The notes beneath the pieces are model-generated. The model searched no databases. It saw nothing but the letters and a program-made list of their open reading frames with translations, and had not been told where the DNA came from. The translations under genes and the position numbers were made by a program. Below, one piece after another: positions 1-64,000 of a stretch of 64,000 nt of DNA. Positions within the stretch are counted from its first letter, which is position 1; every line of letters starts with the position of its first letter. This DNA is from Deltaproteobacteria bacterium HGW-Deltaproteobacteria-8 (GTDB taxonomy: Bacteria; Desulfobacterota; Desulfovibrionia; Desulfovibrionales; Desulfovibrionaceae), in assembly GCA_002840405.1 (NCBI GenBank), contig PHAR01000001.1, positions 578,320-642,319 on the forward strand. The letters are read 5' to 3'.

Positions 1-644
1 TGGCCCAGGGCTCGGCGAAATACGCCGCGAGCATGGGCCGCCCGGAGCTGTCCATGAGCGTCAAGGGCCTGGAGCTGCCCGCCTACGACCCGCGCGGGGC
101 CTATGGTCTGGCGCTGGCCTACGCCACCAGCGCGCGCGGCGGCTGCCATCTGCGCGCCTACCCCATCAGCCACGAGATTTTGCGCAAGCCCGTGGCCACG
201 GACCGCTTCAGCTTTTCCGGCAAGGCGCGCATCATCAAGATCGCCGAGGACGCCAACGCCGTGGTGGACTCGCTCATCGCCTGCAAGTTCTTGTTCTTCG
301 CCGCCAGCCTGGAGGAATATTCCCGCGCGTATTCCGCAGTGACAGGCGTTTCCGCAACGGCCCAGGACCTGCTCCTCATCGGCGAGCGCATCGACTACCA
401 GGAGCGGCTGATGAACGCGCAGAACGGCTTCCGCGCCAAGGACGACGACCTGCCCCAGCGCTTCTTTGCCGAGGAAGGCACCAGCGGCCCTGGCCTGCCC
501 ATCCCGCCCATCCCGCGCGAGGACTTCCTGGCCGCCCGCGCCGCGTACTACCGCATCCGTGGCCTGACGCCGGACGGGCTGCCCACGAGGGAGACGGCCA
601 AGCGCCTCGGCCTGCCCTGGCCGCAAGAGTTGGAGAGCGCATGA
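1..644 (+). CDS. Aldehyde:ferredoxin oxidoreductase, C-terminal part (cut by window start)
   Basis: The reading frame is open at the left edge, so only about the last 213 residues are seen. They match the C-terminal domain of tungsten-dependent aldehyde:ferredoxin oxidoreductases, which oxidise aldehydes to carboxylic acids with ferredoxin as acceptor in the cytoplasm. Visible family motifs are LELPAYDPRG followed by YATSARGGCHLRAY, and a conserved IACKF further on. The tungstopterin and most iron-sulfur ligands lie outside the window. The stop codon overlaps the start of the next gene by 4 bp (ATGA), so the two are probably co-translated. The family call is secure; the substrate is not knowable from this fragment. 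Confidence 0.9.
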   Translation, partial: AQGSAKYAASMGRPELSMSVKGLELPAYDPRGAYGLALAYATSARGGCHLRAYPISHEILRKPVATDRFSFSGKARIIKIAEDANAVVDSLIACKFLFFAASLEEYSRAYSAVTGVSATAQDLLLIGERIDYQERLMNAQNGFRAKDDDLPQRFFAEEGTSGPGLPIPPIPREDFLAARAAYYRIRGLTPDGLPTRETAKRLGLPWPQELESA

Positions 645-1819
645 CCAGCCTGCTCGCCAAATACGCCGCCAAGCTGGCCGCCACGGGCCTCATTGCGCCC
701 GGCGACGTGCTCATGGCCGCCCTGGACGACGAGCTGATCAGCGCCCTGCTCCTGGCCCGGCCCAGCGGCGTGTACCAGGCCGTCATGGCCGAGCTGGCCC
801 GGCAGGCTCTGGCCGACGGCAGCGCAAGCATCACCCCCGGCGACTGCGAGACGCGCACCTTCCTGCACGACCTGCCCGTGGTGGACGGCCTGAGCGCGGA
901 GGGCGTTGTCCAGGCCCTGCGCCAGCGCAAGGGCTGCGTCATTCTGCATAAAGGCGAAGCCCTTGTGGCGTCCTTCGGCACCGTGAGTCCGGAGCAGGCT
1001 TACGTCACCATGAGCTCCATGTGCTTCGCCTGCTTTGTGGCCTATTTCGCCGAGCACCTGCGCCGCGCGCGGCTGGGAACCCTCACCCCAGAACGCCGGG
1101 CGGCCTTTTCCCGCGTCACGGCCCTGTTGCCCCTGGACCGGGGTGAGATTGACGGCATGCCCGACCTCCTGCCCGGCCCCTTTGAGAGCGAGGACGCCGC
1201 GCGCGAGGCCATGATCCAGGCTGGCCGCCACACCGTGGAATACGGCCTGGTGGACTCCTACTTCGGCAACATTTCCTACAGGCTGGGCGACACCATCCTC
1301 ATCAGCCAGACCGGCAGCTCGCTGGACGAACTTGGGCCGTGCATCGACCCCTGCCGCCTGGATGGCTCCTCCTGCGCCGGCATCACGGCCTCCAGCGAGT
1401 ACTCCGCGCACAAGGCCGTGTACGAGGCGGAGATGGCAGGGGCGGGCGCGCGGGCCATCCTGCACGGCCACCCGCGCTTCTCGGTGATTTTGTCGCTGGA
1501 CTGCGAGCGCCTGGACTGCCCAAATCTCGGCGAGTGCCACCGCGCCTGCGACACCCCGCGCGCCGTTGTCGACGACTCCTGCGGCCTGTCTGTCCCCATC
1601 GTGCCGGGCGAGGTGGGCACCGGGCCTTTCGGCCTGTGCAACACCCTGCCCCCGGCCCTTAACGCGACCACCGGCGGAAAGCGCGGAGCCATCGTGTACG
1701 GCCACGGGCTGTTCACCCTGGGCGCGGCGGACTTCCGCGACGCCTTCGCAAGCCTTATGGATGTGGAGCACTTCTGCCGGGCGGAGTACTTCCGCCGGGT
1801 GGCGGAGCTCGGAGGGTGA
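641..1819 (+). CDS. Class II aldolase/adducin-domain protein with extra N-terminal domain
   Basis: A 392-residue protein. The C-terminal half (about 190-385) is a class II aldolase/adducin fold: the HGHP motif and a later YGHGLF supply the three histidines that bind the divalent metal in this family. The N-terminal 190 residues are not part of that fold and I do not recognise them. They contain a Cys-rich stretch (MCFACF), and further Cys residues fall in the aldolase half (CIDPC, CPNLGECHRAC), many for a cytoplasmic aldolase. It overlaps the oxidoreductase gene by ATGA, which suggests that an aldehyde produced or consumed by one enzyme is handled by the other. The exact substrate is unknown. 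Confidence 0.75.
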   Translation: MTSLLAKYAAKLAATGLIAPGDVLMAALDDELISALLLARPSGVYQAVMAELARQALADGSASITPGDCETRTFLHDLPVVDGLSAEGVVQALRQRKGCVILHKGEALVASFGTVSPEQAYVTMSSMCFACFVAYFAEHLRRARLGTLTPERRAAFSRVTALLPLDRGEIDGMPDLLPGPFESEDAAREAMIQAGRHTVEYGLVDSYFGNISYRLGDTILISQTGSSLDELGPCIDPCRLDGSSCAGITASSEYSAHKAVYEAEMAGAGARAILHGHPRFSVILSLDCERLDCPNLGECHRACDTPRAVVDDSCGLSVPIVPGEVGTGPFGLCNTLPPALNATTGGKRGAIVYGHGLFTLGAADFRDAFASLMDVEHFCRAEYFRRVAELGG

Positions 1820-1938
1820 AAAGAGGCGTGTGAGGACTCCCGCGCCATTTTCTCCTGGCATATCCATTTCCTTCCGCCCGCAGGGGTGATACCCCTGCCC
1901 TCCTGCACCTTATGGCAGAGCAATCCCGGGGGCGACTC

Positions 1939-2847
1939 ATGACTAACCTGAAACGCGCGGCTCTTTTGCCCGTGCTGGCGCTCACCGCGGCCAGCATCCT
2001 CTGGGCCAGCGCGTTCATCGCCTTCAAGCTGGCCTTCCTGGCCTATGACCCCATGTTCGTGCTCTTCGCGCGCATGCTCGTGGCCTGCCTGTGTTTTGTG
2101 CCCCTGGCCGCGCGCTTCCGCAACCAAGTCTACCTGCCTGGCGACTGGAAGCCCATCCTGCTCATGAGCGCGTTCGAGCCCTGCCTGTATTTTCTCTTCG
2201 AGACCACGGCCATCAAGAACACCGAGGCCGCCCAGGCGGGAATGATCGTGGCCATGCTGCCGCTCCTGGTGGCCATCGGCGCGCATTTCATCCTCAAGGA
2301 GACCGTCACCCGGCGCACCTGGGCCGGGTTCGGCCTGGCCGTGACCGGGGCCGCGCTGCTCTCGGTGCAGTCCAGCGCCACCGAAAGCGCGCCCCACCCG
2401 GCCCTGGGCAACTTCCTGGAGTTCCTGGCCATGTGTTGCGCCATGGGCTACACCATCCTGCTCAAGAAGCTCTGCACGCGCTACTCGCCCCTGTTCCTCA
2501 CGGCCACCCAGGCCTTCATCGGCTGCCTGTTCTTCCTGCCGCTCATGTTCCTGCCCGGCCAGCGCCTGCCCACGGAGTTCGTGCTCGTGCCCGCGCTCTC
2601 GGTCATCTACCTGGGCGCGGCCATCACCCTTGGGGCCTACGCGCTCTACAGCTACGGCGTGAGCAAGATCCCCGCCTCCCAGGCCTCGGCCTTCATCAAC
2701 CTCATCCCCGTGGCCACGGTGATCATGGCCCGGTTCACCCTGGGCGAATCCTTCGGCCTGGGGCAATACCTGGCTTCGGCCCTGGTGCTGGTCGGGGTGC
2801 TCGTGAGCCAGGACAAGAAGGCGCGGCAGGCCGCGGCCTTGGCCTAA
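1939..2847 (+). CDS. EamA/DMT-superfamily permease
   Basis: About 302 residues with ten hydrophobic segments arranged as two EamA repeats, typical of drug/metabolite transporter family inner-membrane proteins such as RhaT/YdcZ-like exporters. The ATG at 1939 is preferred over an in-frame ATG at 1912 because a G-rich tract (gggggcg) lies just upstream and the membrane segment begins soon after (ALLPVLALTAASILWASAF). The upstream gap holds a perfect 8-bp-arm hairpin at 1880-1898 without a T-run, which may mark the end of the preceding operon. The substrate cannot be inferred. Confidence 0.85.
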   Translation: MTNLKRAALLPVLALTAASILWASAFIAFKLAFLAYDPMFVLFARMLVACLCFVPLAARFRNQVYLPGDWKPILLMSAFEPCLYFLFETTAIKNTEAAQAGMIVAMLPLLVAIGAHFILKETVTRRTWAGFGLAVTGAALLSVQSSATESAPHPALGNFLEFLAMCCAMGYTILLKKLCTRYSPLFLTATQAFIGCLFFLPLMFLPGQRLPTEFVLVPALSVIYLGAAITLGAYALYSYGVSKIPASQASAFINLIPVATVIMARFTLGESFGLGQYLASALVLVGVLVSQDKKARQAAALA

Positions 2848-2864
2848 GACAGCCCCCTGGACAG

Positions 2865-3608
2865 ATGACTGCCGCCGTGCGAGTTGCGGACATGCTCGAA
2901 CTGCTCGAAATCGACCACGCTGGCCAACGCATCCTGGTGCAGATCAGCTACGACCGCTTCCGCACCCTGCGCCTCTCGGTGCGGCCCGAGGGCACGGTCC
3001 TCGTGCGCGCGCCCCGCCGGGTCGGGCAGGCGCAGATCCGCTCCCACGTGGAGAGCAAGGCCGCGTGGATTCTCCAGCACCTGGAGCGCTTCCGCGCCCT
3101 GCGCGAGGCCGCGCCCCAGCCGCACGCCTACCTCAGCGGGGAGACCCACGCCTACCTTGGGCGCGAGTACATCCTGGAGGCCCGTCAGGCGGAGCGCAAC
3201 GCCGTTTTGCTTGAAGAGGACTGCCTGGTGGTGACCACGGTCTTTCCGCCCAGCCCGGACAAGGTGAAGAAGCTGCTTGACGCCTGGTATCTGAGCCAGG
3301 CGCGGGAGCTGTTCCTGCGGCTGCTGCGCGAGGTGCAGCCTGTTGTCGAGGCCCATGGCGTGCCACGCCCGGCTGTGCTCAAGATCAGGGCCATGACCAC
3401 CCGCTGGGGCACCTGCTCCCGCTCCGGCACCATTACCCTGAACCGGCACCTGATGCGCGCGCCGCTGGAGTGCGTGGAGTATGTCGTGGTCCACGAACTC
3501 TGCCACCTGCGCCACCACGGCCACGACAAGCGTTTCTACGGCCTGCTGGCGAGCATCCTGCCGGACTGGAAAACGCGCCGCAAACGCCTGCGCGACGTGC
3601 CCATCTAG
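2865..3608 (+). CDS. YgjP/SprT-like zinc metallopeptidase (DUF45 family)
   Basis: A 247-residue protein whose C-terminal half carries VVHELCHLRHHGHDKRFY, a HExxH-type zinc site with a third His downstream, characteristic of the YgjP (M48-related, WLM-like) metallopeptidase family. The conserved family segment TTRWGTCSRSGTITLN precedes it. The frame stays open far upstream inside the EamA gene, but that part is an antisense-like shadow; the first sensible ATG is 2865, with 2892 as an alternative. It lies 17 bp after the permease gene, so it is probably in the same transcript. The cellular substrate of this family is poorly known. Confidence 0.8.
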   Translation: MTAAVRVADMLELLEIDHAGQRILVQISYDRFRTLRLSVRPEGTVLVRAPRRVGQAQIRSHVESKAAWILQHLERFRALREAAPQPHAYLSGETHAYLGREYILEARQAERNAVLLEEDCLVVTTVFPPSPDKVKKLLDAWYLSQARELFLRLLREVQPVVEAHGVPRPAVLKIRAMTTRWGTCSRSGTITLNRHLMRAPLECVEYVVVHELCHLRHHGHDKRFYGLLASILPDWKTRRKRLRDVPI

Positions 3609-3632
3609 ACGGGACAGAGAGCCTCCGGCGGG

Positions 3633-3686
3633 CAGGGGCTCCGCCCCTGGACCCCGCCAGAGGGCCTGAGGCCCTCTGGACTCCCC
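3633..3686 (+). repeat. Bipartite palindromic intergenic repeat, copy A
   Basis: Two adjacent palindromes: CAGGGGCTCCGCCCCTGG (3633-3650) and AGAGGGCCTGAGGCCCTCT (3659-3677), followed by a C-run. The same pair recurs inverted at 3864-3921, so this is a REP-like mobile or structural repeat rather than a chance hairpin. It lies just past the metallopeptidase stop codon. Confidence 0.7.
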
Positions 3687-3695
3687 ATTGCGCCG

Positions 3696-3738
3696 AAAGG
3701 GCTGTTTCAGGAGGAACCTGAAACAGCCCTTTCATTCA
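3696..3738 (+). terminator. Rho-independent terminator after the metallopeptidase gene
   Basis: A perfect 16-bp stem (3696-3711 with 3717-3732) and a 5-nt AGGAA loop. The stem top starts AAAGGGC and the 3' arm ends CCCTTT followed by CATT, so it can work on the plus strand; the mirrored A-run makes it usable from the minus strand too. It separates the plus-strand operon from the convergent mqnD gene. Confidence 0.8.
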
Positions 3739-3863
3739 GTTCCGCTTCAAATAGGGCCAACCGCGCGCGGGGCTTTTCGGAGTCTTCGACGAAAAACCCG
3801 CGCGCATTGCCAAGACCGAGCCAAGCCAGGCGTGGGGCGTGGGTGCGCTGGACCAGGCCATAC

Positions 3864-3944
3864 GGGGGGTCCGGGGGCCTCAGGCCCCCGGCGGGGGTGC
3901 CAGGGGCGGAGCCCCTGGCTAGGTCAGGGCGGAGCCCCTGGCTA
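3864..3944 (-). repeat. Bipartite palindromic intergenic repeat, copy B with a partial third unit
   Basis: This is the reverse-complement counterpart of the repeat at 3633-3686. It has CCGGGGGCCTCAGGCCCCCGG at 3871-3891 and a CAGGGGCGGAGCCCCTGG palindrome at 3901-3918. The latter is partly repeated directly at 3926-3941. The last unit supplies the TAG stop codon of mqnD (3942-3944), so the repeat has encroached on the end of the gene. Confidence 0.7.
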
Positions 3945-4784
3945 AGGCTTCAGGAACACGTCCTGCGGCAGTTCGCCGAGGCCTTCCGCGCGACGCGCCT
4001 CGGCCAGGAGCGCCAGGGCTGCGGCCTCGCCCTCGGGCCCGATGTCCAGGCTGGCATCGGTGACGAACATTTCGATGTGCCGGGCGATGACGCCCTCGTC
4101 CATCTCCTGGGCGTGCTGCCGGATGTAGTCACGGCTGGCCTCGGGGTGCGCGTAGGCGTAGTCCAGGCTGGCGCGGATGCCCGTGTTGACGGCGCGGGCG
4201 ACATCCAGACCCAGCGACCGGCGCAGAACGATGCAGCCAAGCGGGATGGGCAGGCCGCGCTCGGTTTCCCACCACGCGCCCAGGTCCAGCAGTCGTTCCA
4301 GGCCGTGCTCGGCGAAGGTGAAGCGGCCCTCGTGGATGACGACGCCAGCGGCGCAGTCGCCGCTCGTCACGGCGGGCATGACCTTGTCGTAGACAAGCTC
4401 GATGAGGTGGGGTGTGATGCCACGCTCGCGGCAGAGCAGCCCGAAGATGAGGTTGGCCGTGGTGCGCCGGCCCGGGATGGCCACGCGCTGGCCGTGCAGA
4501 TCCTCCAGGCGGGTTCCGGCACGGGCCACGAGGATCGGCCCCACTCCCCGGCCAAGCGCCCCGCCCGCGCGCAGCAGGCGGTATTCGTCCAGCACCCCGG
4601 CCGCTGCGGCCACGGAGACCTTGCAGACATCCGGCAATCGTGCGCTCGCTGCCTCGTTCAGCCGCTCCACGTCGGCCAGGGTCACGTCAAAGTCCACGCC
4701 AGGAAGGGCAACCAGCCCGGACGCCAGGGCGTGGAAGATGAAGGTGTCGTTGGGACAGGGCGAGTAGTGCAGACTGAGGCGCAT
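3942..4784 (-). CDS. mqnD: 1,4-dihydroxy-6-naphthoate synthase (futalosine menaquinone pathway)
   Basis: A 280-residue protein of the MqnA/MqnD periplasmic-binding-protein fold. MqnD cleaves cyclic dehypoxanthinyl futalosine to 1,4-dihydroxy-6-naphthoate, the last dedicated ring-forming step of the futalosine route. The N-terminal SPCPNDTFIFHAL and the later PGRRTTANLIFGLL and HEGRFTF segments are typical MqnD. The ATG at 4784 is preceded by GGAG seven bases upstream; an in-frame ATG 26 codons earlier lacks one. It diverges from the tetR-mqnECA operon across an operator-like palindrome, and its 3' end runs into an intergenic repeat. Confidence 0.93.
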   Translation of the reverse strand: MRLSLHYSPCPNDTFIFHALASGLVALPGVDFDVTLADVERLNEAASARLPDVCKVSVAAAAGVLDEYRLLRAGGALGRGVGPILVARAGTRLEDLHGQRVAIPGRRTTANLIFGLLCRERGITPHLIELVYDKVMPAVTSGDCAAGVVIHEGRFTFAEHGLERLLDLGAWWETERGLPIPLGCIVLRRSLGLDVARAVNTGIRASLDYAYAHPEASRDYIRQHAQEMDEGVIARHIEMFVTDASLDIGPEGEAAALALLAEARRAEGLGELPQDVFLKP

Positions 4785-4870
4785 CAAAATTCTCCGGGAC
4801 TTCTGTTTTGTTACGGGCTGTTGGCGCTGGTCGTTGGCGTGAATGGTTGACAGCCAAAACACGGAGGCAT

Positions 4871-4894
4871 AGAAATGACCACCCGGTCATTTCT
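4871..4894. promoter_or_regulatory. Palindromic operator between mqnD and the tetR-mqnECA operon
   Basis: A perfect inverted repeat AGAAATGACC-ACCC-GGTCATTTCT: two 10-bp arms and a 4-bp spacer. The inner TGACC...GGTCA core is a form often bound by TetR-family repressors. It lies 87 bp upstream of mqnD and 55 bp upstream of tetR, placed to control both divergent transcripts. A second, weaker hairpin (CTCCGGG...CCCGGAG, 4893-4913) overlaps its right arm. Binding by the adjacent TetR protein is inference. Confidence 0.65.
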
Positions 4895-4948
4895 CCGGGC
4901 AGCGTACCCGGAGCGCATCCGGGAGGCAAGCTGAAAACGGTTGGACCC

Positions 4949-5677
4949 ATGGACACGCCAAGCCCCACACCACGCCCGGCCCCCCGCTCGGACCTTGATT
5001 CGGCCCCTGGCTCGACCTTCAACAACCTGGACCCGCAGAAGCAGCGGCGCGTGCTGGACGAGAGCCTGCGCGAATTCGCAGAAAACGGCTACCACCAGGC
5101 CAGCATCAACCGCATCGTGGGTCGCCTGGACATCGCCAAGGGCTCGCTGTTCCAGTATTTCGGCAGCAAGGAGGGGCTGTTCCGGCACCTCTTCCGCCGC
5201 GCCGTGGACGAGATCAAGGCGCCGCTCAGGGCCATCCGCGACGCCGACAGCGCCGAGGCCTTTCCGCAGCGCCTGAAACGCGTCTTCACTGCCAGCGCGG
5301 CCTTTGCTCAGGCCCACCCGTTCCTCTGGGGCATTTACCGGCGCATGCTGACCCAGGAGGACTTCCCCCTGCGCGCCACCCTGCTCTCCGAGGTGCGCGC
5401 CGAGGCCCTGACTTTTTTCCGCGAGCTCGTCGAACTCGGCCAGAAGCAGGGCTCAGTCCGCGCGGACCTGAACCCGGCCATCGCCGCCTTTGTCATCGAG
5501 GCCACCCTGGACCGCGCCCTGACCGCACAGGGCTCGCCCCTGCTGGACGCAGGCCTGGGCCTCTCGTCTGATCCGAACACGCGCCAGGCCCGCCTGGACG
5601 CCCTTGCCGAGGCCCTGTGCCAGGGCTTCTCAGTCCGATCCGTCCCAAGCATCGCCAAAGGAGACGTTAATGCCTGA
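4949..5677 (+). CDS. TetR-family transcriptional regulator of the menaquinone cluster
   Basis: A 242-residue one-component regulator. After a proline-rich tail of about 25 residues, the N-terminal domain has a standard TetR helix-turn-helix (ASINRIVGRLDIAKGSLFQYFGSK, about residues 52-75; the recognition helix ends in SLFQYF). The C-terminal ligand domain is helical and of unknown specificity. The start at 4949 (MDTPS) gives the normal family length; the longer frame upstream would overlap the operator palindrome. Its last 8 bp overlap mqnE, so it is the first gene of the mqnECA operon and probably represses itself and mqnD through the palindrome at 4871-4894. Confidence 0.85.
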   Translation: MDTPSPTPRPAPRSDLDSAPGSTFNNLDPQKQRRVLDESLREFAENGYHQASINRIVGRLDIAKGSLFQYFGSKEGLFRHLFRRAVDEIKAPLRAIRDADSAEAFPQRLKRVFTASAAFAQAHPFLWGIYRRMLTQEDFPLRATLLSEVRAEALTFFRELVELGQKQGSVRADLNPAIAAFVIEATLDRALTAQGSPLLDAGLGLSSDPNTRQARLDALAEALCQGFSVRSVPSIAKGDVNA

Positions 5678-6785
5678 GCACAACAGATACGAGGCCCTGG
5701 GCCTGGACGGCATCGCCCGGAAGGTCATGGCCGGGGAGCGCCTGACCTTGGACGAAGGACGCGCGCTCTTTGCCTGCCCGGACGTCACCGCCGTGGGCGC
5801 CCTGGCGCACCTGCGGCGCACGGCCCTGCACGGCGACCGCACGTTCTATGTGGTCAACCGGCACATCAACTACACCAACGTCTGCATCAACGGCTGCGCG
5901 TTTTGCGCCTACCAGCGCGAGAAGGGCCAGGACGGAGGCTTCGAGCTCTCCATCCAGGACGCCGTGGACCTCCTGCTGGCCGCGCCCCTCACCCCGCGCG
6001 AGGTGCACATCGTGGGCGGCTGCCACCCGGACCTGCGCCTGGCGTTCTTCGTGGACCTGCTCACGAGCGTGCAGAAGGCCCTGCCCGAGGCAACGCTCAA
6101 GTGCTTCACCGCCGTGGAGATCGCGCATTTCGCAAGGCTGGAGGGCATCAGCACCATCGAGGTTTTGCAGACCCTCAAGGCTGCGGGGCTGGCCATGCTG
6201 CCGGGCGGCGGAGCCGAGATCTTCGCGCCCGAGGTGCGCCGCCGCATCTGCCCGAAAAAGAGCGATGCCGTGGAGTGGCTGCGCATTCACGGCGAGGCCC
6301 ACGCGCTGGGCCTCGCCACCAACGCCACCATGCTCTTCGGCCACCTGGAGAGCATCGACGACCGCCTGGACCACCTGGACCAGCTGCGCAGGCAACAGGA
6401 CCAGTCGCTGCAAAATGGAGGCAAGGGCTTCACCTGCTTCATCCCCCTGCCCTTCCAGACCGAGAACAACGCCATCAAGGTGGAGCGCCCGCTGACCGGC
6501 CTGGACGAGCTGCGGACCATCGCCGTCTCCCGGCTGATGCTGGACAACATCCCGCACCTCAAGGCCTACTGGGTCATGCTCACGGTGAAGCAGGCCCAGG
6601 CAGCGCTGTTCTTCGGGGCCGACGACCTGGACGGCACCGTGGTGGAGGAGAAGATCGGGCACATGGCCGGGGCCACCAGCAGGCAGGGCCTGACCAAGGC
6701 CCAGCTTGAGGCCATGATCCGGGGCCTGGGGCTGACCCCCGTGGAACGCGACGCGCGATTCAACCCCATTGGAGGCCAGGCATGA
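5670..6785 (+). CDS. mqnE: Aminofutalosine synthase (radical SAM)
   Basis: A 371-residue radical SAM enzyme. MqnE joins 3-[(1-carboxyvinyl)oxy]benzoate, the MqnA product, to the adenosine part of SAM to make aminofutalosine. The CINGCAFCAY segment (CxxxCxxC) binds the [4Fe-4S] cluster. The preceding NRHINYTNVC and later PGGGAEIF segments are typical of the MqnE/MqnC/CofH group. The ATG at 5670 follows an AAGGAG ribosome site and overlaps the tetR stop. The MqnE-rather-than-MqnC assignment rests on the REVHIVGGCHPDL segment and on a clear MqnC next to it. Confidence 0.93.
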   Translation: MPEHNRYEALGLDGIARKVMAGERLTLDEGRALFACPDVTAVGALAHLRRTALHGDRTFYVVNRHINYTNVCINGCAFCAYQREKGQDGGFELSIQDAVDLLLAAPLTPREVHIVGGCHPDLRLAFFVDLLTSVQKALPEATLKCFTAVEIAHFARLEGISTIEVLQTLKAAGLAMLPGGGAEIFAPEVRRRICPKKSDAVEWLRIHGEAHALGLATNATMLFGHLESIDDRLDHLDQLRRQQDQSLQNGGKGFTCFIPLPFQTENNAIKVERPLTGLDELRTIAVSRLMLDNIPHLKAYWVMLTVKQAQAALFFGADDLDGTVVEEKIGHMAGATSRQGLTKAQLEAMIRGLGLTPVERDARFNPIGGQA

Positions 6786-7870
6786 GCCCGAACATCCAGA
6801 CCCTTCTCGACGAGGCGGCAGAGGGCCGCAGGCTGACCCTGGACGAGGCCCGGCTGCTCCAGCGCGAGGCGCCCCTGCACGACCTCGGCCACGCCGCGCA
6901 CCGCGTGCGCCTGCGCAAGCATCCCCAGCCCATCGTGACCTACGTGGTGGACCGGAACATCAACTACAGCAACGTCTGCGTCTGCGCCTGCCGCTTCTGC
7001 GCCTACTTTCGCGCGCCGGGGCATGACGAGTGCTTTGTGCTCTCCTTCGAGGAGATCGGCCAGAAAATTGCGGAGACCATCGCCCTTGGCGGCACGCAGA
7101 TCCTCATGCAAGGCGGCCACCACCCGGACCTGCCCCTTTCCTGGTACGAGGACATGCTGCGCTTTATCAAGGCCAACTACGACATCCACGTGCACGCCTT
7201 CTCCCCACCGGAGATCGTGCACTTCGCCAAGATCAGCGGCCTGACCACGGCGCAAGTAATTATAAGGCTGAAAGCCTCTGGCCTGGACTCCATCCCTGGC
7301 GGCGGGGCCGAGATCCTGGTGGACAGCGTGCGGGCCAAGGTCTCGCCCAACAAATGCCCGGCAGGCCAGTGGCTGGCCGTCATGGAGGAGGCCCACGCGC
7401 TGGGCCTGCGCACCACGGCCACCATGATGTTCGGGCACGAGGAGAGCGAGGAGGAGCGCCTGGAGCACCTCTTCAACGTGCGCGCCAGCCAGGACCGGTC
7501 CCTTCAGAAAGAGGGCGGCTGCTACACTGCCTTCATCCCCTGGACCTTCCAGCCGGACAACACCAACATCGTCGCCCGGCCCCTGACCAGCCCGGAGTAC
7601 CTGCGCATGCTGGCGCTTGCCCGCCTAGTGCTGGACAACGTGGACAACGTGCAGGTGTCCTGGGTCACCATGGGGCCGAAGATCGCGCAGCTGGCGCTGT
7701 ACTTCGGCGGCAACGACTTCGGGTCGACCATGATCGAGGAGAACGTGGTGCGCGCGGCCGGTGTCAGCTTCCGGCTCTCGCAGGGGGAGATCGACACGCT
7801 GGTGCGCGCGGCGGGCTTTGAGCCCAGGCAGCGGCGCATGGACTACCGGCTGGTGGAGGCCAAAAACTGA
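6782..7870 (+). CDS. mqnC: Cyclic dehypoxanthinyl futalosine synthase (radical SAM)
   Basis: A 362-residue radical SAM enzyme that cyclises dehypoxanthine futalosine. The cluster motif is CVCACRFCAY (CxxxCxxC), preceded by DRNINYSNVC. QGGHHPDLPLSWYE and SIPGGGAEILVD are typical of MqnC. It overlaps mqnE by ATGA and its TGA stop overlaps the mqnA start (TGATG), so translation is coupled throughout. No mqnB or aminofutalosine deaminase gene is in the window; the hypoxanthine/adenine-removing step must be encoded elsewhere. Confidence 0.93.
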   Translation: MSPNIQTLLDEAAEGRRLTLDEARLLQREAPLHDLGHAAHRVRLRKHPQPIVTYVVDRNINYSNVCVCACRFCAYFRAPGHDECFVLSFEEIGQKIAETIALGGTQILMQGGHHPDLPLSWYEDMLRFIKANYDIHVHAFSPPEIVHFAKISGLTTAQVIIRLKASGLDSIPGGGAEILVDSVRAKVSPNKCPAGQWLAVMEEAHALGLRTTATMMFGHEESEEERLEHLFNVRASQDRSLQKEGGCYTAFIPWTFQPDNTNIVARPLTSPEYLRMLALARLVLDNVDNVQVSWVTMGPKIAQLALYFGGNDFGSTMIEENVVRAAGVSFRLSQGEIDTLVRAAGFEPRQRRMDYRLVEAKN

Positions 7871-8733
7871 TGACAACGCCCCACAACGCGACGATCGAGC
7901 AGGGCCGCATCCGGCTGGGCCGCATCGGCTACCTGAACGTGCTGCCTCTGCACTACCCGCTGGAAACAGGCATCTTGACGGGAGATTTCGAACTGGTGGC
8001 CGGGCCGCCAGCAGAGCTCAATGTGCTCATGGACCAGGGGCGGCTGGACCTCTCGGGCTGCTCGTGCATCGAGTATGCGCGGCACCCGGAGAAGTACCTC
8101 ATCGTGCCGGACCTGGCCATCGGCAGCCGCGGCCCGGTGCAGAGCGTGCTGCTGCTTTGCCGCACCAAACCGGAGGATCTGCACGGCCGGACCATCCTGG
8201 TCAGCGCACAGACGCACACCTCGGCCGCCCTGGTGGACCTGCTGCTCAAGCGCCACATCGGCGTGACCCCGCGCTACCAGACAGGCGACGCCACGGCGCT
8301 CCTGGCGGCCGGGGAGCGGCCCGAGGCCATCCTGTGCATCGGCGACGAGGCCCTGAACCTGCGCCGACACCCGGACTACCCGGTGCGCATGGACCTGGGC
8401 GAGGCCTGGCGGCAATGGACCGGCCAGCCTTTCATCTTCGGGTTGTGGATCGCCAGCAGGGAAGCGGTGCGGACAAGGCCAGCGGAAGTCCAGGCCGGGG
8501 CCAGGCTGCTCATCGAGGCCAAGAAATGGGGACAGGCGCACCTAGAGGCCATCTCCGCCGTGGCCGCTCCGAACAGCATCCTCACGGAGCAGGAGATGCG
8601 CTCGTATTTCGACGGGCTGGTCTACGACCTCGGCCCGGAAGAGCTGACCGGCCTGCGGCTGTTTTACGAGCTGCTGGCCGAGGCCGGGGTCATCAACACT
8701 GCGCCAAGGCTGGAGTTTCTGCCCCTGGGCTGA
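7870..8733 (+). CDS. mqnA: Chorismate dehydratase
   Basis: A 287-residue protein of the MqnA family, which dehydrates chorismate to 3-[(1-carboxyvinyl)oxy]benzoate, the committed step of the futalosine pathway. The start region RLGRIGYLNVLPLHYPLE and the SGCSCIEYARHPEKY segment are the usual substrate-pocket motifs (IGYLN, S-x-x-E-Y). It is the last gene of tetR-mqnE-mqnC-mqnA and converges on the LysR gene with only 30 bp between stops; no terminator is evident. The gap contains a short direct duplication (gccgtcggcc at 8751 and 8767). Confidence 0.92.
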   Translation: MTTPHNATIEQGRIRLGRIGYLNVLPLHYPLETGILTGDFELVAGPPAELNVLMDQGRLDLSGCSCIEYARHPEKYLIVPDLAIGSRGPVQSVLLLCRTKPEDLHGRTILVSAQTHTSAALVDLLLKRHIGVTPRYQTGDATALLAAGERPEAILCIGDEALNLRRHPDYPVRMDLGEAWRQWTGQPFIFGLWIASREAVRTRPAEVQAGARLLIEAKKWGQAHLEAISAVAAPNSILTEQEMRSYFDGLVYDLGPEELTGLRLFYELLAEAGVINTAPRLEFLPLG

Positions 8734-8763
8734 AAGGCCCCGGCGCGTAAGCCGTCGGCCCGC

Positions 8764-9660
8764 TTAGCCGTCGGCCGAGTTGCGGACGTGGTCGATGAAC
8801 AGGTTGGCTGCGGGCAGAAGCTCACGTCCCTGGCGCTGGATGAGGTAGAAGGAGCGCTCCAGCAGCTGGGGCATCACCTCCAGCTCCACAAGCTCACCCC
8901 GGTCCAGATAGGGCTGGGCGGCCAGACGCGAGACCACGCTCACGCCAAGGCCCGCTCGCGAGCACTGCAGAGCCGCTTCTGTGCTCTCCACCCACAGGGA
9001 CACCTTGAGTTCGCCGATGGACATGCCCGCTCCCTTGAGCAGGGTCTCCAGGTAACGGCGCGTGCCGGAGCCGCGCTCGCGCAGGATCCAGGGCCAGGGG
9101 CGCAGGTCCTTCAGCGATTTGGGGGCCGGGCGAACAGAGGCGATGTCTGCAGCGGCCACAAGCACGAGTTCGTCGCGGCGCAGGGGGTAGAAGGCGATGC
9201 CCTGCTGCTCCGGCTGCGAACCCACGATGCCCAGCTCAAGCCTGCCCTGGCCCACCTGGCGAATGATGGAGTCCGTGTCGCCGATGGTCAGATGCACGCG
9301 CAGGGAGGGGTACAGCGCGAGAAATGTCTTGAGGAGGTTCGGCAGTATGTAGTTGGCCGGGATGGTGCTGCCACCGAGGAGCAGGTCGCCCACCACCATG
9401 TCGCGCAAAAGCCCGATCTCGGAGTTGATGCGCCCCACCTGCTGGAAGACCTGCTTGGCGCCGCGGTAGAGCACCTCGCCGGCCTGGGTGGCCAGAACCG
9501 TGCGCCCTAGGCGGTCGAACAGGGGAACGCCGAGTTCCTCTTCCAGGTTGGCCACATGTGCGCTGATGGTCGGCTGAGAGAGCTGCAACTCAAGTCCAGC
9601 CTTGGAAAAACTTTTGAGTTCATAGACCTTGCAAAAGGCCTCAAGCTTGCGAAAGTCCAT
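8764..9660 (-). CDS. LysR-family transcriptional regulator
   Basis: A 298-residue regulator with an N-terminal winged helix (DFRKLEAFCKVYELKSFSKAG, then LSQPTISAHVANLEEELG) and a periplasmic-binding-like effector domain of CysB/CbbR type. The ATG at 9660 has a run of Gs just upstream; the 29-codon upstream extension has no ribosome site. The N-terminus resembles LysR proteins associated with selenium metabolism in anaerobes, but I cannot confirm that without a search. It is convergent with mqnA and follows the rplQ terminator, so it has its own promoter; the target genes are unknown. Confidence 0.85.
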   Translation of the reverse strand: MDFRKLEAFCKVYELKSFSKAGLELQLSQPTISAHVANLEEELGVPLFDRLGRTVLATQAGEVLYRGAKQVFQQVGRINSEIGLLRDMVVGDLLLGGSTIPANYILPNLLKTFLALYPSLRVHLTIGDTDSIIRQVGQGRLELGIVGSQPEQQGIAFYPLRRDELVLVAAADIASVRPAPKSLKDLRPWPWILRERGSGTRRYLETLLKGAGMSIGELKVSLWVESTEAALQCSRAGLGVSVVSRLAAQPYLDRGELVELEVMPQLLERSFYLIQRQGRELLPAANLFIDHVRNSADG

Positions 9661-9712
9661 TGGTACCCCCCGATGTGTCGGTTGTAATACATCAGACTTC
9701 CCGATATCGCAA

Positions 9713-9744
9713 GTCAAAAAAGAAGGGGCGACATAGTCGCCCCT
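9713..9744 (-). terminator. Terminator of the alpha (rpoA-rplQ) operon
   Basis: Read on the minus strand: AGGGGCGAC, loop TAT, GTCGCCCCT, then TTCTTTTTT. That is a 9-bp perfect stem (arms 9736-9744 and 9724-9732) with a T-tract, 27 bp past the rplQ stop. It is the end of the 31-kb ribosomal superblock and lies immediately upstream of the LysR gene. Confidence 0.9.
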
Positions 9745-9770
9745 CATTTTCTTGATTGAAACCGTGCCTG

Positions 9771-10340
9771 CTAGACGACAGCCTTCTTCATGGGCTTGGC
9801 GGCCTTGGGCGCAGCCTTGGGCTTTTCAGCCTTGGGCTTTTCGGTCTTGGGCTTGGCGACCTTGGGCTTGGCGACCTTGGCGGGCTTTTCAGCCTTCTCC
9901 TCGGTCTTTCCCTCAGCGGTCTCCTTGGTCTTGGCTGCAGCAGGAGCGGCCTCGGCAGGAGCTGCCTCGACTTTCTTCTCAGCCAGCTTGGTCAGCTCAA
10001 AGATGACCATGGGCGCGGCATCGCCGACGCGCGGGGCGGAGAGCTTCACGATGCGGGTGTAACCGCCCTGGCCGCCAGCGTAGCGCGGGCCAACGTTGTC
10101 GAACAGGTGCTGCACGAGCTTGTGGTTGCCCAGGATCTTGAAGGCCTGACGGCGGGCCGACAGGTCGTCCTTCAGGGCCAGGGTGATAAGCCCGTCGACC
10201 ACTGTGCGCAGTTCCTTGGCCTTGGCCTCGGTGGTGCGGATGGTCTCATGGGCCATGACCGCCCGCGCCATGTTCTTGAACATGGCCTTGCGGTGCGAGC
10301 TGTTCCGGTTCAGCTTTCTTCCGGACTTATTATGCCTCAT
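9771..10340 (-). CDS. rplQ: 50S ribosomal protein L17 with long basic C-terminal tail
   Basis: Residues 1-118 are a normal L17 ([20 protein letters not shown] start), which lines the exit-tunnel face of the large subunit. A tail of about 70 residues follows, made almost only of Ala, Lys, Pro and Glu, with repeated KPK and EKPK units ([17 protein letters not shown]). Most bacterial L17 proteins stop near 115-130 residues, so this 189-residue form is unusual. It overlaps rpoA by 11 bp and is the last gene of the operon. Confidence 0.95.
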
Positions 10341-11370
10341 TTCTTTCTTTCCTCTTGAGCAATTCCTGGAATTTCTTCTCGGAGGTCTCGTCGGTCATGC
10401 CGAAGCGCAGGTCCATGCTCTCGAGCACGCGGCGGATCTCGTCCAGGGACTTGCGGCCAAAGTTCTTGGTCTTGAGCATGGCGGCCTCTGTGCGCTGCAC
10501 CAGCTCGCCCACATAGGCGATGTTGGCTGCCTTGAGGCAGTTGGTGGCGCGCACGGAGAGCTCAAGCTCATCAATGCTCTTGAGCAGGTTCGGATTGAGG
10601 TCGAGGTCGTTGTCGGCGCTCTTCTTCTTGTCCGAGGAGGTCTCGTCGAAGTTGATGAACACGGACAGCTGATCCTTGAGGATCTTGGCGCTGTAGGCCA
10701 CGGCGTCCTCAGGGGACAGCGAGCCGTCGGTCCAGACTTCGAGCAGGAGCTTGTCGTAGTTGGTCATCTGGCCGACGCGAGCCTGCTCCACCATGTAGGC
10801 CACTTTCCGCACGGGCGAGAAGCTGGCGTCCAGGGTGATGAGCCCGATCTCGTCGTCCAGGCCCTCGTGCATCTCGGACGGCACATAGCCCTTGCCCATG
10901 CGGATCTCAAGCTCCATGCGGAACTCGCGGTCCTCAGAGAGGGTGGCGATGTGCTGCTCGGGGTTGAGCACGCGGACGTTCTGGTTCTCTTTGATGTTGC
11001 CAGCCGTGACCGGGCCCTTCTTCTTGGCCTCAAGGACCAATTTCTGGGGCTCGACACTGGTCATGGCCAGGCGCACCTGCTTCAAGTTGAGGACGATCTC
11101 GGTGACGTCCTCAAGCACACCCTTGACGGTGGTGAATTCGTGCTGCACGCCCTCGATGTGCGCGGCAACAATGGCCGCGCCCTGGAGGGAGGACAGAAGC
11201 ACACGCCGGAGCGAGTTGCCAATGGTGGTGGCAAATCCGCGCTCCAGAGGCTCACACACAAACTTCCCGTACATCTCGGTGGACTTGGGGTCGCGCACGA
11301 GCTGTTCCGGCTTTACCAGCTCGGACCAGTTGCGTGTGTTGATAAGCTTGTCGCCGTTTTGAATAAGCAT
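10330..11370 (-). CDS. rpoA: DNA-directed RNA polymerase subunit alpha
   Basis: A 346-residue alpha subunit. The N-terminal dimerisation domain ([22 protein letters not shown]) assembles beta and beta'. After a linker rich in Ser/Asp/Lys, the C-terminal domain ([25 protein letters not shown]) binds UP elements and activators. It lies between rpsD and rplQ as in the standard alpha operon; its end overlaps the rplQ start by 11 bp. Confidence 0.97.
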
Positions 11371-11382
11371 GCTTACCCCTGC

Positions 11383-12009
11383 TTATTTGGAGTACAGTTC
11401 GACGATGAGCTGCTCGTTGATCGGGAACTGGATATCCTCACGGGTCGGCAGCGCCTTTACCACGCCCTTGAAGGCCGCGCCATCGCTCTCGAGCCAGGAG
11501 GGGCATCCGCGACGAGCAACAACCTGCTGGGCCTCGGTAATGACAAGAACCTTGCGGCTCTTTTCCCGGACCTCGACGACATCGCTCGGGCGCACCATCA
11601 GGGACGGGATGTTGACCTTGCGGCCATTGAGCACGAACAGGCCGTGACGCACCATCTGGCGGGCCTGATCGCGCGAATTGGCAAAGCCAAGGCGATAGAC
11701 GACGTTGTCCAGGCGGCGCTCAAGCAGGATGAGCAGGTTCGCGCCGGTGACGCCCTTCTGGGCTTCCGCACGCTCAAAGTAGTTGCGGAACTGGCCTTCA
11801 AGGATGCCGTACATGCGACGCACGCGCTGCTTTTCACGCAGCTGCACGGCGTAGTCGGTGAGCTTCTTGCGCAGCTTGCCGGCAAAGCCGGGGGCATACG
11901 GACGACGCTCATAGGCGCACTTGTCGGTGAAGCAGCGGTCGCCCTTGAGGAAAAGCTTCTGGCCTTCGCGGCGGCAGAGCCTGCATTTCGCTTCGGTGTA
12001 ACGAGCCAA
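11383..12009 (-). CDS. rpsD: 30S ribosomal protein S4
   Basis: A 208-residue primary 16S-binding protein and, in many bacteria, translational repressor of its operon. The N-terminus keeps four zinc-ligand-type cysteines (C9, C12, C26, C31), so this is the C+ form. The S4 RNA-binding domain is in the C-terminal half ([26 protein letters not shown]). It lies 13 bp from rpoA and 17 bp from rpsK. Confidence 0.97.
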
Positions 12010-12026
12010 GTTGATTCCTCCTTGAT

Positions 12027-12413
12027 CTAGACGCGACGGCGCTTGGGAGGCCGGCAGCCGTTGTGCGGGATGGGGGTCACGTCGCGAATGAAGCTCACTT
12101 TCATGCCAACATTATTGATGGCGCGCATGGCTGCCTCGCGACCGGAGCCGGGTCCCTTGACGAAGATGCCGACCAGACGCATGCCACAATCCTGCGCCTT
12201 GCGGGCGGCAGTTTCGGCGGCGATCTGCGCGGCAAAGGGCGTGCTTTTGCGGGAGCCCTTGAAGGCGGCACCGGCGCTTGCCCAGCTCACCACATTTCCC
12301 TTCAGGTCAGTGAAGGAGATAATGGTGTTGTTGAAGCTGGCATGCACGTGGACCAAGCCCACCGGAATGCTTTTCTTCTCTTTCTTTTTCCCAGTGCGAC
12401 GGGGTTTAGCCAT
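12027..12413 (-). CDS. rpsK: 30S ribosomal protein S11
   Basis: A 128-residue S11 of the 30S platform, near the Shine-Dalgarno helix of 16S rRNA. The basic N-terminus ([10 protein letters not shown]) is followed by the conserved [16 protein letters not shown] and the C-terminal [14 protein letters not shown]. Unlike its neighbours, it has a 108-bp untranslated stretch in front of it that folds into two hairpins (12427-12495). Confidence 0.97.
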
Positions 12414-12426
12414 GTCTGTCCTCGCT

Positions 12427-12495
12427 TCGCCCGAAGGCGATGATGTACGTCATTCAGGAAATGCGGATGCGCCATGATCGCTCATGGCGTCATCC
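12427..12495 (-). promoter_or_regulatory. Structured intercistronic element between rpsM and rpsK
   Basis: Two hairpins in the only sizeable gap of this part of the operon. One is a 13-bp stem with a single bulge (12465-12495; CGCCATGA-TCGC-TCATGGCG core). The other is TCGCC-TTCG-GGCGA (minus-strand reading, 12427-12440), a UUCG tetraloop hairpin. Neither is followed by a T-run, so termination is unlikely. They lie 14-80 nt upstream of the rpsK start. A site for S4-type autoregulation or an RNA processing site are possibilities, not shown. Confidence 0.45.
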
Positions 12496-12521
12496 GGCGT
12501 AGTCCGAGCCTTAAGCCGTGA

Positions 12522-12899
12522 CTACTTGGTGGGCTTCTTCTTGCCCATCACGGTGCGCCGCGGGCCCTTGCGGGTGCGGGCATTGGTGTGGCTACGCTGT
12601 CCGCGCACGGGCAGACCCTTGCGGTGGCGCAGGCCACGGTAGCAGCCAATGTCCATGAGGCGTTTGATGTTCTGCGTCACGTCGCGACGCAGGTCACCCT
12701 CGACCTTGTGGTTGGCCTCGATCTCCACGCGAATGAGGTTAACGTCCTCATTGGAGAGATTGTCAGAATTCTTTGTCCAATCGATCCCGACAGTGTCGAG
12801 GATCTTAAGCGCCGTCGTATGGCCGATGCCATAAATGTACGTCAGCGCGATGTCCAGCCGCTTGTTTCTGGGCAGATCAACGCCAGCAATGCGAGCCAC
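12522..12899 (-). CDS. rpsM: 30S ribosomal protein S13
   Basis: A 125-residue S13 of the 30S head, contacting the P-site tRNA and the large subunit. Typical segments are [27 protein letters not shown] and [28 protein letters not shown]. The basic C-terminal tail is complete. It is 15 bp downstream of rpmJ in the transcript. Confidence 0.97.
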
Positions 12900-12914
12900 T
12901 CTCGTACCCCTCTC

Positions 12915-13028
12915 TTAACCCTGACGCTGCTTGTGACGGGGATCTTCGCAGATAACCCGCAAAACGCCGCGCCGACGGATGATTTTGCACTTGGGACACA
13001 TCTTCTTTACGGAAGGCCGAACTTTCAT
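12915..13028 (-). CDS. rpmJ: 50S ribosomal protein L36
   Basis: A 37-residue protein read directly from the sequence: [15 protein letters not shown] then [22 protein letters not shown]. It has the zinc-binding form (Cys11, Cys14, Cys27 and His32 conserved). It is placed between map and rpsM as in other spc/alpha operons. The ribosome site is GGAG upstream of ATG 13028. Confidence 0.95.
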
Positions 13029-13130
13029 GCCCTACTCCACTTTGCTTGGCGCCTAAGGACCAGCGCCATTCTTCAGCATTATGCCAGGCCTTGGGCCAAG
13101 CGTTTTACACACAAACTTGAGACGGAGGAA

Positions 13131-13157
13131 AATATATGCCTTATCAGGGAAAGGCAA
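13131..13157 (-). promoter_or_regulatory. Possible internal promoter upstream of rpmJ-rpsM
   Basis: In the 136-bp gap between map and rpmJ the minus strand reads TTGCCT (13152-13157) and, 15 nt on, TATATT (13131-13136), close to sigma-70 boxes though with a short spacer. It could provide extra alpha-operon expression independent of the spc operon. Sequence resemblance only. Confidence 0.3.
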
Positions 13158-13164
13158 GCTTTTT

Positions 13165-13935
13165 CTAACCACTCACGGTCAGAATAAGAGGACCATCCGT
13201 CGTCACCGCCACAGTATGCTCAAAATGGGCCGCCTTCTTGCGGTCCTTGGTCACCGCCGTCCAGCGATCCTCAAGAACCTCAACGTCATAGCTGCCCTCG
13301 GTGACCATGGGCTCGATGGCCAAAACCATGCCGGGCTTGAGCGTTACCCCGGACAACCCCTTGGGCACGAAATTCGGAATCTCCGGCTTTTCGTGCAGTT
13401 TCACCCCAATGCCATGCCCCACAAAGCGCCGTACGACCCCAAAACCGGCCTCCTCTACGCATTCCTGCACCGCAGCGCTGATCTCGTAGAGGTTCTTGCC
13501 ACTCACGGCCTGGGCAATGCCCCTGTCCAGGGATTCCCTGGTCACGTCCATGAGCCTCTGGGCACTCTGGCTGACCTTGCCTACAGCGAAGGTGCGTGCG
13601 GAGTCCCCATGGAACCCGCCAGCAACCACGCCCATGTCGATGCTCACGATGTCCCCTTCCTTGAGAATGCAATCCGTGGAGGGGAAGCCGTGCACAATGA
13701 CCTCGTTCACCGAGCAGCAGATGGCGAAGGGAAAGCCAAGGTAGCCCAGAAACGCCGGGCGTACCTTGAACTGATCGCACATCTTGCGGGCAATGTCTTC
13801 AAAGAGCATGGTCGGCACGCCGGGTTTAACGGCCTGGCCGATCTCATCCAAAATCAGGGAGACGATGCGACCAGCCTCACGCATGAGACCGATCTCTTTC
13901 TCATTCTTGAGAAAGATCCCTCTGGCCTTCTTCAA
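13165..13935 (-). CDS. map: Methionine aminopeptidase, type I
   Basis: A 256-residue cytoplasmic metalloprotease that removes the initiator Met from new proteins. The dinuclear metal site is visible: Asp in VSIDMGVV, Asp in FHGDSARTF, His in RFVGHGIG, Glu in LAIEPMV, and Glu in FEHTVAV. Type I length with no N-terminal extension. It starts 4 bp after the secY stop; adk, which often lies between them in other bacteria, is absent here. Confidence 0.96.
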   Translation of the reverse strand: MKKARGIFLKNEKEIGLMREAGRIVSLILDEIGQAVKPGVPTMLFEDIARKMCDQFKVRPAFLGYLGFPFAICCSVNEVIVHGFPSTDCILKEGDIVSIDMGVVAGGFHGDSARTFAVGKVSQSAQRLMDVTRESLDRGIAQAVSGKNLYEISAAVQECVEEAGFGVVRRFVGHGIGVKLHEKPEIPNFVPKGLSGVTLKPGMVLAIEPMVTEGSYDVEVLEDRWTAVTKDRKKAAHFEHTVAVTTDGPLILTVSG

Positions 13936-13939
13936 ACCG

Positions 13940-15253
13940 CTACCTGCCCTTGACGCGGGCTTTGTTGCCCATGAGACCTTCGTACTGACGCGAGATCAGA
14001 TAGGACTCAATCTTGCCCATGAAGTCCATGGCCACGCCCACCACGATGAGCAGACTGGTGCCACCAAAGTAGAAGGGAATGTTGAACTGACTGATGAGCA
14101 TCATGGGCAGCACGCAGATGAGCGCCATGTACAGCGCACCCCAAAGGGTGATGCGCGACAAAACACGGTCGATGTACTCGCGGGTCTTGGCCCCGGGCCG
14201 GATGCCCGGTATGAAGCCGCCCTGCTTCTGGATATTCTCCGAGATCCCCTTGGGATCAAAGAGAATGGCCGTGTAGAAGTAAGAGAAGAACAGGATCAGC
14301 CCAATGAACGCCACGTTGTAAAAGATCGACGAGGGGCTCATGTACTGCGACATCTTCTGCAACCATTCGACGCTGGAGAAATTCGCCAGCGTGGCCGGAA
14401 AGAGCAGGATGCTCGAGGCAAAGATGGGCGGGATGACACCTGCGGTGTTGATGCGCAAAGGCAGGTGCGTGGTCTGGCCACCGACCATCTTCCGGCCGAG
14501 CATGCGCTTGGCGTAGTGGATGGGGATGCGGCGCTGACCGCGCTCGACGAACACGATGAAAGCCAGGGTGGCCGCCATGAGCGCGCCGATGAGCAACAGG
14601 ATGATGAGCGAGAGTTCGCCGGCAGTCATCAGCCGCACGGTGTTCATCACGGCCGAGGGCAACCCGGCCACAATGCCCGCGAAGATGATCATGGAGATGC
14701 CGTTGCCGATGCCCTTCTCGGTCATCTGCTCGCCCAGCCACATGAGGAACACTGTTCCCGCCGTGAGGGTGACCATGGTCACCAGGCGGAAACCCCAGCC
14801 CGAGAAAAGCACCAGCGATGCGCCGGTGGGGCTGGACATGCTCTCTAGGCCGACAGCCACGCCCAGGCCCTGGATGCAGGTGATGAGCACCGTGCCGTAG
14901 CGTGTGTACTGGGTGATCTTCTTGCGGCCCTCGGCGCCCTCATCCTTGCTCAAGCGCTTCAGCTCCGGGCTGACCACGGACAGAAGCTGCAGGATGATGG
15001 AGGCCGAGATGTAGGGCATGATGCCCAGTGCGAAAATGGACAGCTTCTTCAAGCCGCCGCCGGAGAACATGTCGAACAGGCCGAACAGGGTGTTCGAGGC
15101 GCTGTTGAAGAACTCCGTCAGCGCGTGGCTGTCCACGCCCGGCACCGGGATGTGAATCCCGAGGCGGTAAACGGCCAGAAGAACGAAGGTCCAAATAAGC
15201 TTCTTCTTCAGCTCAGGCAGTCGGGCGAGGTTTTCTACACCGGAGAGTGCCAC
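13940..15253 (-). CDS. secY: Preprotein translocase subunit SecY
   Basis: A 437-residue inner-membrane channel protein with ten hydrophobic segments. SecY with SecE (encoded at 39042-39302) and SecG forms the protein-conducting pore. Signature stretches include the plug/TM2 region (GIMPYISASIILQLL) and FVERGQRRIPIHYAKR of the cytosolic loop that contacts SecA and the ribosome. Tightly linked to rplO upstream (5 bp) and map downstream. Confidence 0.97.
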   Translation of the reverse strand: MALSGVENLARLPELKKKLIWTFVLLAVYRLGIHIPVPGVDSHALTEFFNSASNTLFGLFDMFSGGGLKKLSIFALGIMPYISASIILQLLSVVSPELKRLSKDEGAEGRKKITQYTRYGTVLITCIQGLGVAVGLESMSSPTGASLVLFSGWGFRLVTMVTLTAGTVFLMWLGEQMTEKGIGNGISMIIFAGIVAGLPSAVMNTVRLMTAGELSLIILLLIGALMAATLAFIVFVERGQRRIPIHYAKRMLGRKMVGGQTTHLPLRINTAGVIPPIFASSILLFPATLANFSSVEWLQKMSQYMSPSSIFYNVAFIGLILFFSYFYTAILFDPKGISENIQKQGGFIPGIRPGAKTREYIDRVLSRITLWGALYMALICVLPMMLISQFNIPFYFGGTSLLIVVGVAMDFMGKIESYLISRQYEGLMGNKARVKGR

Positions 15254-15258
15254 AGATA

Positions 15259-15705
15259 CTATCCTTCCAGAGCTTTGACGGTTCCGCCGGCCTTGGTGAT
15301 CTTCTCCGCAGCAGCAGCGCTGAAGCGGTGGGCCTCGATGGTCACCTTGACGGTGACATCACCCCTGGAGAGCACCTTGAGCGGCATGCCGCCCTTGCAC
15401 AGGCCACGGGCGTAGACCGCTTCCATGGTGATCTCATCAGCGCCGGGGAAGGCCGCCAGCAGCTGATCAAGGTTGATGGCCTCATAGATCACGCGGTGCG
15501 GGTTCTTGAAGCCGCGCTTGGGCAGACGGCGCGCAAGGGGCATCTGACCGCCCTCAAACCAGGCCGGACGTCCACCGCCAGAGCGGGAGTTCTGGCCCTT
15601 GTTGCCGCGCCCGGAGGTGCAGCCAGTGCCGGAACCGGGGCCACGGCCAACGCGCTTGCGCTGGGCGTACTCTTCCGGGAAGGGATACAGTTCGTGCAGT
15701 CTCAT
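15259..15705 (-). CDS. rplO: 50S ribosomal protein L15
   Basis: A 148-residue L15, a late-assembly 23S-binding protein. The glycine/arginine-rich extended N-terminus (RVGRGPGSGTGCTSGRGNKGQNSRSGGG, in part) threads into the rRNA. Its ATG overlaps the rpmD stop (ATGA), so L30 and L15 are translationally coupled. Confidence 0.97.
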   Translation of the reverse strand: MRLHELYPFPEEYAQRKRVGRGPGSGTGCTSGRGNKGQNSRSGGGRPAWFEGGQMPLARRLPKRGFKNPHRVIYEAINLDQLLAAFPGADEITMEAVYARGLCKGGMPLKVLSRGDVTVKVTIEAHRFSAAAAEKITKAGGTVKALEG

Positions 15706-15875
15706 GACTTGGTAACCTCAATCAGGTGATTCACTTTCGCGATCATGCCCGCGACGGCGGGGGCTTCCTCAAAAGACTTTTCCTGCCGGATGTGCTTGAG
15801 GCCCAGTGCGTCCAGGGTCTGGCGCTGTTTGGGCGTACAACCAATGCGGCTGCGGAGGAGTTTAATCTTAAACAC
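15702..15875 (-). CDS. rpmD: 50S ribosomal protein L30
   Basis: A 57-residue protein (starts FKIKLLRSRIGCTPKQRQTL after the initiator). The start is GTG at 15875, with GAGG six bases upstream; no ATG is available. It overlaps rplO by 4 bp. The standard position between rpsE and rplO confirms the call. Confidence 0.94.
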   Translation of the reverse strand: MFKIKLLRSRIGCTPKQRQTLDALGLKHIRQEKSFEEAPAVAGMIAKVNHLIEVTKS

Positions 15876-15907
15876 GGTGGACCTCGCTTATCTGACCCGA
15901 AAAGGGT

Positions 15908-16399
15908 CTACTTCCTGGGGGTGGAGACCGTCTTGCCGAGGATCTCGGACACGCTCTCGGCGCTGCGCAGAGACGCCAGGCCGCACATGGTGGCGCGCAG
16001 GACGTTGTGCGGGTTGCAGGTGCCGATGGCCTTGGTCAGGATGTCGTGGACGCCCACGGCCTCCATGACGGCGCGCACCGGGCCGCCGGCGATGATGCCG
16101 GTGCCGCGGCTGGCGGGCTTGAGCAGGACGCGGCCGGCGCCGAAGCGACCCATGACCTCGTAAGGCAGGGTGCCTTCCAGCACGGGCACGACAATCATGT
16201 CCTTGCGGGCGCGGTCCGTAGCCTTGCGGATGGCCTCAGGCACTTCGTTGGCCTTACCAAGGCCGAAACCGACCTTGCCCTGACCATCGCCCACGACGAC
16301 CAGGCAGCTGAAGCTGAACCGGCGGCCGCCCTTGACGACCTTGGCCACGCGGTTGAGATACACAATCTTCTCGATGAAGCCGGAATCATTCTGTTCCAT
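15908..16399 (-). CDS. rpsE: 30S ribosomal protein S5
   Basis: A 163-residue S5, involved in translational accuracy and in the mRNA entry channel. The double-stranded-RNA-binding N-terminal half ([21 protein letters not shown]) and the C-terminal domain ([21 protein letters not shown]) are present. I chose ATG 16399 because AGGGGTGGG lies about 8 nt upstream; a GTG four codons earlier has no room for a ribosome site. Confidence 0.96.
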
Positions 16400-16413
16400 T
16401 TTTAGACCCACCC

Positions 16414-16773
16414 CTAGAATTTGAGGCCGCCCTCGCGGGCGCCGTCGGCAAGGGCCTTGATTCGGCCGTGGTACAGGTACCCGTTGCGGTCAAAGACAAC
16501 GGTCAAGATATTCTTGGCCTTGGCCTTTTCCGCTATGTCCTTGCCCACACTAGCGGCGCCCTCGCGGTTGGCCCGAACGGCTTCGCCAGCGCGGGTCATG
16601 GTCAGCGTGGAAGAGCTGACAAGGGTACAGCCGGTCTCGTCGTCTACGAGCTGGGCGTAAATGTGCACATTGGAGCGGAACACCACAAGCCGGGGCTTGT
16701 TCTCGGTTCCGTTCACCTTCTTGCGGATGCGCAGCTTCCTGCGATGCCGCGCCTGTTCTTTGGTCATCTTCAT
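16414..16773 (-). CDS. rplR: 50S ribosomal protein L18
   Basis: A 119-residue L18, which with L5 docks 5S rRNA on the large subunit. Conserved segments: [20 protein letters not shown] and [25 protein letters not shown]. It is followed 14 bp later by rpsE. Confidence 0.97.
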
Positions 16774-16785
16774 CGCCGCACTCCG

Positions 16786-17325
16786 CTATTTTTTAGAACC
16801 GGACTTGCCGGCCTTACGCCTGATGTGTTCTTCAATGTACTTGATGCCCTTGCCCTTATACGGCTCGGGCGGACGCACACGTCGGATCTGCGCGGCCACT
16901 TCACCCAAAAGCTGCTTGTCGATGCCGGTCAGGTGCAGTTTGTTGCCCTCGACCGCGGCCTCGATGCCCTGAGGCAGAGGATACTCCACCGGGTGGGAGA
17001 AGCCGACAGTGAGCACAACGCTCTTGCCTTGCACAACGACCTTGTAGCCGACGCCGATGACTTCAAGGGTTTTCTTGAAGCCCGTGGTCACACCCTCGAC
17101 GCAGTTGGCCAAGAGCGTGCGGCGAAGTCCGTGCTGAGCGCAGGCTACGCGGGACTCATCGACCCGAGACACCAACATTTCATTTCCTTCCATCGCATAG
17201 GTGACGGACGGATGCACGGGGGTGGACAAGGAACCCTTCGGGCCCTTGATCTGCACGGCGTCAGCGCCGACTTTCACCTCCACCCCGGCAGGGATGGGAA
17301 CAGGTTTTTTCCCGATACGAGACAT
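16786..17325 (-). CDS. rplF: 50S ribosomal protein L6
   Basis: A 179-residue L6 near the factor-binding site of the 50S. Two homologous L6 domains; the C-terminal one carries the family signature PEPYKGKGIKY. The start MSRIGKKPVPIPAGVEV is canonical. Confidence 0.97.
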   Translation of the reverse strand: MSRIGKKPVPIPAGVEVKVGADAVQIKGPKGSLSTPVHPSVTYAMEGNEMLVSRVDESRVACAQHGLRRTLLANCVEGVTTGFKKTLEVIGVGYKVVVQGKSVVLTVGFSHPVEYPLPQGIEAAVEGNKLHLTGIDKQLLGEVAAQIRRVRPPEPYKGKGIKYIEEHIRRKAGKSGSKK

Positions 17326-17336
17326 GTTTACCTCTT

Positions 17337-17720
17337 CTACCAGATTTCACAAAGGAGTTCGCCGCCGATCTTATCGGCGGTGGCCTTGGCACCGGGGAGC
17401 AGGCCACGCGAGGTGGAGAGGATGCAGATCCCCAGTCCATTCTGGACCTTGGGGATGTCCTCAACGCCCACGTAAACGCGACGCCCGGGGGTGCTGACCT
17501 TCTTGAGCCCGCAGATGGCGGACTTGCCAGAGGCGTACTTGAGGGTCAGCTTCAGCTTTCCCTCCGCACTGGCGCACTCGGAAATGTAACCCTCAGCCTT
17601 GAGGATTTCGGCAATGGCCGCTTTCATCTTGGACGCAGGCATCTCCACTGTGGAGTGGAAGGCGCCGTGCGCGTTGCGGATGCGAGCGAGCATGTCGGCA
17701 ATGGGATCAGAAACAGACAT
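17337..17720 (-). CDS. rpsH: 30S ribosomal protein S8
   Basis: A 127-residue S8, a primary 16S rRNA binder and, in E. coli, the translational repressor of the spc operon. Typical DPIADMLARIRNAH start and STSRGLLPGAKA near the C-terminus, followed by GGELLCEIW. No obvious S8-site mimic was identified in the neighbouring genes. Confidence 0.97.
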   Translation of the reverse strand: MSVSDPIADMLARIRNAHGAFHSTVEMPASKMKAAIAEILKAEGYISECASAEGKLKLTLKYASGKSAICGLKKVSTPGRRVYVGVEDIPKVQNGLGICILSTSRGLLPGAKATADKIGGELLCEIW

Positions 17721-17738
17721 AATCAGATCTCCTTGGAC

Positions 17739-17924
17739 TTACCAGCTGGATTTACGCACGCCGGGGAGTTCACCGGCCAGGGACTTGTTGCGGAAGCAGA
17801 TTCGGCAGCAGCCGAACTTGCGCAAATAAGCCCTGGAGCGTCCACAAATGGGGCAGCGATTGTAAGCCCGGACCTTAAACTTCGGCTTGCGTTGGGCTTT
17901 CACCCTGAGACACGTCCTGGCCAA
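17739..17924 (-). CDS. rpsN: 30S ribosomal protein S14, zinc-binding type Z
   Basis: A 61-residue short S14 with two CxxC pairs (C24-x2-C27 and C40-x2-C43) that bind zinc. The start is TTG at 17924: an AGGAGG lies eight bases upstream, and the residues after it fit the S14 N-terminus ([15 protein letters not shown]). A TTG start for an abundant ribosomal protein is notable. Confidence 0.95.
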
Positions 17925-17936
17925 ACCGGTTTCCTC

Positions 17937-18476
17937 CTATTTTTTGAAAGGCATGCCAAGGAGGTCGAGCAACAGCTTGCCTTCCTTGTCCGTCTTCGCG
18001 GTGGTGGAGATGGTGACGTTCATGCCCTTGACCCTTTCCACTTTATCGATCTCCAGTTCAAAGAAGATCGTGTGCTCCTTGATGCCCATGGTGAAATTGC
18101 CACGGCCGTCAAAGCCCCGGTCCGGCACGCCACGGAAGTCGCGCACGCGGGGCAGGGCAAAGGACACGAGCTTGTCATAAAAGTCCCACATGCGCTCCCC
18201 GCGCAAGGTCACGCGGCAACCCACGGGCTGTCCCTCGCGCAGCTTAAAGGCCGCGATGGACTTCTTGGCCTTGGTGACCACGGCCTTCTGGCCGGAGAGC
18301 TTGGTCAGCTCCTCGACAGCGGCGTCGATGAGCTTGGGGTTCTGGCTGGCTTCACCCAGACCGATGTTGAGCGAAATCTTGGTGATCTTGGGGATCTCCA
18401 TGCTGCTCTTATAGCCGAACTCTTTCTTGAGCTCGCCGGCAATCTTCTCGGTGTAAACTGTTTCAAGGCGTCTCAT
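17937..18476 (-). CDS. rplE: 50S ribosomal protein L5
   Basis: A 179-residue L5, part of the 5S rRNA complex and in contact with the P-site tRNA. Conserved: [33 protein letters not shown] and the C-terminal [20 protein letters not shown]. It lies between rplX and rpsN. Confidence 0.97.
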
Positions 18477-18482
18477 GGCGAC

Positions 18483-18803
18483 CTACTGGATGGTTTCGTT
18501 GCACTTCTTGCAGAAGCGAACTTTCTTGCCGTCTTCATTCACCCGGTAGCCGACGCGCGTGGCCTTGGTGCAGGCATTGCACACCACGGCGACGTTGGAG
18601 ACATGCACGGGGGCTTCCTTTTCCACGATGCCGCCGGGCTGATTGGCGTAAGGATTGGCCTTGGTGTGACGGCTGGCCTTGTTGGCGCCCTCGACCAAGA
18701 TGCGGTCCTTCTTGCGAAGGATCTTCAGCACCTTGCCGATCTTTCCCTTGTCTTTGCCGGCAAGGATCATCACCTTGTCGTCTTTACGAATCTTGCAGTT
18801 CAT
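18483..18803 (-). CDS. rplX: 50S ribosomal protein L24
   Basis: A 106-residue L24, an assembly initiator of the 50S. KOW motif at the N-terminus ([21 protein letters not shown]). The C-terminal half has two cysteine pairs (CNAC and CKKC) that look like a zinc ribbon. ATG 18803 has GGA eight bases upstream, and the seven-codon extension in front is not needed. Confidence 0.96.
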
Positions 18804-18834
18804 GATGCTATCCTTTCGTCCCAATACCGAAAGC

Positions 18835-19203
18835 CTACAGGACTTCCGGGGCCAGGGACACGATCTTCATGAAGTTCTTCAGACGCAGCTCGCGGGCAAC
18901 GGGTCCGAAGATGCGGGTTCCCAGCGGCTCGTTTGCATTGTTCAGCAGAACGGCGGAGTTGCTGTCGAACCGGATGAAGGAACCGTCGGGACGGCCAACT
19001 TCTTTCTTGGTGCGCACAACAACGGCCTTCATCACAGCGCCCTTCTTCACTTTGGAGTGGGGCATGGCTTCCTTGACGGACACGACAATGATGTCGCCCA
19101 CCGAGGCATAGCGGCGTTTGGAACCGCCGAGCACCTTGATGCAGCACAGCAGCTTGGCACCGGAGTTATCGGCGACGTCGAGATTGGTTTCGCTCTGAAT
19201 CAT
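18835..19203 (-). CDS. rplN: 50S ribosomal protein L14
   Basis: A 122-residue L14 at the subunit interface. Very conserved: [36 protein letters not shown] and [17 protein letters not shown]. The length is exactly that of the family. Confidence 0.98.
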
Positions 19204-19211
19204 GGCTGTAC

Positions 19212-19478
19212 CTACACCGCTTTATCAACGATTTTGGACAGGTGCCAACGCTTGCGCGCGCTCAGGGGGCGGTGCTCAATGATGGTTACCGTGTCCCCGA
19301 TCCCGCAGTCATTGTTGGGATCATGGGCCATAAACTTCTTGCGGCGGCGAATGTATTTCTTGAACAGCGGATGCTTGATGAGCGTGGCGACGCTGACCAC
19401 AATGGTCTTGTCGGCCTTGTCGCTCACCACGACGCCGGTGAGAGTCCGCCTGTTGCTTTCGTGAGTCGTCTCGGACAT
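19212..19478 (-). CDS. rpsQ: 30S ribosomal protein S17
   Basis: An 88-residue S17, an OB-fold primary binder of 16S rRNA. Conserved: [16 protein letters not shown] and [18 protein letters not shown]. 3 bp from rpmC and 8 bp from rplN. Confidence 0.97.
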
Positions 19479-19481
19479 GGC

Positions 19482-19675
19482 CTATGCTCCCATTGCGCGC
19501 TGAGTCTGAATGGTCAGAATGCGCGCGATGTCTTTCTTGACAGCGGGGATGCGCTGTGTGTTCTCCAACTGCGCGGTGGCATGCTGGAAACGAAGGTTGA
19601 AGAGCTCCTTGCGCAGGTCGACCAGCTTGTTGCTGAGCTCGCCCGCGTCCAGGGCCCGCAGTTCCTTGGCGTCCA

Positions 19676-19676
<1 letters not shown>
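19482..19676 (-). CDS. rpmC: 50S ribosomal protein L29
   Basis: A 64-residue helical hairpin protein at the tunnel exit, near the SRP and trigger-factor docking site. Conserved [21 protein letters not shown]. Its ATG overlaps the last base of rplP. Confidence 0.96.
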
Positions 19677-20092
<416 letters not shown>

Positions 20093-20093
20093 G

Positions 20094-20732
20094 TTACTTC
20101 CCTACCTTGTCAAGAATCTCACCCTTGAAGATCCAGACCCGGACGCCGATGATGCCGTACGTGGTCTTGGCGGTCGCGTAACCGTAGTCGATGTCGGCGC
20201 GCAGGGTGTGCAGGGGCACGCGGCCATCACGATACCATTCGGAGCGTGCGATCTCCGCACCGGCCAGGCGGCCTGCGCAGGCGACCTTGATGCCCTCGGC
20301 CCCGAACTTGCGGGACAGGGCCACGGTGCGCTTCATGGCGCGGCGGAAGGCCACGCGGCGCTCCAACTGGGTGGCGATGCTCTCGGCCACGAGCTGGGCT
20401 TCGACCTCGGGACGGCGGATCTCGGTCACCTCGATGGTGATGTCCTGTCCGAACTCCTTCTTGAGGTCGTCACGCAGCTTCTCGATCTCGGCGCCCTTGC
20501 GGCCGATGACGATGCCCGGACGGGCAGTGTGCAGCACAAGGCGCACCTTGCCGCCAGCGCGTTCGATCTCAATCTTGGCGAGACCGGCGTGGTAGAGCTT
20601 CTTCTTCACATATTTGCGGAGCTGGTCGTCCTGGAGAACGAAGGCTGCATAGTCCTTCTTGCTGAACCAGCGGGAAAGCCAGTTCTTGGTATACCCCAGG
20701 CGGAACCCGATCGGATGTACTTTCTGACCCAT
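20094..20732 (-). CDS. rpsC: 30S ribosomal protein S3
   Basis: A 212-residue S3 forming the mRNA entry site. The KH domain ([18 protein letters not shown]) and the C-terminal S3 domain ([21 protein letters not shown]) are both present. Start [14 protein letters not shown] is canonical. Confidence 0.97.
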
Positions 20733-20741
20733 GGCGCCCCC

Positions 20742-21074
20742 CTACTTTTCCTTCACGATGACGGTTATGTGGCTGGTGCGCTTGAGGATTCTGTAGGCAC
20801 GGCCCATTGCGCGAGGCATGATGCGCTTCTGGGTCGGACCTTCGTTCACCATCACATTCCCCACCACGAGGGCGTCCACGTCGCAGCCGGGAATCTGCCC
20901 GGCGTTGGCGATGGCCGAGTACAGCACCTTGCTGATCAGCTGAGCCGATTTCTTGGGCGTGAACTTCAGGATGTTGAGCGCATCCTCAACCGGCTTGCCC
21001 TTAATGTTCTCCGCCACAATCCGCACCTTGCGCGCCGAAATGCGCAGGTACTTGGCGATAGCTTTGGCTTCCAT
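20742..21074 (-). CDS. rplV: 50S ribosomal protein L22
   Basis: A 110-residue L22; its long beta-hairpin lines the exit tunnel. Conserved YLRISARKVRIVAENIKGK and the hairpin region NEGPTQKRIMPRAMGRAYRI. No insertions or substitutions in the hairpin of the macrolide-resistance kind are evident. Confidence 0.97.
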   Translation of the reverse strand: MEAKAIAKYLRISARKVRIVAENIKGKPVEDALNILKFTPKKSAQLISKVLYSAIANAGQIPGCDVDALVVGNVMVNEGPTQKRIMPRAMGRAYRILKRTSHITVIVKEK

Positions 21075-21085
21075 TGCTGCGCTCC

Positions 21086-21364
21086 CTACTTGCCCTTGGA
21101 TTTCTTGTCCGCAGCGTGTCCGAAGAAAGTGCGGGTAGGCGAAAATTCGCCCAGCTTGTGCCCGACCATATTCTCCGTCACGAACACGGGGATGAACTTA
21201 CGGCCATTGTGGACCGCGAACGTGAGCCCGACCATCTCGGGAAGGATGGTGGACCTGCGGGACCAGGTCTTGATGACGCGGCGGTCCTTGTTCTCGTTGG
21301 CGATGTCGGCCTTCTTCTGCAGATGGCCGTCCACAAAGGGACCTTTCTTGATTGATCTGGCCAT
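21086..21364 (-). CDS. rpsS: 30S ribosomal protein S19
   Basis: A 92-residue S19 of the 30S head. [13 protein letters not shown] at the start and [27 protein letters not shown] (in part) are invariant family segments. Confidence 0.98.
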
Positions 21365-21373
21365 GTTCTACTC

Positions 21374-22204
21374 CTACTTCTGCCCGCGGCGCTTGACGAT
21401 AAGCTTGGAGGACGACTTCTTCGGCTTGCGGGTCTTGTAACCCTTGCTCGGCATGCCCCAGGGGGAACACGGATGCCGACCGCCGGAGCTTCTGCCCTCG
21501 CCGCCGCCCAGAGGATGGTCGACCGGGTTCATGGCCACGCCGCGCACCTCAGGCCGACGGCCCTTCCAGCGATTGCGGCCGGCCTTGCCCAGGGTGATCT
21601 TTTCGTGGTGGATGTTGCCCACCTGGCCGATGGTGGCCATGCAATGGGAGAGCACCTTGCGCACCTCGCCCGAAGGGAGGCGAAGCAGGGCGTATGTGCC
21701 CTCCTTGGCCACCAGCTGGGCGTAGGCGCCGGCGGCGCGGCAGAACTGGCCGCCACGGCCGGGGTGCAGCTCGACGTTGTGGATGACCGTGCCCACCGGG
21801 ATCTTGGACAGCACCAGCGCGTTGCCGGGCTTGATGTCCGCAGTCTCGCCGGAGAGTATCTGGTCGCCCACCTTGAGGCCCAAAGGAGCCAGAATGTAGC
21901 GTTTCTCGCCATCGGCATAGTGCAGAAGGGCGATGCGCGCGCTGCGGTTGGGATCGTATTCCACGAACGCGACCTTGGCGGGAACGCCGGTCTTGTTACG
22001 ACGGAAGTCGATCTCGCGGTACGAGCGCTTGTGACCGCCGCCACGGCGACGGCTGGTGATGCGGCCGAAGTGGTTGCGACCGGACTTCTTACACAGACCA
22101 CTGGTGAGGGACGGTTCCGGGGTGCTCCGAGTGATCTCCTCAAAGGTGGAGATGGTCTGGAACCGGCGTCCAGCCGAAGTGGGTTTTACCTTGCGGACGG
22201 ACAT
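21374..22204 (-). CDS. rplB: 50S ribosomal protein L2
   Basis: A 276-residue L2 next to the peptidyl-transferase centre. OB fold and SH3-like domains are followed by the conserved C-terminal loop [20 protein letters not shown], which contains the functionally important histidine. Confidence 0.98.
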
Positions 22205-22206
22205 GT

Positions 22207-22497
22207 CTAAACTCCCTCGAAGAACTCAATTTTGTCGCCCTTGGCCAGGGTGACGAAGGCCTTCTTGTATCCCGACACCTTGCCGATGGTCCGCCCATGG
22301 CGGAGACGGCGGGAGGGACGCCTGCGGACGATGTTCACGGCCTCGACCTTGACGTTGAAGGCGGCCTCGACGGCACGCTTGACCTCGATCTTGTTGGCGG
22401 AATTCGCCACAACAAAGGACACCTGATTCAGGTATTCCTTCGCGAGGTTGGCCTTCTCGGTGATGACCGGGCGGATGATAATTTTCGTGTAGTCCAT
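22207..22497 (-). CDS. rplW: 50S ribosomal protein L23
   Basis: A 96-residue L23 at the tunnel exit, docking site for trigger factor and SRP. Conserved [19 protein letters not shown] and the [23 protein letters not shown] loop (in part). Confidence 0.97.
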
Positions 22498-22498
22498 G

Positions 22499-23119
22499 CT
22501 ACTTCAACCTCTCCTGAACTGAAACTGCGGCACTCTCAAGCATGATCAGCTTCGGGTACAGCAACACATCGTATGCGTTGAGTTTGTCAGCCGGGAGCAG
22601 CTTGATGCCAGGCAGATTGCGCGCCGAAAGAAGGACGTTATTATCCACTTCCGTGAAAACAATCAAGACCTTTTCCAGTCCGAGGGTTTTGGCGACCTCG
22701 ACAAAGTGCTTGGTCTTGAAGTCCGGAACGTCGAGTCCCTTCAGCACCATCAGGTTGTCTTCGCTCAAACGCGCGGACAAGGCCATCTTCAGCGCCAGGC
22801 GGCGAATCTTGCGGTTGACCTTGAACTCGTAGCTGCGGGGCTGGGGTCCAAAGATGACCGCTCCGCCGCGCCAGATGGGCGAACGGCTGGAACCGGCGCG
22901 GGCGTGGCCCGTACCCTTCTGCTTCCAGGGCTTCTTGCCGCCGCCGGAAACAAACGCGCGGGTCTTGGTGGAGTGAGTGCCGACGCGCTTGGCGGCCAGC
23001 TGGGCACGCACCACGAGGTGCATGATCTCGGGGCGGACTTCCACCTCGAAGATCTCCGGGGACAGTTCGAGGCTGCCCACTTCCTTTTTGCTCTGGTCGA
23101 ACACGGTAACAGTTGCCAT
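22499..23119 (-). CDS. rplD: 50S ribosomal protein L4
   Basis: A 206-residue L4 with a long internal loop reaching the exit tunnel (GGKKPWKQKGTGHARAGSSR). In E. coli, free L4 represses the S10 operon; whether it does so here is unknown, although the S10 leader contains a hairpin (24200-24218). Confidence 0.97.
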   Translation of the reverse strand: MATVTVFDQSKKEVGSLELSPEIFEVEVRPEIMHLVVRAQLAAKRVGTHSTKTRAFVSGGGKKPWKQKGTGHARAGSSRSPIWRGGAVIFGPQPRSYEFKVNRKIRRLALKMALSARLSEDNLMVLKGLDVPDFKTKHFVEVAKTLGLEKVLIVFTEVDNNVLLSARNLPGIKLLPADKLNAYDVLLYPKLIMLESAAVSVQERLK

Positions 23120-23131
23120 GATTGTGTCCTT

Positions 23132-23764
23132 CTAGCCGGCCTTGCGGATCATCACCAAGCCGTTTCTGCAGCCTGGCACCTGGCCCTTGACCACGATGAT
23201 GTTATCCTCAGGGCGGACATCGACGATTTCCACGCTTGACAGGGTCACGCGCTCATCGCCCATGTGTCCGGGCATTTTCTTGTTCTTGAACACGCGCGAG
23301 GGCTCGGTGTTGGTGCCGATGGAGCCGCCGGAGCGGTGCACCTTCTCTGCGCCGTGGGATGCCTTCAGGCCCTTGAAGTTGTAACGCTTCATGACGCCCT
23401 GGAAGCCCTTGCCCTTGCTGGTTCCGGTAACCTTCACCTTCTCGCCAGGCTGGAAGATGTCGACAGTGATGTCCTGGCCGACTTCATAGCCCTCGACGGC
23501 CTCCAGGGGGAACTCCCTCAGGTGGCGGTAAAAGCCTTTGTCTGCCTTGGCCTGATGGCCTTTGGCGGGCTTGGTGAGCTTGCGCTCGGGGATGGCGTCG
23601 AATCCGACCTGCAGGGCGTTGTAGCCCTCCTTCTCCGAGGTCTTGATCTGAAGAACCGGGCAGGGTCCGGCGCTGATGACCGTGACAGGCACAACCGTGC
23701 CGTCAGGGGCAAAGATACGCGTCATGCCGAGTTTGCGGCCGAGGAGTCCGAGAGTCTTTGACAT
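23132..23764 (-). CDS. rplC: 50S ribosomal protein L3
   Basis: A 210-residue L3, an early-assembly protein whose central loop reaches the peptidyl-transferase centre. [18 protein letters not shown] at the start and the loop [19 protein letters not shown] are typical. The residue methylated by PrmB in enterics (Gln in GSIGQN) is Thr here. Confidence 0.97.
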
Positions 23765-23778
23765 GTCTCTCCCCTCCC

Positions 23779-24096
23779 CTACAGCTTGATCTCGACGTCG
23801 ACACCGGCGGGCAGGGAAAGCTTGCCCAGGGCGTCGACCGTCTGCTGAGTGGGCTCCAGGATGTCGAGCAGGCGCTTGTGGATGCGCATCTCGAACTGCT
23901 CACGGGACTTCTTGTCCACGTGCACGGAGCGGTTGACGGTGGTTTTGAGGATGTTCGTGGGCAGGGGCACAGGACCAGCGATGGCCGCACCGGTGTTCCG
24001 GGCGGTATCGACGATCTCTGTGACAGCCTTGTCCAGGATGCGGTAATCGTAGGCCTTGAGCTTGATCCGAATTCGGTCGCTCGTCATCGCAGCCAT
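23779..24096 (-). CDS. rpsJ: 30S ribosomal protein S10
   Basis: A 105-residue S10, ribosomal protein and NusB partner in antitermination (NusE). ATG 24096 is chosen because AAGGAG lies five bases upstream; the protein then reads [20 protein letters not shown] longer frame upstream is noncoding leader. Confidence 0.97.
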
Positions 24097-24301
24097 ACAC
24101 TCTCCTTCGTTTCCGGGGGTTTGCACCCCTCGCGGCAGGCTTGCGTTGGCCTGCTGCTCCACGGAAATGCTGGGGGTTATCTGGTTCTCGTTATTTCGTT
24201 CCGGGGACACCCCCCGGACATTTTCTACGAGGCGGAACGTTGCCTTACTTTTTCTACTCTTCTCCTGTCAAGGGAAAAGTGCCTCCGGGGGCTACCGGAA
24301 G
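24097..24301 (-). promoter_or_regulatory. Leader region of the S10 cluster (between fusA and rpsJ)
   Basis: The 205-bp gap holds a consensus -35 hexamer TTGACA (minus strand, 24266-24271) without a convincing -10 box, and a 7-bp hairpin TCCGGGG-loop-CCCCGGA (24200-24218) in the leader. No T-tract follows it, so it is not a terminator. The region may supply extra S10-cluster transcription or hold a site for L4-type control; both ideas are inference. Confidence 0.35.
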
Positions 24302-26380
24302 CTATTTCTTCTTCATCAGCTCCTCGGCAATGTTGCCGGGGACCTGCTCGTAGTGATCAAACTGCATGGTGAATGTGGCGCGGCCCTGGGTGCGCGAACG
24401 CAGGTCCGTGGCGTAGCCGAACATGTTGGACAGGGGCACCTGGGCATTGATGACCTGGGAGGAGACACGCGCCTCCAGGCTGCTCACCCGGCCACGGCGG
24501 CCGTTCAGGTCGCCCATGACGTCGCCAAGGTAATCCTCGGGGGTCACGACCTCAACGTTCATGATGGGCTCAAGCAGGACAGGACCGGCCTTCTGGGCCG
24601 CTTCCTTGATGGCCATGGAGCCGGCCACGTAGAAGGCCTGCTCGCTGGAGTCGACCTCGTGGAAGGAGCCGTGGACCAGCCTGACCTTGACGTCCACAGC
24701 CGGGTAGCCAGCCATGATGCCGTTCTTCAGGGCGTCTTCGATGCCGCGGCCGATGGGGGCGATGTATTCCTTGGGAATCAGGCCGCCCTTGATGTCGTCC
24801 TCGAACAGGTAGCCACCGGCCGGGTTGGGCTCGATCTCGATGACGACATGCGCGTACTGGCCGCGTCCACCCGTCTGCTTGGCGTGCTTCATGTCGCACT
24901 TGGCAGGCTTGGTGATGGTCTCGCGGTATGCCACGCGGGGTGCGCCCACGTTGGCGTTGACGTTGAACTCGCGCAGGAGGCGGTCAACGATGATTTCCAG
25001 GTGCAGCTCGCCCATGCCGGCGATGAGGGTCTGACCGGTCTCCTCGTTGCCCTTGACGCGGAACGAGGGGTCTTCCTTGGTCAGCTTGGCCAGGCTGGCT
25101 GAGAGCAGATCGCGGTCGGCCTTGGTCTTGGGCTCGATGGCGACCTCGATGACCGGCTCCGGAATGTCCAGGGACTCCAGGAGCACCGGGGACTTGACGT
25201 CTGCCAGGGTGTCACCGGTGGAGACGCTCTTCAGGCCGACGGCGGCGACGATGTCACCGGCCAGGGCGACCTTGATCTCTTCACGCTTGTTGGCGTGCAT
25301 CTTGAGCAGACGACCGATGCGTTCCTTCTTGCCATTGCCCGCGTTGACCACGGTGGCGCCGGACTCGATGCGGCCGGAGTAGACGCGCAGGAAGGTCAGG
25401 TGGCCGACAAAGGGGTCGGTCATGAGCTTGAAGGCCAGGGCAGCCAGCGGCTTGGTGTCGTCGCAGGGGCACTCGATCTTCTCTTCCTCGTTGTCGGGGT
25501 TGATGCCGATCATGGCCGGAATCTCCAACGGGGAAGGCAGGTAGTCGATGATGGCGTCGAGCAGGGACTGCACGCCCTTGTTGCGGAAGGCGGTTCCGCA
25601 GAGCACCGGGCAGATCTTCATGGCGATGGTGGCCTTGCGGATGCCCAGGATGATCTCATCCTCGGTGAGTTCCTCGCCGGCGAGGTACTTCTCCATCAAG
25701 GCTTCGTCTTCCTCGACCACGGCTTCGAGCATGATCAGGCGCAGCTCGTCGTACTTGGCCTTGAGGTCGGCGGGGATTTCGACGATGTCGAAGGCCACGC
25801 CCTTGTCAGCGGCGCGGTCAACGTAGATCACGGCGTTTCCGCGCACGAGATCGACCATGCCCGCGTAGGAGTCTTCGGCTCCGATGGGGATATGCAGAGG
25901 CACAGGCTTGGCGCCCAGGCGGGTCTTGATCATGTCCACGCAGCGGAAGTAGTCCGCGCCGACGCGGTCCATCTTGTTGACGAAGGCGATGCGCGGCACG
26001 TTGTAGCGGTCGGCCTGACGCCAGACGGTTTCGGACTGGGGCTCGACACCGGCAACGGCGTCGAAGACGGCCACAGCGCCGTCGAGAACACGCAGGGAGC
26101 GTTCGACTTCCATGGTGAAGTCAACGTGCCCCGGAGTGTCGATGATGTTGATGCGGTGCTCACGCCAATAACAGGTCGTGGCCGCACTCGTGATGGTGAT
26201 GCCGCGTTCCTGCTCCTGGACCATCCAGTCCATGGTGGCCTGACCGTCATGCACTTCGCCAATCTTATGGGAGACGCCGGTATAATAGAGAATGCGCTCG
26301 GTGGTCGTGGTCTTACCGGCATCAATGTGGGCCATGATGCCGATGTTGCGCTGCTTCTCGCTGGGGACAACTTTGGACAC
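24302..26380 (-). CDS. fusA: Elongation factor G
   Basis: A 692-residue translocation GTPase. G-motifs: AHIDAGKT (P-loop), RGITI (switch I), DTPGHVDF (switch II), NKMD (specificity). Domains II-V follow to the C-terminus, with the domain IV loop tip in [12 protein letters not shown]. The length and intact motifs point to a standard translocase rather than a recycling or resistance paralogue. It lies between rpsG and rpsJ as in the str operon. Confidence 0.97.
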
Positions 26381-26398
26381 TGTTCTAACTCCCCGTGG

Positions 26399-26872
<474 letters not shown>

Positions 26873-26892
26873 TTATTCTCCTTCCCTTCGCT

Positions 26893-27264
26893 TTACTTGG
26901 GACGCTTGGCGCCGTACTTGGAACGGCCCTGGCGGCGATCAGAAACACCGGCGGTGTCGAGCGTGCCACGGACGATATGGTAGCGGACACCGGGAAGGTC
27001 CTTCACGCGGCCGCCGCGGATGAGCACAACCGAGTGCTCCTGAAGGTTGTGGCCTTCACCGGGGATGTACGCGGTGACCTCGATGCCGTTGGTCAGCCGC
27101 ACGCGGGCAACCTTACGGAGCGCGGAGTTCGGCTTCTTGGGCGTTGTGGTGTACACACGCGTGCACACGCCGCGACGCTGCGGACATTCGAGCAGTGCCG
27201 GGGTCTTTTTGCGCTTGCCGATCTTTTTGCGCGACTTGCGGATCAACTGGCTGATAGTAGGCAT
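26893..27264 (-). CDS. rpsL: 30S ribosomal protein S12
   Basis: A 123-residue decoding-centre protein. The [13 protein letters not shown] and [10 protein letters not shown] loops carry Lys at the two positions where streptomycin-resistance changes usually occur, so the sequence is of wild-type, sensitive form. First gene after the promoter at 27307-27335. Confidence 0.98.
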
Positions 27265-27306
27265 GAACCCTCCGAAAAAGTGCTTATAAACAATGCAAGA
27301 GGACCG

Positions 27307-27335
27307 CTCTTATGCCCAAAGCGTCCTGTTGTCAA
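27307..27335 (-). promoter_or_regulatory. Promoter of the str (rpsL-rpsG-fusA) operon
   Basis: The minus strand reads TTGACA (27330-27335), 17 nt, TAAGAG (27307-27312): a perfect -35 and a moderate -10. It lies about 43 bp upstream of the rpsL ATG and directly after the rpoC hairpins, which fits a fresh transcription start for the str operon. Confidence 0.6.
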
Positions 27336-27349
27336 GTCCCCTGCCACAT

Positions 27350-27426
27350 CCCCGGTCACGGGGAAATGGGCGGACGCCCTACTCTGGCGTCCACCCTTGG
27401 AGTTTCTCGCGTCCGGGGACGGACGC
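27350..27426 (-). terminator. Cluster of three hairpins after rpoC
   Basis: In order after the rpoC stop (minus strand): GCGTCCG-TCCC-CGGACGC (27409-27426), GGACGCC-AGAGTAG-GGCGTCC (27372-27392) and CCCCG-TGAC-CGGGG (27350-27363). None has a proper T-tract. The first two share GGACGC/GCGTCC arms and could pair in alternative ways. They probably stabilise the rpoBC 3' end or attenuate read-through into the str operon. Confidence 0.45.
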
Positions 27427-27427
27427 A

Positions 27428-31585
<4,158 letters not shown>

Positions 31586-31669
31586 GGATTTTCCTCGTAA
31601 GTTTGACAGTTCCCTTAAGGCCCGGAAGTCCGGACCGACCCACCACCGGACAGGGGATGCCCCCCTGCC

Positions 31670-35770
<4,101 letters not shown>

Positions 35771-36042
35771 TGTCACCTCATCGAGCGAGACGGTTGGTGT
35801 TCACAGAAGAAGCCGCGCCCCTGTGGCGAAGTACCATGCAGGGGGGACTCGTGGCTACTCCCGGTCCAAAAAAGGCGGAAAATGTTGCGTAATTAAGCAG
35901 TCCCCAGGTGGAATCAGATCTCCGCTAGGGGGAAGGGATGAAATTTGGGCCACGGCGAAACACGTTCTCAGCCAGCAAGCCATTCGCGCCAGCACTTGCG
36001 GCGCGCCTGAACCCGGACCGGGTCAGACGGTCTTGGGCTCAC
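35771..36042 (-). other. Noncoding region upstream of rpoB
   Basis: This is most of the 355-bp gap between rplL and rpoB. I see no plausible ORF and no convincing sigma-70 pair; there is a short ACCCG-GTC-CGGGT hairpin at about 36010-36025. It may carry the long rpoBC leader downstream of the attenuator at 36043-36096. Confidence 0.4.
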
Positions 36043-36096
36043 TTAAAAAATAAAGACGGATCAAAGGACGCACCCCATTTGGGATGCGCCCTTTGA
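36043..36096 (-). terminator. rplL-rpoB attenuator/terminator
   Basis: On the minus strand a 16-bp stem (arms 36081-36096 and 36061-36076, two G-U pairs only in this direction) with an ATTT-complement loop is followed by TCTTTATTTTTT. The wobble pairs show it is built to act on the minus-strand transcript. A second 7-bp hairpin (36104-36120) lies just before it, after the rplL stop. E. coli has an attenuator at the same place that lowers rpoBC relative to rplJL output; the same role is likely. Confidence 0.8.
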
Positions 36097-36125
36097 CCGG
36101 AAACACTTCAGTTTGAAGTGCGGAT

Positions 36126-36506
36126 CTACTTAACCTCGACGACGGCGCCAGCCTCAAGCAGCTGCTTCTTGGCGTCTTCGGCGTCGGCCTTGCTCACGGC
36201 TTCCTTGATGGTCTGGGGAGCGCCGTCAACCTTGTCCTTGGCTTCCTTCAGGCCCAGGCCGGTGAGGGCGCGGACAACCTTGATGACGCCGATCTTGTTG
36301 GCGCCGGCTTCCTTCAGGATGACGTCGAACTCGGTCTTCTCTTCGGCGGCTTCAGCCGGGGCGCCAGCGGGGGCGGCGGCAAAGGCGGCCACGGGAGCGG
36401 CGGCGGAAACGCCGAACTTCTCCTCGAGCTCCTTGATGAACTCGGCCAGATCGAGAACGGTCATGCTGGAGATGAACTCAACAACCTGCTCTTTGGTAAC
36501 GGACAT
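36126..36506 (-). CDS. rplL: 50S ribosomal protein L7/L12
   Basis: A 126-residue stalk protein. The N-terminal dimerisation helices ([16 protein letters not shown]), an Ala-rich hinge, and the C-terminal factor-binding domain ([36 protein letters not shown]) recruit EF-Tu, EF-G and other translational GTPases. Confidence 0.98.
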
Positions 36507-36551
36507 GGGATATTCCTCCTGGAAAGTTGCGTTTGCTTTGGTTGACTGGGG

Positions 36552-37115
36552 TTACTGGGCTTCAGGGGCCGCTTCAGGGGCCGCTTCGGGGGCTGCTCCG
36601 CCTTCCTTCTGCTCCTTGATTGCATTCAAGGCGTACAGGAAGTTGCGGAGAATGGCCGCGAACACGCCGACGAAGTTGGTGGGCACCGCATTCATGGTGC
36701 CAAGCAACTTGGCCAACAGTTCGGGCTTGCTCGGCAGCATTGCAAGCTGCTTCACGCCCTCCTCGTCAAGGAACTTTCCCTCAAGGCTGCCGTAACGCAT
36801 GGTGAGCTTCTTGCTCCCCTTGACGAATTCGGACAAGGCCTTGGCCAGGGCAACGGGATCATCGTAGCCCAAGGCAACTGCACAGTTTTCCTTAAGACGC
36901 TCATTTAAGACAACGTGGGACGTGTCCGTGAGCGCCAACCGGGCCAGGGTGTTCTTGACGACTTGGTAATCGACTCCGGCCTCGCGGAGCTTGGCACGCA
37001 GAAGAGTCATCTCCTCAACGCCCATGCCCTTGAAGTCGGTGACGACAGCGATGTTCGCGCGCGCAGCCTTTTCATGCAGCTGCTCGATGATCTGGGCTTT
37101 ATCTTGCCTGTTCAT
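36552..37115 (-). CDS. rplJ: 50S ribosomal protein L10
   Basis: A 187-residue stalk base protein that binds L7/L12 dimers through its C-terminal helix. The start is ATG 37115 ([12 protein letters not shown]) with GAGGAG upstream, rather than the 13-codon longer frame. It ends in an Ala-Pro-Glu repeat ([12 protein letters not shown]). A probable L10 leader (37166-37196) precedes it. Confidence 0.97.
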
Positions 37116-37165
37116 CGTGTCTCGCTCCTCGTCGTTCTTTGGCCCGGAAAGCAAAGTACGTCTCG

Positions 37166-37196
37166 GCAGGTGATTAAGGGCTATCCGCCCGCCTGC
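37166..37196 (-). promoter_or_regulatory. Probable L10 leader (autoregulatory RNA)
   Basis: About 50 nt upstream of rplJ the minus strand can fold GCAGG/CCTGC around an inner GGGC-GGATA-GCCC hairpin with an asymmetric TTAATCA strand, immediately followed by CGAGACG. This bulged stem 5' of rplJ is the arrangement of the L10 leader bound by the L10-L12 complex. The call is from structure and position only. Confidence 0.5.
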
Positions 37197-37265
37197 TTTC
37201 TTCGACTCAACTTCCCGTGCTTACATAATCAAACCGGTGGGCGGCCGATCCGCCCGTGCCGGGTA

Positions 37266-37973
37266 TTAGACTTCCAGGAACTTGCGCAGGGTCTGGGTGT
37301 CGATCTTGACGCCCGGGCCCATGGTCGTGGCCACAGCCATGGCCTTCAGGTACGTGCCCTTGGCCGTGGAAGGCTTGAGCCGGTTCACGGTGTCCAGCAG
37401 GGCCGAGAGGTTCTGCAGGAGCTTCTCAGCTCCGAAGGACTTCTTGCCGATGGAGGCGTGAATGATGCCGGCCTTGTCGACCTTGAACTCCACGCGGCCA
37501 GCCTTCAGCTCGCGGACGGCGTCGCCCACGTTGAAGGTGACGGTGCCGGTCTTGGCGTTGGGCATCAGGCCACGGGGGCCAAGCATGCGGCCGATCTGGC
37601 CGACCTTGGCCATCATGTCCGGGGTGGCAACGGCGTTGTCGAAGTCGAGCCAGCCGCCCTTGATCTTCTCCACCAGCTCGTCGCCGCCGCACTCGTCGGC
37701 TCCGGCCTCTTTGGCCTCGGCTTCCTTGTCCGGCTTGCAGAAGACGATGACGCGAGCGGTCTTGCCCAGGCCGTTCGGCAGGGGACAGGCGCCGCGCACC
37801 ATCTGGTCGGAGTACTTGGGGTCGACGCCGAGGTTGATGGCGACATCAACGGTTTCGTCGAACTTGGCAAAGGAGTTGTCGATGGCGAGCTTGACAGCCT
37901 CGTTCACCGCATAACGCTGCGTCTGATCAAAGCCTTCAGCGGCCTTGTCGTAGTTTTTTCCGTGTTTCGGCAT
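37266..37973 (-). CDS. rplA: 50S ribosomal protein L1
   Basis: A 235-residue L1 of the mobile stalk that guides E-site tRNA out. Conserved [11 protein letters not shown] start, [18 protein letters not shown] and the C-terminal [16 protein letters not shown]. The gap after it has a G/C hairpin (37234-37262) without a T-run. Confidence 0.98.
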
Positions 37974-37985
37974 GGCGTATCCTCG

Positions 37986-38411
37986 CTACCCTATGACTTC
38001 AAGGCCCATGCTGCGGGCAGTGCCAACGACGCAATTCATGGCGGCCTCAAGGGACTTGGCCGTCAAATCGGGCGTCTTAAGCTTGGCGATTTCCTCCACC
38101 TGGGCCATGGTGACCTTGCCGACCTTGGTCTTGTTGGGCTCGCCGGAGCCCTTCTCGATCTTGGCGGCCTTGAGCAGGAGCACCGGAGCCGGCGGGGTCT
38201 TGGTGATGAAGGAGAAGGTGCGGTCAGCGTACACGGTGATGATCACCGGGATGATCATGCCCTTCTGGTCCTGGGTCTTCGCGTTGAAGGCCTTGCAGAA
38301 CTCCATGATGTTCACGCCGTGCTGGCCCAGCGCCGGACCCACGGGGGGGGACGGGTTGGCAACGCCGGCAGGGATCTGCAGTTTAACTTTACCAGTGATT
38401 TTCTTAGCCAT
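37986..38411 (-). CDS. rplK: 50S ribosomal protein L11
   Basis: A 141-residue L11 of the GTPase-associated centre, needed for RelA sensing of uncharged t[30 protein letters not shown] (in part) is the thiostrepton-site N-terminal domain, and the C-terminal domain binds 23S rRNA. Confidence 0.98.
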
Positions 38412-38459
38412 TTTTATATCCTCGCAGGCGGTTTCCCGCCGCAGTCGAACAGGGTCCGT

Positions 38460-39020
38460 CTAGCCCTTCGTCACCTGGACGAAGTCGAGCTCCACCGGGG
38501 TCTGACGACCGAAGATGGAGACGGCCACGCGGAGCTTGCCCTTGTCGTAATTCACGTCCTCGACGACGCCATTGAAACCGCTGAAGGGGCCGTCGATGAC
38601 CCGGACCTCGTCGCTTCTCTCGAAGTTGAACTTGGGCCGGGGCTGTTCCTGCCTGCTCTCCATCATGGAGAGAATGGTCTGTGCTTCGGTGTCGCGCATG
38701 GGAGTGGGCCGGTTCTTGCCGCCCACAAAGCCCGTCACACGCGGGATGGACTGGATCAGATGCCAAGAGTCGTCAGTGAGGATCATCTTCACCATGACGT
38801 AGCCCGGATAGAACTTCCGGGTCGTGGTGCGACGCTCCCCCTTGACCATCTCCACCACTTTCTCAGTGGGGACGACGACCTCAAGGACCTGGCCCTTCTC
38901 CTGACCGGTTCGCATCATCTCAAGGATGGTCTTCTCCACACGCTGCTCGAAACCCGAGTAGGTGTGTACGATGAACCAGCGGGCCGGTTTTTCCCCGCCA
39001 ACGGCGCTTTCTTCAGTCAC
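38460..39020 (-). CDS. nusG: Transcription termination/antitermination protein NusG
   Basis: A 186-residue NusG. The NGN domain (RWFIVHTYSGFEQRVEKTI) binds RNA polymerase at the clamp, and the KOW domain (VIDGPFSGFNGVVEDVNYDKGKLRV) binds Rho or S10. Located between secE and rplK as usual. Confidence 0.97.
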   Translation of the reverse strand: MTEESAVGGEKPARWFIVHTYSGFEQRVEKTILEMMRTGQEKGQVLEVVVPTEKVVEMVKGERRTTTRKFYPGYVMVKMILTDDSWHLIQSIPRVTGFVGGKNRPTPMRDTEAQTILSMMESRQEQPRPKFNFERSDEVRVIDGPFSGFNGVVEDVNYDKGKLRVAVSIFGRQTPVELDFVQVTKG

Positions 39021-39041
39021 TTGCGCTCACCTGCCAGGGGG

Positions 39042-39302
39042 TTAGGACAGCACAGTCTCGATGATCTTGGAAAACCCAAGATCGACGAGGCCGAGAAACA
39101 GGGACATGACCAAAACAAGGACCATGACCGCCGCACAGGTTTGATACGTCTCCTTGCGGGAAGGCCAGGTGATCTTTTTCAGTTCAACCTGGGCTTCCTC
39201 GAAGAAGATTTTGAGTTCCTGCGCCTTGGCGGCAATACCCGTTTTTTCGGGCAGTTCCGTGCCTTGCGGGCCGCTGGAGCCTTTCGCTGTATGTTTCGAC
39301 AT
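39042..39302 (-). CDS. secE: Preprotein translocase subunit SecE
   Basis: An 86-residue single-spanning SecE. An amphipathic helix (ELKIFFEEAQVELKKITWPSRKET) lies on the membrane surface, then one transmembrane helix follows (TCAAVMVLVLVMSLFLGLVDLG). ATG 39302 follows GGGAG; an ATG four codons upstream is less well placed. It lies directly after tRNA-Trp. Confidence 0.95.
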   Translation of the reverse strand: MSKHTAKGSSGPQGTELPEKTGIAAKAQELKIFFEEAQVELKKITWPSRKETYQTCAAVMVLVLVMSLFLGLVDLGFSKIIETVLS

Positions 39303-39326
39303 TGTTCTCCCCATGTTGGGGGTGTG

Positions 39327-39403
39327 TGGCAGGCCAGGTAGGATTCGAACCTACAGCGTCCGGTTTTGGAGACCGGTGCTCTAGCCGTTAGAGCTACTGG
39401 CCT
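39327..39403 (-). tRNA. tRNA-Trp (CCA anticodon)
   Basis: A cloverleaf with acceptor AGGCCAG/CTGGCCT, anticodon loop CTCCAAA (anticodon CCA) on a CCGGT/ACCGG stem, and GGTTCGAAT T-loop. The 3' CCA is encoded. It lies between rpmG and secE, a common location for this tRNA. Confidence 0.96.
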
Positions 39404-39412
39404 GCATGAATA

Positions 39413-39562
39413 CTACTTGATCTCGCGGTGAACCGTATGCTTCCTGTCGAAGGGGCAATACTTCTTCACTTCGAGACGACCCGTAGTGTTCTTCTTGTTC
39501 TTCTCCGTCGAGTAATTACGCCGCTTGCACTCGGTGCAAGCAAGCTGGATATTGACTCGCAT
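39413..39562 (-). CDS. rpmG: 50S ribosomal protein L33
   Basis: A 49-residue protein read directly: [20 protein letters not shown] then [20 protein letters not shown] and KHTVHREIK. The first zinc pair (C9, C12) is present, but the second pair is C36-P-F-D39, with Asp where C+ L33 proteins have Cys. It sits 3 bp after tuf in the transcript. Confidence 0.94.
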
Positions 39563-39565
39563 GGA

Positions 39566-40759
<1,194 letters not shown>

Positions 40760-40807
40760 TTTGGAACCCCCTGTGCTTCGTGTCAGCGGTTGTCCGTGAA
40801 AAAGATA

Positions 40808-40883
<76 letters not shown>

Positions 40884-40922
40884 CTAAGATCGCCTTAGGA
40901 GGCCCCCGATGGGCCTGGACTT

Positions 40923-40999
40923 TGGAGCGGGAAACGGGACTCGAACCCGCAACCCTCAGCTTGGAAGGCTGATGCTCTAGCCAATTGAGCTATTCCCGC
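40923..40999 (-). tRNA. tRNA-Gly (UCC anticodon)
   Basis: Acceptor GCGGGAA/TTCCCGC, anticodon loop CTTCCAA on TCAGC/GCTGA, GGTTCGAGTCC T-arm, encoded CCA. Reads GGA/GGG codons. Equivalent of glyT upstream of tufB. Confidence 0.96.
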
Positions 41000-41065
41000 G
41001 CGGTAATTCCGTAGTCCATACGACAGTTACAGTCCTGTCTCCTACGACGTTTCTTGCCGCGTATG

Positions 41066-41151
41066 TGGTGGTGGGGGGAGGATTTGAACCTCCGAAGGCT
41101 GACGCCGACAGATTTACAGTCTGTTCCCTTTGGCCACTCGGGAACCCCACC
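41066..41151 (-). tRNA. tRNA-Tyr (GUA anticodon)
   Basis: An 86-nt class II tRNA with a long variable arm (CGGCGTCAGCCTTCG region). Acceptor GGTGGGG/CCCCACC, anticodon loop CTGTAAA on ACAGA/TCTGT, encoded CCA. Equivalent of tyrU. Confidence 0.96.
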
Positions 41152-41166
41152 ATTCACTTCGTAAAC

Positions 41167-41241
41167 TGGAGCTGGCGATGGGACTTGAACCCGCAACCTG
41201 CTGATTACAAATCAGCTGCTCTGCCATTGAGCTACGCCAGC
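41167..41241 (-). tRNA. tRNA-Thr (UGU anticodon)
   Basis: Acceptor GCTGGCG/CGCCAGC, anticodon loop TTTGTAA on GCTGA/TCAGC, GGTTCAAGTCC T-arm, encoded CCA. First gene after the promoter at 41345-41372; equivalent of thrU. The order Thr(UGU)-Tyr-Gly-Thr(GGU)-tuf is identical to E. coli. Confidence 0.96.
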
Positions 41242-41344
41242 GCGAACGTGGACATATACATGCCCCGCCCATGAATTGCAAGCCTTTTCATCCACTGATG
41301 GCGCCGTGGACACCGGCAATTCCCTCGTTTCCAAGGCCGAACTC

Positions 41345-41372
41345 TCTATTTTGATTCACCCCTGCTTGTCAA
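41345..41372 (-). promoter_or_regulatory. Promoter of the tRNA-tuf operon
   Basis: Minus strand TTGACA (41367-41372), 16 nt, AATAGA (41345-41350): a perfect -35 and a weak -10. It lies about 100 bp upstream of the first tRNA, in the AT-rich 231-bp divergent region shared with the dihydrouridine synthase gene. Confidence 0.5.
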
Positions 41373-41434
41373 CTGATTTTCCCCGCGCACGCAAAAATAT
41401 TTCCTATTTCTTGAAATTTACCCAAAATATCCCT

Positions 41435-41463
41435 TTGACGGACCTCTCTTAAAGACCTATCTC
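41435..41463 (+). promoter_or_regulatory. Possible promoter of the dihydrouridine synthase gene
   Basis: TTGACG (41435-41440), 17 nt, TATCTC (41458-41463). A start about 7 nt after the -10 box would fall at about 41470, essentially on the ATG at 41473, predicting a leaderless or nearly leaderless mRNA. No Shine-Dalgarno sequence is visible before that ATG, which agrees. Confidence 0.35.
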
Positions 41464-41472
41464 CCTCTCGCC

Positions 41473-42501
41473 ATGCAGACACTTCCCTTTGCCCCCAACG
41501 CCCCCTGGCTCGCCCCTCTGGCCGGCTACTCGGACCTTTCCTTCCGCATGCTCTGCCGCACTTTCGGCGCGGCCTGCGCGGTGACCGAGATGGTCAGCGC
41601 CAAGGGCCTGGTCTTCGGCGGGCACGGCACCACCCGGCTGTTGACCTCAAGCGAGGGCGACACCCCCCTGGTGGTCCAGCTTTTCGGCTCCGAGCCCGAC
41701 ATCTTTGATCGCGCCATGCCGTTGCTGCTTGAGCGCGGGTTCACGCACTTCGACCTCAACTGCGGCTGCTCCGTGCGCAAGGTCACCAAGAGCGGCTCCG
41801 GCTCCGCGCTGATGGCCAAGCCCACCCTGCTCGAGTCCATCGTCAAGGTCATGGTGCGCCACGCCGGGGCTGGACAGGTGGGCGTCAAGCTGCGCCTGGG
41901 CATCCAACAGGGCGAGGAGAACTACCTGGAGCTTGGCCGACGCCTGGCCGGCCTGGGCGCTGGCTGGCTGGCCCTGCACCCGCGCACGGCCAAGCAGCTC
42001 TTCGGCGGCGCGGCCGACTGGAGTGCTGTGGGCCACCTGGCACGCGCCGTGGACATCCCGGTGCTGGCCAGCGGCGACCTGTTCTGTGCCGAGGACGCGG
42101 CCCGCTGCCTGGCCGAGACCGGCTGCGCCGGGGTCATGTTCGCGCGCGGGGCGCTCACCGACCCCATGATCTTCCAGCGCCTGCGCGACCTTTTGGCCGG
42201 ACGCGAGCCTGCCCCGCGCACGGCCGAGTCCCTGGCCGCCACCACCGCCCTGCACATCCGCCTGGCCCGCAACCTGGAGGGGACCCCGCGCGCGCTCCGG
42301 GCACTGCGGGCGTTTCTGCCGCGCTACGCCAAGGGCTTTTCCGGCATCCGCGCGCTGCGCCAGGCCTTCCTTCTGTGCACGACCTGGGAGGAACTGGAGG
42401 CCACGGCGGGCAGCATCGCCACCCTCTGTGAAACCAGCACCCACCTTGACCCGGCGGACATCTCAGACGCAATCGACTTCACAGGCGGTTATGGGGCCTG
42501 A
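41473..42501 (+). CDS. tRNA-dihydrouridine synthase family protein
   Basis: A 342-residue FMN-dependent TIM-barrel enzyme that reduces specific uridines in tRNA D-loops. Seen: PLAGYSDLSFRMLCR (FMN phosphate loop), DLNCGCSVRKVTKSGSGSALM (region of the catalytic Cys), VKLRLG, LHPRT and ASGDLFCAEDA. The usual GCP of DusB is GCS here. DusA/B/C subtype is not decided. It has no ribosome binding site, and it diverges from the tRNA-tuf operon, a fitting neighbour for a tRNA-modifying enzyme. Confidence 0.88.
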   Translation: MQTLPFAPNAPWLAPLAGYSDLSFRMLCRTFGAACAVTEMVSAKGLVFGGHGTTRLLTSSEGDTPLVVQLFGSEPDIFDRAMPLLLERGFTHFDLNCGCSVRKVTKSGSGSALMAKPTLLESIVKVMVRHAGAGQVGVKLRLGIQQGEENYLELGRRLAGLGAGWLALHPRTAKQLFGGAADWSAVGHLARAVDIPVLASGDLFCAEDAARCLAETGCAGVMFARGALTDPMIFQRLRDLLAGREPAPRTAESLAATTALHIRLARNLEGTPRALRALRAFLPRYAKGFSGIRALRQAFLLCTTWEELEATAGSIATLCETSTHLDPADISDAIDFTGGYGA

Positions 42502-42522
42502 TCCCCTGCCCTGCCAAGACTG

Positions 42523-42551
42523 TTGACTCCGATCCTTGCTTGGGACATTAT
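42523..42551 (+). promoter_or_regulatory. Promoter of ispH
   Basis: TTGACT (42523-42528), 17 nt, CATTAT (42546-42551), followed by TAGTAAATG. It is about 60 bp upstream of the ispH ATG. A 6-bp inverted repeat CCAGAA...TTCTGG (42565-42582) lies in the predicted leader. Confidence 0.55.
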
Positions 42552-42610
42552 AGTAAATGTCGCACCAGAATCGTGGTTCTGGAACACAGCGTCGTCTGGA
42601 GATGCTTGAT

Positions 42611-43459
42611 ATGGAAGTGATCCGCGCCCGGCTGGCGGGTTTCTGCATGGGCGTTGGGCTGGCCCTGAAAAAGCTCGATGACCTGCTGGCCAAGGACACT
42701 GGCCGCCCAACATTCATGCTCGGCCCCATCATCCACAACCCGCAGGTGCTGGAAGACTACCGCCAACGGGGCGTGGGCCTGGCCAGGTCCGTGGCCGAGG
42801 TGCCATCGGGCAGCCGCGTAGTCATACGCGCCCACGGCATTCCGGCAGACGAGGAACGCGAGCTTCTGGAGCGCGGCGTGGAGGTGGTGGACGCCACCTG
42901 CCCCAAGGTCAAACGCGCCCAGCTGCTCATCCGCGAACAGGCCGCAGCCGGACGCAGACTCCTGCTCTTCGGCGAGGACGACCACCCCGAGGTGCGCGGG
43001 CTGCTCAGCTACGCTGGTGAGGGCGCCTTTGTCTTCGAGACCCCGGGCGAGCTGTCCGTCCAGTCGCTCAGCCCGGAAACGCCCTATTTCCTGGCCGCCC
43101 AGACCACCCAGGACCGCCAGGGCTTTGAGCAGATCAGGGCCGACCTGAGCCTGCGCCTGAAGAACGATGTCGTGGTGCTGGAAACCATCTGCGACGCCAC
43201 GCGCCTGCGCCAGGACGAGGCCATCCGCCTGTCAGCCCAGGCTGACTGCGTGATCGTGGCGGGCGGCAAGGCCAGCGGCAACACCCGCAGGCTGGCCCAG
43301 GTCATCGAGGCGCAGCAGACGCCCACCATATTGGTGGAAAGCGTTGACGATCTTTATGGCGTCGACATGCTGAAATATGGGAGAATGGGCTTAACCGCTG
43401 GCGCATCCACGCCGAAAAGAATAATTGATGAGATTGAAGCCCACCTCCGGGCTCTATAA
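42611..43459 (+). CDS. ispH: 4-hydroxy-3-methylbut-2-enyl diphosphate reductase
   Basis: A 282-residue [4Fe-4S] enzyme making IPP and DMAPP in the last step of the MEP isoprenoid pathway, the source of the menaquinone side chain. The three cluster cysteines are C12 (GFCMGV), C97 (DATCPKV) and C194 (TICDAT); the substrate histidines H42, H75 and H125 are in place. I chose ATG 42611 with GGAG nine bases upstream; the 18-codon longer form reads through the leader hairpin. Confidence 0.95.
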   Translation: MEVIRARLAGFCMGVGLALKKLDDLLAKDTGRPTFMLGPIIHNPQVLEDYRQRGVGLARSVAEVPSGSRVVIRAHGIPADEERELLERGVEVVDATCPKVKRAQLLIREQAAAGRRLLLFGEDDHPEVRGLLSYAGEGAFVFETPGELSVQSLSPETPYFLAAQTTQDRQGFEQIRADLSLRLKNDVVVLETICDATRLRQDEAIRLSAQADCVIVAGGKASGNTRRLAQVIEAQQTPTILVESVDDLYGVDMLKYGRMGLTAGASTPKRIIDEIEAHLRAL

Positions 43460-43509
43460 CGAACGTCCATCCGGGCCTCTCACTGAACCGCCGGAACACG
43501 GAGCCGCCG

Positions 43510-44475
43510 ATGAGCACAAACGTTACCAATATCCTCCTCGAGGCTGGAACCAACGAACTGGAGATTGTCGAGTTCTACCTGGAGGAGCCGCACCCCGGGG
43601 GCGGAGAGTCCTACAAGGGCTACTACGGCGTCAACGTGGCCAAGGTCCTGGAGATCATCCGGATGCCCAAGATCACGGAGATGCCCCAGGTCTCCCACCC
43701 CTCGGTGCTCGGTGCCTTCAACCTGCGCAACCAGATCATCCCCCTGGTGGACCTGGCCCTGTGGCTCAAGAAAGATCACGGAGACAAGGAGCCGCCCAAG
43801 GTCATCGTCTGCGAGTTCAACAACGTGACCACGGCCTTCCTGGTCTCCGGCGTCACGCGCATCCACCGCATCAGCTGGGAGGAGGTGGAGGCGCCCAACA
43901 AGTACATGTCCTCGCTCGCCTCGAACTCCATCACCGGCGTGGTGCGCCTGGAAGGCCGCATCATCTTCATCCTGGACCTGGAAAAGATCGTGGCCGAGCT
44001 GAACCCGGAACTGGGCCTGCGCTTCGACGAGAACGTGACCTGGGAGGCCGACACCCAGTACCGCGCGCTCATCGCCGACGACTCCACCCTCATCCGCGAG
44101 ATGATCGGCGACCTGCTGCACAAGGCAAACTTCATGGTCGAGAAGACCAACCACGGCGGAGAGTGCTGGGAGCGCCTGCAGCACATCAAGCAGATCGCCG
44201 AAACCGAGGGCCGGCCCGTGACCGACTACGTGCAGGTGGTCATCTCGGACATTGAGATGCCGGTCATGGACGGCCACAACCTGACCAAGCGCATCAAGGA
44301 AGATCCGATGCTCAAGAATCTTCCGGTGATCCTGTTCTCGTCCATCATCTCCGACAAGCTGCGCCACAAGGGCGACGCCGTGGGTGCGGACGACCAGGTC
44401 AGCAAGCCGGAGATCACCCAGGTGGCCAAGCGCGCCGTGGCCCTGATCAAGGAAAGGATCGAGGCCGCGCGGTAG
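43510..44475 (+). CDS. cheV: Chemotaxis coupling protein CheV (CheW-REC)
   Basis: A 321-residue fusion. The CheW-like domain (about 10-170) links receptors to CheA. The receiver domain (about 185-315) has the acidic pair D190-D191 (LIADDST), phospho-acceptor D247 (ISDIEMPVMDG) and switch/Lys residues (LFSS; SKPE). It is a single gene with its own ribosome site (GGAGCCGCCG) and a strong terminator, away from other chemotaxis genes in the window. Confidence 0.95.
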   Translation: MSTNVTNILLEAGTNELEIVEFYLEEPHPGGGESYKGYYGVNVAKVLEIIRMPKITEMPQVSHPSVLGAFNLRNQIIPLVDLALWLKKDHGDKEPPKVIVCEFNNVTTAFLVSGVTRIHRISWEEVEAPNKYMSSLASNSITGVVRLEGRIIFILDLEKIVAELNPELGLRFDENVTWEADTQYRALIADDSTLIREMIGDLLHKANFMVEKTNHGGECWERLQHIKQIAETEGRPVTDYVQVVISDIEMPVMDGHNLTKRIKEDPMLKNLPVILFSSIISDKLRHKGDAVGADDQVSKPEITQVAKRAVALIKERIEAAR

Positions 44476-44504
44476 CCCTGCCCAACGACTCTCCTGAGCG
44501 AATC

Positions 44505-44549
44505 AAGACCGCCCGGCGTCCTTTGGGGATGCCGGGCGGTCTTGTTTTG
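44505..44549 (+). terminator. Terminator after cheV
   Basis: A 17-bp stem with one G-U pair: AAGACCGCCCGGCGTCC (44505-44521) with GGATGCCGGGCGGTCTT (44527-44543), then GTTTTG. The remaining 180 bp up to the convergent Nramp gene show nothing recognisable. Confidence 0.9.
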
Positions 44550-44735
44550 GGAAAAATCCGGGGCTCAGCGCCTGTTCACGGCCGCTGGCCTACGCGGCGG
44601 CGCCAGATGGCACTCGTGGCGCGGGTAGCAGGACCAGCCCGGCATGGACCCTCTGTCCCAGCGGCAGGCCCACGGCCTCGGCCAGGGGCGGCCACGCCGC
44701 CAAAGCGCGCAGGATATGGGTGCCGGATCAGGCGG

Positions 44736-46022
44736 CTAGCGGCCCATGAGCAGGGCGATGAGCCCTGGGAAGACCATCTCCAGGGTCATCAACACCGTCA
44801 GCCCCAGCACGATGACCACCGTGCCCCAGGCGATAATGTTGAATGTGGCCTTGTTGACGTACTCGCCCATGAGCCGCTTGTCGTTGATGAGCAGCAAGAT
44901 GATGATGAGCACAAAGGGCAGCACCGCCCCGTTCACCACCTGGGAAATATACATGATGGCGATGAGCGGCGCGCCGGGCAGAAGGATGATGCCCGCAGAC
45001 ACGGCGATGATGACGGTGAACAGCCAGTAGAACTGCGGGGCCTCGCGGAATTCCTTGCCCACGCCAAGCTCCCAGCCCAGGCCCTCGCAGATGTAGTAGG
45101 ACGTGGACAGGGGCAGCACGCAGGCCGCGAACAGCGAGGCGTTGAACAGGCCGATGGCGAACAGCCCGGTGGCGTAGCCGCCCACCAGCGGGGTCAGGGC
45201 CAAGGCCGCATCGGCTGCGGTGTTGACCGTGACCCCGGCCTTGAAGATGGTCGCCGCGCAGGCCACCACGATGAAGAAGGCCACGATGATGGCCATGAAG
45301 CAGCCCACAATGACGTCCAACCGCGAGAAGGCGTAGTTCTCCTTGGTGATGCCCTTCTCCACCACGCTGGCCTGCTGGTAGAACTGCATCCAGGGGGCGA
45401 TGGTGGTGCCGACAATGCCGATCATCATGGTCACGGCATCGGGGGTGACGTGGAAGTCCGGCACCACCGAAGCCTTGAGCACCTCGCCCCAGTCCGGCCC
45501 GGACATGAAGGCGGCCACGGGATAGGCGATGTAGACCAGGCAGGCCACCAGGAAGACCTTTTCCACGATGCGGTAGGAGCCCTTGACGATGAGCAGCCAG
45601 ACGACGATGGCGCCCAGGGGCACGGAGACATACTTGCTGATGCCGAAGAGCTCCATGCTGGCCGCGATGCCCGCGAACTCGCTGACGGTGTTGCCCATGT
45701 TGGTCAGGAACAGGGCGATCATGACGTAGAAGGTGATCTTGACGCCGAAGCTCTCGCGGATCAGGTCGGCCAGGCCCTTGCCCGTCACCGCGCCCATGCG
45801 CGCGCACATCTCCTGCACCACCACCAGGGCCACGGTGGTGGGCAGCATGATCCACAGCAGCGAGAGCCCGAACTGCGCCCCGGCCAGGGAATAGGTGGTG
45901 ATGCCGCCGGCGTCGTTGTCCACGTTGGCGGTGATGATGCCCGGCCCGAGCAGCGCCAGGAACATGAACACGTTCCGGCGGTTGAGCTTGCGCAGAGGCG
46001 CGATGAATTTTGCTGCGGTCAC
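44736..46022 (-). CDS. Nramp-family (SLC11-like) divalent metal permease, Nramp-related Mg transporter type
   Basis: A 428-residue inner-membrane protein with about eleven hydrophobic segments of the LeuT-like SLC11 fold. The first-helix metal motif, DPGN in Mn/Fe Nramps, reads VDNDAGG (D35, D37, G39-G40). The sixth-helix MPH reads A209-P210-W211, so the metal-binding Met is lost. Loss of that Met is a feature of the Nramp-related magnesium transporters described in clostridia and Eggerthella, so magnesium is the likelier substrate; this is inference. It follows the MgtE_N/CBS gene by 20 bp in one transcript and lacks a terminator I can see. Confidence 0.85.
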   Translation of the reverse strand: MTAAKFIAPLRKLNRRNVFMFLALLGPGIITANVDNDAGGITTYSLAGAQFGLSLLWIMLPTTVALVVVQEMCARMGAVTGKGLADLIRESFGVKITFYVMIALFLTNMGNTVSEFAGIAASMELFGISKYVSVPLGAIVVWLLIVKGSYRIVEKVFLVACLVYIAYPVAAFMSGPDWGEVLKASVVPDFHVTPDAVTMMIGIVGTTIAPWMQFYQQASVVEKGITKENYAFSRLDVIVGCFMAIIVAFFIVVACAATIFKAGVTVNTAADAALALTPLVGGYATGLFAIGLFNASLFAACVLPLSTSYYICEGLGWELGVGKEFREAPQFYWLFTVIIAVSAGIILLPGAPLIAIMYISQVVNGAVLPFVLIIILLLINDKRLMGEYVNKATFNIIAWGTVVIVLGLTVLMTLEMVFPGLIALLMGR

Positions 46023-46042
46023 TGTATCCTACCCCATCAATC

Positions 46043-47320
46043 CTAGAACTTGCGCAGGGACTTGTACTGCTTCCAGCGCAGGGCGAAGGGCAGGAAATGT
46101 TCCATGATGTCGTCGGCCGAGACGATGCCCGCCATCTTGCCGTCCTCTTCCAGCACAGGCAGTGCGGCCAGCTTGTACTGCACCACCAGCTCGAAGACCT
46201 CGTCCAGGGACGAGTCCACGTGCACGCTCTTGGGGTTGCGGCTCATGACCTCAGCCACGGGGGTCTCCCCGGCCGTGAGCAGCAGGCGCTTCAGGCTCAA
46301 CACGCCGTGCAGCTGCTCACCCTCGTCCACCACATAGACATAATAGATGTTGTCGACCTCGGCGGCCAGCAGGCGCACCTGGGCCATGGCGTCGTCCACG
46401 GTGGCGTCGGGCATGACGAAGAGATACTCGTTGTTCATGAGGCCGCCGGCTGAGTCGTCCTCGTGCTCCAGAAGTTCCTGGACCTTCTCGGCGTCCTCGG
46501 GGTCCATGTACGAGAGCAGCTCCTGGGCCTTCTCGTCGGAGTACTCGGCCAGCAGGTCGGCGGCCTCGTCCGGGGGCATCTCCTCCAGCACGTCGGCGGC
46601 GTGCGCGTTCTCCAACTGGCTCAGCACGCGGCTGGAGTCCTCGGGCTCCATCTCGCCCAGGGCCTCGCCCGCCACGTCCATATCAAGCGAGTTCAGCACC
46701 GCCGAGACGTTCTGGTGCGGCAGCTGGGCGATGATGTGCGCCAGGTCGGCCGGGTGCAGGTCCGAAAGCTTGTCGCGGGTGACGGTGAGGGTCAGCCGGG
46801 AGAGGTTGGCGCCCAGGGGCTGCACGAACAGCCAGTCGATCTCCTTGCGCGCCAGGGGCCGGTGCAGCATCCCGCCCATGAGATCCCAGGCCTTGAGGTA
46901 GCCAAGGCGGCGCAGCACGCCCCGGAAGCCCACGTCCACCGCCGCCAGGCACAGGTCGTCCAGCATGGGTTTGAGCTTCAGGTCGTTGACGCGCACCACG
47001 CGCGCGCCGTCCACGTCCACGATCTGCTTGTCCAGGATGTCCCGGCGCATGAGCACCTCATCCTCAAGCTCAGGCACGTCGCCCGCGCCCTGCAGCTCGC
47101 CCTTGAGCGACACCACCACGGGGTTGAACAGGGCAATGTCGGCCCAGGGCACGCGCCGGATGTTCCCGGCCTTGCGCACCAGCAGGTGCTTCACCTGGGG
47201 CAGGGGCTCGCCAGGGCTCATGGCCACGTCCCACAGCCTGCCGATCTCTTGGCCGGACAGGCTGATGACCGGGCGGTCCAGCACCGCGCTCAGAAAGAGG
47301 CCGTCGTCGAGCTGTCTCAT
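46043..47320 (-). CDS. PRC-barrel/MgtE_N/CBS soluble sensor protein, no channel domain
   Basis: A 425-residue soluble protein. Two PRC-barrel-like segments (about 8-75, LSGQEIGRLWDV; and 90-150, QIVDVDGARVVRVNDL) precede an MgtE N-terminal superhelix (about 188-295; LHPADLAHIIAQLP, EMEPEDSSRVL, EEMPPDEAADLL, DDSAGGLMNNEY) and a CBS pair (about 295-412). In MgtE channels these last parts bind magnesium and gate the pore. Here the protein ends right after CBS2 (KQYKSLRKF), where the channel would begin. GGAGG precedes ATG 47320. The next gene is an Nramp-type permease, so it probably senses metal for that transporter. Confidence 0.85.
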   Translation of the reverse strand: MRQLDDGLFLSAVLDRPVISLSGQEIGRLWDVAMSPGEPLPQVKHLLVRKAGNIRRVPWADIALFNPVVVSLKGELQGAGDVPELEDEVLMRRDILDKQIVDVDGARVVRVNDLKLKPMLDDLCLAAVDVGFRGVLRRLGYLKAWDLMGGMLHRPLARKEIDWLFVQPLGANLSRLTLTVTRDKLSDLHPADLAHIIAQLPHQNVSAVLNSLDMDVAGEALGEMEPEDSSRVLSQLENAHAADVLEEMPPDEAADLLAEYSDEKAQELLSYMDPEDAEKVQELLEHEDDSAGGLMNNEYLFVMPDATVDDAMAQVRLLAAEVDNIYYVYVVDEGEQLHGVLSLKRLLLTAGETPVAEVMSRNPKSVHVDSSLDEVFELVVQYKLAALPVLEEDGKMAGIVSADDIMEHFLPFALRWKQYKSLRKF

Positions 47321-47463
47321 GCGGACCTCCAGGCGGATGCGGACAGGCGCGGGGCAATGTGCGCTCCCAAAAGCGGCGCGGCCGCAGGACGGCGCAGGGG
47401 CTCGCCGCCGCGAAACGCGGGCAGGTCCAGGGGACTTGTGAGCCGAATGAGGGTGCGGGGCAT
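47317..47463 (-). CDS. Small ORF coupled to the sensor gene (possible leader peptide 2)
   Basis: A 48-codon ORF, not similar to anything I know: MPRTLIRLTSPLDLPAFRGG, then an Arg/Pro/Ala-rich remainder ending WRSA. AGGAGG lies six bases before its ATG, better than most genes here, and its TGA overlaps the ATG of the PRC/MgtE_N/CBS gene (ATGA). Translation of the sensor is therefore probably coupled to it. It could be a leader peptide or simply a small coupled protein. Confidence 0.5.
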   Translation of the reverse strand: MPRTLIRLTSPLDLPAFRGGEPLRRPAAAPLLGAHIAPRLSASAWRSA

Positions 47464-47481
47464 CGGCCACCTCCTGCATGT

Positions 47482-47508
47482 GCGTCGCCAGCGTTACGGC
47501 GGCGACGC
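47482..47508 (-). promoter_or_regulatory. Leader hairpin next to the ribosome site of the small ORF
   Basis: GCGTCGCC (47482-47489) pairs with GGCGACGC (47501-47508), an 8-bp stem with an 11-nt loop; on the transcript it ends 8 nt before AGGAGG. A second G/C stem (GCCCGG...CCGGGC, 47519-47549) precedes it. Together they give a structured leader between the two short ORFs, suited to translational or attenuation control. Confidence 0.4.
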
Positions 47509-47553
47509 GTCAGGGGCGGCCCGGAGTGCGCGCTTTGGGGGCGCCGGGCGGCT

Positions 47554-47649
47554 TCAGACGAGAGGGGCCGGGTAGGCTGGCAACTCGGGTTCGCTTAGAT
47601 GCTCAAAATAATGAAACAAATCAAAGCATCTACTGTACGGGTCGTCCAT
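47554..47649 (-). CDS. Short upstream ORF with acidic/proline-rich peptide (possible leader peptide 1)
   Basis: A 31-codon ORF: starts M-D-D-P-Y, ends SEPELPAYPAPLV. GAGG lies six bases upstream of ATG 47649 and a TTGACA promoter lies 60 bp upstream. Acidic and proline residues cluster at both ends, as in the MgtL/MgtP leader peptides that control enterobacterial magnesium transporters. Codon use (AGA, CTA, TTG, several TTT) is unlike the GC-rich neighbours. There is no homology I recognise; a leader-peptide role is inference from position and composition. Confidence 0.5.
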   Translation of the reverse strand: MDDPYSRCFDLFHYFEHLSEPELPAYPAPLV

Positions 47650-47683
47650 TACATTCCTCAAAACGGTTAGGTTAAGCGAAACA

Positions 47684-47713
47684 GTATTAGGCCTGCGCAA
47701 TGTCAGCTGTCAA
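47684..47713 (-). promoter_or_regulatory. Promoter of the metal-transport operon
   Basis: Minus strand TTGACA (47708-47713), 18 nt, TAATAC (47684-47689). Transcription would start at about 47677, giving a leader of about 28 nt before the 31-codon ORF and about 357 nt before the sensor gene. I found no M-box riboswitch in this leader. Confidence 0.5.
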
Positions 47714-47897
47714 TCGCGCTTGTGAAACATTCGTGTGACGGCCAGAAGTTGTCCTGCTCCCCGGAACAGCTCCGGTGCAGGCCCCGGTTGGCCGAATACC
47801 AAAAGCCGGAAGCCCGCGACTGCGCGAACTCCGGCTCATCCAAGGCCGCCGCAAGGCTCAAACCGGAACGAGGCCCGGCAGACGATGCAGCGGCTGG

Positions 47898-48089
47898 TTA
47901 TTTCTTGGTCTCTGACTGCTGGGTCGACTGCTGGGCAGGATCGGCCACGCCGTCCAGGCCCTTGCGCAGTTCGCGGATGCTCTTGCCGATGCTGGCGCCA
48001 AGCTGCGGGAGCTTGCTCGGGCCGAAGATGAACAGGGCGATGACAAGGACCAGCAGCAGGTGCATGGGCTGGAAAAGCTGTCCGAACAT
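47898..48089 (-). CDS. tatA: Twin-arginine translocase subunit TatA/E-type
   Basis: A 63-residue protein: one N-terminal membrane helix (MHLLLVLVIALFIFG), the FGPSKLPQLG hinge typical of TatA, an amphipathic helix (SIGKSIRELRKGLDG) and a polar tail. TatA oligomers form the passage for folded, often cofactor-bearing, proteins. GGAGG precedes ATG 48089. No tatB/tatC is adjacent. The 207 bp upstream show no clear promoter. Confidence 0.93.
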   Translation of the reverse strand: MFGQLFQPMHLLLVLVIALFIFGPSKLPQLGASIGKSIRELRKGLDGVADPAQQSTQQSETKK

Positions 48090-48296
48090 GGCGGTTCCTC
48101 CGTGTTCCCGTGGAGCGGCGGACGCATCTGGCATCCTGTGGTCCAGGGGAGGCTTGCGCCGGTTTCCCGGCATCATCCGGTCGGCGGGTCGGTTCTCGGG
48201 GTGTCGGTAGGGAACAAGATCCAACGGGGCCGATACTGTCTCAATCCAGGCGCGGGGCCGCTGCCGTTGGGCAAGGGCTCTCTCGCTTGGCAGGCC

Positions 48297-49292
48297 TTAC
48301 AGCGTCCCTTCGCCCCCGTCAATACGCATCTTGAGATGTTGATACGCCTTTGCCGTGGCCACGCGGCCGCGCGGTGTGCGCTTGATGAACCCGCACTGGA
48401 TGAGGAAGGGCTCGTAAATGTCCTCGATGGTGCGCGATTCCTCGGAGCAGGCCACGGCGATGGTCTTCACCCCCACCGGGCCGCCGCTGAACTGGTTCAC
48501 GATGAGCGAGAGAATCTTGCGGTCCATCTGGTCCAGGCCGTACGGATCCACGTCGAGCTTGTCCAGCGAGTCCTCGGCCAGGGCCTTGTCCACCGTGGCC
48601 TGGCCCTGCACCACCGCATAGTCGCGAATGCGCCTGAGCAACCGCCCGGCGATGCGCGGGGTCCCGCGCGACCTGCGCCCGATGGCCCAGGCCCCCTCTT
48701 CGGTGATCTGCACGCCCAGGATTCCCGCCGCGCGCAGCACGATGCGGGCAAGCTCCTCGGGCGCATAGAACTCCAGCCGGAACACGCAGCCGAAGCGGTC
48801 GCGCAGGGGCGAGGTCAAAAGCCCCACGCGCGTGGTGGCGCCAACCAGCGTGAACGGCTCAAGGTCGATCTTGACCGAGCGCGCGCCCGGCCCCTGACCG
48901 ATGATGAGGTCGATCTTGTAGTCCTCCATGGCGGGGTACAAGATCTCCTCCACAGTGGCGGGCATGCGGTGGATCTCGTCGATGAACAAAATGTCGTGCC
49001 GGGAAAGGTTGGTCAGGATGGCCGCCAGGTCGCCCACGCGCTCCAGCACCGGGCCGCTCGTGGAGACCATGTTCACGCCGAGCTCGCTGGCCATGATCTG
49101 GGCCAGCGTGGTCTTGCCCAGGCCGGGGTTGCCGGAGAACAGCGTGTGGTCCAGCGCCTTGCCGCGTTCCCGCGCCGCCTGGATGAACACGCCGAGGTTG
49201 GAGCGCAGGTCGTCCTGGCCGATGAAGTCGTTCAGCCGCTGCGGACGGATGGTGTCGTCCGGCAGGGAGCTTGGCGTGAAGTCGTCGCTCAT
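48297..49292 (-). CDS. ruvB: Holliday junction branch migration ATPase RuvB
   Basis: A 331-residue AAA+ motor. Walker [10 protein letters not shown], Walker B FIDEIHR, sensor region TLVGATTR, and a C-terminal winged helix ([26 protein letters not shown] in part). It starts at ATG 49292, overlapping ruvA by 4 bp (ATGA). Last gene of yebC-ruvC-ruvA-ruvB. Confidence 0.97.
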
Positions 49293-49900
49293 GAGCGCGC
49301 CGCCGCGATCTTCTTCAGGGCCACCCGCAGGGCTGCGGAGGCGTCGATGTCCGGCTCGGCGTCGAAGATGTCCTTCATCATGCCGCGCGCCTCCTCCTCG
49401 GTGTAGCCCAGGGCCTTCATGCCCAGGATGGCGTCGAAATACTCGCTCTGGGGCAGGTCCTGGGCAGGGCTGGAGGTGAGCGGCCCGGTCTTGATGCCCG
49501 CCACCTTGTCCTTCAGCTTCCACATGATCTCCCGCGCGGATTTCGGCCCGATGCCCGGCACCGTGGCCAGCATGTCGGCGTCCTCGCGCAGCACCAGCTC
49601 GCGCAGGTGGTCGGGCCGGAAGTGCGAGAGGATGGCCAGGGCCTTTTTCGGTCCCAGCTTGTCGATGCCGATGAGCAGGCGGAACAGGTCGCGGTCGTCG
49701 TGGGCGATGAAGCCGTAGAGGTCGAGGGCGTCCTCGCGCACGATGAGGTGCGTGAAGAGGGCCACCTCCCCGCCCTTCTGCGGCAGGCCGACCAGGGCCG
49801 TGGTGGGCAGACTGATCTCGTAGCCCACCCCGCCGGGGGTCACAACCACGCAGCCCTTGCCGGTGACTTCCAGCAGGCGTCCCTCGATGTAGGCGATCAT
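49289..49900 (-). CDS. ruvA: Holliday junction DNA helicase subunit RuvA
   Basis: A 203-residue RuvA that binds four-way junctions and loads RuvB. An OB fold at the N-terminus ([19 protein letters not shown]), two helix-hairpin-helix motifs ([27 protein letters not shown]) and the C-terminal RuvB-contact domain ([20 protein letters not shown]). Confidence 0.96.
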
Positions 49901-49933
49901 GTTGCCCCCGTCAGCTTGCGCAAGCGCTCCCCG

Positions 49934-50449
49934 TCAGCGGGAGCCGACGCACCCTGTAATCCGGCGAAGCCGGCGTTCGTTCAGATGGCAGATGGCCACG
50001 CCCAGGGCGTCGCTGGCGTCCAGCGCCCAGTCAGGCTTCTTGACGCCGAGGATCTGGGCGACCATGAAGGCCACCTGTTCCTTCTCGGCCCGGCCCACGC
50101 CCACCAGGCTCTTCTTGACCTGGGTGGGCGCATACCCGGCAACGGTGAGCCCGGCCACGGCGCAGGCGGCCATGGCCGCGCCGCGCGCCTGCCCCAGCTT
50201 GAGGGCCGAGGCGGTGTTCTTGGACACGAAGACCGTCTCGATGGCGGCCTCGACCGGGCCGTGGACCTTGATGACCTCGGCCACGCGGGTGAAGATGACG
50301 CCGAGGCGCTCGGCCATCTCGCCCCCGCTGGGGGTGCGGATGGTGCCCACGGCCACGAGCTCGGCCCGGCCCGAGGACTCGCGCACCACGCCATAGCCCG
50401 TCACCTGGCTTCCGGGGTCCAGCCCCAGCACCACGACAGGCTCGGCCAC
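49934..50449 (-). CDS. ruvC: Holliday junction resolvase RuvC
   Basis: A 171-residue endonuclease of RNase H fold. Catalytic acidic residues are visible in GLDPGSQ, AAIETVF and LDASDALGVAICH. The start codon is GTG (50449), 4 bp after the yebC stop. A complete RuvABC set is thus encoded in one operon. Confidence 0.96.
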   Translation of the reverse strand: MAEPVVVLGLDPGSQVTGYGVVRESSGRAELVAVGTIRTPSGGEMAERLGVIFTRVAEVIKVHGPVEAAIETVFVSKNTASALKLGQARGAAMAACAVAGLTVAGYAPTQVKKSLVGVGRAEKEQVAFMVAQILGVKKPDWALDASDALGVAICHLNERRLRRITGCVGSR

Positions 50450-50453
50450 GGCC

Positions 50454-51197
50454 TTACCCCAGCTCTTCCATGATCTCGTCGGTGAAGTCGGCGGTGACGT
50501 ACACGGCCGACACGTCCTCGTTGTCTTCCAGATTCTCCATGAGGTTCATGACCTTGCGCGCAGTCGCGGCGTCCACCGGGGTCAGGTTCTTGGGGATCAT
50601 GGTCAGCTCGGATTCCTCCGGGATGATGCCGGCGTCCTCAAAGGCCTTCTCCACGTTGGAGAAATCCTCGGGCGCGGAGCGCACCTCGATGGAGTCATCC
50701 TCGACAACGACGTCGTCAGCCCCGGCCTCCAGCGCCACCTCCATGATCTGATCCTCGGTGTACTTGGAGCCGTCGAAGGAGAGCACGCCGCGCTTGTCGA
50801 ACATCCAGGCCACGGAGCCGGGCTCGCCCATGCTGCCGCCGCCCTTGCCGATGATGTGGCGGACATCGGCGATGGTGCGGTTCTTGTTGTCCGTGGCGAC
50901 TTCAACGAGCATGGCCACGCCGCCCTGGGCATAGCCTTCGTACATCATCTCAAACACTTCGCCGCCAGCCAGCTCGCCTGTGCCCTTCTTGATGGCCGTG
51001 TCGATCTTGTCGTTGGGCATGTTGGCGGCCTTGGCCTTGGCGACGACCGCGCGCAGACGGGCGTTCAGGGCAGGATCGCCGCCACCCTTGGCCGCCAGGA
51101 TGATGTCCTTGGTGACCTTGGTGAAGACCTTGCCCTTCTTGGCGTCGGTTTTTTCCTTGGCGCGCTTGATGGTCGCCCATTTGCTGTGTCCTGACAT
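50454..51197 (-). CDS. yebC: YebC/PmpR family protein
   Basis: A 247-residue protein starting MSGHSKWATIKRAKEKTDAK, with the family's GEPGSVAWMFDKRG segment. YebC-family proteins were annotated as transcriptional regulators; recent work on some members shows roles in translating proline-rich stretches. A GGAGG site fixes ATG 51197. It is commonly adjacent to ruvC in proteobacteria, as here. Confidence 0.95.
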   Translation of the reverse strand: MSGHSKWATIKRAKEKTDAKKGKVFTKVTKDIILAAKGGGDPALNARLRAVVAKAKAANMPNDKIDTAIKKGTGELAGGEVFEMMYEGYAQGGVAMLVEVATDNKNRTIADVRHIIGKGGGSMGEPGSVAWMFDKRGVLSFDGSKYTEDQIMEVALEAGADDVVVEDDSIEVRSAPEDFSNVEKAFEDAGIIPEESELTMIPKNLTPVDAATARKVMNLMENLEDNEDVSAVYVTADFTDEIMEELG

Positions 51198-51250
51198 TCT
51201 TCCTCCAAAAGATTCTTGATGCGGGCGCACAGCCCGGTGAACCCCTTACT

Positions 51251-51850
51251 TTAGCCGACATCCCCCTGAAAGCCAAGCCCTACCAGGAAGGTCTCCTTGC
51301 TCTCGGAGCGCGAACTCTTGGGCTTGAAACCGCGCACCTTCTCGAAATACGGCTTGAGCGACTCCTGGAAGCCCTTGGCGTCCGGGCCTTCGAAGATCTT
51401 GGCCACGAAGTTTCCGCCCGGCTTCAGGCGGCGCAGAGCCACATCACGGGCGCGCTCGCACAGCTCCAGGCTCCGGGCCTGATCCGTGAATTTGACGCCA
51501 GTTGTGCGCGGGGCCATGTCGCTCATCACCAGGTCAAAGGGCGCGAGCGGCTCCATGACGGCCAAAAGCTCCGGGGAGTCCTCGAAAGCGTCGTGCACGA
51601 GAAACAGCACGTTGTCCGGGAACTCCTGCTCCGTGGTCTGGATGTCCAGCGCCAGCACACGGCCAGCGGCCCCGACCTTCTGCGCGGCGAAGAGCGACCA
51701 CGAGCCCGGCGCGGCGCCCAGGTCCAGCACCTTCATGCCGGATTTCAGGAGCACGAATTTGACGTCCAGCTCTTTCAGCTTGTACACGCTGCGAGCGGGA
51801 TAGTTTTCCGCCTTGGCGCGCTTGAAAAAATGGTCACGATATTGTTTCAT
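51251..51850 (-). CDS. rlmE: 23S rRNA 2'-O-ribose methyltransferase RlmE (FtsJ)
   Basis: A 199-residue SAM-dependent methyltransferase ([25 protein letters not shown]) that modifies the 23S A-loop uridine in E. coli. SAM motif [12 protein letters not shown]; the K-D-K catalytic set is in YKLKEL, MSDMAP and AKIFEG. An ATG at 51850 is used; a GTG 7 codons earlier is less likely. 53 bp from yebC, probably the same transcript. Confidence 0.93.
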
Positions 51851-51905
51851 GGGGTGCCTGCTCGCGAACACCTAGCCCAAACCGGCCCCATTGCCAAGGA
51901 GCCTC

Positions 51906-53483
51906 ATGCCCCCACGGCCCGAAAAACCCCGGCCAGACAGGCCGCGCGTCCTCGACGAGCTCGGCCTGACCAAGTCCCTGCCCGCCGGGCCGGGCGACTT
52001 TCACCTGCTCTGCGGCGCAGACAGCCATGGCGATGGGCAGGACGCGCTGTTCCTGGGCCTGGGGCCGGAGCCGGAGCGCTTGCCGGAGCTGTTCCAGGAG
52101 GTCCGGAACGCGCGCTTCATCGAGTGCCCGGAGCTGGCGGCACAGCTTGGTCAGGACGCCGAGAGCGGCTGGCGCGCACGCATCCCTGCAGATTTCGCCG
52201 AGGCCAAGCCGAGCGACCTCGTGGCCCTGGCCCGCAGCGGCACGCGCGTTGTTCTTTACGCGCCCGGCCCGCGCCTGTTTCCGAGCTTCTGGGGACCGCT
52301 GCTGGCCAAGGTGCAACTGGCCCTGTTCGCGAACGCCCCGGCTCCGCGCCAACGCCTGGCCTGGCTGCCCGGGGACGAGGGCGGGCTTTTGCGCATCGAA
52401 CTGCGCGAGGCCCTGGAGGCCCTGGGTTTTTCCGTGCGCTTCACCGGGGAGGCCGGGGTCGAGGACTTCCGGGCATTGCTGGCCAAGGGCGAATGCCCGG
52501 AGCTGTTTCTGAGCGTGAACTTCAGCGGCCTGGACCCGCTGGGCGAGGCGTATCATCTGCTCGAAGCCGCAGGGGCGCGGGTGGCGGTCTGGTGCGTGGA
52601 CAACCCGCTGCACCTCATCAGCGGGCTCAAGGCCCGGTACTGGACCAGGCTGCCGCTCTTCATCACCGATGCCTGGGCCGTGGAGCCGCTGAAGCGGCTG
52701 GGCGCGGAAACGGTCTTGCACCTGCCCCTGGCCGCCCGCGCGCGCGACCTCCAAACGGCTATGCCCCCGCCCGCCCCGGCCTGGGCGGATTTGGCCGGGA
52801 GGCTGGTGTTCGTAGGCCGCAGCGCCTTTCCGGGCAAGGACGGCTTCTTCGCGGGCTGCACGCTGCCGGAAGGCTTGTGGGCCGAGGCGCAGGCCATGCT
52901 GGGCCTGGGCCAGCGGCCGGATTTCGGCTGGTGGCTGGAAAAGCTGAAGATCGACCGGCTCTGGCCGGGCGCGGAGGTGCGCCGCGCGGGCTTCTGCGCC
53001 GAGGAAACGGGCCGGGCCTGGCGCACGCTGTGCCTGCGCCGCGCCCAGGCGGACCTGGGCCTGGTGACGGTGTTCGGGGACGAGGCCTGGCAGGGGCTGC
53101 TGCCGGAGTCCACGGACCTGCGCGGCTTCGTGGACTACTACACGGTCCTGCCGGCCATCGCGGCCAGAGCGGGCGTGAACCTGAACCTCACCAATCCGCT
53201 CTTGCCCTGCGGGCTCACCCAGCGGCATTTCGACACCTGGGCCTTTGGCGGGCTGCTTCTGTCCGATGCCGCGCCCGGCCTGGACCTCTTCCCGGCCGAG
53301 CTGACGCGGGAGATCACCTTCCGCGCGCCAAGCGACATCGCCCCGCGCTTCCGGGCGCTGACCTCCTCCCCAACCCTGGCGGCGGACCTGAAACGCGCCT
53401 GGCGCGCCGAACTGGCGCGGGCGCATACCTACGGGCACCGGGTAGCGGCTCTGCTGGAGCTGCTGGGACCAGCTGCCTGCTAA
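51906..53483 (+). CDS. CgeB-like glycosyltransferase
   Basis: A 525-residue cytoplasmic protein. The C-terminal part (about 280-510) looks like the GT-B nucleotide-sugar domain of the CgeB/spore-maturation-like family (LVFVGRSAFPGKDGFFAG; LNLTNPLLPCGLTQRHFDTWAFGGLLLSD). The middle (SVNFSGLDPLGEAYHLLEAAGARVAVWCVDNP, in part) is the DUF3880-type N-terminal Rossmann domain. AAGGAG four bases upstream fixes ATG 51906. In motile Desulfovibrio such enzymes often decorate flagellin or surface glycans; the acceptor is unknown here. It is divergent from rlmE. Confidence 0.75.
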   Translation: MPPRPEKPRPDRPRVLDELGLTKSLPAGPGDFHLLCGADSHGDGQDALFLGLGPEPERLPELFQEVRNARFIECPELAAQLGQDAESGWRARIPADFAEAKPSDLVALARSGTRVVLYAPGPRLFPSFWGPLLAKVQLALFANAPAPRQRLAWLPGDEGGLLRIELREALEALGFSVRFTGEAGVEDFRALLAKGECPELFLSVNFSGLDPLGEAYHLLEAAGARVAVWCVDNPLHLISGLKARYWTRLPLFITDAWAVEPLKRLGAETVLHLPLAARARDLQTAMPPPAPAWADLAGRLVFVGRSAFPGKDGFFAGCTLPEGLWAEAQAMLGLGQRPDFGWWLEKLKIDRLWPGAEVRRAGFCAEETGRAWRTLCLRRAQADLGLVTVFGDEAWQGLLPESTDLRGFVDYYTVLPAIAARAGVNLNLTNPLLPCGLTQRHFDTWAFGGLLLSDAAPGLDLFPAELTREITFRAPSDIAPRFRALTSSPTLAADLKRAWRAELARAHTYGHRVAALLELLGPAAC

Positions 53484-53741
53484 CCACCCAAGACACCCCG
53501 CCCAATCAAGGGCATGCGGCATTGCTGCGCCTTGCCTCGTCCCCCCGCTTCTGCCCATCCGAACACTGCATTCTTTCAGCTCTCCCCCTGGGATGACCCT
53601 GCGGCGGGAGCCCATCCACAATGCAGTCAAGCCCTGACCGGATCAACCAGCGCTGACCCGCCACAGGTGCACCCAAAAGTGTCCCTGAAGCGCTATTTAC
53701 AGCGCATCCCTGTACATAATTTGCGCGAAGCGTTTTCTGAT

Positions 53742-53761
53742 AATAATTTTATACAATTATT
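53742..53761. promoter_or_regulatory. AT-rich inverted repeat upstream of the sigma-54-like promoter
   Basis: AATAATT-TTATAC-AATTATT: perfect 7-bp arms, in a markedly AT-rich patch (53715-53765) of a GC-rich genome. It ends 15 bp before the -24 element. It could be a regulator or IHF-type site; the distance is shorter than usual for enhancer-binding proteins. The rest of the 53484-53902 gap has a small GCGCT...AGCGC hairpin (53690-53705) and nothing else that I recognise. Confidence 0.35.
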
Positions 53762-53775
53762 CCAGGATGTTTACC

Positions 53776-53792
53776 TTGGCACGGGGTATGCT
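53776..53792 (+). promoter_or_regulatory. Sigma-54 (RpoN) type promoter
   Basis: TTGGCACG at -24 (53776-53783) and ATGCT at -12 (53788-53792). The GG and GC dinucleotides are exactly 10 nt apart, as required; the only deviation from TTGGCACG-N4-TTGCW is A for the first T of TTGC. Transcription would begin at about 53803, 100 bp upstream of the WXXGXW-repeat gene. Confidence 0.7.
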
Positions 53793-53902
53793 CATCCCTG
53801 CTTGGTGATGACACCACGGCCTGCCATGCAAGACTGGTCCAAGCCCAACCGATTGCAACCCGTGCTCCGGGCAATACGCCGGAGCAGGCAAGGAGACTGA
53901 AC

Positions 53903-54349
53903 ATGCATTGCAAAAACCTCAAGACCATGCTTGCAACTCTGTTGTGCCTGGGCGCGCTGGCCACGCCAGCCCTGGCGCAGTTCAACATCAGCATCGACCT
54001 TGGCGTGCCCCCGCCCCGGCAGCGCTATGAGGTGGTTCAAGAAATGCGCACAGGGTACGTCCTGATCCCAGGCTTCTGGTTCTGGGACGGACACCAGCAC
54101 CGCTGGTCCAGCCAGCACTGGGTGGAGGCCCGGCCCGGCCACCACTGGCAGCAGGCCCGCTGGGAACAGCGTGGCAACCGCCATCACTTCGAGCCAGGGC
54201 GCTGGGAACCGGATCGTCGTGAGGACAGCCGTGAGGACAGGCGTGATGACAGACATGATGACAGGCGTGATGACAGGCGCGACAATCATGACCAGGGACG
54301 CCGCGACAACCCTGGCCGGGGCCACAGAGATGGGAATGACCGCTTCTAG
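53903..54349 (+). CDS. Exported WXXGXW-repeat protein with Asp/Arg-rich tail
   Basis: A 148-residue protein. A signal peptide (LKTMLATLLCLGALATPALA, cleavage after ALA at about 25) is followed by a domain with PGFWFWDGHQHRW, HWVEARPGHHWQQARW and FEPGRW, the aromatic/Gly pattern of the YXWGXW/WXXGXW repeat family. The last 50 residues are almost only Asp, Arg, His, Asn and Gly, built from 4-residue repeats (DDRR). Family function is unknown, probably envelope stress or metal binding. The ATG has AAGGAG upstream, and a sigma-54-type promoter and a terminator frame it as a monocistron. Confidence 0.8.
   Translation: MHCKNLKTMLATLLCLGALATPALAQFNISIDLGVPPPRQRYEVVQEMRTGYVLIPGFWFWDGHQHRWSSQHWVEARPGHHWQQARWEQRGNRHHFEPGRWEPDRREDSREDRRDDRHDDRRDDRRDNHDQGRRDNPGRGHRDGNDRF
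54221..54280 (+). repeat. In-frame 12-bp tandem repeat coding for the D/R-rich tail
   Basis: Five copies of a 12-bp unit near GATGACAGGCGT, in frame with the gene, encoding EDSR, EDRR, DDRH, DDRR, DDRR. The last two differ by one base, suggesting recent slippage expansion. Copy number could vary between strains. Confidence 0.75.
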
Positions 54350-54398
54350 CGGACTGACCAGCCCGCGCCCCGATTAAGGGCAGCGAAACAGACAAGAA

Positions 54399-54430
54399 AA
54401 GGCCCGGGAACAGTCCCGGGCCTTGTTTTG
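54399..54430 (+). terminator. Bidirectional terminator between convergent genes
   Basis: AAGGCCCGGGA (54399-54409), loop ACAG, TCCCGGGCCTT (54414-54424), then GTTTTG; the other side has AAGAAAA, so it can also stop minus-strand transcripts. It separates the WXXGXW gene from the convergent gene at 54470. Confidence 0.85.
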
Positions 54431-54469
54431 CGCAATCTCCCAGCTGCCCGCAAACCGGCAGGCTGGCAC

Positions 54470-54883
54470 TCATTTCTCCAAGAGCGCCTTGATTCCAAAG
54501 TCGAGAGCCTGAAGCCGGAACCGGGGCACCTCTGCCAGCGCCTTCTCATCCACCTCGCGCAGAACGAGGTAGGCGGCGACATCGCTTGGCTGTTGGAGCG
54601 CAGCCTTGCGCGTCTCGCGGTAGCAGGCGGCCAGCCGGGCCTCGATGGCCGCAGCCAGGCGGCCAGCCACGCCCTTGAGCGCGCCGATTTGCTCCACTGT
54701 AATTCCAGCGGCCCTGCGCTCCCACAGGGGGGCGATGCTGACGAAGCTCTCCGGCACGTCCTTAAGGGTCCGGGAGGAGGCCTTGCGGTCGGAGATGGCC
54801 CCCACAGACCAGAGCGAGCGTTGCTGGCCCTTGCGGGGCTTGGACTTGATCTTGGCGTCGGTTGTGGCGAAGGGCTTGAGCAT
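54470..54883 (-). CDS. Hypothetical protein
   Basis: A 137-residue protein I do not recognise. The N-terminal 45 residues are basic and polar (KIKSKPRKGQQRS; SDRKASSRT). The rest is predicted helical (ITVEQIGALKGVAGRLAAAIEARLAACYRETRKAAL) with no signal peptide or membrane segment. AGGA eight bases before ATG 54883 supports the start. A relic of a DUF294 gene end lies just upstream. Confidence 0.55.
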   Translation of the reverse strand: MLKPFATTDAKIKSKPRKGQQRSLWSVGAISDRKASSRTLKDVPESFVSIAPLWERRAAGITVEQIGALKGVAGRLAAAIEARLAACYRETRKAALQQPSDVAAYLVLREVDEKALAEVPRFRLQALDFGIKALLEK

Positions 54884-54937
54884 CTGGGCTTCCTTTGGGG
54901 GCTGAAGAATCCGCAGGCGGACTGTTGCGGGCTTTCG

Positions 54938-55006
54938 CCCAGCATCCGCAAGGAGTGCTTCTCAAAGAGCAGGCTCTGGAACTCGGCGGTGAGGTTGCAG
55001 GCCGCG
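54938..55006 (-). pseudogene. Relic of a DUF294-type gene 3' end
   Basis: These 69 bp are clearly similar to the last codons of the intact cNMP/CBS/DUF294 gene at 55899. The minus strand encodes LTAEFQSLLFEKHSLRMLG, against LIAEFQSLLFEKYGLRMLG in the intact gene. The relic lacks the stop codon and everything upstream. It lies beside the first BON gene as the intact gene lies beside the second, which suggests duplication of a DUF294-BON unit followed by loss. Confidence 0.7.
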
Positions 55007-55036
55007 CAATCAACGCGGCGTGCAGGAAATCCGCCG

Positions 55037-55342
55037 CTATTCTCCTCTGGCCCAGATCCTTATGCGGTTATCAACGGACTTCACCCCTTCAATTCCACGG
55101 GTGATCTCAATAACTCGCTGCATTTTATAGAACTCATCCACATGCCCGCCAAGGACAACCACGCCATCAAAAGTCTTCACATCAATGTGCGTATTTTCAA
55201 AGGGGTTCTCCCGAATAAGGGCTTCCGTGACTGCGGCGGAGATTTCGAGGTCCCTGCCTGTCTGCGCGGCAAGGGCAGTGGTGCAGAACACCGTCGTCAT
55301 CAGCGCCACCATGAGCAGCGCGGTCATGGCATATCTCGACAT
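55037..55342 (-). CDS. Periplasmic BON-domain protein
   Basis: A 101-residue protein with a signal peptide (MTALLMVALMTTVFCTTALAA) and a single BON domain (AAVTEALIRENPFENTHIDVKTFDGVVVLGG; VKSVDNRI). BON domains bind phospholipid or hydrophobic surfaces and occur in osmotic-shock proteins such as OsmY. Paralogue of the next gene (VKTFDGVV, GVKSVDNRI shared). Confidence 0.82.
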   Translation of the reverse strand: MSRYAMTALLMVALMTTVFCTTALAAQTGRDLEISAAVTEALIRENPFENTHIDVKTFDGVVVLGGHVDEFYKMQRVIEITRGIEGVKSVDNRIRIWARGE

Positions 55343-55444
55343 AAGCCTCTGGCCTCCTATTTTTAGATGCGAGGGTATGTTTGACTGGCTGCGATGTCCT
55401 TGCGGGCTCGCGGTTCCGGCCTCAGGCCACGCCTCCGCCGGGGC

Positions 55445-55747
55445 CTAATGCCCCGAGCGGATGGAAATGCGGTTGTCCACGGACTTCACGCCGGGGATGG
55501 TGCTGGCGAGGGCAACCGCCTGTTTCATCAGCTCATGCTCCCGGGTAAAGCCACCGAGAATCACCACGCCGTCAAAGGTCTTGACGTCGACCTGACTGGT
55601 GCTGAACCGGAAATCTCCGAGGATCGCCGCGTTGACGGCGGCGGTGATGGCCAGGTCGCTGTCCCTGCGCGCCGGGCGCAGACGCGTGACAATTACCGCC
55701 ACAGCGACCCCTGCGAGAAAAAGGAGAAAGGCTGTTTGCGCGTTCAT
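55445..55747 (-). CDS. Membrane-anchored BON-domain protein
   Basis: A 100-residue protein with an N-terminal membrane anchor (AFLLFLAGVAVAVIVT) and a BON domain (AAVNAAILGDFRFSTSQVDVKTFDGVVILGG; GVKSVDNRISI). The start lacks a clear cleavage site, so it probably stays anchored, unlike its neighbour. The 151-bp gap upstream contains an 8-bp-arm hairpin (55775-55793). Likely in one transcript with the DUF294 gene. Confidence 0.82.
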   Translation of the reverse strand: MNAQTAFLLFLAGVAVAVIVTRLRPARRDSDLAITAAVNAAILGDFRFSTSQVDVKTFDGVVILGGFTREHELMKQAVALASTIPGVKSVDNRISIRSGH

Positions 55748-55898
55748 GCCTGCCCGGTTGCATCCCTTCGCTGTGCGGCTCGGGGCGAGCCGCCGGTTGA
55801 TCTTGCCCGATTCGCCACGCCGGTCCTGGGCTGGGCCGCTCCGCCGCGTCCACGCTCCGAGCGTTCAAGAGCGCGCCCGGCCAAGCCGGAGACCAAGG

Positions 55899-57815
55899 CT
55901 AGCCCAGCATCCGCAGGCCGTACTTCTCGAAGAGCAGGCTCTGGAACTCGGCGATGAGCTTGAAGGCCGAGCGCAGGCGCTCGCGCTCCATGGCGCCCAG
56001 GGTATCGGGCCGGATGTCGTTGTCCAGCGGCTTGCCCTGGCGCAGGTGCCCGGCCTGGGTGCGCATGCGCAGGGTCTGCAGAAAGTCGTAGGCGTCGCAC
56101 AGTCCCTCGGCCAGGGGCACGGAGAGCGCCTCGGAGCGGTGCAGCAGGCGCAGGCGCGCGCAGGTGCCGGTCTCGGCCAGGCCGTGGTCCAAGGCCAGGG
56201 TCTTCACGCCCTGGGTGATGGGGAAGATCCCGCCGCGCTTGATGTCGAGAGTGCCCCGGCCCTGGTCGTCCTTCTTCAGGGAGAAGGAGCCGAACAGCCC
56301 CAGCGGCGGGCTGAAGCGCACGGCCTCGCGCGCCATGTACTTGAGCAGCACCGAGCTCTTGCGCAGCCGCCTGGTCATGGCCTCGCGCAGGCGCACGTTC
56401 AGGCCGCCGTTGCCCGACCCGTGGACCTGCACAGGCCGCATGTCGCACAACAGCGAGGCTTTCAAAATACCCTCGGAGTCGGGCGTTTCGGCGATGGAGT
56501 CGAAGAGGTCCAGCCAGCCGTCCAGACTTTTGCGCCAGTCCGGATTGTCCAGCATGATGCGGTTCTTGCACGGCGGGAAGCCCACCTCGAGGAGCATCTG
56601 GGTGAGACGCTCGCCCAGCCGCGCGAACCAGGCCTCAAGCTCCTGGCCGCTGCCAGCGTCCGCCCCGTCGTAGGCCAGGGCCAGGTCCTGGTCCGTGGCC
56701 AGAAACTGCTCGCGCCGGCCCTGGCTGCCCAGCACCAGCACGGCATGCGGCGCGGGCGCAGGCCCAAGCTCGTCCAGGACCATCTCCCAGGCCCGGCACA
56801 TGATGCGGTCGTGCATCTCGCTGATGAGCCTGCCCACGGCGTCGCTGGTGATGCCCTCGGCCACGCTGCGTCCGGCCATGCGGTGCAGGCGCTCGAAGGT
56901 CCGGGTTAGTTCCTCCGGAGCCGTGGCGTTGGCGATCTCCGAGGCCAGGGCCAGGGGGCTCTCACCGCGCGCGGAGAGCATGTCGCGTTCGCCCAGCACG
57001 CCCGCAGGCGCACCGGTCACGTCCAGCAGCACCAGCCGGCGGATGCCGTGGTGGACCATGCGTGAAAAGGCCTCGATGAGCAGTTCTTCGGGCCCGGCCG
57101 TGACCAGGCCTGGCGTCATCACCTCAGTCACGGGCAGGGTTTCGGCGTCCTTGCCCGCAGCCACCACCTTGGCCAGCACGTCGCGCTCGGTCAAGATGCC
57201 CAGCACCGCGCCGTTGCCCATGTCGCTGTTCTTGTTCTGGGCGCGCACCAGGGCCGCCGTGGCCTTGGCCCGGGCCATGACGCGCGCGGCCTCGGCCACG
57301 CTGGCCGTGGACGGAACGAACACCGGGGCCGGGCAGGCCACGTCGCCCACGCGCAGGCGCAGAAAAGGGTCCGGGCCGGGCTGGCAGGACTGGCTCCTGG
57401 CGCGGTCTGCGGCGGAGGCCAAGCCCACCGCCCGGGCGATGAGCGCGCGGGAAAAGAGCTCGTCGCCCATGAGCCGTCCCAGCGCGTCCAAGGGGATCAG
57501 GATGACCTCCGAGGGCTCGGCCGCGCGCACGTCCCAGAGGCCCGTCACCGCACCCTGGCCCGTGGGCAGGGCGGCCTCCCAGCCCAGCATGTCGCCGGGC
57601 AGAAGCGTCAGGGACAGGCACTGGGCGTAAGTGGCTTCCAGCGAGCCGGAGCGCACCACGCAGGCTGCGTCCGGGATGGTGCCAGCGGTCAGGATCTCCT
57701 CGCCCGCGGCCAGGCTTCTGGCAGAAAAAGAGTCTCCCTCCGACCCCAGCAAACGCTGAGGAAGGAGGGAGAAGGGAAGTGCCGCCTTGAGAAAGGTGAC
57801 TAACGCGTCATTCAT
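55899..57815 (-). CDS. cNMP-binding/CBS/DUF294 nucleotidyltransferase-like regulator
   Basis: A 638-residue cytoplasmic multidomain protein. Order: a cyclic-nucleotide-binding-like domain (about 15-125), two CBS domains (about 160-290), a DUF294 GlnD-like nucleotidyltransferase domain with GSQGRREQ...TDQD at about 363-376 (the G-S-x(2)-R and DxD motifs are intact, so catalysis is possible), and the DUF294 C-terminal helical domain. Such proteins are regularly encoded beside ActP-type symporters, as here 18 bp downstream, and are thought to regulate them; the modified target is unknown. Confidence 0.88.
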   Translation of the reverse strand: MNDALVTFLKAALPFSLLPQRLLGSEGDSFSARSLAAGEEILTAGTIPDAACVVRSGSLEATYAQCLSLTLLPGDMLGWEAALPTGQGAVTGLWDVRAAEPSEVILIPLDALGRLMGDELFSRALIARAVGLASAADRARSQSCQPGPDPFLRLRVGDVACPAPVFVPSTASVAEAARVMARAKATAALVRAQNKNSDMGNGAVLGILTERDVLAKVVAAGKDAETLPVTEVMTPGLVTAGPEELLIEAFSRMVHHGIRRLVLLDVTGAPAGVLGERDMLSARGESPLALASEIANATAPEELTRTFERLHRMAGRSVAEGITSDAVGRLISEMHDRIMCRAWEMVLDELGPAPAPHAVLVLGSQGRREQFLATDQDLALAYDGADAGSGQELEAWFARLGERLTQMLLEVGFPPCKNRIMLDNPDWRKSLDGWLDLFDSIAETPDSEGILKASLLCDMRPVQVHGSGNGGLNVRLREAMTRRLRKSSVLLKYMAREAVRFSPPLGLFGSFSLKKDDQGRGTLDIKRGGIFPITQGVKTLALDHGLAETGTCARLRLLHRSEALSVPLAEGLCDAYDFLQTLRMRTQAGHLRQGKPLDNDIRPDTLGAMERERLRSAFKLIAEFQSLLFEKYGLRMLG

Positions 57816-57833
57816 TCCACGCTCGTTTCAGGG

Positions 57834-59381
57834 TCACTCCACGCTCACGCCGAGGTAGTTGCGGACCTTTTGTTCCGCATACAACGATTCTGCGCGTTCG
57901 TCACGCTTAATCACGGAACCGATCCACCCTGCGATGAAAGCCCCGGTCATGGAGATGAGGGCCGGGTTCTTGAGCGGGAAGATGGCCGTGGGGTTATGCA
58001 GGATGCTCACCCACACCGTGGGGCTGATGACGATGAGCACCACGGCCAGGGTCGTGCCGGTGACGATGGAGAACACCGCGCCGAGCGTGCTGAACCTGCG
58101 CCACATGATGGAGAGCAAGAGGGCCGGGAAGTTGGCGCTGGCGGCGATGGCGAAGGCCAGGCCCACCATGAAGGCCACGTTCTGGCCCTTGAACACCAGG
58201 CCGAGCACCACGGCGACCACGCCCAGGCAGAGGGTGGCGATCTTGGCCACGCGCACCTCTTCCTGCTCATTGGCCTTGCCCGCGCGGAACACGTTCACAT
58301 AGAGGTCGTGGGACAGGGTGGTGGCCCCGGCGAGGGTCAGGCCCGCCACCACGGCGAGGATGGTGGCAAAGGCCACGGCCGCGATGAACCCGAGGAACAC
58401 GGTGCCGCCAGTGACTTCGGCCAGGAGCAGCGCGGCCATGTTGCCGCCCTTGTCCATGCCGGAGATCACGTCCTGGCCCACAAGGACCATGGCCCCGAAG
58501 CCGATGATGAAGGTCAGGATGTAGAAGAAGCCGATGAAGCCGGTGGCCACGAACACGGACTTACGGGCGGCCTTGGCGTCGGGCACGGTGTAGAAACGCA
58601 TGAGGATGTGCGGCAACCCGGCCGTGCCGAACATGAGGGCCAGGCCGAGGGAGATGGCGTCCCAGGGGTTGGACACGAGCCCGCCGGGGGCCAGCACCTT
58701 GTCGCCGTACTTGGCCTGGGCAGCGGCGAAGAGCTCCACCGGGTTGTAGTTGAACTTGGCCATGACCATGACCACGAGCACGGTGGCGCCGGAGAGGAGC
58801 AGGCAGGCCTTGATGATCTGCACCCAGGTGGTGGCGAGCATGCCGCCGAAGAGCACGTAGCAGATCATCACCGCGCCCACGAAGACGATGGCGATCTCGT
58901 ACTTCAGGCCGAAGACCATGTGGATGAGGGCGCCGGAGCCCACCATCTGAGCGATGAGGTAGAAGCACACGGTCATGAGCGAGCCGATGCTGGCCGCGAT
59001 GCGCACGGGCTTCTGCGACAGGCGGTAGGCCACCACGTCGGCGAAGGTGTACTTGCCGAGGTTGCGCAAGGGCTCGGCGATGAGGAACATGATGATGGGC
59101 CAGCCCACGAGGAAGCCGATGGAGTAGATGAGCCCATCGTAGCCGCGCAGGGACACGAGCCCGGCGATGCCGAGGAAGCTCGCGGCGCTCATGTAGTCGC
59201 CGGCCAGGGCCAGACCGTTCTGGAAGCCGGAGATGCCGCCGCCCGCGGCGTAGAAGTCCGCCGTGGTCTTGGATTTCTTCGCGGCGAAATAGGTGATGAA
59301 CAACGTCCCCGTGATGAAGACGAAAAAGAACAGGATGGAGGTGATGTTCGGTTGCCCGATGGTTGAGGTGAACTGATCCAT
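57834..59381 (-). CDS. ActP-like sodium:solute symporter (monocarboxylate/acetate)
   Basis: A 515-residue SSS-family inner-membrane carrier with about 13 hydrophobic segments. The N-terminal [32 protein letters not shown] is the diagnostic first-helix Na/substrate region of the ActP subgroup. Paired with a YjcH-type protein 2 bp upstream. Acetate or a related short acid such as lactate or pyruvate is the likely substrate, consistent with a sulfate reducer's metabolism. Confidence 0.9.
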
Positions 59382-59383
59382 GT

Positions 59384-59689
59384 CTAGTTCCTCCTGAGGC
59401 TCTGCCGGATGGCGTTCACGGCGCTGTCGTATTTGTCGTTGGCCCAGTAGACGTAGAGTCCGGTGAGCCCCCAGGCCAGCAGGATGACGAACAGGCCGAT
59501 GGGGATGCCCACGCTCAGGCCCGGTGTGATCATGCTGCCCAGCAAGCCCTTGTCAAAGGCCAGGACAAGGATGAAGCCGAAATACACGCCGAGCATGATG
59601 ATGGACAGGACTGCCGAGACGGACCACTGCCTGGCGACCAGGGCCTTGAATTCAGGCGAGTTGATGATGGCGTCAGGGTCTTTGCTCAT
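59384..59689 (-). CDS. DUF485/YjcH-like small membrane protein
   Basis: A 101-residue inner-membrane protein with two membrane helices ([42 protein letters not shown]). Family members are co-encoded with ActP-type symporters and probably needed for their assembly or regulation. AGGAGG six bases before ATG 59689. Confidence 0.9.
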
Positions 59690-59995
59690 GATGGTCCTCC
59701 TGTTTGCGTTGCCTGCGCCGGGGCTTCGGACCGCCCAAGGCCCCCGTGCGCTGTCTTCGATTGAGGATGTAAAGGAGAAAACAACCCCCGCACCACCTCA
59801 ATTCGCCGAGCGGCGCTATTCCGGCGGTGAGCACCCGGATCGGGCAGTTGAACACTCACCCGCGGATTTGCACCGTTCACCGGACCAAGGCCCAGGCGGG
59901 CGGCGGCAAACGGCGGATTGGCCGGCAAAAGCGCTTCCGGCAGGCTTCTTGCTTCAGCCCTGGCAAAGAAAATTCTGCCGGAGTCCGGAGCGCTG
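59690..59995. other. Divergent intergenic region, symporter operon and GT9 gene
   Basis: A 306-bp noncoding stretch separating divergent genes. On the minus strand TGGTGC-GGGGG-TTGTT (around 59780-59795) has sigma-54-like spacing, but GT replaces the -12 GC, so I do not call it a promoter. No clear sigma-70 pair, repeat or RNA was seen. Confidence 0.4.
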
Positions 59996-61645
59996 ATGAA
60001 CGTGCTTGTGATGAACATGACCCGACTGGGCGACCTGCTCCAGTCCCAGCCCACCGTGGCCGGGCTCAAGGCCCAGGGCCACCGCGTGGGCCTGGCCTGC
60101 CTGGAGAACTTCGCCCCGGCGGCCGCGCTCATGCAGGGCCTGGACGCGCTTTTCCCCTTTCCCGGCGCGCGCCTGCTGGCCCGGCTGGACCAGGACTGGC
60201 GGCTGGCCCTGGCGGCCTACCGCGAGGTCACGGACCGCGTGCGCGACGAATTCGCCCCGGATCTCGTCATCAACCTGACGCCGTCGGAGCCCGCGCGGCT
60301 CCTGGCCATGTCCTTGGGCGCGGCAAGCACGCGCGGCTTCGCCCTGGACGACCACGGCTTCAACGCCGACACCAGCGCCTGGGCGGCCTTCCTGCAGCTG
60401 GCCTCCTCCTCGCGCGGGGCCAGCCCCTTCAACATCGTGGACATGTTCCGGCGCATCAGCGGCCTCTCCGGCCCGCCCGGCGGCGATGGCGAGGAGGGCT
60501 GCGGCTTCGGCCTGCGCGGCCCGGACCAGCAGACCCGCAGCGAGGCCCTGGCCCGCCTGCGTAGCGAGCTTCCCGACGGATTGCAGGGCGCGCCGCCAAA
60601 AGGCTACGTGGCCTTGCAGCTCGGCGCGTCCGTGGACCGCAGGCGCTGGCCCGTGGCGCGTTTCGCCCAGGTGGCCCGCGGGCTCGCGGCGGCCGGGTAC
60701 GCCCCGGTGCTGGTGGGCACGGCCGAGGAACAGGCACTTGGACAGCGGCTGCGCGCCCAGCTCAACGCAACCGAAACAGACACGCCGGTCATCGACCTCC
60801 TGGGTGCAACCGACCTGCCGGGCCTGGCCGCCGTGCTGGCCGCCTGCCGCCTGCTCATCACCAACGACACCGGCACCATGCACCTGGCGGCGGGCCTTGG
60901 CGTGCCCTGCCTGGCGATCTTCCTGGCCACGGCCCAGCCCTGGGACACCGGCCCGTTTCTCCCCGGCTCCATCTGCCTGGAGCCGGACCTGGCCTGCCAC
61001 CCCTGCGACTTTGGCGAGACCTGCGCCCATCTTGAGGACGGCTGCGAGGCCTGCCGCCAGGCCATCGCCCCACAGGCCGTGCTCGGCCTGGCCCTGGAGC
61101 TGCTTGAAGACCACGACGTGAATATAGCCACGCCCAGACCCGCTTCCGGCGCAAGGATCTGGCGGACAGTGCTCGGAGCCGACGGGCTCCTGGACCTTGT
61201 GTCCCTCTCCGGCCACGAGCGCGAGGACCGCACCCTGCTCATCCGGCTCCAGCGCGACCTGTATCGTCGATATCTTGACGGCGACCCCATGCCCAAGGCC
61301 GCAACGCCAGCCGGGCCGCCATGCGGTCTGTCGGCCCAGGCGGCAGTCCCCCTGTCGAGCGCCCTGGGCACGGCCTCCGAGTTTTTGTTTCTGCTGGAGC
61401 GGCAAGGCCAGCTTCTGGGCCGCGATCCGCTGAACTCCGTCAAGGCCAAGTTCCTGGCCACCTGGCAGCGGGTGCAGAGCTCGCTCTGCGCCGACCCCCG
61501 CCTGACCCTGCTCTCTGCCCTGTGGATGTTCGAGTCCGAGCGGCCCGGCCTGGACATGCCGGAGATCCTGGCGCTGACCGCGCGCTTCCGCGCCCTGGTC
61601 GACGCCCTGCGTTGGTCCATCAGCATTGGCATGGACAATGCATAA
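59996..61645 (+). CDS. GT9 (heptosyltransferase-like) glycosyltransferase with C-terminal extension
   Basis: A 549-residue protein. The first 365 residues are a GT-B fold of family 9 (MTRLGDLLQSQPTVAGLK; VALQLGASVDRRRWP; the hallmark NDTGTMHLAAGLGVP at about 289), which transfers heptose or other sugars from ADP/GDP donors. A Cys cluster (CHPCDFGETC, CEAC) lies at about 332-360. The last 180 residues are an extension I do not recognise. GGAG six bases upstream supports ATG 59996. Two small helical-protein genes follow. Desulfovibrio flagellin or LPS glycosylation is plausible but not shown. Confidence 0.82.
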   Translation: MNVLVMNMTRLGDLLQSQPTVAGLKAQGHRVGLACLENFAPAAALMQGLDALFPFPGARLLARLDQDWRLALAAYREVTDRVRDEFAPDLVINLTPSEPARLLAMSLGAASTRGFALDDHGFNADTSAWAAFLQLASSSRGASPFNIVDMFRRISGLSGPPGGDGEEGCGFGLRGPDQQTRSEALARLRSELPDGLQGAPPKGYVALQLGASVDRRRWPVARFAQVARGLAAAGYAPVLVGTAEEQALGQRLRAQLNATETDTPVIDLLGATDLPGLAAVLAACRLLITNDTGTMHLAAGLGVPCLAIFLATAQPWDTGPFLPGSICLEPDLACHPCDFGETCAHLEDGCEACRQAIAPQAVLGLALELLEDHDVNIATPRPASGARIWRTVLGADGLLDLVSLSGHEREDRTLLIRLQRDLYRRYLDGDPMPKAATPAGPPCGLSAQAAVPLSSALGTASEFLFLLERQGQLLGRDPLNSVKAKFLATWQRVQSSLCADPRLTLLSALWMFESERPGLDMPEILALTARFRALVDALRWSISIGMDNA

Positions 61646-61695
61646 CCACAGCAGACCACTAAATTGATCCCAACGCTGAACCCAAGGAGGGGCAC

Positions 61696-62301
61696 ATGCT
61701 GCTCATAGATGGACAAAAAAGCGAACTTAATTTCGCAAACTTCGCCAACCTGGACCAGATATTCATCAAGCTCATGGAAGACGGGGTCCTGCACGACCGC
61801 GTCGTCACGGATGTGTTCGTCAACGACTCGCCCTTCTCCGAGATCTACCCGCACCAGGCCGAGGACATCGACGCCAGCGAGCTCAAGACGGTAGAGATCC
61901 GCACCATGCCCGTGGGCGAAATCGCCGTGGAGATCACCCGCGAGCTATACAAGGTCGTCACCCTGATGGGCGAAGGAGCCGCCCGCGTGGCCGAACTCTT
62001 CCGCCAGGCCGACGATGCCGAGGCGCTGGAAACCTATCAGGATCTGGTGGACGTCACCCGCGACTTCATCGGCATGATCAGCACCCTGCGCAGCGAATTC
62101 GCCCTCAAGGACTACCGCGAGTTCATGGAAGCCAGCGACCAGCTCTCCAACCTGTTCAGCGAGATGACCACGGTCATGGGCAACGAGGACTGGATACTTC
62201 TGGCCGACCTGCTGGAATACGAGTTTCTGCCCGCCGTGCACCGCTGGAAGAAGGTCGTCGCGCAGCTGCGTGAAGACGTCCGGTCATCCGGAAAGGAGTA
62301 A
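61696..62301 (+). CDS. Hypothetical helical protein downstream of the GT9 gene
   Basis: A 201-residue soluble protein I do not recognise. A mixed N-terminal region (residues 1-80, SELNFANFANLDQIF) is followed by a long helical part (VEITRELYKVVTLMGEGAARVAEL; LVDVTRDFIGMISTLRSEF). AAGGAGG precedes ATG 61696. It lies 50 bp after the GT9 gene and 3 bp before the next small gene. Confidence 0.6.
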   Translation: MLLIDGQKSELNFANFANLDQIFIKLMEDGVLHDRVVTDVFVNDSPFSEIYPHQAEDIDASELKTVEIRTMPVGEIAVEITRELYKVVTLMGEGAARVAELFRQADDAEALETYQDLVDVTRDFIGMISTLRSEFALKDYREFMEASDQLSNLFSEMTTVMGNEDWILLADLLEYEFLPAVHRWKKVVAQLREDVRSSGKE

Positions 62302-62304
62302 GCC

Positions 62305-62673
62305 ATGCACGCGGCCTTCACCCTGCTCGACCAGGCCATTGAGATGGGAAACCAGGAACTGGCCCACCTTGCCGCTGGCGATGTGGACAAGGCCGAGGAA
62401 GTGGCTTTCGGGCGCGACGTCGTCATGACGCAGGCCCTGTCCACGGACAGCCTGGGCGCACCGGAAGGGAAATGCCTGGACTCCCTGGTGGCCAAACTGG
62501 AGGAGCTCAGAGCCCTCCAGGCCAGGATCATCGAAGAGGCCACGCGCCTGCGCCGGTCCCTGGGCCAGGAGATCACGCGCTCGGGCCAGGAGCACAAGCG
62601 GCACCAGGGCTACGGCAGGGCCGTGCGGCCCACCCCGCGCATCCGCAGCAGCTTCATCAGCAAAAACGGCTAA
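62305..62673 (+). CDS. Small coiled-coil protein, possibly flagellar-chaperone-like
   Basis: A 122-residue, largely helical protein (LLDQAIEMGNQELAHLAAGDVDKAEEVA; LVAKLEELRALQARIIEEATRLRRSLGQEI) with a basic Gly/Arg tail (HKRHQGYGRAVRP). The pattern of an N-terminal counting helix, GDVDKA and a long second helix is like FliT/FlgN-type chaperones, but this is a loose resemblance. AAGGAG precedes ATG 62305. Its TAA stop overlaps the stop of the convergent ABC gene. Confidence 0.5.
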   Translation: MHAAFTLLDQAIEMGNQELAHLAAGDVDKAEEVAFGRDVVMTQALSTDSLGAPEGKCLDSLVAKLEELRALQARIIEEATRLRRSLGQEITRSGQEHKRHQGYGRAVRPTPRIRSSFISKNG

Positions 62674-64000
62674 ATTTTCGTGGAAGCGCGGCCCGTTCTG
62701 CGGGCCGCCTTCCATGCCGCATAGGCCACCCCACCACCGCAAAACGCCACGCGCCCCGCGCGCAAGGCCAGCACACGGCTGCTTTGCCCGGACAAAAACC
62801 GTCCAGGCAGATCGGCCTCGTGGTGCGTGACCATGACCAGGGGCACGCCCAGCGCGGCCAGGCGGTCGAACAGGTCCCGCGCCGCGCCGCGCGCCCTCTG
62901 GTCCAGGCCCGCCATGGGCTCGTCCAGAATCAGCAGGGCCGGGCTTCCAGCCAGGGCGCGGGCCAGCAGCACCCGCCGGAACTGCCCGCGCGACAGGCTG
63001 CGCACGCGCCTGCCAGCCAGCTTCGCCAGCTCGAAGAACTCCAGCCAGCGCGCCACCAGGGCACGATTCAAGGCATCCGGCTCCGCAAACAGGTCCAGGC
63101 TCCCGTCAAGTCCGGTGGCCACGGCCTCCTCCACCCGCAGATCATAGGGGAAGCCCGCCTGCAAGGCCGCCGACACCACCCCGATGCGCCGCCGGACGTC
63201 ATCAACATTCTCGCCCGGCGCGGCAAAGCCATACTCCACCAGCCCAGGCGGGCCGTCCACGGCCGAGGGCCAGATGCTTCCGGCCAGCAGGGACAGCAGC
63301 GTGCTCTTGCCAGCGCCGTTCGGGCCCAGCACGGCCCAGTGCTCGCCCGGCAGGATGGTCCAGTCGATCCCCTGCAGGACACGCGCGCCGTCGATGTCCA
63401 CGCTGGCGTTCGTGATGCGCGCCAGGAACTCCGGGCTCGCGGCGGGCGTTGTTGCTGTCGTTGTTGCTGTGGTTGTCGGCACCGGCGCGGTCAGGGGCGG
63501 GGAAAGTGCGGCTTCGGCCTCGGCCCTTGACTCCAGAGCGGGCAGCACCTCGGCCAGGGGGCCGCTGTGGCGTGCGCGCCCGGCCTCCAGCACCAGGCCA
63601 TGCGTCAGGCAGCCGGGCAGTTCGTCCAGGCGGTGGCTGGCGAAGAGCAGGGCCAAGCGCGGGTCAGCCGTGGCCACGCGGTCGAGCAGGACCAGAAATT
63701 CGCGCCGCGCCGGGGCGTCCAGGCCCTCCAGGCACTCGTCCAGCACCAGCACATCCGGCCGGGCCACCAGGGCGCGCGCCAGAAGCAGCCTGCGGCCCTC
63801 GCCCGAGGACAGCGTGGTCATGCGCCGTCCAGCCAGGGTGGACAACCCCAGTTTCTCCAGCAGCCTCGTGGCGGCCGCAACCTGCTCCGGCTGAGGCTCG
63901 GCGTACAGCAGCGGCCCGTCGCCAAAGCCGGAGAGCACAACATCCAGGCCAGTGGCCGTCCAGTCGTGGGCCGCAAAGGCGTCCTGCATGTCGCCGCTGA
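62670..64000 (-). CDS. Tandem ABC ATPase (ModF-like), start beyond the window
   Basis: At least 443 residues; the frame is open at the right edge. The first ATPase domain lacks its Walker A only because it lies outside the window; its signature LSSGEGRR and Walker B VLVLDECLEGLD are seen. After an Ala/Thr-rich linker, the second domain is complete: GPNGAGKST, LSRGQFRR, LLILDEPMAGLD and a switch His (VTHHE). Fusion of two ATPases without membrane parts resembles ModF/PhrA-like proteins. The stop overlaps the plus-strand gene's stop by 3 bp (CTAA). Confidence 0.8.
   Translation of the reverse strand, partial: SGDMQDAFAAHDWTATGLDVVLSGFGDGPLLYAEPQPEQVAAATRLLEKLGLSTLAGRRMTTLSSGEGRRLLLARALVARPDVLVLDECLEGLDAPARREFLVLLDRVATADPRLALLFASHRLDELPGCLTHGLVLEAGRARHSGPLAEVLPALESRAEAEAALSPPLTAPVPTTTATTTATTPAASPEFLARITNASVDIDGARVLQGIDWTILPGEHWAVLGPNGAGKSTLLSLLAGSIWPSAVDGPPGLVEYGFAAPGENVDDVRRRIGVVSAALQAGFPYDLRVEEAVATGLDGSLDLFAEPDALNRALVARWLEFFELAKLAGRRVRSLSRGQFRRVLLARALAGSPALLILDEPMAGLDQRARGAARDLFDRLAALGVPLVMVTHHEADLPGRFLSGQSSRVLALRAGRVAFCGGGVAYAAWKAARRTGRASTKI

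Follow-up and report, generated by a model that had tools for sequence, protein, structure and literature searches.

A stand-alone MgtE-type sensor beside an NRMT-type permease as a putative two-protein magnesium uptake system

What does a soluble protein built from the magnesium-sensing domains of MgtE do beside a permease of the Nramp fold? Two such genes lie in tandem in the window (the whole stretch of 64,000 nucleotides analysed here), and the initial annotation took them for a two-component metal transporter in which the sensor had been moved onto an unrelated transporter fold. Neither the pairing of NRMT with a sensor nor the idea of feedback is new, both having been published in 2014: Shin et al. 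2014 (PLoS Genet, PMC4072509) described, next to the majority of NrmT genes, a gene for an MgtE-like fragment, for which they proposed cytoplasmic feedback and whose role they called unknown. The present locus resembles those NrmT/MgtE-fragment operons, some of which are under M-box control, in that an NRMT permease adjoins a gene whose product is homologous to the cytoplasmic part of MgtE; the main text of that paper mentions neither PRC nor CBS, and its accessible parts describe neither MgtE exclusion nor replacement by an MgtE channel (PMC4072509). What we add are counts of the pairing, the near-exclusion of MgtE, the conservation of the Mg sites, a survey of M-box riboswitches, and MgtE-channel fusions with changes in the second PRC barrel (PRC2). 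In a literature search with supplements and most subscription papers outside its range, NrmT was found together with MgtE only in PMC4072509 and in the EleNRMT study (Ramanadane et al. 2022, PMC8806188), and no paper was found that combines PRC-barrel with Nramp, with MgtE, or with CBS and magnesium. In the EleNRMT study the protein is described without a sensor, and the main text brings in MgtE with other Mg2+ transporters, their structures or the references (PMC8806188).

The sensor gene lies upstream, with a gap of 20 nt to the permease start, and begins with an ATG at 47320 preceded by a ggagg site (the ORF list also holds a longer reading frame beginning at 47479); the permease starts with GTG. 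The features of the locus are collected in Table 1. Position 47713, originally given as the end of the gene pair, turned out to be the first base of a sigma70-like sequence upstream and not of an open reading frame. The frame of a small ORF upstream was open in all six loci that have it (14 genus loci scanned), and pairwise comparison counted 51 synonymous and 180 non-synonymous codon changes, a pattern that gives no sign of a constrained peptide, so a conserved leader peptide is not claimed. No M-box was detected at positions 44000-49000 of the window at E up to 5, and a single-protein query, sensitive to close relatives only, found no relatives on viral contigs.

Table 1. Features of the sensor-permease locus, in window positions.
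Feature	Position	Strand	Evidence
NRMT-type permease (Nramp-related magnesium transporter), 428 aa	44736..46022	-	Pfam Nramp 9e-105; best PDB match 7qia
TM6 motif TTIAPW (TxxA; Trp replaces first TM6 histidine)	45390..45407	-	Alignment; PMC8806188
TM1 metal-site motif DAGG (DxxG; canonical Nramp DxxN)	45903..45914	-	Alignment; signature PMC8806188
Stand-alone sensor, 425 aa, PRC-PRC-MgtE_N-CBS-CBS	46043..47320	-	ORF calls, Pfam, fold
Short C-terminal tail at the place of the MgtE plug helix; plug acids absent	46046..46090	-	Alignment
CBS pair, residues 286-410	46091..46465	-	D404, E407 = TtMgtE D247, D250; K383 = D226
MgtE_N superhelix, residues 182-285	46466..46777	-	PDB alignment, alignments; E219, D251, D255 = TtMgtE E59, D91, D95
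PRC barrel 2 and the helix after it, residues 88-178	46787..47059	-	Fold; conservation
PRC barrel 1, residues 8-75	47096..47299	-	Pfam PRC; fold
Sigma70-like sequence TTGACA-N18-TAATAC	47684..47713	-	Pattern; 6/14 genus loci including the window, one degenerate

Compared with PDB chains, the permease matched 7qia, which is EleNRMT, at 6.1e-123 and the next distinct chain at 3.3e-33. The published NRMT signature consists of DxxG in TM1, TxxA/T in TM6 and Trp for the first TM6 His (PMC8806188), and the window permease shares with EleNRMT (PDB 7QIA) the permease family, the DxxG-TxxA pair and this Trp. The signature was present in 103 of 104 aligned permeases including that of the window, the remaining one having a gap there, and TM6 in an overlapping set of 105 paired permeases read TxxA/T in 103, AxxA in one and a gap in one (matches covering fewer than about 330 residues were left out of both alignments). 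The earlier call of a magnesium-type Nramp was thus borne out: the window permease is an NRMT/NrmT protein of the SLC11 magnesium branch, for which Mg2+ transport is predicted from its sequence. A second Nramp in the same genome has the canonical DPGN and AVVMPH motifs and is presumably for Mn.

Pfam detected MgtE_N (4e-25) and CBS (2e-21, in two stretches) in the sensor, and its residues 178-409 matched the MgtE cytosolic domain (Z 22.2, 232 residues, rmsd 4.2), while the MgtE channel domain PF01769 had no match in the sensor nor anywhere in this genome, in agreement with the original description of a soluble, channel-less protein directly upstream of an Nramp-fold permease. The Pfam PRC match was just under the cut-off with the whole sensor (3e-4) and over it with the N-terminal 178 residues alone (5.9e-5), and PF05239 was detected at E up to 0.1 in 35 of 36 sensor N-terminal regions. 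Pfam gives one barrel and the fold two: an AlphaFold model of residues 1-178 (pLDDT 85) matched the tandem-PRC protein CdpB (Z 12.1, 131 residues, rmsd 3.2), upholding the suggestion of two PRC-barrel-like domains. The tandem PRC fold is shared with CdpB1/CdpB2 and the single PRC barrel with the reaction-centre H subunit (Z 5.6-7.3 among the matches listed); these proteins serve in cell division and photosynthesis, respectively, and to our knowledge carry neither MgtE_N nor CBS. Across 105 sensors the most conserved domain was residues 88-140 (mean entropy 1.16; identity of at least 98% in 14 of 53 columns), and PRC2, with the consensus motif LDKQIVDxxGAKVVRVND, is a candidate permease-docking site.

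Like T. thermophilus MgtE (2YVX, 2ZY9), the window sensor combines an MgtE_N and CBS fold with the acids of Mg4, Mg6 and Mg7 (site list from PMC5882242), all of which it keeps (D91, D247, D95 and E59 in TtMgtE numbering). The Mg6 acid D95 was present in all 105 sensors and the Mg7 position E59 was acidic in 104; both Mg4 acids, D91 and D247, were Asp in 82 and were lost together in 18, from which it follows that sensing differs between lineages. At Mg5, D226 is Lys and D250 is Glu in the window, and the two positions were acidic in 20% and 77% of the 105 sensors, respectively; D226 is Asn in one of three MgtE controls (a set that includes two near-copies and from which another MgtE, under 300 aa, was left out). 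Mean conservation was 0.90 at the Mg-site positions versus 0.59 at other acidic positions, with the Mg4 positions ranking just 19th and 21st of 50. Unlike T. thermophilus MgtE, the sensor carries a tandem PRC and lacks both the channel domain and the plug helix, whose acids E258 and D259 were absent in all 29 readable C-termini (30 sensors) and present in the three MgtE controls. In MgtE, the plug-helix acids couple the sensor to its own pore. The proposed alignment with the Thermus acids therefore held for Mg4, Mg6 and Mg7 in the window and failed at D226 of Mg5 and at the plug. The five ATP-contact positions of MgtE (Y170, R187, D188, N203 and F227; PMC5529423) read Y, K, R, S and L in the window, four of the five being changed, and among 30 sensors R187 was kept in 20, D188 in 20 and F227 in 11. 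We rejected ATP-site loss as a hallmark of the stand-alone sensor because D188 and F227 were also missing in all three MgtE controls of the phylum.

Gene neighbourhoods were compared across two phyla, as the initial annotation had suggested, and the linkage extended well beyond this genome. Among 198 genomes of the first phylum, all 44 with a full-length sensor had an NRMT-type permease, within 1 kb of it in 38 and in three gene orders, convergent included. Of 80 named loci, 76 were adjacent, and the other four genomes carry the permease elsewhere. In the second phylum (148 genomes), an NRMT-type permease was found in 51 of 54 sensor genomes, and 52 of 57 sensors adjoined one (permease matches count as NRMT from 30% identity upwards; that of G259, at 28%, was nevertheless kept in the second-phylum set). 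The first-phylum "permease-only" genomes G005 and G119 contain relatives of Nramp that differ from NRMT (DDDPSG with TTISPY; DDDPAC with ASFSPY), and a sensor was not among the matches listed for them. Six genomes of the second phylum were permease-only: G293 has a sensor that is cut by a contig end and falls below threshold, G261 and G278 carry an NRMT-like form of 551-553 aa with no sensor found there, G273 has an open frame (554) similar to that form, and G220 and G259 make up the remainder. In the sensor-only genomes G285 and G290, the sensor sits at a contig end. A gene fusion of sensor and permease was rejected for the 15 loci read: in each, the two are distinct reading frames with an intervening stop, and at some loci the frames overlap by a few bases. 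Seven of the 15 were picked for long open frames; the other eight are one ordinary locus and those whose gap is zero, negative or very small. Sensor and permease distances were correlated (mirror r 0.77 over 105 pairs, that is, 114 minus nine duplicates), which we set aside as evidence of contact because co-inheritance alone would give such a correlation.

The MgtE channel domain exceeded the cut-off in 3 of the 44 genomes with a sensor versus 115 of 154 others in the first phylum (Fisher P = 1e-16, shared ancestry ignored), and in 3 of 54 versus 52 of 94 in the second (P = 2e-10, shared ancestry ignored). These data support that genomes seldom carry both MgtE and the sensor-NRMT pair, the latter behaving as an MgtE alternative. 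Conserved linkage and this behaviour both accord with a sensor moved onto an unrelated fold; the MgtE mechanism, however, cannot have moved over unchanged, since the window sensor lacks the plug-helix acids and has Lys in place of one Mg5 acid. Of 32 related loci scanned, 14 have an M-box riboswitch before the sensor gene. In a few genomes of the Nitrospirota set, among the matches listed, the same sensor and an MgtE channel, plug helix included, form one protein; these fusions nest within the stand-alone sensors, and their loci have no NRMT beside them, an mtnA-like gene coming next, as it does after the permease in 25 of 35 sensor-NRMT loci. The transport module has been exchanged beside a conserved downstream gene. 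Both intact fusions are changed at 3 of 15 PRC2 near-invariants each, whereas 103 of 112 stand-alone sensors show no change there; one change in each, V111A, also occurs in the stand-alone sensors L139, L189 and L191, so that each fusion has two distinctive changes. The near-invariants are not strictly required for pairing, since the paralogous sensors L169 and L171, each beside its own NRMT, depart at six of them, including three of the positions changed in the fusions (Q99, R110 and N112). That PRC-PRC-MgtE_N-CBS is a portable Mg2+ gate on two unrelated folds, docking to NRMT via PRC2 in most lineages and fused to MgtE with its plug helix in some Nitrospirota, where the channel would have replaced the NRMT gene before the shared downstream gene and the PRC2 motif would then have started to decay, is a tentative reading from which we lean slightly away.

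The locus is, in our judgement, probably a two-protein Mg2+ uptake system whose sensor is a putative feedback gate docking through PRC2, and the genome comparison supports the sensor as feedback control of the importer. The permease would bring Mg2+ into the cell, and the soluble sensor would read the cytosolic ion between its MgtE_N and CBS domains; we infer that this ion is Mg2+, that the sensor touches the permease physically with PRC2 as its dock, and that the control is negative. EleNRMT, a relative whose transport has been measured, carries Mg2+ without proton coupling (PMC8806188). The permeases of C. acetobutylicum worked without the MgtE-like fragment, and rescue was no better when the A. 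capsulatum fragment was co-expressed (Shin et al. 2014, PMC4072509). No such improvement is required of a negative gate, yet gating gains no support from these data either.

The reaction-centre H subunit, a PRC-barrel protein among the fold matches, caps membrane subunits, and the same pairing data would fit a sensor that acts as an assembly, stability or activating partner, or as an Mg2+ chaperone at the inner mouth of the permease, rather than as an inhibitory gate. Chaperone activity was named as an alternative by Shin et al., in whose work NrmT alone was nevertheless functional in B. subtilis (PMC4072509). The Mg-site acids of MgtE_N and CBS are moreover kept, although a pure scaffold could do without them, and we judge a role of this kind unlikely. 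We give still less credence to a sensor that has its target somewhere else (gene expression or the ribosome, for instance) and is merely co-regulated with the permease: CBS and PRC modules occur in many regulators, and RimM, another PRC-barrel carrier, is among the fold matches, but the adjacency persists through gene-order changes, convergent included, the MgtE-channel fusions place the same sensor on a transporter, and Pfam gives it no DNA-binding domain. Equally improbable is that Mn2+ or some other divalent metal is the cargo of the pair and the signal for the sensor; the A. capsulatum NrmT did look like an Mn transporter despite its adjacent fragment (PMC4072509), but the window permease has the DxxG-TxxA and Trp signature of EleNRMT, the canonical second Nramp presumably serves Mn, relatives carry M-box Mg riboswitches upstream of the sensor gene, and the pair nearly excludes MgtE.

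For the preferred reading of a feedback gate, the PRC2 motif, Mg6 (Asp255) and the natural fusions provide specific residues and proteins with which gating may be tested. Should the sensor indeed gate the permease, a single Mg2+-sensing module would control two unrelated transporter folds, so that regulation would be exchangeable between them, and the pair would offer a candidate explanation of how overload with Mg2+ is prevented in cells whose NRMT importer is uncoupled.

The architecture assigned to the sensor in the initial annotation held up in structural comparison: residues 178-409 superposed on the cytosolic domain of T. thermophilus MgtE (TtMgtE; Z 22.2, 232 residues), and residues 4-174, with the two PRC-barrel-like domains, superposed on CdpB, with which they share the tandem PRC fold (Z 12.1, 131 residues, rmsd 3.2). 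The reaction-centre H subunit was a further structural match, to the first barrel, with Z 5.6-7.3 among the matches listed. PRC2, the second barrel with its following helix (residues 88-178), was the most conserved domain. Whereas MgtE has a plug helix, the stand-alone sensor lacks it: the window chain stops 18 residues past the TtMgtE D250 position, and the plug-helix motif was missing from all 29 sensors with a readable C-terminus (30 compared) and present in 3/3 MgtE controls, two of them near-copies. Neither flanking gene has an evident link to the pair, and the inverted repeat gave only sub-threshold Rfam matches. The promoter-like element with its short ORF was present in 6 of 14 genus loci (window counted), with no codon-level constraint seen on the ORF when the loci having it were compared. 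Shin et al. 2014 (PMC4072509) found M-box riboswitches ahead of NrmT genes. Of 32 loci scanned, 14 (4/16 and 10/16), all in Geobacter-type relatives, had an M-box about 80-400 nt 5' of the sensor match and on its strand; the scan of window positions 44000-49000 (E up to 5) gave none.

Coordinates of the sensor-permease locus, the MgtE-channel fusions and additional Nramp-type genes
Feature	Location	Positions	Strand	Remark
Sensor gene	window	46043-47320	-	425 residues, soluble
Permease gene	window	44736-46022	-	428 residues; 20 nt 3' of sensor gene
TatA/B-like gene	window	47898-48224		upstream neighbour of pair
CheW-receiver (CheV-like) gene	window	43510-44475		downstream neighbour, convergent
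GC-rich inverted repeat	window	44499-44549		between permease and CheV-like gene; terminator-like by eye
Promoter-like TTGACA-N18-TAATAC and 31-codon ORF	window	47554-47713	-	ORF starts MDDP, GAGGAA site
Fusion PRC-PRC-MgtE_N-CBS-MgtE channel	L178	2075-3895	-	Nitrospirota set
Fusion PRC-PRC-MgtE_N-CBS-MgtE channel	L202	1428-3248	-	Nitrospirota set
Fusion, cut by contig end	L201	2022-3242	-	Nitrospirota set
Long NRMT-like permease	L180	2172-3824	-	551-553 aa; TM1 DAGA, TM6 TTIAPW, C-terminal extension
Long NRMT-like permease	L183	184-1842	+	as L180
Further Nramp match	G027:C12	47407-48591		27% identity to window permease

The proposed linkage to Nramp-related permeases extends well beyond this genome. 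Across 198 genomes of the window's phylum, with a full-length sensor match and a permease match of at least 30% identity, we found the sensor in 44, the permease in 46 and both in 44, the two permeases lacking a sensor being other Nramp relatives. The partners were adjacent in 38 of 44 pairs (29 sensor-then-permease, 6 convergent, 3 permease-then-sensor) and on separate contigs in the remaining 6. Convergent neighbours occurred in G064, G099, G154, G174, G179 and G027 (families f28 and f19), and adjacency thus persists without a common transcript. Among the best 80 of at least 550 named loci, 76 were adjacent (74 sensor-then-permease, 2 convergent), and the other four genomes carry an NRMT-like gene elsewhere, one at a contig start; relatives near the window sensor (75-91% identity) include, among the matches listed, a Desulfovibrionales and a Humidesulfovibrio genome. 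In a second phylum, that of locus L140 (Nitrospirota by record title), where the match had to extend past the MgtE-like part, 54 of 148 genomes had a sensor (four partial), 51 of these had the permease, and 52 of 57 sensors adjoined it; the three permease-less genomes comprised two contig-end sensors and one fusion. All 15 genomes of the window's genus had sensor matches, of the window type in 14 (two interrupted by contig ends), G216 having a short remnant of that type and a divergent paralogue. A paralogous pair in the permease-then-sensor order (loci L169, L170 and L171) was present in three genomes of the genus, G213, G215 and G216; its sensor is about 31% identical to the window's and its DAGG permease is likewise divergent, so that pairs appear to travel as units. 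The pairing is well supported by these comparisons.

Equally well supported is membership of the permease in NRMT, the magnesium-type Nramp class first proposed for it. It matched Pfam Nramp (9e-105), its top PDB match was 7QIA, EleNRMT (6.1e-123; next distinct chain 3.3e-33), and it carries DAGG and TTIAPW, the signature given by Ramanadane et al. 2022 (PMC8806188) being DxxG in helix 1, TxxA/T in helix 6 and substituted helix-6 histidines. DxxG, TxxA/T and Trp were present in 103 of 104 aligned permeases (window counted; some genomes contribute two sequences), the other having a gap at the site, and helix 6 in an overlapping set of 105 paired permeases showed one AxxA and one gap; the signature was read in permeases with retrieved DNA, a subset of the 44 paired genomes, and the G042 match was partial (35% identity). 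The genome's only other Nramp match (L004) has the canonical DPGN and AVVMPH and no adjoining sensor; the three MgtE_N matches of the genome sit at C8:624773 (the window sensor), C11 and C5. No sensor was found for the long permeases of L180 and L183, perhaps a branch under different regulation. The open frame that holds the further G027 match is 712 residues long and some 3.4 kb away from that genome's NRMT gene.

The acidic magnesium sites were kept in part. The sites assigned by Maruyama et al. 2018 (PMC5882242) are E59 (Mg7), D91/D247 (Mg4), D226/D250 (Mg5), D95 (Mg6) and, in the plug, E258 (Mg2) and D259 (Mg3). In alignment to TtMgtE the window sensor retains E59, D91, D95 and D247, but D226 is Lys, D250 is Glu and the plug residues have no acidic counterpart. 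Across 105 non-redundant sensors D95 was invariant, the E59 position was acidic in 104, and the D91/D247 pair had Asp at each position in 82, Ser combined with Ser/Asn in 18 (probably from one or few events) and a mixture in 5. At the ATP contacts, taken from PMC5529423, the window sensor has Y, K, R, S and L; D188 and F227 were also missing in 3/3 MgtE controls of its phylum, so ATP-site changes do not distinguish the sensor and were rejected as a trait of it. Retention of these acids, together with the MgtE fold, supports a reading of Mg2+ by the sensor.

The sensor and the MgtE channel seldom share a genome. Among the 44 genomes with a sensor, 3 had a channel-domain match over the cut-off, versus 115 of 154 others (P = 1e-16); the figures in Nitrospirota were 3 of 54 versus 52 of 94 (P = 2e-10), and both tests ignore shared ancestry and incomplete genomes; CorA was not excluded (34/44 versus 85/154). 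Eight of 15 tabulated families (f1, f7, f11, f16, f19, f31, f40, f46) included genomes with the sensor alone and others with MgtE alone, but no genome with the two together, and in the window's family, one of these, 6/6 sampled members outside its genus had MgtE and no sensor. The three exceptions in the first sample all belong to f8, and one of the three in Nitrospirota is the fusion.

This fusion, in G361, is a single 607-residue PRC-PRC-MgtE_N-CBS-plug-MgtE channel protein (Pfam MgtE 4e-28, MgtE_N 4e-27, PRC 6e-7). Used as a query against 395 genomes, it returned a second (G482, 63% identical over its length) and a third cut by a contig end before the PRC region (G448). No NRMT lay in the 3-6 kb read around the three, nor anywhere in G361 by whole-genome search (for G482 and G448 the search covered the locus surroundings). 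Directly 3' of all three lies a gene that we take to be mtnA-like, as after the permease in 25 of 35 loci with enough 3' sequence (44 compared); the 5' genes differ between G361 and L106, the only relative compared, and the synteny is therefore one-sided. A quick tree grouped the two intact fusions together (SH-aLRT 97) and nested them among stand-alone sensors of Nitrospirota, the 12-row clade having an SH-aLRT of 99. Fusion is therefore probably the derived condition, with NRMT lost and an MgtE channel joined to the same sensor. Among 15 near-invariant PRC2 columns, G361 was changed at D97, V111 and N112 and G482 at Q99, R110 and V111, whereas 103 of 112 stand-alone sensors had no departure, seven had one and two had six; across 18 MgtE_N and 13 CBS columns G361 had no change and G482 one in each. 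Two findings count against a fusion-specific change. Three stand-alone sensors (L139, L189, L191) likewise carry V111A, and the six-departure sensors, paralogues L169 and L171, are changed at Q99, R110 and N112 as well even though each adjoins its own NRMT, for which a changed partner may account.

The pairing and the feedback idea were already known: Shin et al. 2014 (PMC4072509) proposed a cytoplasmic feedback or chaperone role for the MgtE-like fragment, found that permeases function without it, and noted one A. capsulatum pair that looked Mn-related, results that neither demonstrate nor rule out a negative gate. A search of the literature, covering main texts outside most subscription journals, turned up no report of the tandem PRC barrels, the MgtE near-exclusion or the replacement by an MgtE channel. 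Collectively, we suggest that the sensor would bind and inhibit the permease, and the two intact fusions hint that it may dock through PRC2.
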